From Celeribacter neptunius (GTDB lineage Bacteria > Pseudomonadota > Alphaproteobacteria > Rhodobacterales > Rhodobacteraceae), in assembly GCF_900113955.1 (NCBI RefSeq), contig NZ_FORH01000001.1, positions 364,395 through 428,394 on the forward strand: 64,000 nt of DNA, given 5' to 3'. The first letter of the stretch is position 1. Each line of letters opens with the position of its first letter. Shown here in pieces: positions 1-64,000 of this stretch. The translations under genes and the position numbers were made by a program. Below the pieces are notes generated by a model. That model saw nothing but the letters and a program-made list of their open reading frames with translations. It was not told where the DNA came from and made no database searches.

Positions 1-17
1 GCGGCGGTAATGGCCAT
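1..17 (-). CDS. 5' end of a leftward gene, runs off the left edge
   Basis: Reading leftward, an ATG at position 17 opens a frame coding M-A-I-T-A and then leaves the window. A good Shine-Dalgarno AAGGAG (complement of 26-31) sits 8 bases upstream, which is why I call a start here. Only five codons are visible, so the product cannot be named. It follows the cysteine-rich gene at 101-586 on the same strand. Confidence 0.45.
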
Positions 18-100
18 TTAGGGCGCTCCTTGGCGTCGTGTCGGTATTCGGTGGAGAATGTAGGGCTTGGCGCGGAGTGCTGCAAGCGCTCAGGTGGGGC

Positions 101-586
101 TCAGGCCTCTGAGAGCGGGACAATCGCGTCCAGAAACGCCTCGAAATCCCGGGCGAGCGCCGGTGTGTCGGCCCAGAGCCGGGCGCATTTCCGGAGGAGC
201 CTTTGGCGTTCGGTCTCAAGCGCAGGGGGCAGGGCGAGCGCCCCGGCCTCGGTGAGCTGTTTCATCCGCTCGTGCAGCGGTTTCATTTGCTCGAAATCGC
301 GGAGCATGGCGGGGAGCAGCGTCGGGTCGTCGCGCCAGCTCTCACCGTTGAAGCGCATCTGCACCACCCGCTGCCCGGCGCCGGCGCAATCATAGAGGAC
401 GCAGCCGCGATTGCCGATCTCTTCAAGCTGGCTGTGGCAGGCACACAGGTGACCCGACAGGTTGGGGCAGGGCGTGCCCGCCGGTTTGTCGAAGGAAAAC
501 AGATCGCCCTTGTCCAGGGTCAGCCCGACACAGCACAGGGCGGCGCATTGGGCGCAATCGGAGGTGAGGGTGGGCAGATCGGTCAT
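101..586 (-). CDS. Small cysteine-rich CxxC...CC domain protein
   Basis: A 161-residue protein starting at MTDLPTLTSDC. The N-terminal half is cysteine-rich (DCAQCAALCC, then CPNLSGHLCACH, then GCVLYDCAGAGQ). I recognise this arrangement from the N-terminal domain of some pentapeptide-repeat proteins, and it resembles metal-binding YkgJ-type clusters. The C-terminal half is helical and has no pentapeptide repeats. There is no signal peptide, so it should be cytoplasmic. The longer upstream reading frame runs into repeat DNA, so I chose the internal ATG although no strong ribosome site precedes it. The function is unknown; metal or Fe-S binding is an inference from the cysteines. Confidence 0.75.
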   Translation of the reverse strand: MTDLPTLTSDCAQCAALCCVGLTLDKGDLFSFDKPAGTPCPNLSGHLCACHSQLEEIGNRGCVLYDCAGAGQRVVQMRFNGESWRDDPTLLPAMLRDFEQMKPLHERMKQLTEAGALALPPALETERQRLLRKCARLWADTPALARDFEAFLDAIVPLSEA

Positions 587-689
587 GGAGACGTGATGCC
601 GTGTGACGTGCAAGATGACAAGGGCGCAAAGAGGCCTTTGCGGACATTGGCCCTTTCGGCGCGGAACAAGGCCAAAGGCCGCCGCGCCT

Positions 690-845
690 GCGCCTGCCCG
701 TGTCACGCCGGAGGCGTGCTTCCAGCACGACCGGGCTGGCGCATTGTCATCCGCGCGCAAGAGATTGAGCTCTTGAGGATTTGGCTGGGATAAAGCTTAG
801 ACCGCCGTTGTCTAAGCGCCAGCCCACGGGCAGGCTTGTCACGGC
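690..845 (+). repeat. Dispersed intergenic repeat, diverged copy (R1)
   Basis: This is a diverged relative of the repeat at 14141-14400, in the same orientation. The shared order is a short hairpin around GCCGGAGGC, then TGGCGCATT-GTCATCC, then GGATTTGGCTG, GATAAAG and GCGCCAGCCCACGG. A stretch just upstream (about 660-700) is shared with the copy near 25,380. I see no convincing gene in it. Together with the purL terminator it fills the gap 587-958. Confidence 0.65.
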
Positions 846-903
846 GCGCGTCGGTAAGTGCAAAGGCCCCCTCCATCCACAAAGCCGACTTTACACCAAA
901 GCA

Positions 904-929
904 AAAGGCCCGCCGATGCGCGGGCCTTT
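904..929 (-). terminator. Intrinsic terminator of purL
   Basis: A perfect 10-bp inverted repeat (AAAGGCCCGC, arms 904-913 and 920-929) is followed on the minus strand by a short T-rich run. It lies 30 bases past the purL stop. Confidence 0.8.
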
Positions 930-958
930 CGGATGAGTGTTTCCGACAAAAAGGAAGA

Positions 959-3118
959 TCAGCCGAAGATCTCGCCGAAAGAGCCACGGTAGATGGCGGA
1001 AAGATCGGCGAGCGGGGCTTCCGAGGCGCCGAACTTCACCGTGTCGCCGGAGAACTTGCCCACCGTGGTGATGGTGACCCCGGCCTGCGCGGCGGCGGCC
1101 ATCAGCGCTTCGGCCTGATCAAAGGTGCAGGCGACGAGGTAACGCGCCTGATCCTCGCCAAAGAGCGTTGCGGTGTCGTCACTGTCGAGATGCACGGCCA
1201 CACCGGCCTCGTCGGCCATTTCAAAGGCGGCGAGTGCCAGACCGCCGTCGGACAGATCGGTCACGGCGTTGAACAGCGCGCCGTTGCCGCGGATGAAGTC
1301 GCCGTTGCGCTTTTCCTCGGCCAGGTTGACATGCGGCGCATCGCCGTCCTGACGGTTGAACACTTCGTACAAGAGCGCGGATTGGCCCAGAAGGCCCTGG
1401 GTCTCGCCGATGAGCAGGGCGATGTCGCCCTCCTGTGCCAGACCGGAGATCAGATCCTCTTCCGAGGCGATGAGCCCCACGGCGCCGATGGTCGGGGTCG
1501 GCAGGATGCCCTCACCGTCAGTCTCGTTGTAGAGCGAGACGTTGCCCGAAACGATCGGCATATCGAGGAAGGCGACAGCCTGACCGATGCCATCGAGCGC
1601 GCCAACGAATTGACCCATGATCTCGGGCTTTTCCGGGTTGCCGAAGTTCAGGTTGTCGGTGGTCGCAAGAGGTTTCGCGCCGACGGCGGAGAGGTTGCGG
1701 TAAGCTTCCGCCACCGCCTGTTTGCCGCCCTCGACCGGGTTGGCCTTGACGTAGCGCGGCGTCACATCCGAGGTAAACGCCAGCATCTTGCCGGTGTCAT
1801 GGACGCGGATCACACCGGCGCCCAGGCCCGGCGCACGCACCGTGTCGGCCATGACCTGGGTGTCATACTGTTCGTAGACCCAGGCCTTGGAGGCGTAGTT
1901 CGGCGAGGAAATCAGCCCCTTGAGACCGTCGATCGGATCGATCTGCGGCACATCGGCGACCTGTTCGGCCTCGGGGGTCGGCACCCAGGGACGGTCGTAT
2001 TCCGGCGCCGAGGAGGCCAGCGTCGAGAGCGGCAGATCCCCCATGCAGGTGCCGTTGTGCATAATCAGGAATCGGTCTTCGGCGATGGTCTCGCCGACGA
2101 TGGCGAAATCCAGATCCCATTTCTCGAACACGGCGCGGGCTTCGGCCTCTTTCTCGGGCTTCAGCACCATCAGCATGCGTTCCTGGGATTCGGAGAGCAT
2201 CATCTCATAGGCGGTCATGTTCTCTTCGCGCTGCGGCACGTTTTCCAAGTCCAGTCGGATGCCGAGCTTGCCCTTGTCGCCCATCTCGACCGCGGAACAG
2301 GTCAGCCCGGCGGCGCCCATGTCCTGAATCGAGATCACCGCGCCGGTCTGCATCAGCTCGAGCGTGGCTTCCATCAGGCATTTCTCGGTGAACGGGTCGC
2401 CGACCTGCACGGTGGGACGCTTGTCCTCGATCGTGTCGTCGAATTCCGCCGAGGCCATGGTGGCGCCACCGACGCCATCGCGACCGGTCTTGGCGCCCAG
2501 ATAGACGACGGGCATGCCGACGCCGGAGGCGGCCGAATAGAAGATCTTGTCGGTATCGGCGAGACCGGCGGCAAAGGCGTTCACCAGACAGTTGCCGTTA
2601 TAGGCTTCGTGGAACCGCACCTCGCCGCCCACGGTGGGCACGCCGAAACAGTTGCCGTAGCCGCCGACGCCCTCGACCACACCATGCACCAGCTGTTTGG
2701 TCTTCTTGTGATCCTTGACGCCGAAGGACAGCGAGTTCATCGCCGCGATCGGACGCGCGCCCATGGTGAACACGTCGCGCAGGATGCCGCCGACACCGGT
2801 GGCCGCGCCCTGATAGGGCTCGATATAGGAGGGGTGGTTGTGGCTTTCCATCTTGAACACCACGCATTGCCCGTCGCCGATATCGACGATGCCGGCATTC
2901 TCGCCCGGGCCACAGATCACTTGCGGACCAGAGGTCGGCAGACCGCGCAGGTGTTTCTTGGAGGATTTGTAGGAGCAATGCTCGTTCCACATCGCCGAGA
3001 AAATGCCAAGCTCCGTGAACGTCGGCTCCCGGTTCAGAATGCGCAGGATTTCGGCGTATTCCTCGGGTTTGAGACCATGGGCGGCAATGATTTCCTCGGT
3101 GATGGCAGGCTCGGTCAT
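959..3118 (-). CDS. purL: Phosphoribosylformylglycinamidine synthase, PurL subunit
   Basis: A 719-residue protein of the small PurL type, which works with separate PurS and PurQ subunits. It performs the ATP- and glutamine-dependent conversion of FGAR to FGAM in purine synthesis. Family features seen are the N-terminal [10 protein letters not shown] motif (His47), [16 protein letters not shown] (residues 88-103), a GVGGILRD loop, a second AIRS-like half starting near residue 430, and a SDGGLALA motif near the C-terminus. Length is normal. The start MTEPAITEE is preceded by AGGGGAC. A terminator follows directly. PurS and PurQ are not in the window. Confidence 0.97.
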
Positions 3119-3298
3119 GTGGGTCCCCTAAGCGGCAGCTTTGTCTTTCGCGTCCTATTAGGCTGTTTGTGCCCGTGGGGGAAGGGGGAATGGCGGTTTC
3201 CGGCCGGGATCAGAAGGGTTTTGAGAGGCTTTCTGCGCCCGCAAAACGCCCGCCCTGTCGTGCCCCGGGTGAAAAATCGGCGGTTTATACGCGAGAAC

Positions 3299-3325
3299 AA
3301 AAAAAAGGCCGAGCAAAGCTCGGCC
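3299..3325 (-). terminator. Strong intrinsic terminator of the predicted sRNA
   Basis: A perfect 8-bp stem (GGCCGAGC / GCTCGGCC, 3307-3325) with a 3-base loop is followed on the minus strand by eight T residues. It is 318 bases beyond the lysR stop, so it fits a separate short transcript better than lysR itself. Confidence 0.85.
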
Positions 3326-3380
3326 CAAGTCCAACAGGGAGGTAAAACCGCCAAGAGTTTCCTCTAATGGCAGCTTCAAT
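3299..3380 (-). ncRNA. Predicted small RNA with anti-Shine-Dalgarno stretch
   Basis: A leftward transcript of about 80 nt is predicted. It would begin a few bases after the -10 box at 3386-3394 and end at the terminator at 3299-3325. Inside are a small hairpin AGAG-GAAA-CTCT with a GNRA loop (3354-3365), an unpaired pyrimidine segment containing ACCUCCCU (complement of 3336-3343), and the terminator stem. A C-rich single-stranded segment that could pair with ribosome binding sites is typical of trans-acting sRNAs in Rhodobacter, such as the CcsR group. No sequence homology to those is claimed. No open reading frame fits the transcript. Confidence 0.5.
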
Positions 3381-3385
3381 GCTGC

Positions 3386-3414
3386 ATTTAGGGGCAGTTT
3401 ATGAATCGTTCAAG
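3386..3414 (-). promoter_or_regulatory. Sigma-32 (RpoH)-like promoter for the sRNA
   Basis: On the minus strand CTTGAA (3409-3414) and CCCCTAAAT (3386-3394) are separated by 14 bases. This is close to the known RpoH consensus CTTGAA-N13-17-CCCCATNT. The start of transcription would fall at about 3380. Confidence 0.5.
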
Positions 3415-3642
3415 GTGTATTTCGCGCATGCGGCGCAATGCCGCCATGCAGAAAGTGCATAGCTTTCTGGCTGAATGCGCCCCTGGGATGCAGGGCTCAC
3501 CTGCCGGATGGCCCGAGCTGCTGGTTCGGGGTTCCGCTTCGAACCTCTGTTCGAGCCTCTGGCCCGGGCCGCGGCGCGCGGCGGCGGTCCCAGGGTGTCT
3601 TGTGGTGGGGTGGGGAAGGGCGGAGAGAGCCGGCGTCCGGGG

Positions 3643-4551
3643 TTACTCGGTCTCTTCCTCTTCGCGCATGTTGCGGCGGTGGGCGTTGATTTCTTCGGTG
3701 ATGAAGTCGCGGAACACCTCGATCCGCTTGGAATGGCGCAGCTCTTCGGGATAGGCGAGGAACACCGGCACTTCGCCCGATTGCAGATCCGGCAGCACCC
3801 GCACCAGATCCGGTGCGCTTTCCACCAGATAGTCCGGCAGCACGCCGATCCCGAGATCGTTCAGCACCGCCTGCAACACGCCGAAATAGTTGTTCACGAA
3901 GAGCTTCGAGCGAATGTCATATTCGTTCAACTCCTCGATCAGCCGGGCGCCGGCCGAGACCTGGTTGGCATTCGGGCTTTGGCAGATCAGCCGGTGGCTG
4001 GACAGATCGTCCATGGTCTGCGGCGTGCCATGTTCGTCGAGATAGCTGCGGGTCGCAAAGAGCCGCATGCGGATGTTCATCAGCCGTTTGCGGATCAGAT
4101 CGGCTTGCGACGGCTCTTTCATCCGGATCGCCACATCGGCCTCGCGCATCGGCAGGTCGAGGACACGTTCCTCAAGCATCAGATCGATCTTCAGCTCGGG
4201 ATATTTGTCGTAGAGCTTGGACAGGCGCGGCGCCAGCCAAAGCGTGCCGAAACCGGTGGCGGTGGTCACCCGCAACTCGCCATAGACCTCTTCCTCGCTG
4301 TCGCGGATGCGGGCGGCGGCGGCATCGAGCCGTTTCGCCATGGCGCGGGTGGCCTCGAACAGGAGCTCGCCCTGTTCGGTCAGAATCAGCCCGCGGGCAT
4401 GGCGGTGGAACAGCGTGGTGGAAAGTGATTCTTCAAGTGCACGGATCTGACGGGAGACGGCAGACTGGCTCAAATGCAGCGTATCGCCAGCATGGGTGAG
4501 CGATCCGGCATCCGCAACCGCGTGAAAAATTCTCAGTTTGTCCCAGTCCAT
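3643..4551 (-). CDS. LysR-family transcriptional regulator
   Basis: A 302-residue LysR-type regulator. Residues 1-60 form the winged helix-turn-helix (MDWDKLRIF, then LHLSQSAVSRQIRALEE), followed by the linker helix and a periplasmic-binding-protein-like effector domain (GELRVTTATGF onward). Length is typical. I start at MDWDKLRIF because the family begins there; ten upstream codons in frame are probably not translated. The tail is very acidic (REEEETE). The ligand and targets are unknown. The promoter lies in the 4552-5076 gap shared with murI, transcribed the other way. Confidence 0.92.
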   Translation of the reverse strand: MDWDKLRIFHAVADAGSLTHAGDTLHLSQSAVSRQIRALEESLSTTLFHRHARGLILTEQGELLFEATRAMAKRLDAAAARIRDSEEEVYGELRVTTATGFGTLWLAPRLSKLYDKYPELKIDLMLEERVLDLPMREADVAIRMKEPSQADLIRKRLMNIRMRLFATRSYLDEHGTPQTMDDLSSHRLICQSPNANQVSAGARLIEELNEYDIRSKLFVNNYFGVLQAVLNDLGIGVLPDYLVESAPDLVRVLPDLQSGEVPVFLAYPEELRHSKRIEVFRDFITEEINAHRRNMREEEETE

Positions 4552-5076
4552 ACCCGATACCTGCTGCGTTACTCGTGGCAATCATACCCCAAGATAAGGG
4601 CGCCGCGAGGGATTTTGGCCGCTTCATTCTCTTTTTATGCACAGATCGCAAGGGAAATGCTTTGCGCTAACACAAATTGGCAGGGTGACGTGAAGGATAT
4701 GCAAAATTTTCAGGCAACATGCCAATTGACCGGCGGACAGCTGCCGTTGGAACGGCGCGTTTCGGCGCAAAACAACGTCTCAGGGATCTGCAATCCCCTT
4801 GCCGATCCCTGTGTGATCCGGGGTGCCTGGCTTGCGGATGGGGCAACGCCGAGCGGCCGGAGGGATTGGCGGAATTTCGAGAGGATGTCAAAAAGGTGAT
4901 GGATTTTCGGACCATTGAGACCTATTCCCTATCCTCATCTTCGCAATCCCGGCATAGTCTGGAACACGCGTTCGAGATAAAACGATGCTCGAGGCAGGAA
5001 ACGCCGTTTGGCGCGAAGCAGAATGAGACAGGTGGGATGCGATATCCCCGAAAGGGTCTGAAGGACCGGTATTGAG
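4552..5076. other. Divergent intergenic region, lysR / murI
   Basis: 525 bases without a gene I can defend. It must hold the lysR promoter (leftward) and the murI promoter (rightward). The composition is more AT-rich than the flanking genes, mainly around 4600-4720. A cysteine-rich reading frame at 4719-4899 was considered and not accepted. Confidence 0.5.
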
Positions 5077-5889
5077 ATGGCAGTCGGTATTTTTGACAGT
5101 GGATTGGGCGGGTTGACGGTGTTGGACGCGGTCACGAAGCGTCTTCCGGATGTGCCTTTCGTCTATTTCGGCGACAATGCGCATGCGCCTTACGGGGTGC
5201 GCGATGCGGATGATGTCTATAATCTCACCACCGCTGCCGTGGAGCGGCTCTGGGAGGCGGGCTGCGATCTGGTGATCCTGGCCTGTAACACCGCCTCCGC
5301 CGCGGCCTTGCGCCGGATGCAGGAAAGCTGGATCCCGCCGGAGAAACGCGTGCTGGGTGTCTTCGTGCCGCTGATTGAGGCGCTGACCGAACGGCAATGG
5401 GGCGACAATTCCCCGCCGCGCGAGGTCGAGGTGAAACATGTGGCGCTCTTTGCCACCCCCGCCACGGTTGCCAGCCGGGCGTTCCAGCGTGAACTGGCGT
5501 TTCGCGCCATCGGGGTGGATGTCGAGGCCCAGGCCTGCGGCGGTGTCGTCGATGCCATCGAAGAGGGCGACATGATCCTCGCCGATGCGTTGGTGCGCTC
5601 GCATGTCGATGCTTTGAAACGCAAGATGCCGACGCCGGACGCCGCCATTCTGGGCTGTACCCATTACCCGATCATGGAGCGCGAGTTCCAGGAGGCGCTG
5701 GGTGCGGATGTGAAAGTGTTTTCCCAGGCCAATCTGGTGGCCGAGAGCCTCGCCGATTATCTGACGCGGCACCCGAAGATGATCGGGCCGGGCACGCAGA
5801 GCCTGTTCCTGACCACCGGTGATCCGGCGAAAGTGTCGCGTGGGGCGACGCAATTTCTGCGACGAAAAGTCGAGTTCATCAAAGCGTGA
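5077..5889 (+). CDS. murI: Glutamate racemase
   Basis: A 270-residue racemase supplying D-glutamate for peptidoglycan. The N-terminal [10 protein letters not shown] motif is present, and both catalytic cysteines can be seen: Cys70 in LACNTAS and Cys194 in [16 protein letters not shown] matches the usual substrate loop. Length is normal and the start MAVGIFDSG is fixed by the conserved N-terminus. It precedes argC by 153 bases, so the two may be transcribed separately. Confidence 0.96.
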
Positions 5890-5994
5890 TCGCATTCGGC
5901 GCCCCTTCGAGGCCCTGCGCGCCCCTGCGCCGAGTGGTCGCAATTGCGATAGATCCAGAATTCTTCTAAATTGATGGTTCCCGCGCCTGATCCG

Positions 5995-6008
5995 TTGACC
6001 CGGATCAA
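5995..6008 (+). promoter_or_regulatory. FNR/CRP-type box upstream of argC-ccmE
   Basis: TTGAC-CCGG-ATCAA differs by one base from the FNR/FnrL consensus TTGAT-N4-ATCAA. It lies 34 bases before argC, whose neighbour ccmE makes c-type cytochromes, a typical target of oxygen-responsive FnrL in Rhodobacter. Regulation is inferred from the site alone. Confidence 0.4.
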
Positions 6009-6042
6009 GGGCAGAGCGGGGCCGATGTGAGAGACGACGACC

Positions 6043-7071
6043 ATGAGCTATAAAATCGCCATTCTTGGAGCTTCCGGCTATACCGGGGCCGAACTTGTCC
6101 GCCTGATCGCGACCCATCCGTCGATGGAGATCGTCGCGCTCTCCGGTGATCGCAAGGCCGGCATGGAGATGCATGAGGTCTATCCGCATCTGCGTCACAT
6201 GGATCTGCCGGCGCTGTGCAAGATCGAGGATATCGATTTCGCCACCGTCGATCTGGCCTTCTGCGCCCTGCCGCATGCCACCTCGCAGGCGGTGATCAAG
6301 GAGCTGCCGCCGACGACCAAGGTGGTGGATCTCTCCGCCGATTTCCGGCTGCGCGATCCGGCCGAATACGAGAAATGGTATGGCAAGCCGCATTCTGCCG
6401 TCGAGATCCAGAAAGAGGCCGTCTATGGCCTGACCGAATTCTATCGTGACGAGATCAAGACCGCGCGGCTCGTGGCCGGGACCGGCTGCAACGCCGCCAC
6501 CGGGCAATTCATCCTGCGGCCTCTCATTGCCGCCGGGGTGATCGATCTCGACCAGATCATTCTCGATCTGAAGGTCGCCGTGTCCGGCGCCGGGCGCTCG
6601 CTCAAGGAACATCTGCTTTACGGCGAGCTCGAGGACAATGCCTTTGGCTATTCCGTCGGCGGCAAGCACCGGCATCTGGGCGAGTTCGATCAGGAATTCT
6701 CCAAAATCGCCGGTCGCGATGTGAAGATCCAGTTCACCCCACACCTCGTACCCGCCACCCGCGGCATTCTCGCCACCGCTTACGTGCAGGGCGAGGCCGC
6801 GGCCGTGCATTACGCGCTGGCCGACGCTTACATGAATGAGCCGTTCATTCAGGTGCTGCCCCTGGGGCAGGTCCCCGCGATGAAACATGTGCGCGGTTCG
6901 AATTTCTGCCATATCGGCGTGGTGGAGGACCGCATCCCGGGCCGCACCATCGTCATCGGCACGCTCGACAACCTGACCAAGGGCTCGTCCGGTCAGGCCA
7001 TCCAAAACGCCAACCTGATGCTGGGCCTTTCTGAGACCGAGGGTCTTATGAATGTGCCCATGTATCCCTAA
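6043..7071 (+). CDS. argC: N-acetyl-gamma-glutamyl-phosphate reductase
   Basis: A 342-residue enzyme of arginine synthesis that reduces N-acetylglutamyl phosphate to the semialdehyde with NADPH. The nucleotide-binding [12 protein letters not shown] motif is at residues 9-20. The catalytic cysteine is Cys149 in GTGCNAATG, and HLVPATRGI is conserved. Length and start ([12 protein letters not shown]) are normal. ccmE follows after 51 bases on the same strand, so the two are probably cotranscribed. Confidence 0.96.
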
Positions 7072-7122
7072 GTATCCGTAACGTCCCCGTATGCAATTGC
7101 GGTTCTCGGAGGAGGAGATCCC

Positions 7123-7575
7123 ATGGCCGGCTTGAAGAACCTGAAGAAGAAGCGCCGCGTGCAGGTGCTCGCGCTCACCACGGTGGCGCTTGTCCTGTCG
7201 GTGTCGCTCATTGGCTACGCCTTCCGCGATGGCATCAACCTGTTCCGGGCGCCGGCGCAGGTGATGGAAGATCCGCCGCGTGCCGGTGAGATTTTCCGCC
7301 TGGGCGGGCTGGTCGAGGACGGCACTCTGGTGCGCGGCGAAGGCACCCATGTGACCTTTTCCGTGACCGACGGTGCGGCGACCATCCCGGTGACCTTCGA
7401 AGGTGTGCTGCCGGATCTCTTCGGCGAGAACCAGGGCATGATTGGCACCGGCTCGATGGTCGAGGGCACCTTCGTCGCCACCGAGATCCTCGCCAAGCAC
7501 GACGAGACCTATATGCCGAAAGAGGTGATGGACGCGCTGAAAGAGCAGGGTGTCTATCAGGAACCCGGGAGCTGA
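7123..7575 (+). CDS. ccmE: Cytochrome c maturation heme chaperone CcmE
   Basis: A 150-residue periplasmic heme chaperone of System I, anchored by one N-terminal membrane segment (about residues 13-33). The heme-binding histidine is His126, with Tyr130, in AKHDETYMP; the family forms a covalent heme bond there. It passes heme to the CcmF/CcmH complex, whose genes lie 2 kb away on the opposite strand (9468-11908). It probably shares transcripts with argC. A repeat copy lies directly downstream. Confidence 0.95.
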   Translation: MAGLKNLKKKRRVQVLALTTVALVLSVSLIGYAFRDGINLFRAPAQVMEDPPRAGEIFRLGGLVEDGTLVRGEGTHVTFSVTDGAATIPVTFEGVLPDLFGENQGMIGTGSMVEGTFVATEILAKHDETYMPKEVMDALKEQGVYQEPGS

Positions 7576-7590
7576 GGCCGCGCGGCGTCG

Positions 7591-7690
7591 GGACGGTCAT
7601 GCCGGAGGCATGCTTTCAGCCTGACCGCACGCCCGGGCAACTGCGTTGTTATTCCGGGCGGTTGTGCGATGTTCCCAATGTCCGCAAAGA
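7591..7690 (-). repeat. Dispersed intergenic repeat, half copy (R2)
   Basis: The reverse complement matches the left half of the repeat at 14141-14400. It includes CGGACATT, GCAACGCAGTTGCCCGGGCG, the TGCGGTCAGGCTGAAAG tract and the GCATGCC-TCC-GGCATG hairpin. It lies between the convergent ccmE and enoyl-CoA hydratase genes and faces the opposite way to the copy at 14141. Confidence 0.85.
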
Positions 7691-7764
7691 GCTCAAACCG
7701 GTCTTTCGCCGCGACATGCAAACGCGATCACTTTCGGAGACCGCAGGACCGCGCCGATGCGGCC

Positions 7765-8541
7765 TTACCGCCCCTCGTAGCGCGGTTTGCGCTTCTCAAG
7801 GAAAGCCAGCACGCCTTCCTTGAAATCGCGGGTCTGGCCGCAGCGGTTCTGCAGCCTGGCCTCGAGCGCCAATTGATCCTTGAGAGAATTGTCATAGGAG
7901 GCGTGCATGGCCTCCTTGAGATGGTGGTATGACACCGTCGGCCCCTTGGCGAGATAGGCGGCCCGGGCCTGCCAATGCGCCGCGAAATCCGCGTCCGGCA
8001 CCGCCTCGTAGATCATCCCCCATTGCATCGCCTGCGCCGCCGTAATCTCGTCGGCAAAGAGCGAAGCGCCCATGGCGCGGGCGAGCCCGACGAGACGCGG
8101 CAGCACATAGGTGCCCCCGGCATCGGGAATGAGGCCGATCCGGGAGAAGGCCTGCAGAAACACCGCCGATTGCGTCGCGATCACCACGTCGCAATTGAGC
8201 GCCAGCGACGCCCCAGCCCCCGCTGCCGTGCCATTGACCGCGGCAATGATCGGCACCGGGCTGTCATGGATGGCATGCACCATCGGCTCATATTCATCGC
8301 GCAGCGTGCGTTCGAGATCGGCGGTGGCGGCATCGACCCCGTCGCCGAGATCCTGACCGGAGCAAAAGGCCCGGCCCTCGCCGGTCAGGACGATCACCCG
8401 GGCAGATTTCGCGGCATCGCGCACCGCATGGGTGATCTCGGCCCGCATCTGGGTGTTGAGCGCATTCATCACCTCGGGGCGATTGAGCGTCACCGTCGCG
8501 ATGTCGTTTTCAAGCGTGAAGCGGATCGTCTCGTAATGCAT
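7765..8541 (-). CDS. Enoyl-CoA hydratase/isomerase, PaaG-like
   Basis: A 258-residue crotonase-fold protein. Seen are the N-terminal VTLNRPEVMNALN, the oxyanion-hole region GEGRAFCSGQDLGDG, the second oxyanion strand GTAAGAGASLAL, and GLIPDAGGTYVLPR with the acidic residue placed as in PaaG isomerases. The tail CGQTRDFKEGVLAFLEKRKP is typical of the PaaG branch (ring-1,2-epoxyphenylacetyl-CoA isomerase), but no other paa genes are near, so a general acyl-CoA hydratase role is equally possible. The start MHYETIRF is preceded by GGAGAGAG. Confidence 0.88.
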   Translation of the reverse strand: MHYETIRFTLENDIATVTLNRPEVMNALNTQMRAEITHAVRDAAKSARVIVLTGEGRAFCSGQDLGDGVDAATADLERTLRDEYEPMVHAIHDSPVPIIAAVNGTAAGAGASLALNCDVVIATQSAVFLQAFSRIGLIPDAGGTYVLPRLVGLARAMGASLFADEITAAQAMQWGMIYEAVPDADFAAHWQARAAYLAKGPTVSYHHLKEAMHASYDNSLKDQLALEARLQNRCGQTRDFKEGVLAFLEKRKPRYEGR

Positions 8542-8655
8542 ATGCGTCTCTCTCCCGATGTGCCTCCCCAAGATAGGGAGGCCCGCCGAGAAAGGAAGAG
8601 AGACGCTCCGTCAAAAGGCGATTTCTCCCGCGCTTGCCGCGTGCTTTCGGTGCCC

Positions 8656-9219
8656 TCACTGCGCCGGCGTACGGCCCGCCGCTTCGGCAGCGGCTTCCCG
8701 GCGCCGGGTCACTTCGCGGATGATCGCCTGTGCCGTGGCGTCGGGTCTGGCCTCGACCCGGGTATAGACCGAGCCATCGCGATTGCGGCTCAGCAGCCCG
8801 TCCTCGGCCAGAGAGCGCCGGATCTGTGCCGGGTCGCGAAAGCGGGTCATCGTGTCGAAGAGATCGGAAATCTCCCGTTCGGTGAAGTTTTTTCGCGGCG
8901 GCACCTGGGCCCAGAGCGCCCAGAGACAGAGCTGACGGATCTTGCGCTTGGTCGACCAGCTGTCCAGCAACCCGTCTTGCGTAAACCGCGCCAGCACCCG
9001 CGACAGGGCCCGGCCTTCGACCGGCGCCACCGGTTCGATCCCGACCTGGGTGGCCTTGAGATGCTGGAAATTGCGATAACCGCCGGCGCGGGCCACGGCA
9101 TTCAGGATGGTCTGGTGACCAGGCGTCTGATCGCCCAGATCAGAAGCCAGATCGGTTTTGAGCGCCCGCGCAAAGGCGGACACATCGGGAAGGGTGAGTG
9201 AAATGATCTCACGGGTCAT
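8656..9219 (-). CDS. DUF2087-domain putative DNA-binding protein
   Basis: A 187-residue protein. The C-terminal half (LCLWALWAQVPPRKNFTEREISDLF ... RRSLAEDGLLSRNRDGSVY, split here for length) matches the DUF2087 domain, a winged-helix-like module often found in regulators. The N-terminal half (GHQTILNAVARAGGYRNFQHLKA) resembles a short helical module common in Rhodobacteraceae. There is no membrane segment. It is co-directional with the enoyl-CoA hydratase 114 bases downstream. The precise role is unknown. Confidence 0.82.
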   Translation of the reverse strand: MTREIISLTLPDVSAFARALKTDLASDLGDQTPGHQTILNAVARAGGYRNFQHLKATQVGIEPVAPVEGRALSRVLARFTQDGLLDSWSTKRKIRQLCLWALWAQVPPRKNFTEREISDLFDTMTRFRDPAQIRRSLAEDGLLSRNRDGSVYTRVEARPDATAQAIIREVTRRREAAAEAAGRTPAQ

Positions 9220-9467
9220 CGGGTTTCTCCGTTGATCGCGTCTGGCATATCATGCCTGTATCGTGCGGGGAGCTGCCCTTGGCCCACGCGGAAATTTGAC
9301 GCGCGGAAGTCCGAAATGATGCGTATTTCAAAGCAGGTTCAGCATGGCCCTCGCGGGCTGGCAGCGACTCGGTGAACTGCGGACCGTGCCCGAGATATAG
9401 GAAACCCGCCGCTTTCTGTCCAGTGATGGGGAAAACGACGGGCTTACATGCTTTACCCAGAGAGGGC

Positions 9468-9929
9468 TCAGTCCTTCATGATCGCGGCCAGGCGCTTTTC
9501 CTCATCCTCGGACAGCGCATCGAGTTCCGGCTCGCTCTGGCGCCGACGGATAAAGCTGATGCCGATGCCCAAGGCGAGGATCAGCATCACCGGCCCGGCG
9601 ATCCAGAGGATCTTGTTCGATCCGGTGAGCGTCGGTTTCAACAGCACGTATTCGCCGTAACGATCGACGATATAGGCCACGGTCTCGTTGTTGCTGTCGC
9701 CAGCCACGAGGCGTTCGCGCACCAGAAGCCGCAGGTCCTTGGCGAGTTTCGCATTGCTCTCGTCGATATTCTCGTTGCGACAGACGAGACAGCGCAGACC
9801 CTGCGAAATCTCCCGGGCGCGGGATTCCATCGCCGGATCGGGCAGGACCTCGTCGGGCTGCACGGCCACCGCGGGGACGGCAATGAGCAGTGCCAGGACC
9901 AGAAACAGGGGTTTCAGAAGCGCTTTCAT
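9468..9929 (-). CDS. ccmH: Cytochrome c maturation protein CcmH
   Basis: A 153-residue thiol oxidoreductase of System I. It has a signal peptide (residues 1-22), the redox motif Cys47-L-V-Cys50 in GLRCLVCRNENI, and a single C-terminal membrane segment (about 105-126) with a short cytoplasmic tail. It reduces apocytochrome CXXCH cysteines and works with CcmF. The start overlaps the ccmF stop by four bases (ATGA), a sign of coupled translation. Confidence 0.95.
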   Translation of the reverse strand: MKALLKPLFLVLALLIAVPAVAVQPDEVLPDPAMESRAREISQGLRCLVCRNENIDESNAKLAKDLRLLVRERLVAGDSNNETVAYIVDRYGEYVLLKPTLTGSNKILWIAGPVMLILALGIGISFIRRRQSEPELDALSEDEEKRLAAIMKD

Positions 9930-11908
9930 TCCGCCGGCACTCCCTTATGCGCCTCTTTCGGCGACACCTTGGCTTTGCGCGCGCCCGCAGCGACGCGGTA
10001 GCGACGGTCCGACAGCGACAGCAGCCCGCCAAAGGCCATGATGATCGTGCCACCCCAGATCCAGTTCGCCAGCGGCTTGATATAGGTGCGCACGGCCCAG
10101 CCCCCATTCGACTGGATATCGCCGATCACCAGATAGACGTCACGCAGGAAACCGTTGTCGATCCCGGCCTCGGTGGTCGGCATCTGCGCCACCGGGTAGG
10201 AGCGTTTCTCGGGGTGCAAGGTGCCGACCTTCTTGTCGCCGTCGAACACCGTCATGGTGGCCATGGTGGTGATATAGTTCGGCCCCTGCCCGCGCTCGAC
10301 ATTGTCGAGCGAGATCGTGTAGCCCGCGACATCGAACATCTCGCCAACCTGCACCACGCGGATATCCTCGACGGTCCAGGCGGTCAGCCCGGCAATGCCG
10401 GCGATGGTGACACCGAGGCCGCCATGGGCAAAGAGCCGGCCCCAATCGGCCCGCGGCAAGCGCGCAAGACGCGACAGGTCGCGTTTCTGACCAAGGCGCA
10501 AAAGGATGTCCTGTACCGCCCCGGCGATGAGCCAGGTGCCCAGAGCCAGTCCGATCGGACCGAGGAGCGTGCGCTCCGTCTGGATCGACCAGATCAGGCC
10601 CAGCACCGCCAGAGCGAGCAGCATCGACGGCACGAGCTTTTTCACCGCCACGCCCAGACGCGCGCGTTTCCACGGCAGGATCGCCCCCACCGGCAGGATC
10701 ACCGCCAGAGCGGTGAAGAACGGCGTGAAGGCGGCATTGAAGAACGGCGCCCCGACCGAGAGCTTGCGCGCCCAGAAGGCTTCGGCCACCAGCGGCCAGA
10801 TCGTACCGGTGAAGACGACGAGTGCGGCGACGGCCAGCAGGATATTGTTCATCACCAGCGCGCTTTCACGCGACACCATGGAGAAGACGCCCTTGGCGGT
10901 CATCACCGAAGCCCGCGCGGTAAAAAGCGTCAGCGCCCCGCCCATGAAGAAGGCGAGGATCAACAGGATGAACACACCACGTTCCGGGTCATTGGCAAAG
11001 GCATGCACCGAGGTGATCACGCCGGAACGCACCAGGAAAGTGCCAATCAGAGAGAAACCGAAAGCCATGATCGCCAGAAGGATGGTCCAGCTTTTCAGCG
11101 TCTCGCGTTTCTCGACCACGATGGCGGAATGCAGAAGGGCTGCGGCAAAGAGCCAGGGCATGAAAGACGCGTTCTCGACCGGGTCCCAGAACCAGAACCC
11201 GCCCCAGCCCAGCTCGTAATAGGCCCACCAGGAGCCAAGCCCGATGCCGATGGTCAGGAACAGCCAGGCGGCGAGCGTCCAGGGCCGCACCCAGCGCCCC
11301 CATGCGGCATCGACCCGGCCCTCGAGAAGCGCGGCCACGGCGAAGGAGAAGGTCATCGAGAGACCGACATAGCCGAGGTAGAGAAATGGCGGATGGAAGG
11401 CCAGCCCCGGGTCCTGCAACAGCGGGTTCAGGTCATCGCCATTCATCGGCGGCATCGCCAGACGGGCAAACGGGTTCGAGGTGAACAGGATGAAGGCCAG
11501 GAAGGCCACGCCGATCGAGCCCTGCACCCCGATCACCCGAGCGCGCAAGGTTTCCGGCAGGTTGGAACCGAACAGCGCGGCAGCCGCCCCAAAGAGCGCC
11601 AGAATCAGCACCCAGAGGAGCATCGAGCCCTCATGGTTGCCCCAGACGCCCGAGACCTTGTAGAGCATCGGCTTGAGGGTGTGAGAGTTCTCCACCACCA
11701 CTTTCAGCGAGAAATCCGAGGTAACGAACGCATAGGTCAGCGCGCCGAAGGAAAAGGCGATCAACACCAGCTGCACCATTGCCGCCGGGTCGCCCACCGC
11801 CATCAGGCTGCGATTGCGGGTCTGCGCCCCCCAAAGCGGCAAGATCGTCTGCGCGATGGCGACAAAAAACGCCATCACGAGGGCAAAATGTCCAAGTTCT
11901 ACGAGCAT
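9926..11908 (-). CDS. ccmF: Heme lyase subunit CcmF
   Basis: A 660-residue multi-spanning membrane protein that, with CcmH, attaches heme to apocytochrome c. The tryptophan-rich WWD domain is at about residues 225-246 (GSWWAYYELGWGGFWFW). Periplasmic histidines expected for heme ligation are present, for example in VWGNHEGS and AFHPPFLYLGY. I start at MLVELGHF because GGGAGG lies six bases upstream. It is the first ccm gene of the leftward group. The 144-residue membrane gene lies 183 bases upstream. Confidence 0.96.
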   Translation of the reverse strand: MLVELGHFALVMAFFVAIAQTILPLWGAQTRNRSLMAVGDPAAMVQLVLIAFSFGALTYAFVTSDFSLKVVVENSHTLKPMLYKVSGVWGNHEGSMLLWVLILALFGAAAALFGSNLPETLRARVIGVQGSIGVAFLAFILFTSNPFARLAMPPMNGDDLNPLLQDPGLAFHPPFLYLGYVGLSMTFSFAVAALLEGRVDAAWGRWVRPWTLAAWLFLTIGIGLGSWWAYYELGWGGFWFWDPVENASFMPWLFAAALLHSAIVVEKRETLKSWTILLAIMAFGFSLIGTFLVRSGVITSVHAFANDPERGVFILLILAFFMGGALTLFTARASVMTAKGVFSMVSRESALVMNNILLAVAALVVFTGTIWPLVAEAFWARKLSVGAPFFNAAFTPFFTALAVILPVGAILPWKRARLGVAVKKLVPSMLLALAVLGLIWSIQTERTLLGPIGLALGTWLIAGAVQDILLRLGQKRDLSRLARLPRADWGRLFAHGGLGVTIAGIAGLTAWTVEDIRVVQVGEMFDVAGYTISLDNVERGQGPNYITTMATMTVFDGDKKVGTLHPEKRSYPVAQMPTTEAGIDNGFLRDVYLVIGDIQSNGGWAVRTYIKPLANWIWGGTIIMAFGGLLSLSDRRYRVAAGARKAKVSPKEAHKGVPAE

Positions 11909-12091
11909 GCGTGGCCTCCCTTTTAAAATCGTTCTACCCGCTCCGGGCAGTTCCGCCAATGGGCTGCGCGCGCATGTCGCAAGGAAAACCGGGCCGCCGG
12001 CGTCGCGCCCCGGGCGCGGTCGCTCCGAGCGATCCGGCGAAAACCGGAGAAACACATGCGTTTTATCGCATTTTTCCCGGATTTTGCCGCT

Positions 12092-12526
12092 TCACAGCAG
12101 GAAAACCGCCGCGAAAGACAGGAAAAACGCCCCCATGACCGGCCAGAGAAAGCTCAGCCCCGTGAGGCCGAATGTGCCCTGAATCACCGAAAAGTGAAGC
12201 ACGGCTCCGGCGATCAACAGCGCGAGCGCGAGCAAAAGCAGGATGGTTTCACCGCCGGAGGCGTTGGAAATCCGCGCCACGCGGGCCCAGCACCCGCTCG
12301 CCCAGAATGCCATGGTGAGCCCCGATCCGGCCCAGGACAGCGCCATGCCCAGCGCCAGCGGTGTCGCGCGCTGCGACCAGAGCCACAGGAAGGTGGCGGA
12401 GATCATCAGGGCCATCAGGGCGATGGCGCCATAGCTCAACGCAAGCACCTGATGCGGCCCGAGGAGCAGGAGCATGAGACAGAGTGCGCCCGCCACGAGG
12501 GCATAAAGACCGAAGACCTGTTTCAT
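12092..12526 (-). CDS. Multi-spanning membrane protein at the end of the lysis cassette
   Basis: A 144-residue, strongly hydrophobic protein with about four membrane segments (MKQVFGLYALVAGALCL, then SYGAIALMALMISATFLWLW, then two more). The start overlaps the stop of the 49-codon gene by four bases (ATGA), so it is translationally coupled to the endolysin-holin group. I do not recognise the family. Its place suggests an accessory part of the lysis machinery, or a protein that merely travels with it. Alternative: an unrelated inner-membrane protein upstream of ccmF. Confidence 0.75.
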   Translation of the reverse strand: MKQVFGLYALVAGALCLMLLLLGPHQVLALSYGAIALMALMISATFLWLWSQRATPLALGMALSWAGSGLTMAFWASGCWARVARISNASGGETILLLLALALLIAGAVLHFSVIQGTFGLTGLSFLWPVMGAFFLSFAAVFLL

Positions 12527-12672
12527 GGTTTCAACATCTCCTTGACCGCCGCGTCGAGCGCATCGGCCGCCGCCTGATGGCGTTTGAGCGCGACCGTGAG
12601 ATCCCGACTCATCCGTAGCCCGCGCAACTTTGCCCAAATCCAACCTGCGCGTTTCCCCGAGATCTTGCCCAT
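12523..12672 (-). CDS. Small basic protein, 49 residues, in the lysis cassette
   Basis: A short frame from MGKISGKRAG to the tail AVKEMLKP, basic at the start (K, R) and helical with an alanine-rich middle (KRHQAAADALDAA). It has a ribosome site (GAGGGGG) just upstream, starts five bases after the previous gene ends, and its stop overlaps the next start as ATGA. This tight packing is the main evidence that it is real. No domain is recognised, and there is no clear membrane span. Confidence 0.55.
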   Translation of the reverse strand: MGKISGKRAGWIWAKLRGLRMSRDLTVALKRHQAAADALDAAVKEMLKP

Positions 12673-12677
12673 CCCCC

Positions 12678-12854
12678 TCACCCGTGCGGCAGGCGTTCGC
12701 GGATCATCGTGGTCAGTTCCACGAGGATCTGGGTGTTCTTGTCGAGCACCGCGCGCGTCGCCTGATCCTTTTGCAGATCGCGATACAGCAGGTAGAACAC
12801 CATGAGCACCCAGGGCCCGTGTTCCGCCAGAGCGGCAATCAACGTCTCACTCAT
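12678..12854 (-). CDS. Small single-span membrane protein, 58 residues, in the lysis cassette
   Basis: The frame starts MSETLIAALAEHGPW, has one hydrophobic stretch (about residues 13-24, PWVLMVFYLLYR) and a charged helical tail (RDLQKDQATRAVLDKN). Its ATG overlaps the holin stop by eight bases, so translation is coupled. The shape, one short span plus a charged tail, fits a holin accessory or antiholin-like protein, but that is inferred from position and form only. Confidence 0.65.
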   Translation of the reverse strand: MSETLIAALAEHGPWVLMVFYLLYRDLQKDQATRAVLDKNTQILVELTTMIRERLPHG

Positions 12855-13434
12855 CGCGCCCTCCCGCCCCGCTGGCCCGCCACTCCGCCAGAGCCGGGTT
12901 TAGCGCATCGCTCCCCGGCACGGAGGCCGGGGGGGCGGGCAGATCCGGCCCCTCTGCCGTCGCGCCGGCGCGCAAGGCCTCAAGCGCCCGGATATTCGTC
13001 GTCACGGTCGAGGCCCGGGCCATGGTGGAGGCGACAGAGCGCTGAAACTCCTGCGATTTCACCTGATAGCGGGCACCGAAATAGAACGAGACGATGGTGC
13101 CCAACAGCCACCAGAGCGGTTCCGGGATCAGAGCGACCCCCTGCATCCGCGCGGCAAACCAGACCGGATCGACCATGGCCGCGACACAAAGCCCGATGGT
13201 GCCAAAGGCCATCAGCGGCCGCGGCACCCGGTTGAGCGCATCCATGAACCGATCAAAATCCCCCTGACGCGGGGCGGCGAATTCGGTGGCGAATTGCTGC
13301 ATCGCCGCTGCCCGCATCGCCGCCTCACGCGCGCCGGCGTTTTCCGAGTTTTCGAAAAAGACCTCCGCCGTGTCTTTGATCACATTTTGGCCGGAGCCAA
13401 ACAGCAGCGCGAAAACCCGTTCGATCACCCCCAT
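12847..13434 (-). CDS. GTA-type holin (three membrane spans)
   Basis: A 195-residue protein starting MGVIERVFALLFG. It matches my memory of the holin family that serves gene transfer agent release in Rhodobacter capsulatus (rcc00556-like). An N-terminal amphipathic helix is followed by a helix-rich segment (NAGAREAAMRAAAMQQFA), then hydrophobic spans around residues 71-90 (LMAFGTIGLCVAAMVDPVWF) and 100-120 (PEPLWWLLGTIVSFYFGARY), then a proline/alanine-rich tail. Its start overlaps the endolysin stop by ten bases. It would form inner-membrane lesions that let the endolysin reach the cell wall. Confidence 0.85.
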   Translation of the reverse strand: MGVIERVFALLFGSGQNVIKDTAEVFFENSENAGAREAAMRAAAMQQFATEFAAPRQGDFDRFMDALNRVPRPLMAFGTIGLCVAAMVDPVWFAARMQGVALIPEPLWWLLGTIVSFYFGARYQVKSQEFQRSVASTMARASTVTTNIRALEALRAGATAEGPDLPAPPASVPGSDALNPALAEWRASGAGGRDE

Positions 13435-14036
13435 GTCGCCACCCGGGCGGCATGCTCGGCCTCCGTCAGGTGATAGCGCAGCGAGATGAACTCTTCGGCA
13501 CGGGTGATCCAACCGCCCTTGCCGCCATCGCGACGGCGGGCGTATTTGCGGGCACTCGGACGACGATCCGCCAAAGCGTAATAGTAATTGCGCCGGGCAA
13601 TGCCATAAGCATCGGCGAGATAGGCCGGCGCCAGAGATTGCGCGATGAATGCCGCCTCGATGGTCTGCGGCCCGATGGCGCCGTCGATCGCGATCCTTTG
13701 TCCCATGTCAGTCAAGAGACGTTGCAAGATCCGCACCGCATTGGCGCCGGCATTGACATACATGTCAAAGACCGACGGCTGAAGCACCGGCGGCAATTCA
13801 TCGATCCGGGGCCGGTGGAAATACTGTTCGACATAGAGGTCGCACACCTGTTTGCGGCTGAGCCTCCGGATATCGCGGTTCTCGATCCGGCCATTGCCGT
13901 CGAGATCGAGGCCGAGGCGTTTCAGCGTCGCAAGGCTCAGCCCGTATTTCGTCGCGCCGCCCGGATCGTCCGGATCGTTCACGTAACCGCCCTCGCGGGT
14001 GATGATCTCCATGGCGAGTTGCTGAACTGATTTCAT
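13425..14036 (-). CDS. GTA-type endolysin (glycoside hydrolase 108 family)
   Basis: A 203-residue peptidoglycan hydrolase. The N-terminal GH108 motif TREGGYVNDPDDPGGATKYG carries the catalytic Glu15. A C-terminal peptidoglycan-binding-like part (QRIAIDGAIGPQTIEAA) follows. There is no signal peptide, so it needs the downstream holin. It resembles rcc00555, the endolysin for RcGTA release, which is encoded away from the GTA head-tail cluster. I choose the ATG at 14036 because GGGAG lies eight bases upstream; an in-frame GTG three codons earlier is the alternative. First gene of a five-gene coupled set. Confidence 0.88.
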   Translation of the reverse strand: MKSVQQLAMEIITREGGYVNDPDDPGGATKYGLSLATLKRLGLDLDGNGRIENRDIRRLSRKQVCDLYVEQYFHRPRIDELPPVLQPSVFDMYVNAGANAVRILQRLLTDMGQRIAIDGAIGPQTIEAAFIAQSLAPAYLADAYGIARRNYYYALADRRPSARKYARRRDGGKGGWITRAEEFISLRYHLTEAEHAARVATWG

Positions 14037-14140
14037 AGGCCCCACTCCCGAAAGGTGACGGGAGAGAGGGTCCTAGAAAGAGGTTAAGCCTGCCCGATCA
14101 GAGCGTGCGATGGGGAGAGGTGGAAGACGGAGGGGGACAT

Positions 14141-14400
14141 GAGCCCATGTCGGACATTCGGAACATCGCGCAACCGCCGGGAACAGCAACGCAGTTGCCC
14201 GGGCGTGCGGTCAGGCTGAAAGCATGCCTCCGGCATGACCCGTCCCGGCGGTCAGGCGCATTTGTCATCCCCGTGCAACGGATTGATCTTTATCGGATTT
14301 GGCTGACATAAAGCGCGGACCTCCGAGAGCAGATGCGCCAGCCCACGGTCCGGCGCATGCCCTCATGTCAGTGCGGTAACCAATGTCCGCTCCGCCCGCA
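14141..14400 (+). repeat. Dispersed intergenic repeat, full copy (R3)
   Basis: A 260-bp non-coding unit nearly identical (by eye about 90%) to the reverse complement of 33883-34141. Landmarks in order: GAGCCCATGTCGGAC, GCAACGCAGTTGCCCGGGCG, hairpin GCATGCC-TCC-GGCATG, CATTTGTCATCCCC, ATCTTTATCGGATTTGGCT, GATGCGCCAGCCCACGGTCC, AATGTCCGCTCCG. It fills most of the gap 14037-14423 between the endolysin start and the marR stop; the remainder carries the endolysin promoter region. Confidence 0.9.
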
Positions 14401-14423
14401 TTTCTGCCTGACCTGCGCCCAGC

Positions 14424-14876
14424 TCAGCTCTCGGAGAGGTTGTCGATGGCCCGGGTGATCAGGGACATCAGTGTGGCGCGCTCAGCTGCGCTCATGCCAC
14501 GTGTTGCCGCGATATTGACCTCCTGGGCGGCCTGAATGGCCGGGGCCTGCAACTGCCGGGCCTGTTCTGTGAGCCAGACGGTCTGCACCCGGGCGTCCCG
14601 GTCATGGGCGCGGCGGGTGATCAGCCCGTCACGTTCCATCCGTGCCAATGTATTGGCCATGGTCGCCTGTTCGACGCCAAGCTCGGCCACCAGTTCGCGC
14701 TGCGTACGCCCCTCCTTTTCCCACAGGGCCAGCATCACCGGAAATGTGCCGGTGGAGAGGCCCAGCGGTTTGATCCCGTCCTGAATGGCGCGGGCGAAGA
14801 GCCGGGCCATGTGGTTGACCAGATAGCCTTCGGAGCGGCTGCGATGAAATTGCGGGTCTGTGTCTGTCGGCGTCAT
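14424..14876 (-). CDS. MarR-family transcriptional regulator
   Basis: A 150-residue winged-helix regulator. The order is a dimerisation helix (YLVNHMARLFARAIQDG), the recognition helix region (RTQRELVAELGVEQATMANTLARME), and the wing (DRDARVQTVWLTEQ), all typical of MarR. It is divergent from the membrane protein at 14949, and the 72-base gap holds two palindromic boxes, so self-repression and control of the neighbour are likely. The ligand is unknown. Confidence 0.93.
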   Translation of the reverse strand: MTPTDTDPQFHRSRSEGYLVNHMARLFARAIQDGIKPLGLSTGTFPVMLALWEKEGRTQRELVAELGVEQATMANTLARMERDGLITRRAHDRDARVQTVWLTEQARQLQAPAIQAAQEVNIAATRGMSAAERATLMSLITRAIDNLSES

Positions 14877-14895
14877 GGGACTTGTCTTTCATAAT

Positions 14896-14929
14896 ATAGC
14901 TTGCTATGCAAATATATATAGCAAGCTAT
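14896..14929. promoter_or_regulatory. Twin palindromic operators for the MarR regulator
   Basis: Two 12-bp boxes, ATAGC-TT-GCTAT (14896-14907) and ATAGC-AA-GCTAT (14918-14929), are each palindromic and are also reverse complements of one another. Their centres are 22 bp apart, about two helical turns. The pair sits 19 bases from each of the divergent start codons, in an AT-rich patch. Confidence 0.8.
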
Positions 14930-14948
14930 TTAAAAATGGAGATCCGCT

Positions 14949-15392
14949 ATGCTGCCCAAATTCCATGCCGCCGCAGGGGCGGTGGCGCTTTTGACCATCG
15001 CCGGGTTCTGGACCGCCACGGTGACGACGCTTCTGATTGGCGACAAATATCTGATCGCCATGGTGAAACTGACCATTGCCTGGGGGCTTTTGGGGGTGAT
15101 CCCGATGCTCCTGCTGGCCGGGCTGAGCGGCAACCGGCTGGCCCGGGCGATGCGCGGTCCGGTGATCGCCGCGAAACAGAGGCGGATGAAAATCATCGCC
15201 ATCAACGGTGTCGTTTTTCTCGTGCCTTCGGCGCTCACGCTTCTGCCGCTGGCGATGCAGGGGCAGGGCGGGCTGGTCTATTATGGCATCCAACTCATCG
15301 AACTGGCCGCCGGCGCGACCAATATTACGCTTTTGGCGCTGAACATGCGCGACGGGATGCGACTGGCGCGACGGCGCGCCATGGTCGCCTGA
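14949..15392 (+). CDS. MarR-controlled membrane protein, four spans
   Basis: A 147-residue hydrophobic protein with about four membrane segments (residues 5-30, 38-60, 80-101, 108-130) and basic cytoplasmic loops (KQRRMK, RLARRR). I do not recognise a family. The divergent MarR gene and the operators between them suggest it is induced by the MarR ligand and could take part in efflux or stress protection, but no transporter motif supports a substrate. Confidence 0.8.
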   Translation: MLPKFHAAAGAVALLTIAGFWTATVTTLLIGDKYLIAMVKLTIAWGLLGVIPMLLLAGLSGNRLARAMRGPVIAAKQRRMKIIAINGVVFLVPSALTLLPLAMQGQGGLVYYGIQLIELAAGATNITLLALNMRDGMRLARRRAMVA

Positions 15393-15431
15393 TCCGGTCG
15401 CGCCAGACAGGATCAGACAGACCAGACAAAA

Positions 15432-15454
15432 GACCCCGCCAGCCTGGCGGGGTC
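15432..15454. terminator. Hairpin terminator between convergent genes
   Basis: A perfect 9-bp stem GACCCCGCC / GGCGGGGTC with a 5-base loop. The TTTT run is on the minus strand side, so it mainly ends the acidic-protein gene; it may also stop the membrane-protein transcript. Confidence 0.75.
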
Positions 15455-15485
15455 TGTCTCTCTAGGGGATCGTGAGAGGAAAGGC

Positions 15486-16364
15486 TCAGCCGATGCCGAT
15501 GCCGCCACCGCCGATGTCGCCCGGATCGGCCAGCCCGATCACGGTGACGTCGACCGTGCCGGTGACGCCATTCTCGATCTCGTAGGTGAAGCTGGTGATG
15601 GTTTCCTCAAAGGCGCCCAGCGTGTCGAAATCGCCTCCGGCGTTGAAATCCACGGTGCCATCCGGGTAGATCGTCAGCGTGCCGCCATTGCTGCCGGCGA
15701 CGGTGATCGCCTCGGTGATCTCCACCCCGTCCTGATAGATGCCCCCGTCATAGGCCGTGCCATCGGTGGTGTCATTGGCCAGAACAGACTCGGCGCCGCC
15801 GTCGATAAACTCGAAGCCGTCGGCATTGTCGGAGAACACCAGGATGCTGTCATCGACGGCTTCGATGACGGCGCTTGCGGGTGCTTCCGGCGCGGTGGCG
15901 CCGAGTTTGAGCGAGTCGTCGCGGGTCCCGTCTTCGGTGCCGACCGAGGTCAGGCGCACGCCGAAATCCTGCAGCGCAATGGTCTCGAGGCTGAGATCGA
16001 GACTGTCATGGCTCAGGGTGAAGGAGGTCTGGCGAATATCATCCTCGCCGATGCCCTGGGTGCCGAATTGCACGCCGCCGTCGAATTTGCCGTATTCCTG
16101 GACCACCTCACCGTTCATATTGGTGTAGCTGTCCACCTTGGTCACCGAATTGGCGTCGAAATTGTCATCGGTGATCATGTCGCCGGTGACCGAGAGGCCG
16201 CTGACCAGGCTGTCATCGAGCACGTCGAAGAACAGTGCATTCAGATCGCCGATCGATCCGGTGTCGTCGAGCACCAGAAGGTCAAAGACCAGATCTCCGT
16301 TCACCTCGGTGACCGTGACCTGCACATTCACCTCGCCCTCAATCACAAAGCTCATCGTCGCCAT
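15486..16364 (-). CDS. Acidic Ig-like/VCBS-type protein, probable secreted product
   Basis: A 292-residue, very acidic protein (many D and E, few K and R) with beta-strand-rich repeats. Residues 1-150 form one unit (MSFVIEGEVNVQVTVTEV). Residues about 185-280 form a VCBS/cadherin-like unit (SVLANDTTDG ... GGTLTIYPDGTVDFNAGGDF ... SFTYEIENGVTGTVDVTV). The C-terminus is glycine-rich (GDIGGGGIGIG). There is no N-terminal signal peptide, which together with the acidity suggests type I (ABC) secretion; this is inference. No exporter genes are adjacent. A terminator follows. Confidence 0.78.
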   Translation of the reverse strand: MATMSFVIEGEVNVQVTVTEVNGDLVFDLLVLDDTGSIGDLNALFFDVLDDSLVSGLSVTGDMITDDNFDANSVTKVDSYTNMNGEVVQEYGKFDGGVQFGTQGIGEDDIRQTSFTLSHDSLDLSLETIALQDFGVRLTSVGTEDGTRDDSLKLGATAPEAPASAVIEAVDDSILVFSDNADGFEFIDGGAESVLANDTTDGTAYDGGIYQDGVEITEAITVAGSNGGTLTIYPDGTVDFNAGGDFDTLGAFEETITSFTYEIENGVTGTVDVTVIGLADPGDIGGGGIGIG

Positions 16365-16516
16365 ATTTTGTCCTCCTGCGGATTCTGCGAGTGTCTTTCA
16401 AAGTCGGAGCACAGAACCAAGACACCGGGGCGGAAACGGGGCAGGGGCACGGCAGAGGCGGGGCGCAAAGGCTTAATTTTCGAAAAACATCCCGTGGGTT
16501 GCCCAAAACGCACAAA

Positions 16517-16540
16517 AAACCCGCCGTTGCCGGCGGGTTT
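16517..16540 (-). terminator. Intrinsic terminator of gltA
   Basis: A 10-bp stem AAACCCGCCG / CGGCGGGTTT with a 4-base loop is followed by T residues on the minus strand, 27 bases past the gltA stop. Confidence 0.85.
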
Positions 16541-16566
16541 TGTCATTTCAGAGATCGAAAAGGCGC

Positions 16567-17865
<1,299 letters not shown>

Positions 17866-18178
17866 GGTGGTTCCTTCGGTTGACAGCGTCCCTCTCACCA
17901 CGTGGTGGGCACGTGAGGGGCCAAGGGCCGCTGATGGTCAAAGCGGGCGCCCGGGCGGTTCCCGGACACCTTTGGGGCTCGGGACCCAGTTTGACACGGG
18001 TCCAAATCTGGCCCGCACAAGACCACAGGACCGCACCGGGGATTGCCCCCGTGCGCATCAGCCTGTGACCCCTTTTACGGGCCTGTCCGCAACGTCGCCG
18101 CCGCGGTGAAATTCCTGTTGTGACCGTCAGGTGTCCTGGTCACTGCCTGGCCGTATCTCTCACCCGAGTGACCGGCCC
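17866..18178. other. gltA leader/promoter region
   Basis: 313 bases without a gene. It holds a perfect 12-bp palindrome CACCACGTGGTG (17896-17907) close to the gltA start, followed by a second CACGTG, and a GC-rich long leader. No riboswitch or leader peptide was recognised. Confidence 0.45.
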
Positions 18179-19612
18179 TTATCCCTCTAGCTCTTTGACC
18201 ATCGCCCGGAAATCTTCGATCCGGGCCAGGCTTTCCTCGCGTCCGAGGACGAGCATCATGTCGAGCACACTGGGGGTTGCAGCCCGGCCTGCGAGCGCCG
18301 ATCTCAAAGGTCCGGCAACTTTCCCGAACCCGAGTTCCATGGCTTCCATCACCTGGCCGACCGCCTGCTCCAATGCGTCGCGCTCCCAGCTAGCATTTTG
18401 CAGGTGCGGCGTCAATTCTTCCAGTATACCATTGGATACAGAAACCAGCTGTTTTTGCGCTTTTTCATCCATGTCCACAGGCCGGGAAACCAGCGCAAAC
18501 CGTGCTTTTTCAAGAAGTTGAGGGTAGGTCTTGGCCGAGCCTTTGAGGCAGGGCAGAGCCGCTGCGAGCCGGGTTTTTTGTCCCGGTTCGAGTGCCGTAC
18601 CACCGGAAGCTGCAAGATATCCGTCAATTTCGCTCAAGATTTCATCATCCGCCAGGATCGCAATATGCTGACCACAGATATTCTCAAGTTTCTTGGTGTC
18701 AAATCGTGCCGGTGCCTTGTTGATTCCATCGAGATCGAACCATTCCTGAGCCTGTGCATCGGTAAAGAATTCGTCATCGCCATGCGACCAGCCGAGACGC
18801 GCGAGATAATTGCGCATGCCCGCGGCCGGATAGCCCATGGCCTGATATTCCTTGACGCCCACCGCGCCGTGACGTTTCGACATTTTCTTGCCGTCGGGTC
18901 CGAAGATCAGCGGGATATGGGCATAGACCGGCAGCGGCCAGCCCATCGCCTCGTAGATGGTCATTTGACGCGCGGCATTGGCCAGATGGTCATCCCCCCG
19001 GATCACATGGGTCACGCCCATGTCATGGTCATCGACAACAACGGCCAGCATGTAGGTCGGTGTGCCATCCGAGCGTAACAGGATCATGTCATCGAGCTGA
19101 TCGTTCTTGAAGGTCACATCGCCCTGCACCTTGTCCTGCACCACCGTGGCGCCTTCGCGCGGGGCCTTGACGCGGATCACATAGGGCAGGTCCGGATGGT
19201 CCGCCTCGGCGACATCGCGCCAGGGCGAGCGATAAAGCGTGCTTTCCTTCCTGGCGCGGGCCTCTTCGCGGAAGGATTCGATCTCGTCCTGGGTGGCGAA
19301 GCACTTATAGGCCTTGCCCGCCGCCAACATCTCGCGCGCCACCTCGGCGTGGCGATCGGCGCGCTCAAACTGGCTCACCGCCTCGCCATCGTAATCGAGG
19401 CCGAGCCATTCCATGCCGTCGAGAATCCCCTGGGTCGCCTCCGGGGTCGAGCGCGCCCGGTCGGTGTCCTCGATGCGCAGGAGGAATTTGCCGCCGCGGC
19501 CGCGGGCGTAGAGCCAGGAGAACAGCGCCGTGCGGGCGGTGCCGATATGCATGTCGCCGGTGGGCGAGGGAGCGATGCGGGTGACGACAGGCGTGTTGGC
19601 GATCTCGGACAT
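18179..19612 (-). CDS. gltX: Glutamate--tRNA ligase
   Basis: A 477-residue class I aminoacyl-tRNA synthetase. The HIGH-type motif lies in [16 protein letters not shown] (residues 11-27) and the KMSKR motif in [22 protein letters not shown] is also conserved. I start at [10 protein letters not shown] because it precedes the catalytic core by the usual distance; an upstream extension would run into the comEC promoter. The stretch 18,390-18,780, coding the anticodon-binding half, has markedly lower GC (about 45%) and different codon choice from the rest, which suggests a recombined tract. A second gltX copy elsewhere cannot be excluded. Confidence 0.96.
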
Positions 19613-19694
19613 GGAGCAATTAACCCTTTGGTAACCATGATGGCGGAAGTCTTGTTGCTGAGGGGCATACGGGAAGGCGGAAAAGGACTCAAGG

Positions 19695-21842
19695 GTGCGG
19701 CCGCTCTCATCTCTGGCCATCTCCATGGCGCGGACCGGTGTCGATGTGATCGACGGTCAACGCGGGCGGCTGTTCCTGTGGTTGCCCGTGGGGTTCGGTA
19801 CGGGCATCGGCAGCTATTTCGCTCTGCCGTTGGAACCCGGCCCGATCATCTGGATCGGGATTGCACTCATGGCCCTCGCGCTGCTGATCTCCCTGACGCG
19901 GCTGCCACCATTACTTGCCCCGCCTGCGGTCGCTGCGCTGGTCATTCTGATGGGCTTCGGCGCCGCCGGGTTGCGCGCCCATCTGGTGGCTGCGCCGGTG
20001 CTCGGTTTTCGCTATTACGGCCCGGTCGAGGGCCGGGTGATCAGGATCGACCGCTCCGCCAGTGACGCGCGGCGGCTGACGCTCGATCGGGTGGTGCTGA
20101 CGGATTTCTCACTGGAGCGCACGCCGGCGCGGGTGCGTGTCTCGCTCCATGCCGCGCAGGAGTTCATCACGCCCGAACCGGGCATGCGGCTCGCCGTCAC
20201 CGCGCATCTCTCGCCGCCGCCGGGGCCCGCGGAACCCGGCGGGTTCGATTTCAAGCGCATGGCCTGGTTCGACCGGCTGGGCGCCGTTGGCTATAGCCGC
20301 AGCCCGGCGCTTCGCGCGGGTGCGGCGGAGCCCTATGCGCTGCTCGGCGTGCATCGGCTGCGCCAGACCATGTCGGACGCGTTACAGACCCGGCTGCCCG
20401 GTCAACGTGGCGCCTTCGCCGCTGCCATTCTCACCGGCGACCGCACCGGGATCTCGCCCGCGACCTCAGAGGCGCTCAGAGGTGCCAACCTGTCGCATCT
20501 GCTGGCGATTTCCGGGCTGCATATGGGATTGCTGACCGGCGTGGTCTTCTACGCGCTGCGTCTGGTTCTCGCGCTCATTCCCGGTGCGGCGCTGAAATAC
20601 CCGATCAAGAAAATCGCCGCCATGGGCGCCTTGATGGCCGGGGGCTTCTATCTCGCGCTCTCGGGGTTCAATGTCGCCACGGAGCGGGCTTTCACCATGA
20701 TCTCGGTGATGTTCATTGCCGTGCTGCTGGATCGTCGGGCGATCTCGCTTCGAACCGTCGCCATCGCGGCGCTGATCATCCTCGCCTTTCAACCCGAGGT
20801 GCTGCCCGAACCCGGGTTCCAGATGTCCTTTGCCGCCACCACGGCGTTGGTCGCGGTGTTCTCGATCCTGCGCCGGATGCGGCTGATGGTGCGCTGGCCC
20901 CCCGCGGCCCGTGTCATCGTCAGCGTTGTCATCTCCTCGGCCGTGGCCGGGATCGCGACGGCGCCGGTCGCCGCCGCGCATTTCAACCGCATCGCCGATT
21001 ACGGGTTGCTGGCCAATGTTCTGGCGGTGCCGCTGATGGGGGCCGTGGTGATCCCGGCGGCGGTCTTTGCCCTGCTTCTCCTGCCGATCGGGGCCGAAGG
21101 CGTCGCGCTCTGGGCAATGGGGCAGGGCATTGGCTGGATACTCGGGGTGGCCGGGACCGTCTCCTCCTGGCAGGGGGCTGTGACGCATATCGCCTCGCCT
21201 CCGGGGGCGAGCCTGCCGCTGATCGCGTTTGGCGGGCTGTTCGTGATCCTCTGGCGCGGGCGCTGGCAGGGGATCGGGATTGCGCCGGTGGCTCTGGGTT
21301 TCATGCTCTGGGCGATGGCGGAGCGCCCGGCGCTGTTGATCGCCGACGATGGCAGCCTGACCGGGCGGATGACGGCACAGGGGCGCTGGCTGTCCAAGGA
21401 CAAGGGCTCGGGCTTTGCCGCCGGGGTCTGGCTTGAGAATGACGGCGATCTCCCGGATCAGGCCCGTGCCGCCGCACGTCCGCCCGTGCCGCTGGATCTG
21501 GGCGGGCTTCGCATCCGTCAGGTGACGGGGCGCGGCTGGCAGGAGGCGGCGCGTGCGGCCTGTGCCGAGGCCGACCTGGTCATTCTCAACCAACTCTGGG
21601 AGGAGGCGCCGCTCACGGACTGCCTGTTGATCGATCTGGGCTTTCTGTGCAAGAGCGGGTCGCTGGCCCTGAGCGCCTCGAGCGCAGGGGGCGGGGCCCT
21701 GCGCCTGACCAGCGCCTATGGTGCTTCGGGGCTGCGCCTGTGGAACACGCCGGCCTTGCGTTGGGACCCGCCGCGCAGGGCAGGTGAAGTGAAAGAAAAA
21801 CTGCCCCCATATGTCATGGGGACAGTTTTCAATATCAGATGA
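19695..21842 (+). CDS. comEC: ComEC/Rec2-type DNA uptake channel protein
   Basis: A 715-residue multi-spanning membrane protein. An N-terminal OB-like DUF4131 region (about 80-200) is followed by the Competence domain with [14 protein letters not shown] and a GFQMSFAAT motif, then a shortened C-terminal part. The metallo-beta-lactamase nuclease found in longer ComEC proteins is not recognisable: no HxHxDH motif is seen. It would move single-stranded DNA across the inner membrane. An alternative start is MARTGVDV at 19725. It is divergent from gltX and convergent with lexA. Confidence 0.88.
21797..21829. terminator. Bidirectional terminator inside the 3' end of comEC
   Basis: AAAACTG and CCCCAT pair with ATGGGG and CAGTTTT around a 5-base loop, with one mismatch. 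T-runs exist on both sides, so it can end both comEC and the convergent lexA transcript. It overlaps the last comEC codons. Confidence 0.75.
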
Positions 21843-21882
21843 GGCCTGCCAGATGAGGCATCTCAGATGAGAAATCTGGCTG

Positions 21883-22593
21883 TCAGTAGCTGCGGATCAG
21901 CCCGACGAGACGGCCCTGAATTTCCACCTGATCGGCGGGCAGGATGCGGGTCTCATAGGCGGGGTTGGCCGCCTCGAGCGCGACCATATTGCCGTGGCGC
22001 TGATAGCGCTTGAGCGTGGTCTCATAGCCCTCGACCATGGCCACGACGATATCGCCGTCCTTGGCCTGGCTGGTCTCGCGGATGACCACGATATCGCCGC
22101 TGTTGATCCCGGCGTTGATCATGGAATCGCCTTTGACCTCAAGCGCATAGTGATTGCCGTGACCGGAGAGCATGGAGCCCGGAACGGCGACGTTCATCGC
22201 CCCGTCCTGCACCGCCTCGATCGGGATGCCGGCGGCGATCTTGCCCATGATCGGCAGGTTGGTGGCGATCACCGCCTCGACGCCCATGGCCTCGGCCGGC
22301 TGTGGCGCATTGGGGCGATCGCCCTCGATCACCTTCGGGGCAAATCCGGTGGTCGGTGCAGTGGGCGCACCGCCGAGGCTTTCGGGCAGTTTGACGATCT
22401 CGATGGCGCGGGCACGATGCGCCAGACGGCGGATGAAGCCGCGCTCTTCCAGCGCGGTGATCAGCCGGTGAATGCCGGATTTGGAGCGCAGGTCCAGCGC
22501 TTCCTTCATCTCGTCGAAAGAGGGCGGCACGCCATCCCTTTGCATCCGGGTGTTGATGAAGTCCAACAGCTGAAGTTGTTTCTTGGTCAGCAT
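21883..22593 (-). CDS. lexA: SOS repressor LexA
   Basis: A 236-residue repressor-protease. The N-terminal winged helix starts [12 protein letters not shown]; recognition region [19 protein letters not shown]. Self-cleavage site Ala121-Gly122 in KIAAGIP, catalytic Ser157 in KGDSMINAG and Lys195 in ETTLKRY are all present. The linker (residues about 75-110) is longer than in E. coli, as in other alphaproteobacteria. I start at MLTKKQ rather than 14 codons upstream because the family begins there. LexA boxes lie 83-108 bases upstream, indicating autoregulation. Confidence 0.97.
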
Positions 22594-22675
22594 CCGTTCG
22601 GTCCTCTTCCTGTCTTGTTTTCTCGCGCCGTTCACGCGCGTTATCGGCGTGATTGAAAGCGAATAAGACTAAAAT

Positions 22676-22701
22676 GTTCCGAAAATGTTCTACCTGCGTT
22701 C
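22676..22701. promoter_or_regulatory. Overlapping LexA boxes (GTTC-N7-GTTC-N7-GTTC)
   Basis: Three GTTC half-sites at 22676, 22687 and 22698 with 7-base spacers make two overlapping copies of the alphaproteobacterial SOS box GTTC-N7-GTTC. They lie in the gap between moeA and lexA, in the lexA promoter region. Confidence 0.88.
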
Positions 22702-22778
22702 CCGGTATGTGTCAACAGGGGGCTGCAGCAAAGCTCGAAGCTGTGGTTTTCTCGACTTAACGGGCAGCGTTTTGAGCC

Positions 22779-23951
22779 TCAGAGCCGGATCACCTCGACC
22801 GTGTCGCCGGCCTCGCGGGCCGGGTCCTGGGGGGCGCGCACCAGAAGGGCATTGGCACGCGACAGGATCGACATGAGCGAGCTGTCTTGCCGCTCAAACG
22901 GCGTGACGCCCTCCTCGGTCAGCTCGGCGCGCATGTAATGTTCGCGCGGGCCGTTGGCGGAAACGGGGGCCAGAAGCGTGGTGGTGATGCGCGCTGCCGG
23001 GGCAGGGGCGAGACCTTGCAACGCGGCCAGAGCCGGCAGGAGGAACAGCCGCGCCGTGACCATGGCGGAGACCGGATTGCCCGGCAGGCCGAGCATGATG
23101 GAGCCGCCGAGTTTGCCGGCCATCAGCGGTTTGCCGGGGCGCATGGCGACCTTGTAAAAGGCGCGATCGAGGCCGAGATCCGTGGCCACCTTGCCCACGA
23201 GGTCATGATCGCCCACGGAGGCCCCGCCGATCGAGAGGATCACATCGGCGCCCTCGGCCAGGGCAAAGGTCTGGCGCAGCATCTCTTCATCGTCGGGAGC
23301 GATGGGCAGCATCCGGGCCACACCGCCGGCCTCTTCGATCATTGCGGCAAGGCCGAAAGAGTTCGACGCGATGATTTGCGACGGGCCGGGTGTCTCGCCC
23401 GGCATGACCAGCTCGTCGCCGGTGGCGATGAGCGCCACCACGGGACGGCGATGGACCGTGACCTCGGGGATGTTCATCGCCGCCAGAAGGTTGATATCCT
23501 GCGGGCTGAGGCGACGCGGCGCCGTGATCCGGTCGCCGATTTTGAAATCGCCGCCCAGAGGCCGGATGTTACGGTTCTCCGAGAGATCTTCGCTGACGGT
23601 GATCGTATCGCCGTCGCGGGTGACATCTTCCTGAATGATCACCCTTGTGACGCCATTGGGCACCGGCGCACCGGTGAAAATCCGCACCGCCTCGCCCGCA
23701 CCAATCGGGCCATCATAGCCATGACCGGCGGCACTTTCACCGATCACGCTGAAGCTGTCGCCGATCTGCGGGTGATCCGCCGCGACGCCATAGCCATCCA
23801 TGGCGGAGGAGGCAAAGGGCGGTTGATCGCGCTTGGCCACCGCATCCTCGGCCAGGGTCCGACCCGAAGATTCGCGCAGCGGCACGGTCTCGGTGTCCAG
23901 TGGGGAGCAGAGCGAAAAGACGTTCTCGAGGGCCTCAGCGACGGAAATCAT
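22779..23951 (-). CDS. moeA: Molybdopterin molybdotransferase
   Basis: A 390-residue MoeA that inserts molybdate into adenylated molybdopterin. Seen are [12 protein letters not shown] near the N-terminus, [16 protein letters not shown], the MogA-like core [13 protein letters not shown], and [13 protein letters not shown] followed by [11 protein letters not shown]. Length is normal. Its start overlaps the moaC stop by four bases (ATGA). It lies in the order trpC-moaC-moeA-lexA, familiar to me from Rhodobacteraceae. Confidence 0.96.
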
Positions 23952-24439
23952 GACTGGGCCTCACCGGAAATATCGTACACCCCGGATTTGCCGCCTTCCT
24001 TGCGCAACAGCCGGGTCTGGACGATCTCCATGCCCTTTTCGGCGGCTTTCAGCATGTCATAGACGGTGAGCGCGGCGACCGAGGCGGCGGTGAGCGCTTC
24101 CATCTCGACCCCGGTCTGACCCGATGTCTTGACGGTGGCGCGAATGCGGATGCCGGGCAGGCTTGCGTCCGGGGTGAGATCGAGCGTCACCTTGGTGATC
24201 GGCAGCGGATGGCAGAGCGGGATGAGATCGGAGGTCTTTTTCGACCCCATGATCCCGGCCAGACGCGCGACGCCCAGAACATCGCCCTTTTTTGCCGTGC
24301 CTTCGGTGACGAGTGCCAGGGTCTCCGGCGTCATTTTCACCGCGCTCTCGGCGGTGGCGAGACGGTCGGTGACCGCTTTGCCGGACACATCGACCATATG
24401 GGCGTTGCCGCCCTCGTCGAAATGGGTGAGCTCTGCCAT
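23948..24439 (-). CDS. moaC: Cyclic pyranopterin monophosphate synthase MoaC
   Basis: A 163-residue enzyme that acts after MoaA in molybdenum cofactor synthesis. Motifs: [46 protein letters not shown] (shown only in part by family memory), and the C-terminal GGKSG. Length is typical for the family. It is 47 bases downstream of trpC and overlaps moeA, so the three are likely one transcript. Confidence 0.96.
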
Positions 24440-24486
24440 GTCGTCTCCTCCCGACTGGATAGGGTTAGGCCGGAATCAGGCCAAAA

Positions 24487-25287
24487 TCAGGCTGGCACCG
24501 GGTTGGCCAGAAGCGCTTTCGTGGCCGCCTCGACATCGTCCTGACGCATCAGGCTCTCGCCAATGAGGAAGCTGCGCGCACCGTAAGTGGCCATGTCGGC
24601 GAGATCTTCGGGTGTGAACAGCCCGCTTTCGCAGACCAGTGTCCGATCCGAGGGCACCCGTTTCGACAGCACCCGGGTGGTGTCGAGCGTGGTCTCGAAC
24701 GTCTTCAGGTTGCGGTTGTTGATGCCCATGAGCGGGGATTTGAGCTTGAGCGCGCGCTCCAGCTCCTCGGCATCGTGAATTTCAATGAGCACATCCATGC
24801 CCAACTCGAAGGCGGCGGCTTCCAACTCGGCGGCTTGACCGTCCTCGACAGAGGCCATGATGATCAGGATCGCATCCGCGCCCCAGGCCCGGGCCTCGGC
24901 CATCTGATAGGTGTCATACATGAAATCCTTGCGCAGAACCGGCAGGCTCACCTCGGCACGGGCCGCTTTCAGGAACTCCGGCGAGCCCTGAAACGACGGC
25001 GTGTCGGTCAAGACGGAGAGACAGGTCGCCCCGCCGGCCTCATAGGCCCGGGCGATGCGGGGCGGATCGAAATCCGGACGGATCAGGCCCTTCGAGGGCG
25101 AAGCCTTCTTGACCTCGGCGATGAGCCCGTAGCCGGTCTGAGAGGCCGATTGCAGCGCCGAAGCAAAGCCGCGGGTCGGGCTTTGAGCGGCGGCAAGGGA
25201 GGCAAGCTCAGACAGCGATACGGTCTGTTTCGCCGCGGCGATCTCTTCGAGCTTATAGGCTTTGATTTTATCGAGAACATTGGACAT
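24487..25287 (-). CDS. trpC: Indole-3-glycerol phosphate synthase
   Basis: A 266-residue TIM-barrel enzyme of tryptophan synthesis. Seen are [18 protein letters not shown] (substrate phosphate and catalytic Lys), [36 protein letters not shown], and [11 protein letters not shown] with the catalytic Glu. Length is normal and it is monofunctional. In related genomes I expect trpD directly upstream, but here a P450/dct block of 11.5 kb separates trpC from trpD and trpG. Confidence 0.97.
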
Positions 25288-25388
25288 GACGGCAGTGATA
25301 CAGGGGGTTGGCGGTCAAGGGAAGATGGGAATGTGCCGGGACAAACCCGTATTTGCAGACACCATTGGCGCGGAACAAGGCGAAGCCG

Positions 25389-25526
25389 CCGCGCCTGCGC
25401 CTGCCTGTCCCCGCAGGCTGGCGCATTTGGGGCCGCGCTATGGGGTCAGGCGATGGATGTATTTTGCGTGATAAAGCGCACCACACAATCGTGACAGCGC
25501 CACCCTACAGACAGGCGCAGGCGCGG
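25389..25526 (+). repeat. Intergenic repeat bounded by 15-bp inverted repeats (R4)
   Basis: A non-coding unit between the trpC start and the P450 stop. It is closed by perfect 15-bp inverted arms, CCGCGCCTGCGCCTG (25389-25403) and its complement (25512-25526). Left of it, GCGGAACAAGGC is shared with the R1 region near 660; inside, GGCTGGCGCATT and GATAAAGCGC recall the R3/R5 family. It fills most of the gap 25288-25540. Confidence 0.6.
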
Positions 25527-25540
25527 CTCTCTCCCTAATT

Positions 25541-26722
25541 TCAGACCGACACCTTCAACCGTTCCAGCCCATGAAAATGCCAGGTGTCGGCATAGGGCGG
25601 CGTCTCGGTGAGGCGCAGCTCGGGGTAGCGGGCGAAAAGCCGGGGCAGGGCAACGCGCATTTCGAGCCGCGCCAGCGGCGCGCCGACGCAGAAATGGATG
25701 CCGGCGCCAAAGGCGGTGTTCTGTTTCACCTTGCGAGTGGGGTCGAAGGTATTCGGATCGTCCCAGGCATCGTCATCGCGATTGGCGGCGCCGAGCAGAA
25801 GCCCGATCTTGTCGCCGCGTTTCAGCTCCTGACCGAGAAAGGTGGTATCTTCATAGACCCAGCGCTGAAACAGGTGCAGCGGCGGATCAAAGCGCAGAAG
25901 CTCCTCGATCAGCCCGTCGATCTTGTCCTCTTCAAGGAAATCACGCGGCACGTCCTGTTCGAGCACGGTTTTCACCGCGATTCCAAGACTGTGCACGGTG
26001 GCCTCATGGCCCGCGTTGAGCAAAAGGATACAGGTCGAGATCAGCTCATCGGTGGTGAGTTTTTCACCATCGGCCTCTGCGGCGATCAGGCTGGTGATCA
26101 GATCGTCGGCAGGTTGGCTGCGCCGGGTCTCGACATAGGATCGCATGAAATCGGAGAACTCGGTGGCGGCCTTTGACGCGGCCTCTTCGATCTCGCGGGT
26201 GCGCCCGGGTGTGTAGACCGCGACCATGGCGTTGGACCAGGTGAGAAGCTGTTCCGACATCGCCTCTGGCACGCCCAGAAGCCGACAGATGATCCGCACC
26301 GGCACCATTTTGCAGAAGGTGGGCAGGAGATCGAACTCTCCCTCCGGGAACTGATCCAGAAGATCGTCCACGATCTCTTCCAGATCCGGCACCAGCGCCC
26401 TGATCCGTCGCGAGGTGAAGGCGCGCAGCACCAAGGACCGCAGCCGGTGATGGCGATCTTCCTCAAGCTCGAGCATGGAATGCGCCTCGATGTCGTAGAA
26501 GGCTTTCAGATGCTCCGGGATCTCCGGGGCGAACCCGTCGGGCGCCTCGCGGCCAAAGCGCGCATCGCGCAGTGCCATCGACACGCCATCGTAGCCGGCG
26601 ATCACCGGCAGGTTCAGCTCCTCCCACCAGACCATCGGCCCGCCGGCGCGCAGCCGGTCGTAGAAGGCATAGGGGCTCTGGATAAAGGCGGGGTCGCTCG
26701 GGGGGCAGGAAAATCTTTTCAT
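25541..26722 (-). CDS. Cytochrome P450
   Basis: A 393-residue soluble bacterial P450. The I-helix oxygen motif is AGHEAT (237-242), the ExxR motif is E274-L-L-R277, and the heme loop FGAGIHFCVGAPLA has the ligand Cys345. Length is typical. The start MKRFSCPPSDPAF is preferred over 36 extra codons that would overlap the divergent dctB gene. No ferredoxin or reductase gene is next to it, so electrons must come from elsewhere. The substrate cannot be predicted; the sequence looks like the CYP107/CYP-fatty-acid-like bacterial class, but that is a guess. Confidence 0.93.
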   Translation of the reverse strand: MKRFSCPPSDPAFIQSPYAFYDRLRAGGPMVWWEELNLPVIAGYDGVSMALRDARFGREAPDGFAPEIPEHLKAFYDIEAHSMLELEEDRHHRLRSLVLRAFTSRRIRALVPDLEEIVDDLLDQFPEGEFDLLPTFCKMVPVRIICRLLGVPEAMSEQLLTWSNAMVAVYTPGRTREIEEAASKAATEFSDFMRSYVETRRSQPADDLITSLIAAEADGEKLTTDELISTCILLLNAGHEATVHSLGIAVKTVLEQDVPRDFLEEDKIDGLIEELLRFDPPLHLFQRWVYEDTTFLGQELKRGDKIGLLLGAANRDDDAWDDPNTFDPTRKVKQNTAFGAGIHFCVGAPLARLEMRVALPRLFARYPELRLTETPPYADTWHFHGLERLKVSV

Positions 26723-26795
26723 GGCCCCTGTTTGAGCGTGAAGTGCTTTCCTTTGCAAGCGGGGTTTTCTACGCTGGGACGCGAAGAGAGGGGCG

Positions 26796-28598
26796 ATGAA
26801 ATTGCACAGCGAGACTTTGCACAGCGACACAGAGAAGGGGGCTGACGCGCCTCACGACCGCCACCGGCTGATCTGGCTGTTGGGCGGGCTTCTGGCCGTG
26901 GCGCTCTTTGGCCTCGGGGTGTTTGTGCTGAGCTTTCGCGCCGAGTTGGATCAGGCGTCCGAGCGCGGGCGCTCCGATCTGACGCTGGCCTCCGACCGGC
27001 TGACCACCGGGTTGCAACGCTACCGCGAGCTGGCGGTGCTGCTCTCCGATCACCCGACCGTGCTGGCACTGGCGCTGGTGCAAGATACCGATGCGGCGAC
27101 GGTCGAGGCGGCGTCCGATCTGCTGCAAAGCATGGCCGACAAGACCGGGGCCTCCTCGGTCATGCTGGTGGCGCGGGACGGGCGGGTGCTGGCGGCGGCC
27201 GCGGAACAGCGGCTGCCCAAGGGCGTGCAGGCCGGGTTTGCCCGCGCCATGGACGGGGCGCTGGGCGTGAGCCATTTCGTCGACCAGGATGGCCGGCGAC
27301 GTTATGTCTTTGCCGCACCGGTCTTTGCCCCGCAGGGCGCGCCACAGGCGGCGGTGCTGGTCAGCGTCGATATCGGGGCGCTGGAATGGGGCTGGCCGAC
27401 CGAGGCGTCGGCGATCTATTTCACCGACGATTACGGCGTGGTGTTCATTGCCAACCGCTCCGAACTGGTGCTGCGCGGCGGGCTCGCCGGGCCGATGCCG
27501 GTGGCGGCACGCTACGAAATTTCCGGGCTCGACATCTGGCGCCCCGATGCCGGGCCTTACATCCCGTCTCCGGCGCTGCACCTGACCCAGCCGTTGCCGG
27601 TGATCGGGCTGGAGGCGGAGCTCCTGATGAATCTCAGGCCGGTGATTGCGATTGCCGGGCTACAGGCCGGGATGGCGGCGGCGCTGGCGCTGGTGTTTGC
27701 GGCCTTCTGGGCCTTTGCCATGGAGCGGCGGCGGACATTGGCGCTGGCGAACGTGCGGCTGGAGGCGCGGGTGGCGGCCCGGACCGAGGCCCTAGAAGCG
27801 GCCAACCGTGAGCTGCAACATGAGGTGCATGAGCGTCAGGAGGCGGAAGCGCGGCTGAAACGCGCCCAGGCGGATCTGGTGCAGGCCGGCAAGCTTTCGG
27901 CGCTGGGCGAAATGTCGGCCGGCATCAGCCATGAACTCAATCAGCCGCTGATGGCGATCCGTTCCTTTGCCGAGAATGCCCAGGCCTTCATTTCCCGCGA
28001 CAAGCCGGAGCGCGCCGCCGAGAATCTCGGGCGAATTTCCGAGCTGGCGCGGCGCATGGGGCGGATCATCAAGAACTTGCGTGCCTTTGCCAAACAGGAG
28101 CCGGAGACCATCGTCGATGTCGAACTCACGGGCGTGATCGAGGCGGCGCTTGAGATGACCCAGGGCAAGATCGCCGCCCATGGGGTCACTGTGGCGTGGA
28201 AGCCCGGGGCCGAGATCTGGGTGCGCGGTGGCGAGGTGCGGCTGCAACAGGTGGTGATGAATCTCCTGTCCAATGCGGTCGATGCGATGAAAGAAAGCGA
28301 AGGGGACAAGCGGATCGGGATCGCGATCCTGTCCGGTGAGACCCCCGCCGATCCGGTGCGGCTCACGGTGAGCGACAGCGGGCCGGGGATTGCCGAGCCG
28401 GAAAAGATCTTTGATCCGTTCTACACCACCAAGGCGCAGGGTGCCGCCGAGGGCATGGGGCTCGGCCTGTCGATTTCCTATGGCTTGATCCAGAGTTTCG
28501 GCGGGCGTATCCGAGGCGAGAATATCCCGGGGCAGGGCGCGCGGTTCACGATCGAGCTGCAACGGGCACAGATGCGGCCCGGACAGGCTGCGGAATAG
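26796..28598 (+). CDS. dctB: Sensor histidine kinase, DctB type
   Basis: A 600-residue membrane kinase. First membrane segment about 25-47, periplasmic dCache-like sensor about 50-280, second segment about 281-307, coiled coil 312-365, HisKA with H379 in GISHELNQPL, and an HATPase domain (LLSNAVDAM, DSGPGI, GMGLGLSISYGL). This matches DctB, which senses C4-dicarboxylates and phosphorylates DctD. dctD follows after 49 bases and dctPQM lies just beyond, supporting the name. The start has GAGAGGGG upstream. Confidence 0.9.
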   Translation: MKLHSETLHSDTEKGADAPHDRHRLIWLLGGLLAVALFGLGVFVLSFRAELDQASERGRSDLTLASDRLTTGLQRYRELAVLLSDHPTVLALALVQDTDAATVEAASDLLQSMADKTGASSVMLVARDGRVLAAAAEQRLPKGVQAGFARAMDGALGVSHFVDQDGRRRYVFAAPVFAPQGAPQAAVLVSVDIGALEWGWPTEASAIYFTDDYGVVFIANRSELVLRGGLAGPMPVAARYEISGLDIWRPDAGPYIPSPALHLTQPLPVIGLEAELLMNLRPVIAIAGLQAGMAAALALVFAAFWAFAMERRRTLALANVRLEARVAARTEALEAANRELQHEVHERQEAEARLKRAQADLVQAGKLSALGEMSAGISHELNQPLMAIRSFAENAQAFISRDKPERAAENLGRISELARRMGRIIKNLRAFAKQEPETIVDVELTGVIEAALEMTQGKIAAHGVTVAWKPGAEIWVRGGEVRLQQVVMNLLSNAVDAMKESEGDKRIGIAILSGETPADPVRLTVSDSGPGIAEPEKIFDPFYTTKAQGAAEGMGLGLSISYGLIQSFGGRIRGENIPGQGARFTIELQRAQMRPGQAAE

Positions 28599-28647
28599 GG
28601 CGGCGGAATAGCGCGCGGAACGTGGTGCGCAATGAGGGCGAAGACAG

Positions 28648-29880
28648 ATGGCACATATTGAACGGGTTTTGCTGGTCGATGACGACGCATCGGTGCGCGA
28701 GGCGCTGGGCCAGACCTTGGAGCTTGCCGATCTGACGCCGACGCTGGCGGCGAGTTATATCGAGGCCAAGGATCATATCTCGCGCGATTTTGCAGGCGTT
28801 GTGGTCTCGGACATTCGCATGCCGGGCAAGGATGGCTTCGCGCTTCTGGACTATGCCCGCTCCGTCGATCCCGAGCTGCCGGTGATCTTGCTCACCGGCG
28901 AGGGCGATGTGCCGATGGCGGTGCGGGGAATTTCCGCCGGTGCTTTCGACTTTCTCGAAAAACCCTGTGCGCCCAAGGAGTTCCTAGCCGTGGTGGAAAA
29001 GGCACTGAAAACCCGCGCCCTAGTGGTGGAGAACCGGCGCCTCAAGCGTCAGGTGCAACAGGGCGACGCGGCCGCACGGCTGTTGCGCGGCAGCTCGGAT
29101 CTGTCCCGCAAGATGCGCGAAGAGGCCCGCGCGCTGGCGCGCTCCGCCGCCGATGTGCTGGTCACCGGCGAGCCGGGCGTGGGCACCGCGAAAATGGCCG
29201 AGGTAGTGCATCTCCTGTCGGCGGGCTCGATGGCGCCGTTTCTGAAATTCTCCGCCTCGGCGATGAGCCCGGAGGCGCTGACCACGGCCTTTGAGGAGGC
29301 GCGTGGCGGCTCGGTGTTTCTCGACGAGATCGCGGGTCTGTCGCGCCCGGCGCAATTCGCGCTTCTCGAGCTGTTGGAGACCCATGACCGGCCCCGGCTC
29401 ATCGCCGGCACCTATGCCGATCTGCGCGGAAAAGCCGAGGAGGGCGGGTTTTCCCCCGATCTGTTTTACCGGCTCGAGGCGGCGGTGATCCGCATTCCGC
29501 CCCTGCGTGAGCGGCGCGAGGACATCCCGGTGCTGTTCCGGCATTACGTCAATATCGCCTGCGAGCAATCGGACCTGCCGGTGCCGGAGATCACCCCCGA
29601 TGTGATCTCGCGCCTGATGGCACAGGACTGGCCGGGCAATGCCCGCTCGCTGATGAACGCGGCGATGCGCTTTGCCATGGGGCTGACCGAGGGCGAGGCG
29701 CAGGAGGAACTGGGACTGGCCGAGCAATTGGCGCAGGTCGAACGCTCGCTCCTCATCGCAGCACTTCAGCGCCATGGAGGCAATGCCACCGAGGCGGCGA
29801 AGGGGCTGAAGCTGCCGCGCAAGACCTTTTACGACAAGCTGACACGGCACGGGGTGAAGGCGGAATTGTATCGTGCCTGA
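28648..29880 (+). CDS. dctD: DctD-type response regulator with degenerate AAA+ domain
   Basis: A 410-residue NtrC-class regulator. The receiver domain has the phosphorylation site Asp55 (VSDIRMPGKDG) and Lys105. The AAA+ domain runs from about 145 to 345, and a Fis-type helix-turn-helix closes the protein (GGNATEAAKGLKLPRKTFYDK). Two key features of sigma-54 activators are missing. The Walker A sequence is GEPGVGTA, with Thr180 in place of the lysine, and the whole GAFTGA loop between Walker A and Walker B is deleted. Walker B (GSVFLDEI) remains. It therefore probably acts without sigma-54, as described for R. capsulatus NtrC. Its targets should include dctP. Confidence 0.88.
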   Translation: MAHIERVLLVDDDASVREALGQTLELADLTPTLAASYIEAKDHISRDFAGVVVSDIRMPGKDGFALLDYARSVDPELPVILLTGEGDVPMAVRGISAGAFDFLEKPCAPKEFLAVVEKALKTRALVVENRRLKRQVQQGDAAARLLRGSSDLSRKMREEARALARSAADVLVTGEPGVGTAKMAEVVHLLSAGSMAPFLKFSASAMSPEALTTAFEEARGGSVFLDEIAGLSRPAQFALLELLETHDRPRLIAGTYADLRGKAEEGGFSPDLFYRLEAAVIRIPPLRERREDIPVLFRHYVNIACEQSDLPVPEITPDVISRLMAQDWPGNARSLMNAAMRFAMGLTEGEAQEELGLAEQLAQVERSLLIAALQRHGGNATEAAKGLKLPRKTFYDKLTRHGVKAELYRA

Positions 29881-29937
29881 GGCCCGTGTCTGGTCCAAGG
29901 TTTGATCCGGTGTTTGGGAAAGAGAACGGACAATATT

Positions 29938-30282
29938 ATGGTGAATTTCAAGGCATATACTCTCGCGGCACTCACATGTTTCGCAGCTTTTTCAGCGCAA
30001 GCGACAGAGAGGCGGAGCTTTGCATACACCCAGCCGATGGAGGGTGTGTACGAACAATATTGGACGGCGCAAGAGCTGACCGCGCAGGACACTTACGCGG
30101 GGCAACCGCGCCGCCTCTATGTCGAAGGTCAGGGCAAACTCGGCGCGTTTCATGGGGTTCTGAACCTCGACTGTGACACGCCCCGGTTCTCAACCTGGCT
30201 CGCCCAGTCGGAATACCTGAGCTCTGATGCCGTGCCCGTTGAGGTGATCAATGGTTTGCGCGCGACATGGTGTGACGACTGA
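29938..30282 (+). CDS. Small secreted protein between dctD and dctP
   Basis: A 114-residue protein with a signal peptide (MVNFKAYTLAALTCFAAFSAQA) and a mature part of about 92 residues holding two cysteines (LDCDTPR and TWCDD) that could form a disulfide bond. I prefer the ATG at 29938, which has AGAGAACGGA upstream, over a start 12 codons earlier. No family is recognised. It is 58 bases after dctD and has the same direction, so it may belong to the dctBD transcript. Confidence 0.7.
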   Translation: MVNFKAYTLAALTCFAAFSAQATERRSFAYTQPMEGVYEQYWTAQELTAQDTYAGQPRRLYVEGQGKLGAFHGVLNLDCDTPRFSTWLAQSEYLSSDAVPVEVINGLRATWCDD

Positions 30283-30316
30283 CAGGGTGGGAGAACGAGG
30301 CGGGCGAGTCGCGTCT

Positions 30317-30365
30317 GTGCGACTTTTCACACAGGCGCAATTTTCTTGCGTGCGGGAAATCGCAC
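30317..30365. promoter_or_regulatory. Twin palindromes upstream of dctP, candidate DctD sites
   Basis: Two 16-bp sites share GTGCG-N6-CRCAC: 30317-30332 (spacer ACTTTT) and 30350-30365 (spacer GGAAAT). Their centres are 33 bp apart, three helical turns, about 200 bases before dctP. No sigma-54 promoter was found between them and dctP. Confidence 0.5.
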
Positions 30366-30567
30366 ACCATGCAAATGCAGCATGGCAGGCATGCGTTCGG
30401 GGTTCGGCTTATCATTCTGAAATCGCAATGTAATTCGGAAATTGTCACAAAATCATCACCTCCCCTTGATGGCGCGTGAGGGCTTTTGTTTCTTCTCCCT
30501 CGAGTGAGATGGGCGGCGTTTTGCCCCCTCTCCTTGGACAATTCGATTTCATGATGGGAGGACAGAC

Positions 30568-31572
30568 ATGAAATTTCTCGCGACCACCGCCGCCGCCCTG
30601 GCGCTTACCGCAACCGGCGCTTTCGCTGATCCGGCGGGCTGTGATGACGGCGAAATGGTGATCAAGTTCAGCCATGTCACCAACACCGACAAACATCCGA
30701 AGGGCATCGCCGCCAACCTGTTCATGGAGCGCGTCAACGCCGAGATGGACGGCAAGGCCTGTGTCGAGGTCTATCCGAACTCGACGCTCTACAACGATGA
30801 CCAGGTGTTGGAGGCCATGCTGCAGGGCGATGTGCAGATGGCGGCGCCGTCGCTGTCCAAGTTCGAGACCTTCACCAAGATCTACCGCATCTTCGATCTG
30901 CCCTTCATGTTCAAGAACATGGACGCCGTGGAAGAGTTCCAGAACTCCGAAGTTGGTCAGAACATGAAAGAGGCCATGGTGCGCCGCGGTCTTCTGGGGC
31001 TGGGCTTCTGGCACAACGGGCTCAAGCAATTCTCTGCCAACAAGCCGCTTCTGGAGCCGGGTGACGCCGCAGGCCTGAAATTCCGCGTGCAGCCCTCCGA
31101 CGTGCTCGTCGCCCAGATGAACGCGCTCAAGGCCAGCCCGCAGCCGATGGCCTTCTCCGAGGTCTACGGCGCCTTGCAGACCGGCGTTGTCGATGGTCAG
31201 GAAAACACCTGGTCCAACATCTATGGCAAGAAATTCTTCGAAGTGCAGGATGGCACCACCGAGACCAACCACGGGCTTCTCGACTACATGGTCGTGACCT
31301 CTGTCGACTGGTGGGAAGGGCTCGATGCCGATGTCCGCGACCAACTCGCCACGATCATGGATGAGGTGACCAAGGAGCGCAACGCCGCGATCGCCGAGGT
31401 CGACGCACAGAACCGTCAGGCCGTTCTCGATGCCGGCGGCGTGATCCGCGAGCTGACCGCAGAGCAGCGTGCCCATTGGGTCGATGTGATGAAACCGGTC
31501 TGGGCGCAGTTCGAAGGCGACGTGGGCGCCGACAACATCGCTCTGGCACAGGAAATCAACGCCAAACACTGA
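30568..31572 (+). CDS. dctP: TRAP transporter solute-binding protein DctP (C4-dicarboxylate type)
   Basis: A 334-residue periplasmic binding protein with signal peptide (MKFLATTAAALALTATGAFA). Family motifs are FSHVTNTDKHPKGIAANLF, the selectivity region LGFWHNGLKQFSANKPL, GLKFRVQPSDVL with the conserved arginine that binds a carboxylate, and YGALQTGVVDGQENTWSNIY. These, with the neighbouring dctBD, point to malate, succinate or fumarate uptake. The start is preceded by GGGAGG. A stem-loop follows the stop, and dctQ and dctM are downstream. Confidence 0.95.
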   Translation: MKFLATTAAALALTATGAFADPAGCDDGEMVIKFSHVTNTDKHPKGIAANLFMERVNAEMDGKACVEVYPNSTLYNDDQVLEAMLQGDVQMAAPSLSKFETFTKIYRIFDLPFMFKNMDAVEEFQNSEVGQNMKEAMVRRGLLGLGFWHNGLKQFSANKPLLEPGDAAGLKFRVQPSDVLVAQMNALKASPQPMAFSEVYGALQTGVVDGQENTWSNIYGKKFFEVQDGTTETNHGLLDYMVVTSVDWWEGLDADVRDQLATIMDEVTKERNAAIAEVDAQNRQAVLDAGGVIRELTAEQRAHWVDVMKPVWAQFEGDVGADNIALAQEINAKH

Positions 31573-31619
31573 CCCCTTTGCAGGGGTGAAACCGGCCGGT
31601 CCCGCCGATCTCTGGCGGG
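31572..31619 (+). promoter_or_regulatory. Stem-loops between dctP and dctQ
   Basis: ACCCC / GGGGT (31572-31587) overlaps the dctP stop, and CCCGCC / GGCGGG (31601-31619) follows. Neither has a T-run, so they are more likely partial terminators or 3' end stabilisers that keep dctP mRNA above dctQM levels. Confidence 0.5.
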
Positions 31620-31723
31620 GCCGCGCCTGCATCCGCCGCCGGGGGGAACCGGGACGGAGGGTGTTTCGGTCCGGCCCCCGTGTGAGGGGACGACCGCAAG
31701 AGGGGCAAAAGGGGTCACTCACC

Positions 31724-32413
31724 ATGACACAATATCAAGACAATCTGCCGAAATCGGCCTTCGCGCGGTTTCTGGACGCGTTCGAGGAAAATCTGATCGC
31801 GCTCCTGCTCGGGCTGATGACGATGATCACCTTCGTCAACGTGGTGATGCGCTACATGTTCAACCATTCCCTGATCTGGGGATTGGAAGTGACGCTGATC
31901 CTGTTTGCCTGGCTGGTGCTTCTGGGCATTTCCTACGGCTTCAAGAAGACCGCGCATCTCGGCGTGGATGCGCTGATCAACGTGCTGCCGTCGCGTGGAC
32001 AACGGATCATGGCGGTGCTCTCGGCGCTGGCCTGTCTTCTCTATGCGTTTCTGTTGATGAAAGGCTCCTGGGACTATTGGGCGCCCTTTGCCGGGTTTCA
32101 GCCGACCGAGGGCCGCTGGTTCCCTCTGGGCTTTGCCGAGGGCGTGCGCGACCGGGCCTTCTATGTCACCGATCAGGTGCCGATGCTGGGCATGTTCCGC
32201 TGGCTCGAGGACGCGATCAACTATGGCGACAGCTATGACAAGCTGCCCCGGGTGATCCCCTATGCCATCATTCCGTTTTCTGCAGCGCTATTGCTCCTGC
32301 GGGTGTCACAGGCCTTGGTCCGCATCCTTCGCGGCAAACAGGCGCTTTTGATTGTCTCGCATGAGGCCGAAGACGAGGTCGAGCGCGTGGCGCACGGCGA
32401 ATACGAGGAATAA
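31724..32413 (+). CDS. dctQ: TRAP transporter small membrane subunit DctQ
   Basis: A 229-residue protein with four membrane segments (about 27-48, 58-80, 100-120 and near 185-205). The DctQ signature TFVNVVMRYMF and GLEVTLILFAWLVLLG are seen. The periplasmic loop between spans 3 and 4 is long, as in the C4-dicarboxylate branch. The ATG at 31724 is chosen because translation upstream would cross the dctP stem-loops. The next gene starts five bases after its stop. Confidence 0.93.
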   Translation: MTQYQDNLPKSAFARFLDAFEENLIALLLGLMTMITFVNVVMRYMFNHSLIWGLEVTLILFAWLVLLGISYGFKKTAHLGVDALINVLPSRGQRIMAVLSALACLLYAFLLMKGSWDYWAPFAGFQPTEGRWFPLGFAEGVRDRAFYVTDQVPMLGMFRWLEDAINYGDSYDKLPRVIPYAIIPFSAALLLLRVSQALVRILRGKQALLIVSHEAEDEVERVAHGEYEE

Positions 32414-32418
32414 ATTCA

Positions 32419-33813
32419 ATGGATGTCGTGCTTCTTTTCGCCATGGTCGTGGGCCTGCTGTTGATCGGTGTGCCGATCGCGGTCTCTCTCGGCCTGTCCT
32501 CGATGATCTTCCTGCTGGTCTTCTCGGACACCTCGCTGGCATCGATCGCGCAGTCGCTCTATCAGGCCATGGCCGGTCATTATACGCTTCTCGCGATCCC
32601 GTTCTTCATTCTCGCCTCGTCCTTCATGTCCACGGGTGGCGTGGCCAAACGCATCGTGCGGTTTTCCATCGCCTGCGTCGGGCATTTCCGCGGCGGTCTG
32701 GCCATCGCAGGCGTCTTTGCCTGCATGATCTTCGCGGCGCTGTCCGGGTCTTCGCCCGCGACCGTGGTGGCCATCGGTTCCATCGTCATCGCGGCGATGC
32801 GTCAGATGGGCTATACCAAGGATTTCGCCGCCGGCGTGATCTGTAACGCCGGGACGCTGGGCATTCTCATCCCGCCCTCGATCGTGATGGTGGTCTATGC
32901 CTCCACGGTCGATGTCTCGGTCGGGCGGATGTTCCTCGCGGGTGTGATCCCGGGCATTCTCGCCGGCACCATGCTGATGATCGCGATCTATGTCATCGCC
33001 CGGATCAAGAACCTGCCGAAGGGCGAATGGGCCGGCTGGGGCGAGATTTCCTCGTCCTTCCGCGAGGCCTTCTGGGGGCTGATGCTGATCGTCATCATCA
33101 TGGTCGGGATCTATGGTATTCCGGGGGTGACCGGCGCGATCTTCACGCCGACGGAAGCCGCTGCCGTGGCCTCGGTCTATGCCTTCCTCGTGGCGTCTTT
33201 CATCTATCGTGACATGGGGCCGCTGGCCGCCACCGATGGCACGGCGCCGAGCTCGCTCTTGCAGAAACCCCATGCGCTCGTGACCGCGTTCTTTCACCGC
33301 GACACCCGTCACACGCTGTTCGAGGCGGGCAAGCTGACGATCATGCTGATGTTCATCATCGCCAATGCGTTGATCCTCAAACACGTGCTGACCGACGAGC
33401 AGATCCCGCAGCAGATCGCGGAAGCCATGCTGTCGGCCGGTTTCGGCAAGGTGATGTTTCTGGTCATGGTCAACCTGATCCTGCTCATTGGCGGCCAGTT
33501 CATGGAACCCTCGGGGCTCATTGTCATCGTTGCGCCGCTGGTCTTCCCGATTGCCATCGAACTGGGCGTCGATCCGATCCACCTCGGTGTCATCATGGTG
33601 GTGAACATGGAGATTGGGATGATCACCCCGCCGGTCGGGCTGAATCTCTTCGTCACCTCGGGCGTGGCGGGCATGCCGATGATGGCCGTGGTCCGCGCGG
33701 CACTGCCCTTCCTCGCGATCCTGTTCCTCTTCCTGATCCTGATCACCTATATTCCGGCGATTTCGACGATCCTGCCGAATGCGCTGATGGGGCCGGAGAT
33801 TATCACGAACTAG
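32419..33813 (+). CDS. dctM: TRAP transporter large membrane subunit DctM
   Basis: A 464-residue sodium-coupled transporter subunit with about 12 spans. Conserved stretches include ALSGSSPATVVAIGSI, GTLGILIPPSIVMVVY, and IEMG-like VNMEIGMITPPVGLNLFV near the C-terminus. A cytoplasmic insert of about 40 residues (near residues 265-305) carries an extra charged segment, as in other DctM of dicarboxylate systems. It ends the dctPQM set and is followed by a strong terminator. Confidence 0.95.
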   Translation: MDVVLLFAMVVGLLLIGVPIAVSLGLSSMIFLLVFSDTSLASIAQSLYQAMAGHYTLLAIPFFILASSFMSTGGVAKRIVRFSIACVGHFRGGLAIAGVFACMIFAALSGSSPATVVAIGSIVIAAMRQMGYTKDFAAGVICNAGTLGILIPPSIVMVVYASTVDVSVGRMFLAGVIPGILAGTMLMIAIYVIARIKNLPKGEWAGWGEISSSFREAFWGLMLIVIIMVGIYGIPGVTGAIFTPTEAAAVASVYAFLVASFIYRDMGPLAATDGTAPSSLLQKPHALVTAFFHRDTRHTLFEAGKLTIMLMFIIANALILKHVLTDEQIPQQIAEAMLSAGFGKVMFLVMVNLILLIGGQFMEPSGLIVIVAPLVFPIAIELGVDPIHLGVIMVVNMEIGMITPPVGLNLFVTSGVAGMPMMAVVRAALPFLAILFLFLILITYIPAISTILPNALMGPEIITN

Positions 33814-33835
33814 GCGCGTCGCAGAGCGTTATGGG

Positions 33836-33862
33836 AAGGGCCTCCGATCGGGGGCCCTTTTT
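33836..33862 (+). terminator. Intrinsic terminator of dctPQM
   Basis: Arms AAGGGCC and GGCCCTT enclose an inner palindrome CCGATCGG, followed by five T residues, 23 bases after the dctM stop. Confidence 0.88.
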
Positions 33863-33882
33863 ATGTCGGCTGTGTCGGTGTT

Positions 33883-34141
33883 GCGGACGGAGCGGACATC
33901 GACGATTTGACCGGCATGAGGGCGTGCGCCGGACCGTGGGCTGGCGCATCTGCTCTCGGTGGTCCGCGCTTTATGTTAGCCAAATCCGATAAAGATCAAT
34001 CCGTTGCGCGGGGATGACAAATGCGCCTAACCGCCGGGACGGGTCATGCCGAAGGCATGCTTTCAGCATGACCGCACGCCCGGGCAACTGCGTTGCTGTT
34101 CCGGGCGGGTGCACGAAGTTCTGAACGTCCGACATGGGCTC
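33883..34141 (-). repeat. Dispersed intergenic repeat, full copy (R5)
   Basis: The reverse complement of this 259-bp stretch matches R3 (14141-14400) along its whole length with scattered differences. It lies between the convergent dctM and hybrid-kinase genes and, with the dctM terminator, fills the gap 33814-34163. Confidence 0.9.
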
Positions 34142-34163
34142 GAAATGGCCCGCTCCGCCACGC

Positions 34164-36638
34164 TTACCCGGCGCGCCGCGTGACCGCTGCCTTCTGAAGG
34201 GCCGCAATGAGCGTGCGCAGCAGCGCTTCCTTGTTCACCGGCTTGGCGAGAAAGTCATCCATGCCGGCGGCGAGACAGGCCTCGCGGTCGCTGGCATAGG
34301 CATTGGCGGTGAGCGCCACGATCGGGACCTGCGGCCGGGGCAGGGCGCGGATCGTCCGGGCGGCCTGCAGCCCGTCCATTTCCGGCATCGACATGTCCAT
34401 CAGGATCAGATCGGGACGGTGTTCGCGGAACAGGTCCACCGCGCGCAGCCCGTTTTCCGCCTCGATGATTTCCACCGAGAGACCCGAGAGGTATTTGCGA
34501 ATGAGCAGGCGGTTGGTGCGGTTGTCCTCGGCGATCAGCACCCTCATCCCGTGGATCGCAGCCGTGTCGACCTCCTCCGGGCTGTCGCCTTGGGGGGCGG
34601 GGCGGGCCTCGGCCGGACGGACATGGATGTCGAGGGTGAACTGGCTGCCTTTGCCCGGCTCGGAAGCCAGCGAGATGCTGCCGCCCATCTGCTCGGCCAA
34701 AAGGCTCGAGATGGTCAAGCCAAGCCCGGTGCCGCCGTAGGAGCGGGTGATTGCGGCATCGGCCTGTGAGAACCGGTCGAAAATATGCTTGGCCTGGGCC
34801 TCGTTCAGCCCGATCCCGGTATCCGTGACCTCGAAGAACAGGTGATAGGGATCGCCATCGGCATGCCAAACCCGCAGAGAGACCTTGCCCTCTTCGGTGA
34901 ATTTCACCGCATTGCCCAAGAGGTTCAACAGGATCTGGCGCAACCGCCCGTCATCGGCGCGCACGGTCTCCGGCAGATTGGCAGCATAATCGATCTTCAG
35001 CGAGAGCGCCTTTTCCATGGCGACCGGCCGCAACACCCTGAGCACCGCATCGACACAATGCCGAAGGTTGAAATCGCTATCCTCCACGGTCAGCTTGCCG
35101 GCCTCGAGCCGGGACAGATCGAGAATGTCATTGATGATTTTCAACAGCGCTTTCGACGAGGATTGAATGGTCTCGACACATTGCTGCTCTTCGTCATCGA
35201 GATCGCCCTCGGCCAGAAGATCCGCCATGCCGATGATACCGTTCATCGGGGTGCGGATCTCGTGACTCATATTGGCGAGGAAATCGGATTTGGCGCGATC
35301 CGCTGTTTCGGCAGCGATCTTGGCGCGTGCCAGTTCCAGCTCATGCTGTTTCTTTTCGGTGATGTCGCGCTCGATGCCGATGGTCATGGTGACCGCGCCA
35401 TTCTCGTCTTTCACCGGAACCAGCCGGATATCGACCCAGATTTCCTCACCCGCCTTGTTGACGTTGCAAATCTCGCCCCGGTAGGGCGCGCCATTGTCGC
35501 GATGGGCGTTGATCTCTTCATTGGTTTCCATGCTGGTCTGCGGCCCGTTGAGCAAATCCCCGGGGATCTTGCCGACCGCCTCCTCGAGCGTGTACCCGGT
35601 CATCTTGGTGAACGCATGGTTGACCCAGATGATCCGGGCCTCGTTGTCGGTCAGCACGATACTGTCGGACGCGTGCTGGGCGACGGCAGAGAGGCGCTGC
35701 AATTCCATCTGATGCGCGGCGAGGTTCTTTTCCTGACGCGCGAGCTTGTCGATCACCTGACGCCGTATGGCGGAGAGATGGCAGGTGGCGAAGGTCGGAA
35801 TGACAATGAGAACGCCGGCAGCAAGCAGCATCGCCTTGAGCGGCCAGGGCGAATCCGATCCGCTGGGCCAGCCGCCGCGCGGGATCGCCGCCATGTGCCA
35901 ACGGCCCGCTGGCAAGGCAATTTCCATTTCCACCGGATCCTGGCCAACCACATCCGGATTGCCAAAAAAGGCCGGCCCGTGCAGGCCCTGACCGTCATGG
36001 CCGATCAGCGCGATGTCGAGCGGCAGATCCGGATCGTTGAGCCCGGTCGCGGCATAGATTTCATCGGTGTCGAGCACCGCCGAGACGATGCCCCAGAACC
36101 GTTTGCCAGACTCTGTGTCGACAAAGATCGGAAAGCGGCCGATAAAACCGCGCCCGCCCTGGATCAGCTCGACAGGTCCCGCCAGCACCGGCTCACCAGT
36201 GTCGCGGGTCTGCAAGGCAGCGGCACGCTGGGCCTGGTTCCTGTTGTAATCGAGCCCGATCACCGCGGCATTGGGCGCATAGGGATGTACCATATCGACC
36301 ACGAGATCGGGAGCGACGGCGATGTTGATGATCTCGGTCTTGTCGCCGATCACATGCCCGGCGACCGCGCTGAATTCCTGTTGGGTCATGTCGGGATTGA
36401 TGGACAGCACAGCCACCAGACCCTGGATCAACTGCATATCGGCGTTGATCACGCCTTCGAGCCGGGCCCGGATGATGCCGGCATCATTTTGCACCTGAGC
36501 GCGCGCGCTCTGGACGTTGATCACCTCCTGTTGCCGGTCGGCATAAAACAGGGCGATCAATACCCCCAGAAGCGCGAACCAGACCGGGAGGTAGGTGCGG
36601 GAAAAAAATCGGCTCTTTGATCCTGAGGACCGGGGCAT
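34164..36638 (-). CDS. CHASE-PAS hybrid sensor histidine kinase with receiver domain
   Basis: An 824-residue hybrid kinase. Membrane span near residues 16-33, periplasmic CHASE domain about 50-240 (HPYAPNAAVIGLDY is typical), second span about 268-287, PAS about 320-430, HisKA with His459 in NMSHEIRTPMNG, HATPase (NLLGNAVKF, GTGLGLTIS), and a C-terminal receiver with Asp748 in LILMDMSMPEMDG. There is no Hpt domain, so it must hand on to another protein. The ligand is unknown. A start 10 codons upstream (36668) is the alternative. It is not obviously part of the dct system. Confidence 0.92.
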   Translation of the reverse strand: MPRSSGSKSRFFSRTYLPVWFALLGVLIALFYADRQQEVINVQSARAQVQNDAGIIRARLEGVINADMQLIQGLVAVLSINPDMTQQEFSAVAGHVIGDKTEIINIAVAPDLVVDMVHPYAPNAAVIGLDYNRNQAQRAAALQTRDTGEPVLAGPVELIQGGRGFIGRFPIFVDTESGKRFWGIVSAVLDTDEIYAATGLNDPDLPLDIALIGHDGQGLHGPAFFGNPDVVGQDPVEMEIALPAGRWHMAAIPRGGWPSGSDSPWPLKAMLLAAGVLIVIPTFATCHLSAIRRQVIDKLARQEKNLAAHQMELQRLSAVAQHASDSIVLTDNEARIIWVNHAFTKMTGYTLEEAVGKIPGDLLNGPQTSMETNEEINAHRDNGAPYRGEICNVNKAGEEIWVDIRLVPVKDENGAVTMTIGIERDITEKKQHELELARAKIAAETADRAKSDFLANMSHEIRTPMNGIIGMADLLAEGDLDDEEQQCVETIQSSSKALLKIINDILDLSRLEAGKLTVEDSDFNLRHCVDAVLRVLRPVAMEKALSLKIDYAANLPETVRADDGRLRQILLNLLGNAVKFTEEGKVSLRVWHADGDPYHLFFEVTDTGIGLNEAQAKHIFDRFSQADAAITRSYGGTGLGLTISSLLAEQMGGSISLASEPGKGSQFTLDIHVRPAEARPAPQGDSPEEVDTAAIHGMRVLIAEDNRTNRLLIRKYLSGLSVEIIEAENGLRAVDLFREHRPDLILMDMSMPEMDGLQAARTIRALPRPQVPIVALTANAYASDREACLAAGMDDFLAKPVNKEALLRTLIAALQKAAVTRRAG

Positions 36639-36827
36639 GGCGCAGCTTTCTCGGGGCGGTTCGAACATGTTCCGCCCAATTCTGAGGCAGATATTCTCAA
36701 GAACCCTTTAACATGTCGCCTTTGCGCGGCAATCTGTCCCGTTTTGCGAAGAAAAATGGAACCTGCGCCGGGACCGGGCCGGCGCGTGGCGTCCGCGATG
36801 GGAAGCCACGCCTTTAGGGCCGTGGCC

Positions 36828-37859
36828 TCAATGCCGCGAGGTGAGTTCCGCCAGAGCGACGAGTTTCTTGAACGCAGCGCCGCTGTCGAGGCTCTCGGCG
36901 GCCATGGCGACCCCGTCTTTCAAGGTCTCGACCTGCTCCGCGATCAGCAGCGCGGCGGCGGAGTTCAAAAGCACCGCATCGCGGTAAGCGCCTTTTTCCT
37001 CGCCCGCCAGAACCGCGCGTAGCCGTTTGCCGTTGCTTTCCGGGCTGCCGCCTTCGATCTCCTCATAAGGGTAGCAGGACAGGCCCGCGTCTTCCGGGTG
37101 CACAACCTCTTCATGCAGGTGATCGTTGTGCAGGGCGACGACATTCGAGGTGCCGGTGATGGTGAGCTCATCGGTGCCGTCCGAGCCATGCACCAGCCAG
37201 GCGCGTTCAGAGCCCAGTTTTTGCAATGTCTCGGCCATCGGCATCAGAAGTTCGTTCGAAAAGGCGCCGGTGAGCTGGCGTTTGACGCCGGCCGGGTTGG
37301 TCAGCGGTCCGAGGATGTTGAACACGGTGCGGGTGCCCAGGTCGATCCTGACCGGCATGACATGTTTCATCGCCGGATGATGCATCGGCGCCATCATGAA
37401 GCCGATGCCGATCTCGGAAAGCGCCTCCTCGACCACATCGCGGCCAACCATGACATTGATGCCGTTGACGCCGAGACTGTCGGCGGCGCCGGAGTTGGAC
37501 GAGAGCTTGCGGTTGCCGTGTTTGGCGACCGGCACGCCGGCGCCCGCGACGCAAAAGGCGGTGGCCGTCGAGATTTGCAGCGTCGCCTTGCCGGTGCCGC
37601 CGGTGCCGACGATGTCGATGGCGCCTTCGGGGGCCTTTACCGGCACGCAATGGGCGCGCATCGAGGCGGCGGCGGCGGCAATTTCATCGACGGTCTCGCC
37701 ACGGGTGCGCAGGGCCACCAGAAGTCCCGCGATCTGCACCGGCGTCGCTTCGCCCTTGAACAGGATGTCGAAAGCCGCCTCGGCCTCCTCGCGGGTGAGC
37801 GGCCGGTCGGCGGCCTTGCCCACGTATTCCTTCAGCGCGGTAAATTGCACGTCACTCAT
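36828..37859 (-). CDS. trpD: Anthranilate phosphoribosyltransferase
   Basis: A 343-residue enzyme transferring phosphoribose from PRPP to anthranilate. Motifs: [17 protein letters not shown] (PRPP loop), [33 protein letters not shown], and [16 protein letters not shown]. Length is normal. It starts four bases after the trpG stop, so the two are coupled. The expected next gene trpC is 11.5 kb away. Confidence 0.97.
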
Positions 37860-37862
37860 GGC

Positions 37863-38456
37863 TCAGGCCTCCTCTGTCTCGGCGACTGGAAGTTGTTTGA
37901 GGAAATTGCGCAGCATCTCGTGCCCGTGTTCCGAACGGATGCTTTCCGGGTGGAATTGCACGCCTTCGATCGGCAATGTCTTGTGGCGCATGCCCATGAT
38001 CGTGCCGTCTTTGAGCTCGGCCGTCACTTCGAGACAGTCGGGCAGGGTGGCGCGATCCACCACGAGCGAGTGATACCGCGTGCCTTGCAACGGGCTGGGC
38101 AGGCCTTCGAACACGCCTTTGCCGTGATGGAAAATCTCGCCCATCTTGCCATGGACGATCTCGTGGCAGCGCACCACATCGCCGCCAAAGGCCTCGCCGA
38201 TCGACTGATGACCGAGACAGACACCAAAGAGCGGGATGCCCGCATCGGCGGCGGCATGCACCAGCGGCACACAGATGCCGGCCTCGGACGGGGTACAGGG
38301 CCCGGGCGAGAGCACGATGCCCGAGGGTTTGAGCGCCATGGCTTCCTGCACGTTCAGCGCATCATTGCGCACGACCTCGGCTTGCCACCCCAGTTCGCCG
38401 ATATAATGGACGAGATTATAGGTGAAACTGTCGTAATTATCGATCAGGAGCAGCAT
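37863..38456 (-). CDS. trpG: Anthranilate synthase glutamine amidotransferase component
   Basis: A 197-residue class I glutamine amidotransferase supplying ammonia to TrpE (or to PabB). Catalytic Cys80 in FGVCLGHQ, with His169 and Glu171 in [16 protein letters not shown] marks the N-terminus. I start at [10 protein letters not shown]; six extra codons upstream are weaker. trpE is not next to it; the upstream neighbour is a divergent deacetylase-like gene. No leader peptide with tandem Trp codons was found. Confidence 0.96.
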
Positions 38457-38736
38457 TGTTTGGTCCTCTTGCACGCAGGTCTGCGCTGGAAATTTCCGCT
38501 GCCACCGGCAGATTTCACCGGTCGGGCAGCAAAGTCTTCAAAGGGGGATGATCCCGCCTTGAAGCCGGGTTATACATGTTCACAAGGGCCCTTAGGGGTC
38601 AAGGGGCGCGTTGACGCCCCGCCATAGGAAAATGCCCTGCGGCAGACGGGGCTGACGACAGATGCACAGGCTCGGAACCGGCGATCCTGGCAAGAGCAAG
38701 GCAGCCTGGTGACAGGTAAGGGCAAAGGAGCACCGA

Positions 38737-40290
38737 ATGGGGCGCGGAATTCTCACAGGGTTGATCTGGGGTACGATCGTCGGCTTTGGCATCTTGACCG
38801 TGGCCAATGAAATTGTCGCGCCGGTGAAGGTCTCGTCGGGGCTTGCGCCTGAGACGGTGATGCCCGAAGCCGAGAGTGCCGCAACCGCCCCCGAACCGAC
38901 GGCCCCCGAACTCACGGCGCCAGACGCCGGAACCACGGGCGCCGAGGCACCTGACGCGGAGATGGCCGAGGCCGCTCCCGAAGTGCCGGGGGCGCCGCAA
39001 GCTCCGGCGATCCCGGAGGCGGAGGCCCCGACCGCGGGTGTGACGGCCGAGACGCCGGCGGCAGAGCCCGACCGCGCCGGGGCGATGGAAGAGGTCGCCG
39101 CCCCCGAGGCCGAGACGGAAACCATGCCTGAGACCGATATGGCCGCCGCCACCGCGCCGCAGATCGAGCTTCCCCTGGCGCCTGCGGCCCCGGCACCCGA
39201 GGCGCCGATGGGCGAGCTGAATACGCCGGAGACCAGCCCGGTCCTGACCCCGCCGCTGGCGATGGCGCCGGAAGCCGGAGCGTCGGACGAGATGCCCGAG
39301 GCGGAACAGAGCCTGCCGGTCCCGGCACCGCTGCCCGAGGGGGCGGATCTGGCGCCGGAGGCCCCAGCCTTGCCGAAAGTGACCAAGGGTCTGCCCAGAG
39401 CGTCGGAAGACCCGCAGCCCGGCAGTGCCGAGATGGACGCCGCACCCGGCGAGACCCTCGAAGAGGGCCCCGTGGCGGAGACCATGCCGGGCCAGAAAGT
39501 CGGCTCTTTCACCGATCGCGCCGACGCGCGCCTGTCCTCGCGCCTGCCCACCGCCGGGTCGGGCTCGGATCTGGCGGGGGATGCGGCGGCGCCGATGGTC
39601 GCGGCCGATGATCTGCCGGCGCTCCTGGCCTATTCCGCCGATTTCGACAGGACGCCCGCCGGACCGGTGATGAGCGTGATCCTCGTCGATATCGCCCGGC
39701 TTTCCCCCGAGGATGCCGCGCTTGCCAATCTGCCCTTCCCGGTGACCTTCGCCGTCGATGCGCTGGCCACGAAAGCGGGGGAGCGCGCCATGGCCTATCG
39801 CGACAAGGGGCTCGAAGTCCTGTCGATGATTTCCCTGCCCGAAGGCGCAACGCCGCAGGATGCCGCCGTCACGCTTGAGCAAGCTGAGACGCTGGTGCCG
39901 GTCTCGATCGGGTTTCTCGATGTGCCCTCGGGCTCCTTCCAGGTCTCGCGCCAGGTGGCGGCCCAGGTCGTGGCCACGGCGCAGGAAAGCGGTCGCGGAC
40001 TGGTCTCCTTCCCGCGCGGGCTCAACGCGATGGAACAGGAAGCGCAGCGGGCCAAGGCGCCGGCGGCGCTGGTGTTTCGGGATTTCGATGGCCGTGATCA
40101 GGATGTCTCTGCGATGAAGCGCTTCCTCGATCAGGCCGCGTTCCAGGCCGGCACGGGCAAGACCGTGGTTCTTCTTGGACGGTCGAAACCCGATACGATT
40201 CAGGCCCTTGCCGAATGGTCCCTGGGAAATCGCGCGGCCACGGTCACCATGGTGCCGCTGTCCTATCTGCTGAGCCGTTCGCAGCTCTAA
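38737..40290 (+). CDS. Divergent polysaccharide deacetylase family protein (YibQ type)
   Basis: A 517-residue protein in two parts. Residues 1-25 are a hydrophobic anchor (ILTGLIWGTIVGFGILTVAN). Residues about 35-270 are a low-complexity A/P/E-rich region. Residues about 290-517 form the YibQ/DUF610 domain, a divergent NodB-like fold (MSVILVDIARLSPEDAALANLPFPVTFAVD shown in part; later GFLDVPSG and GKTVVLLGRSKPDTI). Such proteins sit in the periplasm; a catalytic role is unproven. It is divergent from trpG across 280 bases. Confidence 0.85.
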   Translation: MGRGILTGLIWGTIVGFGILTVANEIVAPVKVSSGLAPETVMPEAESAATAPEPTAPELTAPDAGTTGAEAPDAEMAEAAPEVPGAPQAPAIPEAEAPTAGVTAETPAAEPDRAGAMEEVAAPEAETETMPETDMAAATAPQIELPLAPAAPAPEAPMGELNTPETSPVLTPPLAMAPEAGASDEMPEAEQSLPVPAPLPEGADLAPEAPALPKVTKGLPRASEDPQPGSAEMDAAPGETLEEGPVAETMPGQKVGSFTDRADARLSSRLPTAGSGSDLAGDAAAPMVAADDLPALLAYSADFDRTPAGPVMSVILVDIARLSPEDAALANLPFPVTFAVDALATKAGERAMAYRDKGLEVLSMISLPEGATPQDAAVTLEQAETLVPVSIGFLDVPSGSFQVSRQVAAQVVATAQESGRGLVSFPRGLNAMEQEAQRAKAPAALVFRDFDGRDQDVSAMKRFLDQAAFQAGTGKTVVLLGRSKPDTIQALAEWSLGNRAATVTMVPLSYLLSRSQL

Positions 40291-40453
40291 TCGTCCGCTC
40301 CAACGGCGTCGAGATGCGCGAAAGCCCATGAAATAAGGGCGTTCGACGCTGCGCTGCGGCATGTTTTGCCTGCGCGCCAAGCTTGACAGGGTGCGACATT
40401 TTGTCATCCAATTCTCTTCACGGACCGGCAGAAGACCGGCAGGGAGGATATGG

Positions 40454-41224
40454 ATGACGGAAATAACGGCGGCTGCGGCGGCGCCGTTGCCCGATGTGGC
40501 ACGGCTGACGCTTTCGGATCTCAAGGACGCATTGGCGCTCGGATGGCGCGATTTTCGCAAGGCGCCAAGCTTTGGGATCTTCTTTTCAGCGGTCTATGTG
40601 CTGATCGGCTTCGGCTTTCTGATCTTCCATGCCGGCACGGTGATGTGGACCTTTGCCTTCTCTCTGGCCTTCCCGCTGTTCGCGCCCTTCGCCGCCGTCG
40701 GTCTCTACGAGGTGTCGCGGCGTCTGGATCGCGGCGGCGCGATGGACTGGTACAAGGTGCTCGGCGTGGTCATGGCCGAAAAGGACCGGCAGATCCCTTG
40801 GATGGGGGCGATCATCGTGATCTACGTGCTGTTCTGGTCGTTCCTGGCGCATATGATCTTCGCGCTGTTCATGGGGCTCTCGGTGATGACCAATGTCAGC
40901 TCGTCCTATGACGTCTTCCTGACCACCAACGGGCTGTCGATGATTGCGGTCGAGCTCTGCGTCGGTGGCATCCTGGCCTTCATCCTGTTCTCACTGACGG
41001 TGACGGCGCTGCCGCATCTTTTGGACAAGGAGGTGGATTTCGTCACCGCCATGCTGCTCTCGACCCAGGTGGTGCGGCAGAACCTGTTGGTCATGCTGGT
41101 CTGGGCCGGGCTGATTGCCGGGCTGTCGCTGATTGCCATGGTTCCTCTGTTTCTCGGGCTGTTCATCGCCCTGCCGGTTCTGGGCCATGCGACCTGGCAT
41201 CTGTACCGGCGGGCGCTTCATTGA
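40454..41224 (+). CDS. DUF2189 membrane protein
   Basis: A 256-residue integral membrane protein with about six spans. The DUF2189 pattern is clear: LKDALALGWRDFRKAPSFGIFFSAVYVLIG, then a span near LAFPLFAPFAAVGLYEVSRRLDRG. The start MTEITAAAA follows GGGAGGATATGG, a good ribosome site, so 31 upstream codons in frame are not included. The function is unknown; the family is widespread in alphaproteobacteria. Confidence 0.9.
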   Translation: MTEITAAAAAPLPDVARLTLSDLKDALALGWRDFRKAPSFGIFFSAVYVLIGFGFLIFHAGTVMWTFAFSLAFPLFAPFAAVGLYEVSRRLDRGGAMDWYKVLGVVMAEKDRQIPWMGAIIVIYVLFWSFLAHMIFALFMGLSVMTNVSSSYDVFLTTNGLSMIAVELCVGGILAFILFSLTVTALPHLLDKEVDFVTAMLLSTQVVRQNLLVMLVWAGLIAGLSLIAMVPLFLGLFIALPVLGHATWHLYRRALH

Positions 41225-41279
41225 GCGCCGCCTCGGGCCGCTTCAGAGCATCTCAGACCGCCGGGCGCTGCACTGAGGC

Positions 41280-42167
41280 TTAGCGCCGCCGCGCGGTGAG
41301 CATCAGCAGCACGCCGGCTCCGACGATCACCGCGCCGCCCGCGAGTTCCAGCGCATCCGGGCGTTCGCCAAAGACCAGCGCCCCGAGCGCCATGGCAAAC
41401 AGCAACCGGATATAGCGAAACGGTGTGACCACGGAGAGCTCGCCCATGCGCATCGCCATGGTCAGCGCGGTATAGGCGCTGACACCGACGATGACCGCCA
41501 GAGCGACGAACCCGAGATCGGGCGCGGAGGGCCAGATCCAACCGCCGTACAACAGCGTGAGCAGCAGGCCAGAGGCGACCAGCGCGGCAAAACCGGTCAC
41601 GCCAAGCTGGGCGTAGGACAGCACGGTCGGCGCGGCACGGGTGGTGAGATCGCGCCCGGCAAAGCCGATCATGCCCAGGACGGCGAGGATCGACAGCGGG
41701 GTGAACCCGTCGAGCCCGGGACGGATGACCAGCAAGACGCCGAGAAAGCCAAGCGCGATCAATGCCCAGCGGGTCAGGGTGACACGTTCATGGAAAAACA
41801 CCACACCGGCGGCGGCCACCATCAGCGGCGTCGCCTGCAGAATCGCCGAGGTGGTGGAAAGCGCGGTGAGTGCGAGCGACAGGGTGAAGAACACCCGGCC
41901 CATGATCTCGAATCCGGCGCGCAGGATCATTACCTTTTCGGCCATCACCGGATGGATGATCCGTTCCCGTCGGCGCAGCGTCAGGATCGAAAAGACCGCC
42001 ATGCCGCCGAGTCCGAACAGCACCAGAACCTCGCCCACCGGCAGATGCGCCGTGGCGCGTTTGATCGCCATGTCCTCGAGCGCGAAACACCCCATGGCGA
42101 GCACCATCAGGAGCGCGCCCTTGAGGTTGCCCGCGCGCAGCGTGGCGAGATCTGGGGAAGATGTCAT
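41280..42167 (-). CDS. EamA/DMT-family permease
   Basis: A 295-residue transporter with ten predicted spans in two EamA halves (LKGALLMVLAMGCFALEDMAIKRA opens the first; LSILAVLGMIGFAGRDLTTRAA opens the second). RPGLDGF links them and FGERPDALELAGGAVIVGAG ends the second half. The start MTSSPDLATL is chosen because the longer frame reads through repeat R6. The substrate is unknown; the family exports amino acids, purines or drugs. Confidence 0.9.
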   Translation of the reverse strand: MTSSPDLATLRAGNLKGALLMVLAMGCFALEDMAIKRATAHLPVGEVLVLFGLGGMAVFSILTLRRRERIIHPVMAEKVMILRAGFEIMGRVFFTLSLALTALSTTSAILQATPLMVAAAGVVFFHERVTLTRWALIALGFLGVLLVIRPGLDGFTPLSILAVLGMIGFAGRDLTTRAAPTVLSYAQLGVTGFAALVASGLLLTLLYGGWIWPSAPDLGFVALAVIVGVSAYTALTMAMRMGELSVVTPFRYIRLLFAMALGALVFGERPDALELAGGAVIVGAGVLLMLTARRR

Positions 42168-42261
42168 GGGGCCTCCGGGCGGATTGAGCCGTGACCATGG
42201 CGGAGAGCAGGGGCTTCGGCAAGAGCGGATCGCGCAAGCCGGGTGTGAGGCCAAAGGGGAT

Positions 42262-42405
42262 ATTGGGGACTTCGTGTGACCGCCCGGAATAGCAACGCAG
42301 TTGCCCGGGCGTGCGGTCATGCTGAAAGCATGCCTCCGGCATGACCCGTCCCGGCGGTCAGGCGCACGCCCTCACGTCCGGCAAATCGCCAATGTCCGCT
42401 CCGTT
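42262..42405 (+). repeat. Dispersed intergenic repeat, internally deleted copy (R6)
   Basis: It matches the left part of R3 (AGCAACGCAGTTGCCCGGGCG, GTGCGGTCATGCTGAAAGC, hairpin, CCCGTCCCGGCGGTCAGGCGC). It then jumps over about 115 bases to the right end (GCCCTCACGTC, CCAATGTCCGCTCCG). It lies in the gap between the EamA gene and the 42426 gene. Confidence 0.85.
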
Positions 42406-42425
42406 ACGCAAAGCGGACCTTCCCC

Positions 42426-42926
42426 TCACTCTTCGAAATCTGCCTCGGTCAGCACCTGCATCTCGACCAGCGGCGGCACGGTGGTGACCACTTCGAGCAC
42501 ATGGTTCAGGGCCGCGACGCAATAGTGATGCATCTTGTCGGGATGGTAATCCTCATAGACCGTCCATTCTTTCACATGGCGCAGGAACACCGCCGAAGGG
42601 TTTTCGCGAAACAGGCTGGCGGGCGTTGCCTTATCGAGCGGCTTGACCTCTTCGGGTTTCGAAAAGGTCTCGTCGGTGATCTTGAAGGAGACGTAATCCT
42701 CGAAGCGCAGGGTGAAGCGTTTGGATCCCGGGCGGACCTCGATCACTTTGGCCTTGCCCAGAAGGCTGTCGATCACCGAGCTGCCGGTCTTGAGCTGATC
42801 GGCCTCGCCCTCGATCCCCTCGTCGAAGATTACCGTCAGCCGGCGCTCGTTCATCCGCCCCATGCGGAAATCGGACAGGTAGAGATTCTTGACTTTCTCA
42901 AGCTGGCGCAGGGCGTCGGCGGGCAT
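42426..42926 (-). CDS. Conserved hypothetical protein
   Basis: A 166-residue soluble protein with mixed alpha/beta pattern and no signal peptide (MPADALRQLEKVKNLYLSDF at the start, LFRENPSAVFLRHVKEWTVYED in the middle). I do not recognise a domain. Codon use matches the neighbours. It is followed 50 bases on by nothing of the same strand until repeat R6, and lies downstream of the small membrane gene at 42977, with which it may be cotranscribed. Confidence 0.75.
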   Translation of the reverse strand: MPADALRQLEKVKNLYLSDFRMGRMNERRLTVIFDEGIEGEADQLKTGSSVIDSLLGKAKVIEVRPGSKRFTLRFEDYVSFKITDETFSKPEEVKPLDKATPASLFRENPSAVFLRHVKEWTVYEDYHPDKMHHYCVAALNHVLEVVTTVPPLVEMQVLTEADFEE

Positions 42927-42976
42927 GGCAGGCTCCGGATGTTACGCGCTCACGATGGCCGGGAAACGGGGCGGGT

Positions 42977-43369
42977 TCAAGCGTGAATGATCAGCGTGGC
43001 CCCCACCGCGAGGCCAAGGCTCCAGAGATCGAAGAGCCAGAGCGGGTAAGGGACAGAGAGGCCGTTGAGCAGCACAAGCGTGCGATCGCGGCCCTCGCGT
43101 ATCAGTGCCCGCCGGAGGGTCTGGCCACCAAGGAACGCCAGCGGCAGGGCGAGCCAGGGCAGGAGCGGGATGCGGGTCAGAGCGAAGAGGAGCAGGAGGG
43201 CAAAGATCGCCCCGACGGCGACAAAGGCCTTGCCCGGGACCGGCGGGCCCTCATGCAGGAGGAGACCGCGTGGCCGCAACAGCGCAGATTTCCCATAGAA
43301 GGGCGGCAGACCCAGATAGAGCTGAAAGCAGAGGATGAGATAGACAAAGCTCAGGGTGATCGGGGCCAT
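42977..43369 (-). CDS. Small membrane protein, four spans
   Basis: A 130-residue protein, starting MAPITLSFVYLIL after the ribosome site GGAG. It has about four hydrophobic segments with a short charged linker (RRALIREGRDRT). No family is recognised; the pattern resembles small inner-membrane proteins of unknown role found singly in Rhodobacteraceae. It lies just after the bactofilin terminator. Confidence 0.72.
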   Translation of the reverse strand: MAPITLSFVYLILCFQLYLGLPPFYGKSALLRPRGLLLHEGPPVPGKAFVAVGAIFALLLLFALTRIPLLPWLALPLAFLGGQTLRRALIREGRDRTLVLLNGLSVPYPLWLFDLWSLGLAVGATLIIHA

Positions 43370-43386
43370 CGGTCGTCTCCAATGAA

Positions 43387-43410
43387 AAAGGCGGCCCGAA
43401 GACCGCCTTT
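43387..43410 (-). terminator. Intrinsic terminator of the bactofilin gene
   Basis: An 8-bp stem AAAGGCGG / CCGCCTTT with an 8-base loop and a TTTTT run on the minus strand, 27 bases past the stop. Confidence 0.82.
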
Positions 43411-43436
43411 CGAAATCAGATTGCCATGGGGGTGGC

Positions 43437-43979
43437 TTATTCACCCTTGGCGGCAGCGGTCGCTTTCGACACGGCGGCCGAGCTCTGTGCCGCGGCAGGG
43501 GCGGCCGGGGCGGCTTTGCCGGTGGCCAGCGGATCGTCGGCACGCTGCACGGAGCCTTCGAAATGGGCGCCGCTTTCGATGGCGATGGTCTTGTGGATGA
43601 TGTCGCCTTCGACCTTGGCGGTCGAGGTCAGGCGGACTTTCAGGCCACGGACACAGCCGACGATACGGCCATTGACCACCACGTCATCGGCGATCACCTC
43701 GCCGCGGATCATCGCGGTCTCGCCGACGGTCAGAAGATGCGCGCGGATGTCGCCCTCGACGGTGCCCTCGATCTGGATGTCGCCGGTGGTCTTGAGATTG
43801 CCGGTGATGGTCAGGTCGGAAGAGAGCACGGAGGCCGGCGGTTTCGGCTTCGGTGCGGAGGCCGCGAAATCGGGGGCCGGGCTCTTCGGCATGGCGGGCT
43901 TGGCGGCCGCAGCTTCGGGTTTCTTGACGTCCTCGCCCTGTTTCGGGCCCGGTTCATTGATCCTGCTTTTAGAAAACAT
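43437..43979 (-). CDS. Bactofilin (polymer-forming cytoskeletal protein)
   Basis: A 180-residue protein. Proline/alanine/lysine-rich tails flank a central bactofilin domain (about residues 50-145) with the repeated turns of a beta-helix: LTITGNLKTTGDIQIEGTVEGDIRA, then GETAMIRGEVIADDVVVNGRIVG. Bactofilins form nucleotide-free filaments on the membrane and place cell-wall enzymes. The start overlaps the upstream M23 peptidase stop by 11 bases, so the two are coupled, as seen with bactofilin-peptidase pairs in other proteobacteria. Confidence 0.93.
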   Translation of the reverse strand: MFSKSRINEPGPKQGEDVKKPEAAAAKPAMPKSPAPDFAASAPKPKPPASVLSSDLTITGNLKTTGDIQIEGTVEGDIRAHLLTVGETAMIRGEVIADDVVVNGRIVGCVRGLKVRLTSTAKVEGDIIHKTIAIESGAHFEGSVQRADDPLATGKAAPAAPAAAQSSAAVSKATAAAKGE

Positions 43980-45273
43980 CGCGTCCAGCCTTAATGTAGA
44001 TCATCGGATTGACGGCCTCGCCACCTACACGAACTTCGTAGTGAAGATGTGTGCCGGTGGAGCGGCCAGAATTCCCCATAGCACCGATTTGCTCGCCGCG
44101 CGAGACCCTTTGCCCGACTTTCACCATTAATTGCGATTGGTGGGCGTAGCGGGTTTCGATGCCGAACTCGTGCTGGATTTTCACCAGCCGTCCATAGCCG
44201 GATTGCCATCCGGCAAAGGTCACGACACCATCAGCGGTGGCGTAAATCGGGGTGCCATAGGCAGAGGCAAAGTCCTGCCCTTTATGCATCCGGCCCCAGC
44301 GCGGGCCAAAACCGGAAGTCATGCGGAAACTGTCTTTGATCGGCAGCGAGAAGGGGGCCTTCTGTGCCGCGATCCGGTAGAGGTTCAAGCGGTCCATCTT
44401 GTCGATGATCGCATTGGCGCGCATCGAATCCGGATCGATCATGCCGCCCTTGGTCGAGAATGTGATCGGGGTGAGCGGGCCACCCTGACCGGAATAGGCT
44501 TTTTTCACCGTGGAAATCAGCTGTTGCGGGTCGAGGTTGGCCGCCTTGAACATCTTGTCGAGCGGAGCCACCGAAATGGTGAGCGCATCTTCGAGCTGCG
44601 AGAACACCCGGTCGTTCTTCTCTTCCATCAGCTTCAGATCTGTCTCGAGCGTGTCGGCCATCTGCAGCGCCTGATGGGCGGAGACCACCATGTCGTCGCG
44701 CTCCGACGCGGTGTCGGCCAGCGCCAGGGTCAGCACATCGACCGTCGCCTTGATTTCTTCCGCGCTCATGCCGCCGGCGCCGTCTGCGGTGCCTTCGAGC
44801 TGGGCCAGAAGCCGTTCCTTGTCGCCCCGGGCCGCGTCGCGGGCCTTCAAGGCATCGCGCAGGTTGGCCTGCACCACGTCGACGCCTTTTTCCAATTCGC
44901 GGACGCGTTCCTCGGAGGCCAGAAGCTGGCTCTGCATTTGCGAGATCTGCGTCAGGGCGGTGGTGAAGCGTTCCTGCGCGGCGGCGGCCTCTTCGGCCCG
45001 CATGTCGCGCTCATGCGCCAGTTCGGAGAGCCGGTTCTCGAACAACACCAGATCGCGCCCGGCCTGATCGCGCAGATTGCCGGATCCGATGCTGTCCATC
45101 AGAATGATCGCGGTGGCGATGATCATCCAGGCGGCAAAGACCGTGGTGCCGGTAAAGGCGACAAGCTGGGTGAGCGGGCTGATCCGCAGATAACGCGTAT
45201 CGGTATCTGACCGCAGAAACACCCGACGCTCGGGGAATCTGCGCTCAAGCATATGGTTGAGCTTTTTTAACAT
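43969..45273 (-). CDS. M23-family peptidoglycan endopeptidase
   Basis: A 434-residue protein. An N-terminal cytoplasmic part and one span (about residues 33-55) are followed by a long periplasmic coiled coil (about 60-220) and a C-terminal LytM/M23 domain. HKGQDFAS and HLHYEV give the zinc-binding and catalytic histidines, so it should be active, unlike EnvC-type activators. It would cut peptide cross-links. The start MLKKLNHMLERRFPERR fits the usual beginning of this family in Rhodobacteraceae. It is coupled to the bactofilin gene, which likely positions it. Confidence 0.94.
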   Translation of the reverse strand: MLKKLNHMLERRFPERRVFLRSDTDTRYLRISPLTQLVAFTGTTVFAAWMIIATAIILMDSIGSGNLRDQAGRDLVLFENRLSELAHERDMRAEEAAAAQERFTTALTQISQMQSQLLASEERVRELEKGVDVVQANLRDALKARDAARGDKERLLAQLEGTADGAGGMSAEEIKATVDVLTLALADTASERDDMVVSAHQALQMADTLETDLKLMEEKNDRVFSQLEDALTISVAPLDKMFKAANLDPQQLISTVKKAYSGQGGPLTPITFSTKGGMIDPDSMRANAIIDKMDRLNLYRIAAQKAPFSLPIKDSFRMTSGFGPRWGRMHKGQDFASAYGTPIYATADGVVTFAGWQSGYGRLVKIQHEFGIETRYAHQSQLMVKVGQRVSRGEQIGAMGNSGRSTGTHLHYEVRVGGEAVNPMIYIKAGRDVF

Positions 45274-45660
45274 GGCTGAGCCAAAACCGTCCTCAATTCC
45301 GTCCCTCGATCCGCTTTGCGATCCTGCGCAGAGCACGCGCCCAATCGGGCCTGAGCTGCTGCGGTCATCTTTACCCCTTTCGGAGGTTTCCGTCTGGAGC
45401 GGAGCTTTGTCCGAGACCTGCAAGCGGTTGCAAACCTGTTAGCGAAGCTTGCCTGCCGGGGCAATCGCTTTGCACGGTTTCGACCCGTTTCGGCCGGGGG
45501 CAGGCGGGAAATCACTGTTTATGGGCGGTTTTCTGCCTATTTTGAACGGGATTTTCCGCCCCCGAGGGCTGGCCCGCGACCGCCTGCCGCAGGCAAGGGA
45601 AAGGGGGGGCACGGCGCCCTTCGGGAGGCTGGGGCGCTGCGCCCCGGTTTCGCTCCCGGT
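45274..45660. other. Intergenic region, M23 promoter and DUF455 3' side
   Basis: 387 bases without a gene. The right half (about 45560-45650) is very GC-rich with short palindromes such as GGGGCG-CTG-CGCCCC and CCTGC-CG-CAGG, likely ending the DUF455 transcript. The left half holds the M23 promoter. Nothing else was recognised. Confidence 0.45.
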
Positions 45661-46503
45661 TCAACTCCAGGCCACCGGCACCTCATCGGCGAGCGGCCAG
45701 TAGAAATCCGGCGGCATGCCGGCCTCGGCGCGTTTCTCCTCGTTGAACGGCGGCTTGGTGCCGCCCGGGAAATAGCGCCGCACGAGGCTGTGAAATTCCT
45801 CTTTCGGATCGATGCCGTCGCGGCCGCAGAGGAAATTGAACCATTTGGCGCCATAGGCCACATGTCCGACCTCTTCGGCATAGATCACCTCGAGTGCCGA
45901 AACCGTCTCAGGGTCCTTGGCGCTCTGGAAGATCTTGATCATGCCGGGGGTGACATCGAGGCCGCGCGCCTCCAGCACCATCGGCACCACGGCCAGGCGC
46001 CCCATGATGTCCTCTGCGGTATCCTCGGCGGCGCGCCACATGCCGGCATGGGCCGGCAGATCGCCATAGAACGAGCCCAGAGCCTCCAGCCGGTCACAGA
46101 CCAGGTTGAAATGCTTGCTCTCCTCATCGGCGGATTTCACCCAGTCGTCGTAAAAGCCCATGGGCATTTTGACATCGGTAAACCGCGCGATGATGTCCCA
46201 ATGCAGGTCCACCGCATTCAGCTCGATATGGGCGATGGCGTGCAGGATCGCCTTGCGCCCCTCGGGCGAGCCGGGTTTGCGGCGCGGCACGTCGCGCGGG
46301 TTCAGGAGTTCGGGGCGCGCCGGGCGGGCGGGCTGCATCGGTGGCGTTGCCGTGCCGATCTCGATCGGCGCGCCCCCTGCGCGGCTGTCGCGCCACAGGG
46401 CGGCATAGCGATGCGACAGCGCGGTCTTTTCACGTCCGTCGGCCGTGCGCAGCACGGCCTCCGCCATCCCGGCAAGCGTCAGCTCTGCAGCGGCGTGGCT
46501 CAT
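45661..46503 (-). CDS. DUF455 ferritin-like protein (MiaE-related)
   Basis: A 280-residue protein of the DUF455 family, which has a ferritin-like four-helix fold related to the tRNA hydroxylase MiaE. Possible di-iron ligands appear in AHIELNAVDLHWD, ADEESKHFNL and YAEEVGHVAYG, in the E...ExxH pattern. The start MSHAAAELTLAGMAEAVL overlaps the peroxiredoxin stop as ATGA, so they are coupled. The substrate is unknown; a tRNA or small-molecule hydroxylase role is inferred only from the fold. Confidence 0.88.
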   Translation of the reverse strand: MSHAAAELTLAGMAEAVLRTADGREKTALSHRYAALWRDSRAGGAPIEIGTATPPMQPARPARPELLNPRDVPRRKPGSPEGRKAILHAIAHIELNAVDLHWDIIARFTDVKMPMGFYDDWVKSADEESKHFNLVCDRLEALGSFYGDLPAHAGMWRAAEDTAEDIMGRLAVVPMVLEARGLDVTPGMIKIFQSAKDPETVSALEVIYAEEVGHVAYGAKWFNFLCGRDGIDPKEEFHSLVRRYFPGGTKPPFNEEKRAEAGMPPDFYWPLADEVPVAWS

Positions 46504-46958
46504 GCCTTGGCAGCCTCCAGCACCTCTGCCGCATGGCCCGCGACTTTCACCTTCGGCCAGACCTGTGCAATCGTCCCGTCTTCGGCGATCAGGAATGTCG
46601 CGCGCACGATGCCCATATAGGTCTTGCCGTAGTTCTTCTTTTCCTGCCAGACACCGTAGTCTTCGCAGACCGTGCCCTCGGCATCCGACAAAAGCGGAAT
46701 GCCGAGATCGTGCTTGGCGCAGAAATTCTCGTGTTTCTTCACGCTGTCCTTGGAAATGCCGAAGACCGCGACACCGGCGGCGGCAAATTCGTCCTTCAGA
46801 GCGGTGAAATCCAGCGCCTCGGTGGTGCAACCGGGTGTGTTGTCCTTCGGGTAGAAATACAACACGACTTTCTGACCGCGCAGGTCCGAGAGCGTGACCG
46901 TCTCGCCGCCATCGCGCGGCAGGGTGAAATCTGGGGCAGGGGTGCCAATCTCGAGCAT
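46500..46958 (-). CDS. bcp: Thioredoxin-dependent peroxiredoxin, Bcp type
   Basis: A 152-residue cytoplasmic peroxiredoxin. Peroxidatic Cys44 lies in DNTPGCTTEA. The residue five positions later, which is the resolving cysteine in E. coli Bcp, is leucine here, so either another cysteine (for example in ENFCAKH or TVCEDYG) resolves it or it works as a 1-Cys enzyme. The start MLEIGTPAPDF is the usual N-terminus and has GGAGA upstream. It is translationally coupled to the DUF455 gene. Confidence 0.94.
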   Translation of the reverse strand: MLEIGTPAPDFTLPRDGGETVTLSDLRGQKVVLYFYPKDNTPGCTTEALDFTALKDEFAAAGVAVFGISKDSVKKHENFCAKHDLGIPLLSDAEGTVCEDYGVWQEKKNYGKTYMGIVRATFLIAEDGTIAQVWPKVKVAGHAAEVLEAAKA

Positions 46959-47140
46959 CGGGATCTCCTTCTCGTCACGTCTGATCAACGTATTCGTCAG
47001 TTGCATCGGCTTTCGGTTTTGTTTTAGGGCGCTTTGCGGCAAGATGAAACCAAACAAACGGACCGAAGACTCCGCGCGCTCCACGACAAGGGCGCGACAA
47101 GGGGCTGGCCGGGAAGACCTGAAAAGCTGAGCAGCAAAAG

Positions 47141-50100
47141 ATGAACGCGCCGACGCCAGAGCAAGACAGCCGCGATCCCGCGACCGGGGAGGAGCAGGCT
47201 CGCGCGCACCAGAGCTTGCCAGAGAGCCCGTCCGAGAACGAGCCAGAGAGCGCGACCCCGGCGGCGCCTGAGGCCGCCGCGCCGCGCCAGCGCATGAAGA
47301 CCCATCACCGGATCGGGCTCTGGACGCTGGCGCTGATCCTGTTGCTGGCGCTGTTTTCGGGCATGGCGGCCCTGGCCATCACCGGGCGGGTGATCACCTT
47401 CCCGGAGCTGGTGTCGGAGCGGATCGAAGCGCAGATCAACGGCAAGCTCGACGGGCCACGCATTTCCATCGGCGAGATCGATCTTTTCGTCGACCGGCAT
47501 TTCGTGCCGCGTGTCACCGCCCGCAATGTCGGTCTGATCGATGCATCGGGGGCCGAGATTGCCCGTTTCAACACCTTGCGCGCGGTGCTCTCGAAAGAGG
47601 CTCTGAAAGCCTGGCGATTGCAGCCCGACACGCTCCGGCTCTCGGGTGCCCAGATCACCGTGCGGCGCCGTGCGGACGGGTCATTCGCGCTCGATTTCGG
47701 CGGCGATCAGAGGCTCGCGGGTTCCGGCGCCGATGTGCTCAAGGCGATTGATCATACTTTTTCCGTCCCTCCGCTCTCCGGCATCACCAAGGTCGAGGCG
47801 CGCGAGATCACCATCTCGCTCGAAGATGCCCGCTCGGACCGGATCTGGCAGGCGACCGAGGCCGTAGTCACTCTGAAAAACAGTGCGGATCTGCTTGATA
47901 TCGCGATGAATTTCGAACTGTTCAACGGTACGGAAAACCTGTCGCAGATCGAGCTGGGCTTTGCCTCGACCAAGGGCTCTCCGGCGACCACGATTTCGCT
48001 CAATATGACGGATGCGCCGACCCGGGATTTCGCGCTGCAAAGCCCGGTGCTGTCCTTTCTCTCGGTGGTCGATGCGCCGATCTCGGCGGCGATGCGGGCC
48101 GAGATCGATGGCAATGGCCAATTGGCGCAATATACCGGCACGCTGTCGATCGATCCCGGACAGATCGTCGCCGGCGAGGGGGCAAAGCCAATCGCATTCG
48201 AAGGGGCGAAAGGCTATTTCGATTACGATCCCGGTCATAATCGCATCACATTCCCGGAGATCAGCCTGGCGACCGATGCGCTGGAGATGAAGGGCCGCGG
48301 TCAGGTGCTCCTGGGCGATTTCGAAGGCAGCTGGCCGCAAAGCTACACCGCGCAATGGCAATTTTCCGAATTGCGGGCCGACCCGGAGGGCATGTTTGAT
48401 GCGCCGGTGCTGTTCGATCAGGCGCTGGTCTCCGCCAAGCTCAGGCTGGCGCCTTTCGCGCTCGAGATCGGTCAGCTCGATCTCAGACAAGGCGACCTCT
48501 GGCTGCGCGGCAAGGGCCGGGCGCGCGCCACGGCAGAGGGCTGGGACGCCGGGCTGGATCTCTCGGTGAACGCGTTGAGCAACGATCAGCTGATGGCGCT
48601 CTGGCCGCCGGCGGCGGTGACCAAATCGCGGAGCTGGATGGCGACGAATATTTCCGAGGCGACCTATCGCGATCTCGATCTGGCGCTCCGGCTGCATCCC
48701 GGTCAGAGCCAACCGGTGCTGGCGCTCGACTGGAGTTTCGACGATCTCGACATGCGCTTCATGAAAACGCAACCGCCGGTGACCGGTGGGCGTGGATACG
48801 GGGCGATTTTCGGCAATGCCATGACGGTGAGCCTCACGGGCGGCACGATCACGGCGCCGCAGGGCGGTGATGTCGATGTCACCGGCACGGTGCTGCGTAT
48901 TCCCGATATCACGCTGAAACCGGCCCGGCTCGAGATCGGCCTGAAGACCGAGTCCTCGATCGAGGCGGGTCTGGCGCTGATGGCGGAAAAGCCCTTTGAC
49001 GTGCTCAAGGCGGCGAGCTTCGGTGCGGATGTCGCCCGGGGGCGGGCCGCGCTCACCGGCCAGATCGGCTTTCCGCTGATCAAGAAGGTGATGTTCGAGG
49101 ATGTGAATTTCCTGCTGACCGGCGCGCTGAGTGCGGTCTCTTCGGACCAACTCATGCCGGGGCAGGTGCTCTCTGCCGATCAGCTCCGGCTGACCGTCGA
49201 TCCGTCCGGTCTTTCGATCGCCGGGGCGGCGAAGATCGGCACCGCGGAAATGTCCGGGCAATGGCGCAAGAATTTCGGCCCGGAGCATCGCGGCATGTCC
49301 GATATCACCGGGCGGGCGAAGATCAATCAGGCGCTGTTGGACACGTTCCATATTGCCCTGCCGGATGGCATGCTGGCCGGTGAGGCCACGGGGGCGCTCA
49401 GCGTCGCCCTGCGCGCCGGCAAGCCGCCGGCGTTCGATCTGAGCTCCGATCTTACCGGGTTGCGGCTGGCCTTCGCGCCTCTGGGCTGGCGCAAACCGGC
49501 GGCGACGCGCGGCGGGCTGATCCTCAGAGGCACTGCAGGGGCGCAGCCCGAGATCACCACATTCGAGATGTCCGGCGCGGGGATGCATGCGCAGGAGGGG
49601 CGGCTGAGCCTGACGCCGGGCGGCGCGTTTGACCGGCTCAGCTTTGCCCGGGTGCAGCTCTCGGACTGGCTCGACGTGCCGGTCACACTGATCGGGCAGG
49701 GCGCGGGCCAGCCGGTCAAGATCGAGGTGGGGGGCGGAACGCTCGATCTGGCGCGGGCGACATTTGGCGGTTCTGACGGGGGGGCTGATGGTGGCGCGCG
49801 GGCCGGGACGGCAGTGCCGCTCGAGGTCCAGCTGGACCGGCTGTCGATCACCGACACGCTCTATCTGAGCGGCTTTTCGGCGCGGCTCTCCGCCGGTTCC
49901 GACGGGGTGACCGGATCGTTTGGCGGGCGGTTAAACGGCTCCGGGCCGCTGACCGGCACCATCCGGCCGGGCCCCTTTGGCCCGACCATCTCAGCCAGCT
50001 CGGACAGGGCGGGGGACGTGGTCACCGCCTCGGGCGTTTTGCAGAAAGCCAGCGGCGGGGTGCTCAACCTCGCGCTGACGGCGCGGCCGGAGGAGGGTGG

Positions 50101-50554
50101 CTTTGACGGGCGGGTGATGATCGATGATCTGCGGGTGCTCTCCGCGCCGTCGCTGGCAGAATTGCTTTCGGCCATGTCCGTGGTCGGACTGATCGAACAG
50201 ATCACCGGCGGCGGTGGCATCCTGTTCAGCCATGTGCAGGGGGATTTCACCCTCAAGCCCGGCCGTCTGACGGTCAAGGGCGGCACGGCCGAAGGCCCGT
50301 CTCTTGGCATTACCATGGAAGGGCTCTATGACAGCGCCGCCGGGACGGTGGATATGCAGGGCGTGATCTCGCCGGTCTATTTCATCAACGCGCTGGGACA
50401 GGTGGTGTCGCGCCGCGGCGAGGGCTTGTTCGGCGTCACCTATACGCTCACCGGAGCGGCGGATGACCCGTCGGTCGGGGTCAACCCGCTGTCGATCCTG
50501 ACCCCCGGCGCGCTGCGGGATATTTTCCGCAAGAAGCCGGCGGGCGACCAATAA
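47141..50554 (+). CDS. Large AsmA/YhdP-like membrane-anchored protein
   Basis: A 1137-residue protein. A cytoplasmic lead of about 50 residues and one span (about 56-80, [20 protein letters not shown]) precede a huge periplasmic beta-rich region with the DUF3971 and AsmA-like C-terminal pattern ([25 protein letters not shown] and the final [30 protein letters not shown]). YhdP, TamB and AsmA relatives form bridge-like channels that carry phospholipids to the outer membrane. It lies 40 bases before queA, in the same direction. Confidence 0.88.
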
Positions 50555-50594
50555 GGGTGTCGCACAGGCGCCAAACGAGAATGGAACGCAACGC

Positions 50595-51656
50595 ATGAAA
50601 CTGTCTGATTTCGATTTCGACCTGCCCGAGGCGCTGATTGCGACGCGGCCCGCCAAGCCGCGCTCCTCCGCACGGCTCCTGGTGGCGACGCCATCGCGGA
50701 TTGTCGACGGGCATGTCACTGATCTTCTGGACTGGTTTCAGCCGGGGGATCGGCTGGTTCTCAATGACACCAAGGTTCTGCCGGCGCGGCTGACCGGCAA
50801 ACGCGGTCGCGACACGGCGCAGGGCTGGCAGGAAGCCAGGATCGAGGTGACGCTCCTGGAGCCGCTGTCGGTTGCTGGCCAATGGCGCGCCTTGATCAAG
50901 CCGTTGAAAAAGATCAGGGAAGGCGAAGAGGTGCGGTTTTCCGACGATCTCTCCGCCAAGCTAATCGCCAAGGAAGACGGCGAAGCCATCGTGGAATTCA
51001 ACCTCACCGGTGCGGATTTCGACAAGGCATTGGCCGAGGCCGGCTCCATGCCGCTGCCGCCCTATATCGAGGCCAAGCGCAAGGCCGATGCGCAGGACAA
51101 GGAAGATTACCAAACCGTCTGGGCCCGCAACATGGGCGCCGTCGCCGCCCCGACCGCGTCCTTGCATTTCGACGCGCCGCTCCTGAAGGCGCTGTCGGAG
51201 AAAGGTGTCGAATTCACCTATGTGACGCTGCATGTGGGGGCAGGGACCTTCCTGCCGGTCAAGGTCGACAATGTCGACGAGCACAAGATGCATGCGGAAT
51301 GGGGCGAGGTCTCCGAAGGTGCCGCGATCGAGATCAACGCCACCAAGCAACGCGGCGGCCGGGTGATCCCGGTGGGCACCACGGCGCTGCGGCTGATCGA
51401 GAGCGCAGCGCCGGCGGCGGGCGTGATTGCGCCCTTCCTCGGAGAGACCGACATTTTCATCAAACCGGGCTATGAGTTCCGCATCGCAGACGCGCTGATG
51501 ACCAATTTCCACCTGCCCAAGAGCACGTTGTTGATGCTGGTCTCAGCCCTGATGGGGCGCGAACGGATGCGCGAGGTCTACGCGCACGCGGTGAGCGAAG
51601 GCTATCGCTTCTTCTCTTACGGTGATGCCTCGCTGCTCTTACCGGGAGAGGCCTGA
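50595..51656 (+). CDS. queA: S-adenosylmethionine:tRNA ribosyltransferase-isomerase
   Basis: A 353-residue enzyme that adds the cyclopentenediol part of queuosine to tRNA position 34. The N-terminal [18 protein letters not shown], then [16 protein letters not shown], the central [26 protein letters not shown] and the C-terminal [15 protein letters not shown] are all family signatures. Length and start are normal. The next gene, also for tRNA position 34 chemistry, is convergent. Confidence 0.97.
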
Positions 51657-51690
51657 CACCCATCTCCCCGGATTGGGCCAGCGGGCCGGA

Positions 51691-52740
51691 TCAGCGGGCC
51701 GCAAGCTCCGCCGCGATCTCCCGCGCGGCTGCATCGAGCGCTGCTGCGCTCATGTCGCAGAGATCGACGCTCTTGATCACCTCGGCGCCGTGCCGGGCCC
51801 GTGATTTCTCGTAGCGCGGATCGTAATGCAGCGCCATCAGCGCACCCGCGAGATCGACGAAATCACCGCGCCTGGCCATGTCGGACCAGGCGTCGACCCG
51901 TTCGTAGCCCTGAAGCGGAATGAGCTGCTGCAACAGCGCTTCGGTCATCGAGAGATCCTCGACCAGATCGGAATAGGCCTCTGAGAGATAGCGGGCGCGA
52001 CAGCTGAGCTGGGCCGTCACCTCGATCCGTGGGGCGGCACACATGGCTTCCCAGAGCCGCGCCGGCACGCTCACAGAGCCGATGCGAGAGCTTTCCGCTT
52101 CGACCAGCACCGGGCGGGCCGGGTCGAGCCGGCTGAGCGCCACGGCCAGACGGCTCTCGAAGCCTTTCTGCGCCGGCTGATCGCCCATGCCGCCAAAAAT
52201 TGATCCGCGGTGATTGGCCAGCCCTTCGAGGTCGAGCACCTGTGCGCCCCGGGCCGCCGCGCGTTTGAGGATATCGGTCTTGGCCGTGCCGGTGTTGCCG
52301 TCGATCAGCACCAGCCGATGCGGCAGGGCCGTGTCATGCAGCATGTCGATGACCATCCGGCGCCAGGACTTGTAGCCGCCGTCGAGCACCTCGACCCGCC
52401 AGCCGATCTGCTTGAGGATCACGGCAAAGGAATTCGACCGTTGCCCGCCGCGCCAGCAATAGACCAGAGGCCGCCAGCCGCCTTCCTTGTCGGCCAAAGG
52501 CCCCTCGATATGGCTGGCGGCATTGCGCGCCACCAGCGCGGCACCGAGTTTGCGGGCCAGAAACGGCGACTGCTGCGTGTAAATCGTGCCGACCCGGGCG
52601 CGTTCCTCGTCATCGAGCACCGGCAGGTTGATCGCCCCGGGCAGGTGATCCTCGGCGAATTCGGAGGGTGCGCGCACGTCGATGATCGTGTCGAAAGGGG
52701 CGGAGAGAAGGTCGGAGACCGTGGGGAAAGAGATGCTCAT
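51691..52740 (-). CDS. selU: tRNA 2-selenouridine synthase
   Basis: A 349-residue MnmH/SelU enzyme. The N-terminal rhodanese domain carries Cys95 in VYCWRGGQRS, and the P-loop GNTGTAKT is at residues 148-155. It replaces sulfur by selenium (through a geranyl intermediate) in mnm5s2U of tRNAs for Lys, Glu and Gln, using selenophosphate from SelD. Its presence implies selenium metabolism in this organism, although selD is not in the window. It is convergent with queA. Confidence 0.94.
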   Translation of the reverse strand: MSISFPTVSDLLSAPFDTIIDVRAPSEFAEDHLPGAINLPVLDDEERARVGTIYTQQSPFLARKLGAALVARNAASHIEGPLADKEGGWRPLVYCWRGGQRSNSFAVILKQIGWRVEVLDGGYKSWRRMVIDMLHDTALPHRLVLIDGNTGTAKTDILKRAAARGAQVLDLEGLANHRGSIFGGMGDQPAQKGFESRLAVALSRLDPARPVLVEAESSRIGSVSVPARLWEAMCAAPRIEVTAQLSCRARYLSEAYSDLVEDLSMTEALLQQLIPLQGYERVDAWSDMARRGDFVDLAGALMALHYDPRYEKSRARHGAEVIKSVDLCDMSAAALDAAAREIAAELAAR

Positions 52741-53273
52741 GGCGATAATTTATCCACGGGCGCTGCCAAGGAACAGCGGTTTCTCACACCGCGGGAGATA
52801 TGCCGCAGCGTGGATCAGGCTCTCAGACCCGCCCAGCAAAATCGCCCTGTGAACTCACCCTGCAAACCCGCCTTGTAAACCCGGCCAGCAAACCCGCTCA
52901 GGTCCGATTTTTTGATCATGAAGGATCATAGGCGACAAATGCCGGGAAGAGATCGCCCTCATGAGCCGTGCCCTGAGTAGGCCATCACCCGGGTGCTGTT
53001 GATGACCCATGTCCTGATGCCGAAAGTGACGAAGCTGTTACGCAGCCGGCTTTTCGCCAAGTTCACGGGATTGCCTCTGCAGGACGTCGCAGTGTCACCG
53101 GCGGCGAAGTCATGCTCGGCGAAAAATCTCGAGGTTTGAGAAAATCTTAGGCCTCACCAAAAATAATCGTTTTTTATTTGACGTATCGTTTTTGAGAGGT
53201 AAGCTCCCTGTCACGAGGAGGAGTCGCTTACGGCAAAACCGGCCGAAGCGGTTCGACAGTGGAGGAGACTATT
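52741..53273. other. Promoter region of the second TRAP operon
   Basis: 533 bases without a gene I can defend. At 53150-53200 it turns AT-rich. A direct repeat ATCGTTTTT occurs at 53166 and 53185 (19 bp apart), and a TTGACG (53178) lies between them as a possible -35. The middle (52920-53140) looks like degenerate coding DNA but no reading frame is convincing. A regulator binding the direct repeat is possible. Confidence 0.45.
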
Positions 53274-54290
53274 ATGAAATACTGGCTTGCCGGTGCCCTT
53301 GGTGCTGCGCTTTTGAGTACTTCCGCTTTTGCGGAAGACAAGGTCGTGGAAATGACGTTCTCTCACGATCTTCCCACGCAACACCCGCTGCATTCGCAGG
53401 GGTTCCAAGTCTGGGCCGACAGCATCCGTGAGGCGTCGAACGGAACGGTCGATATCAACTTCTTCCCGGCTGGCCAGCTGGGCAAAGCCGAAGACGAATA
53501 TGACATTGCCAAATTCGGCATTGCCGATTTCGTCTGGGCCAACCCCGGCCATACCCCGGGCCGTTTCCCGATCATGGCTCTGGGTGAATTGCCATTCTTC
53601 ATCAAATCCGGCCTCGGTGGCACGGAGGCCATGAATGAATGGTATGCCGCGTATAAAGATCAGGAGATGGGCGACGTGAAATTCTGTGTCGTGCATTTGC
53701 ACGATCCGGGCACGCTGCATTCCCGCGAAGAGATCCGCACCCCCGCCGAGATGAAAGGCAAGACCATTCGCCCCGCCAATGGCACCATCGGCCGTTTGGT
53801 GCAGAGCATGGGCGGGTCTTCGGTTCAGGTTGGCCCGTCGGAAGCGCGCGAAGTGCTGGAACGCGGTGCGGCGGACGGGATTACCTTCCCCTGGCGGTCG
53901 ATCTCGATCTTCGGCATGGATGATGTCGTGCATTATCACCCCGACATGCCGCTCTATGTGACCAATTTCATCATCGCGATGAACAAGGATCGCTACGAGT
54001 CCCTGTCGGAGAACCAGCAGCAGGTGATCGACGATCACTGCTCCCCCGAATGGGGGGCCAAGATCGCGTCTGGCTGGGTTGAATTCGATGCCGAAGGGAA
54101 ACGTCTGTTCCAGGAGAGCCCTGATCACCATGTGCTCGAGCTCACGGATGATGAGCTCCAGCAGTGGAAAGACGCTTCCGCATTCCTCCTCGAGGACTGG
54201 AAAGCCAACGTGACCGCGAAAGGTCTCGATGCGGATGCGATCTACGATGCCTTTGTCGAACGGCTCGAAGCTCATGACGCAAAATTCTGA
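53274..54290 (+). CDS. TRAP transporter solute-binding protein, second system
   Basis: A 338-residue DctP-family periplasmic protein with signal peptide (MKYWLAGALGAALLSTSAFA). Seen are MTFSHDLPTQHPLHSQGFQVW, FFPAGQLGKAEDEYDI, MKGKTIRPANGTIG with the conserved Arg, and the segment ITFPWRSISIFGMDDVVHYH. It differs clearly from DctP at 30568 in the ligand regions, so another organic acid is likely. Its stop lies within the next gene (17-base overlap). Confidence 0.93.
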   Translation: MKYWLAGALGAALLSTSAFAEDKVVEMTFSHDLPTQHPLHSQGFQVWADSIREASNGTVDINFFPAGQLGKAEDEYDIAKFGIADFVWANPGHTPGRFPIMALGELPFFIKSGLGGTEAMNEWYAAYKDQEMGDVKFCVVHLHDPGTLHSREEIRTPAEMKGKTIRPANGTIGRLVQSMGGSSVQVGPSEAREVLERGAADGITFPWRSISIFGMDDVVHYHPDMPLYVTNFIIAMNKDRYESLSENQQQVIDDHCSPEWGAKIASGWVEFDAEGKRLFQESPDHHVLELTDDELQQWKDASAFLLEDWKANVTAKGLDADAIYDAFVERLEAHDAKF

Positions 54291-54819
54291 TACATCTGTT
54301 GGTGGAGCCTTCGGGCTCCGCCGCTTCGCCGTTTGGGTTGAATTCGCAGCCGCCTTCCTGATGGGGCTCGTCACACTGCTCGCCTTTGTTTCGGCCGTCA
54401 TGCGCTACGCCTTTTCAGCGCCGATCCCGGACAGTCATGACATCGGGCGCCTGGCGCTCGGCGTGGCGATCTTCTGGGGGGTGGCAACGGTGAATTACAC
54501 CGGAACGCATATTTCCGTCGATCTGCTCTACGAGCTGCTGGGCAAGACCTGGCGACGGGTGATGGATTTCATATCTACCGCGCTGGTGCTGGTGTCCTTT
54601 GCCGTGCTGACCGTGATGATGTCGAAGAACGCGCAGGATGTGTTCGCAACGGGCGAGCATTCCTACGATCTGCGTTTTGAAATCTGGCCGGCCTATTGGC
54701 TGATGGTGATCGGTGCCGGATTGGCAACGCTGACCACCGCATTGCGGCTCTGGCTCATCATCAAGAACGAAACCCCACATGCGCATGAGGAGCCATCGGC
54801 CCTCGTGACCGAAGAATAA
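54274..54819 (+). CDS. TRAP transporter small membrane subunit, second system
   Basis: A 181-residue DctQ-family protein with four spans (about 18-40, 50-70, 90-112, 133-155) and the signature VSAVMRYAFSAPIPDSHDIGRL. Overlap with the binding-protein gene and a 16-base gap to the DctM gene show one operon. The start MTQNSDTS keeps the cytoplasmic lead short. Confidence 0.92.
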   Translation: MTQNSDTSVGGAFGLRRFAVWVEFAAAFLMGLVTLLAFVSAVMRYAFSAPIPDSHDIGRLALGVAIFWGVATVNYTGTHISVDLLYELLGKTWRRVMDFISTALVLVSFAVLTVMMSKNAQDVFATGEHSYDLRFEIWPAYWLMVIGAGLATLTTALRLWLIIKNETPHAHEEPSALVTEE

Positions 54820-54835
54820 GATTAAAGAGGGTAAA

Positions 54836-56134
54836 ATGGACCGGGAAACGGTTATGCTGGTGGGCTTTATCGCCCTGTTCCTCATGATGGCCATCCGCGT
54901 GCCGATCGCGATTGCCATGAGCCTTGTCGGCATCGGCGGATTTGCCGCCGTGGTCGGCCCGACGCAGGCGTTGCGCCTCGTCTCGCTCTCGCCCTTGTCG
55001 ACCGCGACCACCTACCATCTCGGGATGATCCCGATGTTCATCCTGATGGGATCTTTCGCGACACGTTCTGGCATGAGCCACGAACTCTTCCGCGCGGCCG
55101 GGGCCTGGCTGGGTCACCGGCGCGGCGGGCTGGCGCTGGCGACCATCGCCTCATGTGCTGGCTTCGCCGCCATCTCCGGGTCCTCCATCGCCACGGCTGC
55201 TACGCTGACGAAGGTGGCGTTGCCGGAGATGCGCCGGGTGGGATATTCCGATTCCGTGTCCTCCGGCGTGATCGCGGCCGGCGGCACGGTCGGGATCCTG
55301 ATCCCGCCCTCCATTGTCTTGGCCGTCTACGGTATCATCACCGAGCAGGACATCGGCAAACTGTTCATTGCCGGTCTGGTGCCCGGCATCCTGGCCGTGG
55401 CGCTCTATATGCTGACTGTGACGGCGATTTCCTATCTTCGTCCGCAGGAAATGCCGGTCGGCGAGAAACAGGGCTGGGCGGAGCGGTTCAAATCGCTGCG
55501 CGAGGTCTGGGCGATTGCGCTTCTGTTCCTCCTCGTGGTCGGCGGGATCTACGCCGGTGTCGTGACCCCGACCGAAGCGGCGGCGCTGGGCGCGGTCGGG
55601 GCCCTGGTCATCGGGCTCGCCCGCAGACGCCTGAGCTGGGAAGATATCAAATATTGCCTGGTCGACAGCCTTCGGATCTCGATCTCGATCTTCTTCGTAT
55701 TCATCGGCGCATTGCTGTTTTCTTATTTCCTCGCGATCACCCGCGCGCCGCAACAGGTGGCGGAATACCTGACGGCTCTGCCGCTCACGCCGATGATGAT
55801 CATGGTGCTGATCCTTCTGCTCTATCTGGTGCTGGGCTGTGTGCTCGATTCCATGGCGATGGTGGTGCTGACCGTGCCGATCCTGTTCCCGGTGGTCACC
55901 GGTCTCGGTTTCGATCCGATCTGGTTCGGGGTGATGGTGGTCATGGCCATCGAGTTGGGGTTGATCACGCCGCCGATCGGGATGAACGTCTTTGTCATCA
56001 ATTCGGTCGAACGCAACATCGGGTTGACGACGATTTACCGCGGATTGGTGCCGTTCATCGCCATCGATCTGGTGCGTGTGGCGCTGCTCCTGTTCTTCCC
56101 CGGCATCGCGCTGTTCCTGCCGAACATGATGTGA
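54836..56134 (+). CDS. TRAP transporter large membrane subunit, second system
   Basis: A 432-residue DctM-family protein with about 12 spans. Seen are AAISGSSIATAATLTKVA, GGTVGILIPPSIVLAVYG, VVTPTEAAALGAVGALV, and MAIELGLITPPIGMNVFV. Length is standard, without the insert seen in the DctM at 32419. Eleven bases separate it from the hydrolase gene. Confidence 0.95.
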   Translation: MDRETVMLVGFIALFLMMAIRVPIAIAMSLVGIGGFAAVVGPTQALRLVSLSPLSTATTYHLGMIPMFILMGSFATRSGMSHELFRAAGAWLGHRRGGLALATIASCAGFAAISGSSIATAATLTKVALPEMRRVGYSDSVSSGVIAAGGTVGILIPPSIVLAVYGIITEQDIGKLFIAGLVPGILAVALYMLTVTAISYLRPQEMPVGEKQGWAERFKSLREVWAIALLFLLVVGGIYAGVVTPTEAAALGAVGALVIGLARRRLSWEDIKYCLVDSLRISISIFFVFIGALLFSYFLAITRAPQQVAEYLTALPLTPMMIMVLILLLYLVLGCVLDSMAMVVLTVPILFPVVTGLGFDPIWFGVMVVMAIELGLITPPIGMNVFVINSVERNIGLTTIYRGLVPFIAIDLVRVALLLFFPGIALFLPNMM

Positions 56135-56144
56135 GGTGAACGCC

Positions 56145-56966
56145 ATGAGCAACAATCCCGAAATCGGTAAGACGGTCGAGATCGACGGCATCAAGACCAA
56201 TTACCATGACATGGGGGAGGGCGCCCCCGTGCTCTTCATCCATGGCTCCGGCCCCGGCGTATCGGCCTGGGCGAATTGGCGGCTGAACATGCCGGTGCTG
56301 GCAGAGCGCGGGTCGCGCTGTATCGCCCCCGACATGATGGGTTTCGGCTATACCGATGCGCCCGAGGGGCTGAACTTCAGCCTCGATGGCTGGGTCGCGC
56401 ACCTGTCCGGGTTCACCCAGGCCCTGGGGCTCGAGCGCTTCTCGATCGTCGGCAATTCCTTTGGCGGGGCGCTGGCGCTGGCCTATGCGATCCGCCACCC
56501 CGATCAGATCGACAAGATTGTGCTGATGGGCGCGGTCGGGATCGATTTTCCGATCACCGAAGGGCTCGATCTGGTCTGGGGCTACGAGGCCAGCCTGGAC
56601 AATATGCGCAAGCTTCTGGGCGTCTTTGCCTATGACACCGGTTTCGTGAATGACGATCTCGCCGAGATGCGCCACCGCGCCACGCTGCGCGACGGCGTGA
56701 TGGAGAAATTCTCCGCCATGTTCCCGGTCCCGCGTCAGGACAGCGTGCGGATGATGGCCTCGCCGGAGCAGGATATCGCCAGGATCGCCGCGCCTGCGCT
56801 GATCATCCACGGGCGAGAGGATCAGGTCATCCCGGTCGAGAATTCGATACGCTTTTTCGAACTCATGCCCAATGCCGAGCTGCACCTGTTCCGAAATTGC
56901 GGTCACTGGACCCAGATCGAAAAGACCGAACGTTTCAACGATCTGGTCACCGACTTTCTGATCTGA
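56145..56966 (+). CDS. Alpha/beta hydrolase, meta-cleavage product hydrolase-like
   Basis: A 273-residue alpha/beta hydrolase. The nucleophile elbow GNSFGG has Ser105, the oxyanion strand is FIHGSGPGVSAWANW, the Asp is in GREDQVIP and the His in NCGHWTQIEK. This pattern is close to 2-hydroxymuconate-semialdehyde-type hydrolases (DmpD/XylF/BphD). The ATG follows GAGGTG with a 6-base gap. As last gene of a TRAP operon it may act on the imported compound or its ester, which is an inference. Confidence 0.9.
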   Translation: MSNNPEIGKTVEIDGIKTNYHDMGEGAPVLFIHGSGPGVSAWANWRLNMPVLAERGSRCIAPDMMGFGYTDAPEGLNFSLDGWVAHLSGFTQALGLERFSIVGNSFGGALALAYAIRHPDQIDKIVLMGAVGIDFPITEGLDLVWGYEASLDNMRKLLGVFAYDTGFVNDDLAEMRHRATLRDGVMEKFSAMFPVPRQDSVRMMASPEQDIARIAAPALIIHGREDQVIPVENSIRFFELMPNAELHLFRNCGHWTQIEKTERFNDLVTDFLI

Positions 56967-57093
56967 CGCGCCGGCTCCTTCCGCAGGTAGGGAGCAGGTG
57001 GATTGGGCGAGGGGCAGGGGGGCGGCATGCTGCCCGGCCCACGCGCAGGACCTCCTGAGCGACGGGCAAATGGGGCATGACCTTCGGGAAAAA

Positions 57094-57169
57094 TGGTGCC
57101 CCCACACGGACTCGAACCGCGGACCTACTGATTACAAATCAGTTGCTCTACCAGCTGAGCTATAGGGGC
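57094..57169 (-). tRNA. tRNA-Thr (anticodon TGT)
   Basis: A complete cloverleaf reads leftward: acceptor GCCCCTA paired with TGGGGGC, D-arm with AGCTCAGCTGGTAGAGC, anticodon arm ACTGA-TTTGTAA-TCAGT (anticodon TGT), T-arm GGTTCGAGTCC, and an encoded CCA end (57094-57096). TGT reads threonine ACA codons. Confidence 0.97.
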
Positions 57170-57237
57170 ACTCCGGGGTCATTTACGCGTTGGGATGGGT
57201 GTGCGCAAGCAATTTTCGCCACGTTCAAGACGGCCGT

Positions 57238-59007
57238 TCAACTCAGATCCGCGGCATTTTCGGAGCGGGCCATCAGGAGCACGGCGAGGAGGCCGACGGC
57301 GATCACCAGAAGGGCTGCCGGCGAGGCCTGTTCGAGATGTTCGAGCGAGGCCTTCTCATAGACCCGGGTCGCCAAGGTGTTGTAATTGAACGGCCGGAGC
57401 AGCAGGGTCGCGGGCAATTCCTTGACGCAATCGACGAAGACCAGCAACAGCGCCGTGCCGACCGAGCCGCGGATCAGCGGCACGTAGACGCGGCGCAGGG
57501 TGCCGCCGAGCGTTTGTCCCAGCGAGCGCGCCGCCATCGGCAGAGACGGTGCGACACGGCCCATGGCGGCATCGGTCGCGCCCTGGGCGATGGCAAAGAA
57601 GCGCACCATATAGGCAAGGATGATCGCCACGGCGGAGCCGGTGAGCAGGAGGCCCGGATCGTGGCCGGTGAGCGCCGCGATCCCATCGGCGAGCCAATGG
57701 TCGAGGCCTGCCAGCGGAAACAGGATGCCGATGCCCAAAACGGCGCCGGGGGCGGCATAGCCCAGGGTGGTGAAGGGCAGGATCAGACGCGGCAATCTGC
57801 GCCCGGTGAGCCGCACGCCATAGACCATGAACAGGGCTGCCAGCACGGTCAGGACCGCAGCCGTGCCCGCCACGGTCAGCGTGTTGGTGAGCGCGGTCAC
57901 CAGCCCCGGCGCGAGCCATTGTTCCGGCTCACCGATCGCATGATGGGTGATCACCCCGACCGGCAGGACGAAACCGACCAAGAAGGGCAGGGCACAGAGC
58001 GCCATGGCGAGAAGTCCCTGCCAGCCGGTGAGGCGGATTGCCGTCACCGGGCGGGCCTGACGTGCGCCCTGGTAAAAACGGCCGCGGCCGCGCGAACCTT
58101 TCTCGAACGCCACGAGGGCAAAGACCACGATCAGCACGACCGAGGCGATCTGCGCCGCACCGCCGGCGTTGCCGCCCTCGAGCCAGGTCGAAAAGATACC
58201 GGTGGTCAGGGTCTGGACCGAAAAATAGGAGACCGTGCCGAAATCCGACACGGTCTCCATCATCACGATGGCGGTGCCGGCGGCGATGGCCGGGCGCGCC
58301 AAGGGCAGGCCGACACGGAAGAAGCGCGCAAACGGGCCGGCGCCCAATGCCCGCGCGGTCTCATAGACAGAGCCGGATTGCTCGCGAAATGCGGCGCGGG
58401 TCAGCAGGAAGACATAGGGGGTGAGGGCGGCGGCCAAGACGATGATCGCGGAGCCCAGAGAGCGGATCTCCGGGAACCAGTAGTCGCGCGCGCTCTGCCA
58501 GCCGAACAGCTGCCGCAGCGTGCCTTGCACCGGACCGGCATATTCAAAGAAATCGACCAGCGCATAGGCCCCGACGTAGGCCGGGATCGCCAGGGGCAGG
58601 AGCAGCAGCCATTCGAGCGCTTTCGACAGCGGAAAGCGATACATGGTGACAAGCCAGGCCGCGCCGGTGCCGACACAGGCCGCCAGAGCGGCCACGCCGA
58701 GCGCCAGAACGGCGGTGCTGCGCAGGTAGCGCGGCAGGGTCGTCGAGATCAGATGCGGCCAGATATTGTCGCTCGGGTGAAAGGCGATCCAGACCACGGC
58801 GAGGAGCGGCATCAGCACGATGGCCGCGATCAGCGCGGCGCCGGCCGACCAGGGCGACAGGCGCGCAACACGCGACAGCCCGCGATGGGGCACGGGCGTG
58901 GCGGAACATGCCTGTGTCATGGGGGCCTGTGCCGTGGGGGCCTGTACTGTGGCGCCCTGTGTTGTGGCGGATGGTCCGGCAGGTGTCTGAGTCATTTGGT
59001 CGGTCAT
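57238..59007 (-). CDS. ABC transporter permease, ferric iron (FbpB/AfuB) type
   Basis: A 589-residue permease with about 12 spans in two halves, each with the EAA-type motif: first half LGAGPFARFFRVGLPLARPAI, second half LGQTLGGTLRRVYVPLIRGSV. Two fused permease domains are typical of FbpB-type iron(III) importers. The start MTDQMTQTP leaves a low-complexity lead made by four imperfect 15-bp units (58907-58966). No binding protein or ATPase gene is next to it in this window, so partners lie elsewhere. A substrate other than iron is possible. Confidence 0.88.
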   Translation of the reverse strand: MTDQMTQTPAGPSATTQGATVQAPTAQAPMTQACSATPVPHRGLSRVARLSPWSAGAALIAAIVLMPLLAVVWIAFHPSDNIWPHLISTTLPRYLRSTAVLALGVAALAACVGTGAAWLVTMYRFPLSKALEWLLLLPLAIPAYVGAYALVDFFEYAGPVQGTLRQLFGWQSARDYWFPEIRSLGSAIIVLAAALTPYVFLLTRAAFREQSGSVYETARALGAGPFARFFRVGLPLARPAIAAGTAIVMMETVSDFGTVSYFSVQTLTTGIFSTWLEGGNAGGAAQIASVVLIVVFALVAFEKGSRGRGRFYQGARQARPVTAIRLTGWQGLLAMALCALPFLVGFVLPVGVITHHAIGEPEQWLAPGLVTALTNTLTVAGTAAVLTVLAALFMVYGVRLTGRRLPRLILPFTTLGYAAPGAVLGIGILFPLAGLDHWLADGIAALTGHDPGLLLTGSAVAIILAYMVRFFAIAQGATDAAMGRVAPSLPMAARSLGQTLGGTLRRVYVPLIRGSVGTALLLVFVDCVKELPATLLLRPFNYNTLATRVYEKASLEHLEQASPAALLVIAVGLLAVLLMARSENAADLS

Positions 59008-59235
59008 TCTTTCCGCATAGGCGAAATCGGTTTCCCTGTCCAGAAAAGCGCTTATATTGTATGGCAAAGGCAAGCCCCGCATCAGACGGGGTCAAAGCGG
59101 TGCTCGGGAATATCCCGATGATCGAAACCGGGACACGGCGCGTTCGGGCAAAAGTGCGGCGCTCCGGATCATGATCGGGTCGGTCGGCGCCGCGGAGCGA
59201 TTGAGGGATTGAATGAGGCAGGACAGGGCAGAGCC

Positions 59236-60114
59236 ATGATCATTTCCATGCATATCGGCGCGCATGCGACCTATGGTGCGCAGCTGATGCGCGGGCTGTT
59301 GAAGAACAAGACCGTGCTCGCCGAACAGGGCGTGGCGATCCCGGCGCCGACACATTACCGCGACCTGTTGCCCAAGGTGATGAAAAAGGTGACGAGCTCG
59401 CGCGCCACCCCGGACACCCAGGAAATGCTGCTCGACCAGATGCTCGACATGGATGATTGCAATCGCATGATCCTGAGCTACGAGGACGTGATCTGTATGA
59501 ACCCGCGGATTTTTGAGAAGACCGAATTCTACAGCAAGGTGAATTTCAAACTGCCCTGGCTGCGCAATGTCTTTGCCGATTATCCGATGGAATTCTTCAT
59601 CGGTATGCGCAACCCGGCCACCTTCATCCCCGAGACCTTCGGCAATTGCGGCCCGAATATTTCCTACAGCGAGTTTCTCAACGGCATGGATGTCGAGGCG
59701 ATCCGCTGGTCGGAATTGCTGGGCCGGATCCGGCAGGCCTGTCCGGATGTCGGGATCACCTGTTTCGCCTTCGAGGACACGCCGATCACCTGGGCGCAGA
59801 TCATGCGCGAGATGGCCGGCGTCGGGCCGATGGTGCCGCTCTCGGGCGGGCTCGATATCCTTGCCACGATCATGAAGCGCGAAGGCATGAAGCGGCTGCG
59901 CACCTATCTTCATACCCACCAGCCGCAAAACGAGATGCAGAGGCGCAAGATCCTACAGGCTTTTCTCGACAAATACGTCGATGAAGCAGCTTTGGAAGAG
60001 GAGATCGATCTGCCGGGCTGGGACGCGGACCTGGTGGATCGCCTGACCGAGGCTTATGAGGAGGACCTGCTGCGGATCGAGGCGATGGAAGATGTGCATT
60101 TCATCGCGCCCTAG
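59236..60114 (+). CDS. Sulfotransferase-like hypothetical protein
   Basis: A 292-residue soluble protein. The N-terminus (MIISMHIGAHATYGAQLMRG) and the GMRNPATFIPETF segment resemble the PAPS-binding and 3'-phosphate motifs of sulfotransferase-like proteins, but the usual GTTxL loop is not present, so the activity is uncertain. It has no signal peptide. Codon use is like the neighbours. The gene is single, between the iron permease (divergent) and a convergent peptidase gene. Confidence 0.75.
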   Translation: MIISMHIGAHATYGAQLMRGLLKNKTVLAEQGVAIPAPTHYRDLLPKVMKKVTSSRATPDTQEMLLDQMLDMDDCNRMILSYEDVICMNPRIFEKTEFYSKVNFKLPWLRNVFADYPMEFFIGMRNPATFIPETFGNCGPNISYSEFLNGMDVEAIRWSELLGRIRQACPDVGITCFAFEDTPITWAQIMREMAGVGPMVPLSGGLDILATIMKREGMKRLRTYLHTHQPQNEMQRRKILQAFLDKYVDEAALEEEIDLPGWDADLVDRLTEAYEEDLLRIEAMEDVHFIAP

Positions 60115-60230
60115 GTGAGATCGTCGCGGGAGCGTGGCGAGAGCGTGGCGGGGTGCGGCAGAAACGCGAGGCGCACGGGGCAGGGCGAGGAGGTCGGGCG
60201 TGACCCGGGGCCTGACGTGGGCCCGCCGGC

Positions 60231-60911
60231 CTATTGCGGCAGATGCGCCGCGACCAGATCGTCGAACCCCGAGATCGGATGCGCCTTGACCCAGCGCGCG
60301 ACGCGGCAGCCGGCATAGGCATAGGAGCTGGCATTGCGCGCGCCTTCGGAATGGCGCCAGTCCGCGGCGGCAAAGGGCAGATCGCCCGATCCCGGATCGC
60401 AGCTTTTCGGATCGAGATCGAACCGTGGATCGCGCGACACATAGGTGGCGATGCCCTCGTCGATCCAGGCCGGAAAACCCCGCAGCGCCTTGAGGCCGAT
60501 CTGACGGTGAAACGCCACATGGGCGAGCTCATGGGCGATGATTTCCGTGTCATGGCCCCGTGGTGTCAGGTAGAACAGGTGCTGGCCATAGGTCATGGCA
60601 CGCACATCCTTGCCGCCCATCACCCCGTTGCAGGTCTCGGTATAACAGATCAGGATCTTGGGCCGCTCCTGCGGTCCGAAGGCCATGGCAACCCGGGCCT
60701 CGGCGCGCACCAGCCGGCGCAGCATGTCCTCGGAGGTGGAGGGACCGGTGAGTTCGGAATAGACGTTCGGCGCGATCTGCTTGAAGCCGAAACAGCCCGG
60801 ACAGGCGCCGGCGAGGACCGGGGAATAGCCCAGGGCCAGAAGCCCCAGGCCGAAACCCGCAAAAAGCGCGATCAGCGAGACGCCAATCCGGTGACCCCAG
60901 CGCCGGGCCAT
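60231..60911 (-). CDS. Membrane-anchored gluzincin-like metallopeptidase
   Basis: A 226-residue protein with an N-terminal anchor (about residues 8-33) and an extracytoplasmic zinc site H127-E-L-A-H131, followed by Glu152 in PAWIDEGIATY as third ligand. Several cysteine pairs (CPGC, YTETC, SCDPG) may form disulfides in the periplasm. The layout matches the small M1-related peptidases called peptidase MA-like. Substrate unknown. It lies 19 bases downstream of gapR on the same strand. Confidence 0.85.
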   Translation of the reverse strand: MARRWGHRIGVSLIALFAGFGLGLLALGYSPVLAGACPGCFGFKQIAPNVYSELTGPSTSEDMLRRLVRAEARVAMAFGPQERPKILICYTETCNGVMGGKDVRAMTYGQHLFYLTPRGHDTEIIAHELAHVAFHRQIGLKALRGFPAWIDEGIATYVSRDPRFDLDPKSCDPGSGDLPFAAADWRHSEGARNASSYAYAGCRVARWVKAHPISGFDDLVAAHLPQ

Positions 60912-60930
60912 GGCCTCTCAGGACATGCGC

Positions 60931-61203
60931 TCAGCGCATGCCCAGAGCTTCCTTGTACATGTCGAGAATGGCCTCTTCCTCGGCGATCTCATCGGCGCTC
61001 TTCTTGCGCAGGGCGATCAGCTTGCGCATCGCCTTGGTGTCATAGCCGCGCCCCTTGGCCTCGGCCATCACCTCTTTCTGCTGGTCGGCGATGTCTTTTT
61101 TCTCCAGCTCAAGCCGCTCGAAACGTTCGACAAACTGGCGCAGCTCATCGGCGGTGACGCGGTAGGAATCGGCGGGGCCGGAATTGTTTTCTTCGTCCAT
61201 CAT
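60931..61203 (-). CDS. gapR: GapR-family nucleoid protein (DUF2312)
   Basis: A 90-residue protein. It is mostly helical with the DUF2312 pattern ADELRQFVERFERLELEKKDIADQQKEV and KGRGYDTKAMRKLIALRKKSADE. In Caulobacter GapR clamps overtwisted DNA and aids replication and chromosome organisation. I choose the first of two adjacent ATG codons, which has GAGGAAGG seven bases upstream; the longer frame upstream is not translated by this reasoning. Confidence 0.93.
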   Translation of the reverse strand: MMDEENNSGPADSYRVTADELRQFVERFERLELEKKDIADQQKEVMAEAKGRGYDTKAMRKLIALRKKSADEIAEEEAILDMYKEALGMR

Positions 61204-61512
61204 CGGGAAACCTTCCTCGGTAATTCTTGCTCTTCTCAAGCCACGATCCCTAGCGGGCGGAGCGCGGCATGGCAAGCCTGAGAGTGCGCGAGTTTCTGCC
61301 TCCGGGGGGCGTGGCGGAGCGGCCCCGGGGCGGGTCGGGCGCGATGCGTCGAGACAGCATCCCGGGCGCCATCTCTGGCGCCGCTGTGAGATTTCAGGCC
61401 GGGCCGCCGGAATGGGCTGGCGCGGCGTGCGCCCGGTCGCCCGCTTTTCAACAGGGGAAGTCGGGGCGACTGGCGCTTTCTTCTGTCTTCGAATCCCCCT
61501 AGGGTCCCGGCC
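61204..61512. other. Divergent intergenic region, gapR / MFS gene
   Basis: 309 bases, GC-rich, with the gapR promoter (leftward) and the MFS promoter (rightward). No repeat copy, RNA or further gene was recognised. Confidence 0.45.
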
Positions 61513-62784
61513 ATGCGCTCTGTACTCTCGTCTTCCTCGCCGCTTCTTCTGGGCATCATGTTGTTGATGATCGGCAACGGTCTTCAGGGCACGCTTCTCG
61601 GTGTGCGCGGTGTCGCCGAAGGCTTTTCCACCTGGCAGATCTCCATCGTCATGTCCGGCTATTTCGCGGGGTTTCTGGGCGGGTCCCAGGCCGCCCCGCT
61701 GCTCATTCGCCGGGTCGGCCATGTGCGGGTCTTTGCGGCCCTGGCCTCGTTCATCTCGGCGGCGCTGATCCTGTTTCCGGTGGTCACCGACCCCTGGGTC
61801 TGGACCGCGCTTCGGGTGATGCTCGGGTTCTGTTTCTCGGGCGTTTATGTGACGGCGGAAAGCTGGCTCAACAATTCCACCACCAATGAGATGCGCGGCA
61901 AGGTGCTCTCGGCCTATATGCTGGTGCAGACCGTCGGGATCATCGTGGCGCAATGGATCCTGTCGCAGGGCGACCCGTCGGGTTATGTGTTGTTCATCAT
62001 CCCCTCGGTGCTGGTGTCGGTGTCCTTCGCCCCGATCCTGCTGTCGATCTCGCCGACGCCGGCGTTTGACACGTCAAAACCGCTGAGCCTCGTGGCGCTT
62101 TTCCGGATCTCGCCCCTGGGCTGTATTGGCATGTTCCTGATGGGCGGGGTCTTTGCCTCGCAAATGGCCATGGCTGCGGTCTATGGCGGGCAGGCGGGGT
62201 TCTCTCTCGGCCAGATCTCTGCCTTTGTTGCCGCGATCTATGTCGGCGCTCTGGTGTTCCAATTGCCGATCGGGTGGATTTCCGATCATTCCGACCGGCG
62301 TCTGGTGATCCTCGGTGCCGCCGGCGTCGGCGCTCTGGCCTGTCTTCTCGGCACGATGTTCGCCCAGAATTACCTTTTGGTGCTGAGCGCCGGATTCGTT
62401 GCCGGCGGCATGGCCAGCCCGCTCTATTCTCTGCTCATCGCCCATACCAACGACTATCTCGATCCCGAAGACATGGCCGCCTCCTCGGGCGGGCTGATCT
62501 TCATCAACGGTGTCGGCGCCGTCGGTGGCCCGCTGATCGCCGGTTGGCTGATGGGGGTGACGGGGGCGCGTGGCTATTGGCTGTTTCAGGTCTTCCTGCT
62601 GGGTGGGGTGGCGCTCTATGCGCTCTGGCGGATGACCCGGCGTGCCGCGATCTCGGTCGAGGATACCGCCTCTTATGTCGCCGTGATGCCGTCCTCCACC
62701 CCGGTGGCGGCCGAGGTGGCGCAGGAAGTGGCGATCGAAATGGCCGAGGAAGAGGCACAGGACGCCGCAAGTCAGGAGGGCTGA
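61513..62784 (+). CDS. MFS transporter (YcaD-like)
   Basis: A 423-residue major facilitator with twelve spans. The loop 2-3 signature is present in modified form (GGSQAAPLLIRRVGHVRVF), a second copy occurs after span 8 (GWISDHSDRRLVILG), and ESWLNNSTTNEMRGKVLSAY is typical of the YcaD group. The tail (about residues 390-423) is acidic and low-complexity. The substrate is unknown. Confidence 0.9.
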   Translation: MRSVLSSSSPLLLGIMLLMIGNGLQGTLLGVRGVAEGFSTWQISIVMSGYFAGFLGGSQAAPLLIRRVGHVRVFAALASFISAALILFPVVTDPWVWTALRVMLGFCFSGVYVTAESWLNNSTTNEMRGKVLSAYMLVQTVGIIVAQWILSQGDPSGYVLFIIPSVLVSVSFAPILLSISPTPAFDTSKPLSLVALFRISPLGCIGMFLMGGVFASQMAMAAVYGGQAGFSLGQISAFVAAIYVGALVFQLPIGWISDHSDRRLVILGAAGVGALACLLGTMFAQNYLLVLSAGFVAGGMASPLYSLLIAHTNDYLDPEDMAASSGGLIFINGVGAVGGPLIAGWLMGVTGARGYWLFQVFLLGGVALYALWRMTRRAAISVEDTASYVAVMPSSTPVAAEVAQEVAIEMAEEEAQDAASQEG

Positions 62785-62966
62785 CACGCGGAATATGACG
62801 GAAAACCCGGTAGAATGACCGGTTTTTCATCCGATTTTCACCTGCGATGTGTTGAATATGAGCAATAAATGAAAAATATTGCAGCTTGTCGAATAATTAA
62901 CTTGCGTGGCGGACTTTGATTTGTGACGTTTCTGTAAAGTTCTGCCGTCAAGAGGAGCATTGAGAG

Positions 62967-63581
62967 ATGGCGCACAGCAACACGGTCCCGGAGACAAACG
63001 CGGAGAAGACGCCGGAGGAGATTCTGAGCTTCTGGCTCGACGAGCTGAGCCCGTCGCAATGGTATGTGGCGGATGAGGCGCTCGATCAGCGTATTCGCGA
63101 TGAATTCCTGACGACCTGGGAAAGGGCACAGGAGGGGGCCTATTCGCTCTGGCTGACCTATCCGACCGGGGCGCTCGCTTATATCATCCTCATGGATCAG
63201 ATGCCGCGCAACATGTTCCGTGGCGAAGGCCGGGCCTTTGCCTCCGATCTGGCGGCGCTCTCGGCGGCCAAGGCGGCGGTCGACAAGGGCTGGGATCTGC
63301 GCATCGATGCACCGGCGCGGCAGTTCTTCTACCTGCCGATGATGCATTCCGAGAATCTCTACGATCAGGAGCGCTGTGTGCGGCTGATGTTCGAGCGCCT
63401 CAAAGGCGCCGACAACAACCTCTTGCACGCGCGCGCGCATCGCGAAGTGATCCGCCTGTTCGGGCGTTTTCCCTATCGCAATGATGCGCTCGCCCGGGCC
63501 ACAACCGGGCACGAAGCCGACTTTCTCAGCGGCGGCGGCTATGCCTCCGTGCTGAAGGAAATGCAGGCTGTGGCCGCCTGA
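62967..63581 (+). CDS. DUF924 family protein
   Basis: A 204-residue soluble helical protein with the DUF924 pattern: EEILSFWLDELSPSQWYVADEALDQRIRDEF (in part), then MDQMPRNMFRGEGRAFASD and the final RFPYRNDALAR and FLSGGGYA. The family has a TPR-like fold and no known function. It stands alone, 182 bases after the MFS gene, with GAGGAGC upstream of the start. Confidence 0.92.
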   Translation: MAHSNTVPETNAEKTPEEILSFWLDELSPSQWYVADEALDQRIRDEFLTTWERAQEGAYSLWLTYPTGALAYIILMDQMPRNMFRGEGRAFASDLAALSAAKAAVDKGWDLRIDAPARQFFYLPMMHSENLYDQERCVRLMFERLKGADNNLLHARAHREVIRLFGRFPYRNDALARATTGHEADFLSGGGYASVLKEMQAVAA

Positions 63582-63724
63582 CGGCTGTGCAATCTGCATC
63601 TAAGGGATTGTAATCCCGCCTGAAAACCGAGTGCCATGCATCCCGCGCGCGAGCTATGCGCCTGGCGGGATGCAGCCTTTCGCCCTTTGGGTGCGGCGGA
63701 TCGTTGCTCAGTTTTTCCAGATAG

Positions 63725-64000
<276 letters not shown>

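Follow-up and report, generated by a model that had tools for sequence, protein, structure and literature searches.

The cassette described here is located on the minus strand at positions 12092–14036 of the window, i.e. the whole stretch of DNA analysed, 64 kb from Celeribacter neptunius (C5:364395-428394). Read from 14036 towards 12092 it consists of a gene for an endolysin, a gene for a holin and three further genes, here called p3, p4 and p5. The endolysin (13425–14036, minus strand) is a protein of 203 aa with a GH108 muramidase domain followed by a PG_binding_3 domain, and the holin (12847–13434, minus strand) is a protein of 195 aa belonging to PF11351, GTA_holin_3TM. The genes p3 (12678–12854), p4 (12523–12672) and p5 (12092–12526), all on the minus strand, encode 58, 49 and 144 aa respectively; p3 is made up of a short helix, a GPW turn and a long helix and is weakly BhlA-like, p4 is basic with a net charge of +7 and belongs to no known family, and p5 contains five predicted membrane helices and shows no known family or fold. 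All five frames are open in this genome. The close coupling described in the original prediction was confirmed, with overlaps of 10 bases between endolysin and holin, 8 bases between holin and p3 and 4 bases between p4 and p5, and a single gap of 5 bases between p3 and p4. An alternative in-frame GTG start of p4 at 12681 would replace this gap by a 4-base overlap with p3.

Directly downstream of the cassette and on the same strand, also as predicted, lies ccmF (9926–11908, minus strand; PF16327 and PF01578), whose start at 11908 is 183 bases beyond p5 and which is followed by ccmH. The upstream neighbour is a gene for a MarR-family regulator (14424–14876, minus strand), standing at the place usually held by ccmE; the latter is not upstream of the cassette here and gave no match in the 64-kb window at E 1e-4. 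At 15486–16364 on the minus strand an acidic protein of 292 aa with a repeated sequence of the type 'AVDDSILVFSDNADGFEF' is encoded, which by eye is perhaps surface- or adhesin-like.

Comparison with family models showed that the endolysin matches PF05838 (86.5 bits) and PF09374 (78.4 bits) and reaches 343.4 bits against the curated model NF040573, 'holin-associated N-acetylmuramidase' (cut-off 240), and that the holin reaches 95.7 bits against PF11351 (cut-off 24.8). Judged from these models the two genes are a lysis pair of the gene transfer agent (GTA) type, in agreement with the original prediction, and the cassette is an enlarged lysis module of the RcGTA type. GH108 endolysins occur in phages as well, and 533 of 50,697 phage records matched the endolysin, but the identity was only 28–35% in the 20 best-ranked of these 533, the holin (at E 0.01), p3 and p5 matched none of the records, an alignment of p3 gave no match in IMG/VR, the endolysin and holin fit curated GTA-type models and the cassette keeps to one ccmE/ccmF site throughout the family, so that an origin as part of an ordinary prophage is extremely improbable and was rejected.

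In family-model scans none of p3, p4 and p5 reached a curated cut-off. The p3 protein of the window scores 14.8 bits against PF10960, Holin_BhlA, and was rejected as a full member of that family since the curated cut-off is 22.6. Among its relatives, 11 of 12 at the genus level match PF10960 with E values not above 1, the best being 0.0005, as do 18 of 30 wider relatives (best E 0.001), and the GPW turn between the short helix and the one long helix is invariant. The likeness to BhlA lies in the small size, the membrane-like helix after the GPW turn and the charged helix, whereas p3 differs in scoring below the cut-off and in being encoded beside another holin. For p5, a confident structure model (mean pLDDT 92.8) consists of five helices, and at E 0.001 neither PDB nor BFVD yielded a structure resembling it. 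A weak match of p5 to a herpesvirus family (E 0.011, below the cut-off) and two-member matches elsewhere were taken as chance.

The three genes following the holin had been suggested to be parts of the cassette, and their distribution bears this out. Of the 20 genomes of the genus, 19 share all five genes in identical order and all 20 have the holin; in the exception, G004, endolysin and holin are followed by ccmF without p3–p5. A search for named relatives of p3 revealed 82, from which 80 loci were kept, the closest being from Celeribacter and the next from Pacificibacter. The order endolysin–holin–p3 is seen in 76 of the 80, and 69 harbour both p4 and p5 (8 of the 69 in the order p5–p4), 2 harbour p4 alone, and both are missing from 9, of which 2 end at a contig edge. 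In 74 of the 80 loci ccmE is located upstream. Two loci have a different composition: in one (L132:3992-4715) p3, p4 and p5 are present and endolysin and holin are absent, and in the other (L133:3565-4162) p3 stands beside a partial endolysin only, no holin being found there. In view of these two loci p3–p5 may have another role.

In a survey of the family, with one sampled genome from each of 149 genera, p3 was detected in 14 genera and gave no match in the remaining 135. In 12 of these genera it is next to the holin, and the other two showed no match to PF11351. As most genera lack p3, it is no general requirement for GTA lysis. The original prediction had suggested that lysis may need more than two proteins; since endolysin and holin alone precede ccmF in many genera, p3–p5 are not needed everywhere.

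The ratio dN/dS was calculated for endolysin, holin, p3 and p5 in nine close genome pairs, using only the first 117 codons of the holin of G019, and was 0.02–0.14 for the endolysin, 0.03–0.09 for the holin, 0–0.07 for p3 and 0.04–0.15 for p5. These four genes are under purifying selection and are real, constrained genes. In this genome dN of p5 is 0.34 compared to 0.17–0.27 in the nine congeners compared, and the values for endolysin, holin and p3 are near those of the congeners. One could regard p3–p5 as cargo unrelated to lysis which has been caught between the holin and ccmF, as p5 is the least conserved of the genes and without known relatives, and as L132 carries p3–p4–p5 without endolysin or holin and in L133, where no holin was found, p3 is accompanied by a partial endolysin. 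However, the gene immediately after the holin is p3 in 76 of the 80 named loci and in 12 of the 14 genomes of the survey that carry it, and the frames mostly overlap or nearly touch; the cargo explanation is distinctly unlikely. Most likely p3–p5 would instead modulate the opening of the membrane by the holin.

When analysing the region upstream of the endolysin gene, a TTAA was found 49–54 bases before the start codon in 20 out of 20 genomes of the genus. It is situated inside a conserved block with the genus-wide form GTTAACCTTTTT, which in this genome reads CTTAACCTCTTT (14077–14088, minus strand) with the TTAA 51 bases upstream of the endolysin start. Allowing at most 2 mismatches, this promoter element has 2 matches in the window compared to 0.51 expected by chance. 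The conserved TTAA resembles a CtrA half-site and is a candidate for one. Putative CtrA half-sites are described at the lysis promoter of R. capsulatus in PMC9638019, and the expression of the endolysin is CtrA-dependent according to PMC6363796. Comparing the promoter of g1 with the lysis promoter by eye revealed no obvious common motif.

The absence of GTA structural genes near the cassette, proposed earlier, was supported by four marker queries (TIGR02218, TIGR02126 and one query each for capsid/g11 and g2/g12/g13), none of which had a match inside the window. The cassette does stand apart from the head-tail cluster, as had been supposed by analogy with R. capsulatus: g1–g15, DUF2793 (g16) and cysE are located at C5:518423-531502, on the same contig and 140 kb away, the structural cluster itself covering C5:518423-530716. 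The expected cluster thus exists in the genome but it is not complete. The capsid gene, up to approximately residue 215, is fused in frame to g11 (G000:C5:522767-523999, equal to L004:2768-4000), and compared to the congener G006 the cluster is shorter by 3,134 bases, the second half of the capsid, g6–g10 and the start of g11 being missing. Furthermore, the major tail family TIGR02126 has no match anywhere in this genome. Because of the capsid::g11 deletion and since no major tail gene was detected, production of GTA particles by this strain appears unlikely, and the statement in the original prediction that the cell can release such particles was not supported in view of the approximately 3.1 kb lost.

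Within the genus TIGR02126 is present in 16 of the 20 genomes and absent from G000 (this genome), G015, G016 and G019. In three of these four the cassette is open; the holin of G019 (L020:1456-2052) has a premature stop after 117 codons of a protein of approximately 198 aa, and among the structural genes tried in G019 only a stretch of g2 is left. In G015 (L175:2245-4548) the portal gene g3 (around residue 145) is fused to g15 (around residue 597), and the reading frame is broken farther along.

Across the 149 genera, holin and major tail gene are both present in 101, the holin only in 26, the tail gene only in 10 and neither in 12, a significant co-occurrence (Fisher p = 0.0024). Besides this genome there are 25 genera with the holin only, at least one and perhaps four of which are false absences due to draft fragmentation: the cluster of G104 is divided between two contigs, and an almost full-length g2 is present in the draft assemblies of G064, G071 and G158. 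A full-length endolysin of 203 aa stands next to the holin in 23 of the 25, and of the other two one ends at a contig edge and G147 has no endolysin there. GTA-like matches, some from other prophages, are still found in 22 of the 25, and for G075, G138 and G184 the query used revealed no remains of a GTA. The lysis genes persist longer than the particle genes. When terminal branches were compared relative to ccmF between 17 genera without and 36 with a tail gene, they were not longer in the former for either the endolysin (p = 0.56) or the holin (p = 0.96). This comparison used 53 of the 73 tabulated loci; 20 loci, this genome included, were dropped as ccmF or the endolysin was missing or short. 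Relaxed selection on the lysis genes in genera without a major tail gene was thus not seen, and as endolysin and holin evolve no faster there, a role bound to GTA alone is not favoured. Their survival may be explained by recent losses of the particle genes, by shelter in the ccm locus or by a separate function of lysis.

The last of these would mean that the lysis genes serve a purpose of their own in addition to GTA release, e.g. programmed lysis, vesicle release or turnover of the wall, and that this is why they are intact where the particle genes are lost. The full-length endolysin beside the holin in 23 of 25 other genera without a detected tail gene and the lack of faster evolution in the branch comparison above are consistent with such a function, but the losses may be recent, given the GTA-like matches in 22 of the 25 (some from other prophages), and the clusters of G064, G071 and G158 may be intact, that of G104 being split on two contigs. 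In addition the holin is interrupted at codon 117 of approximately 198 in G019, where nearly all structural genes tested are lost. A separate purpose is rather unlikely.

Survival of the lysis genes is perhaps linked to their position between ccmE and ccmF. If the cassette were retained by its site inside the cytochrome c maturation locus, deleting it would risk the expression of ccmF and no separate function would be needed. In favour of this, ccmE is located upstream in 74 of the 80 named loci with p3. The same is true of 20 of the 23 genera that lack the major tail gene and of 33 of the 40 that have it, and in most of these loci ccmF follows on the same strand. Such a site would guard against deletion but not against stop codons and frameshifts, and most lysis frames are open; moreover, in the genome studied here ccmE is not upstream and has no match in the window at E 1e-4. 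Retention by position alone is a possible but somewhat unlikely explanation.

To describe the loss of particle genes, 21 broken clusters were examined, 17 from the 25 holin-only genera and four from the genus. In 11 of the 21 an identical, codon-exact fusion of g2 to g15 was found (L176:3662-6178, L217, L218, L219, L220 and L222–L227). At the junction g2 runs to the glutamate of ...AAWVDE and continues as g15 from residue 654 (...GCAAIDKGTN), so that the first half of the terminase ATPase g2 is joined in frame to the second half of the tail protein g15; this glutamate of ...AAWVDE is presumably the Walker B glutamate of the ATPase. Nine of the fusion frames are open over 826–839 aa, that of G098 is interrupted later and that of G182 ends at a contig edge. 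G073 has the left breakpoint in common only, and the remaining broken clusters differ. Descent from one fusion is not favoured by the trees of g2 and g15, drawn without support values, in both of which G016 is placed with G000, G113 with G095/G028 and G086 with relatives whose cluster is intact; in at least four cases a fusion stands among intact relatives of its own lineage. Some fusions do pair together in one tree, G122/G183 for g2 and G135/G180, G147/G187 and G098/G182 for g15, and these pairings count against full independence. From these trees we take the fusion to have at least four origins. None of the eight fusions tested showed a stretch of foreign sequence flanking the junction.

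The sequences meeting at the junction have 0–8 identical bases in 21 genomes, and DNA homology was rejected as the driver, a better match being given by 1,323 to 100,200 of the 480,000 in-phase codon pairs. Six triads showed no relaxed selection in the fusions: nonsynonymous/synonymous changes were 34/112 in fusions compared to 31/95 in sisters for the g2 part, and 147/307 compared to 169/330 for the g15 part. The junction pattern had no match in IMG/VR, which is weak evidence since collapsed clusters are hardly called viral. The fusion may be an artefact of curation or assembly of the genomes. It is conceivable, though unlikely, that selection for a fused g2::g15 protein or a site-specific process drives a recurrent, codon-exact loss of GTA particles in Rhodobacteraceae, and if this is true the in-frame g2::g15 deletion would be a standing route by which lineages stop lysing while retaining the lysis cassette. 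No mention of the fusion or of p3–p5 was found in the portions of the GTA literature searched, which does not imply their absence from print.

Release of the GTA of R. capsulatus needs both an endolysin and a holin. By family models and description the first two genes of the cassette can be likened to rcc00555 (lysozyme/endolysin) and rcc00556 (holin) of RcGTA in Rhodobacter capsulatus, with which they share a GH108-type endolysin followed by a PF11351 holin, a location apart from the head-tail cluster and a TTAA in the promoter. Unlike RcGTA, the module continues after the holin with three more coupled genes, and in this genome the head-tail cluster is broken. For Caulobacter crescentus, too, GTA lysis is described as involving more than two proteins (LypABC), and according to the same source (PMC13236601) this organism has no holin or endolysin homologue; family scans of the present cassette revealed no domain of the kind described there. 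What is new in the present locus are three conserved accessory genes in an RcGTA-type module that is intact in a genome with a broken particle cluster.

Taken as a whole, we consider it probable that the cassette is an RcGTA-type lysis module which has been enlarged in part of the Rhodobacteraceae, with p3–p5 as accessory genes, and which stands in a genome where the particle cluster is broken. According to this explanation the holin would open the inner membrane and the GH108 muramidase would then reach the wall, and p3 as a small BhlA-like membrane protein, p5 as a five-helix membrane protein and p4 as a small basic partner would set the timing or completeness of the membrane opening. Transcription would probably be timed by CtrA, together with GafA, via the conserved TTAA-bearing promoter. 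The intact module probably has no particles to release in this genome, because the head-tail cluster lacks half of the capsid, g6–g10 and the start of g11.

If p3–p5 take part as proposed, GTA lysis in part of the family would be a controlled multi-protein process with new players that can be tested. In a model described in PMC6209664, a population of GTA producers can be invaded by GTA-minus cells which take up DNA, and the survival of lysis genes after the loss of particle genes bears on the question of why the costly production of GTA is kept.
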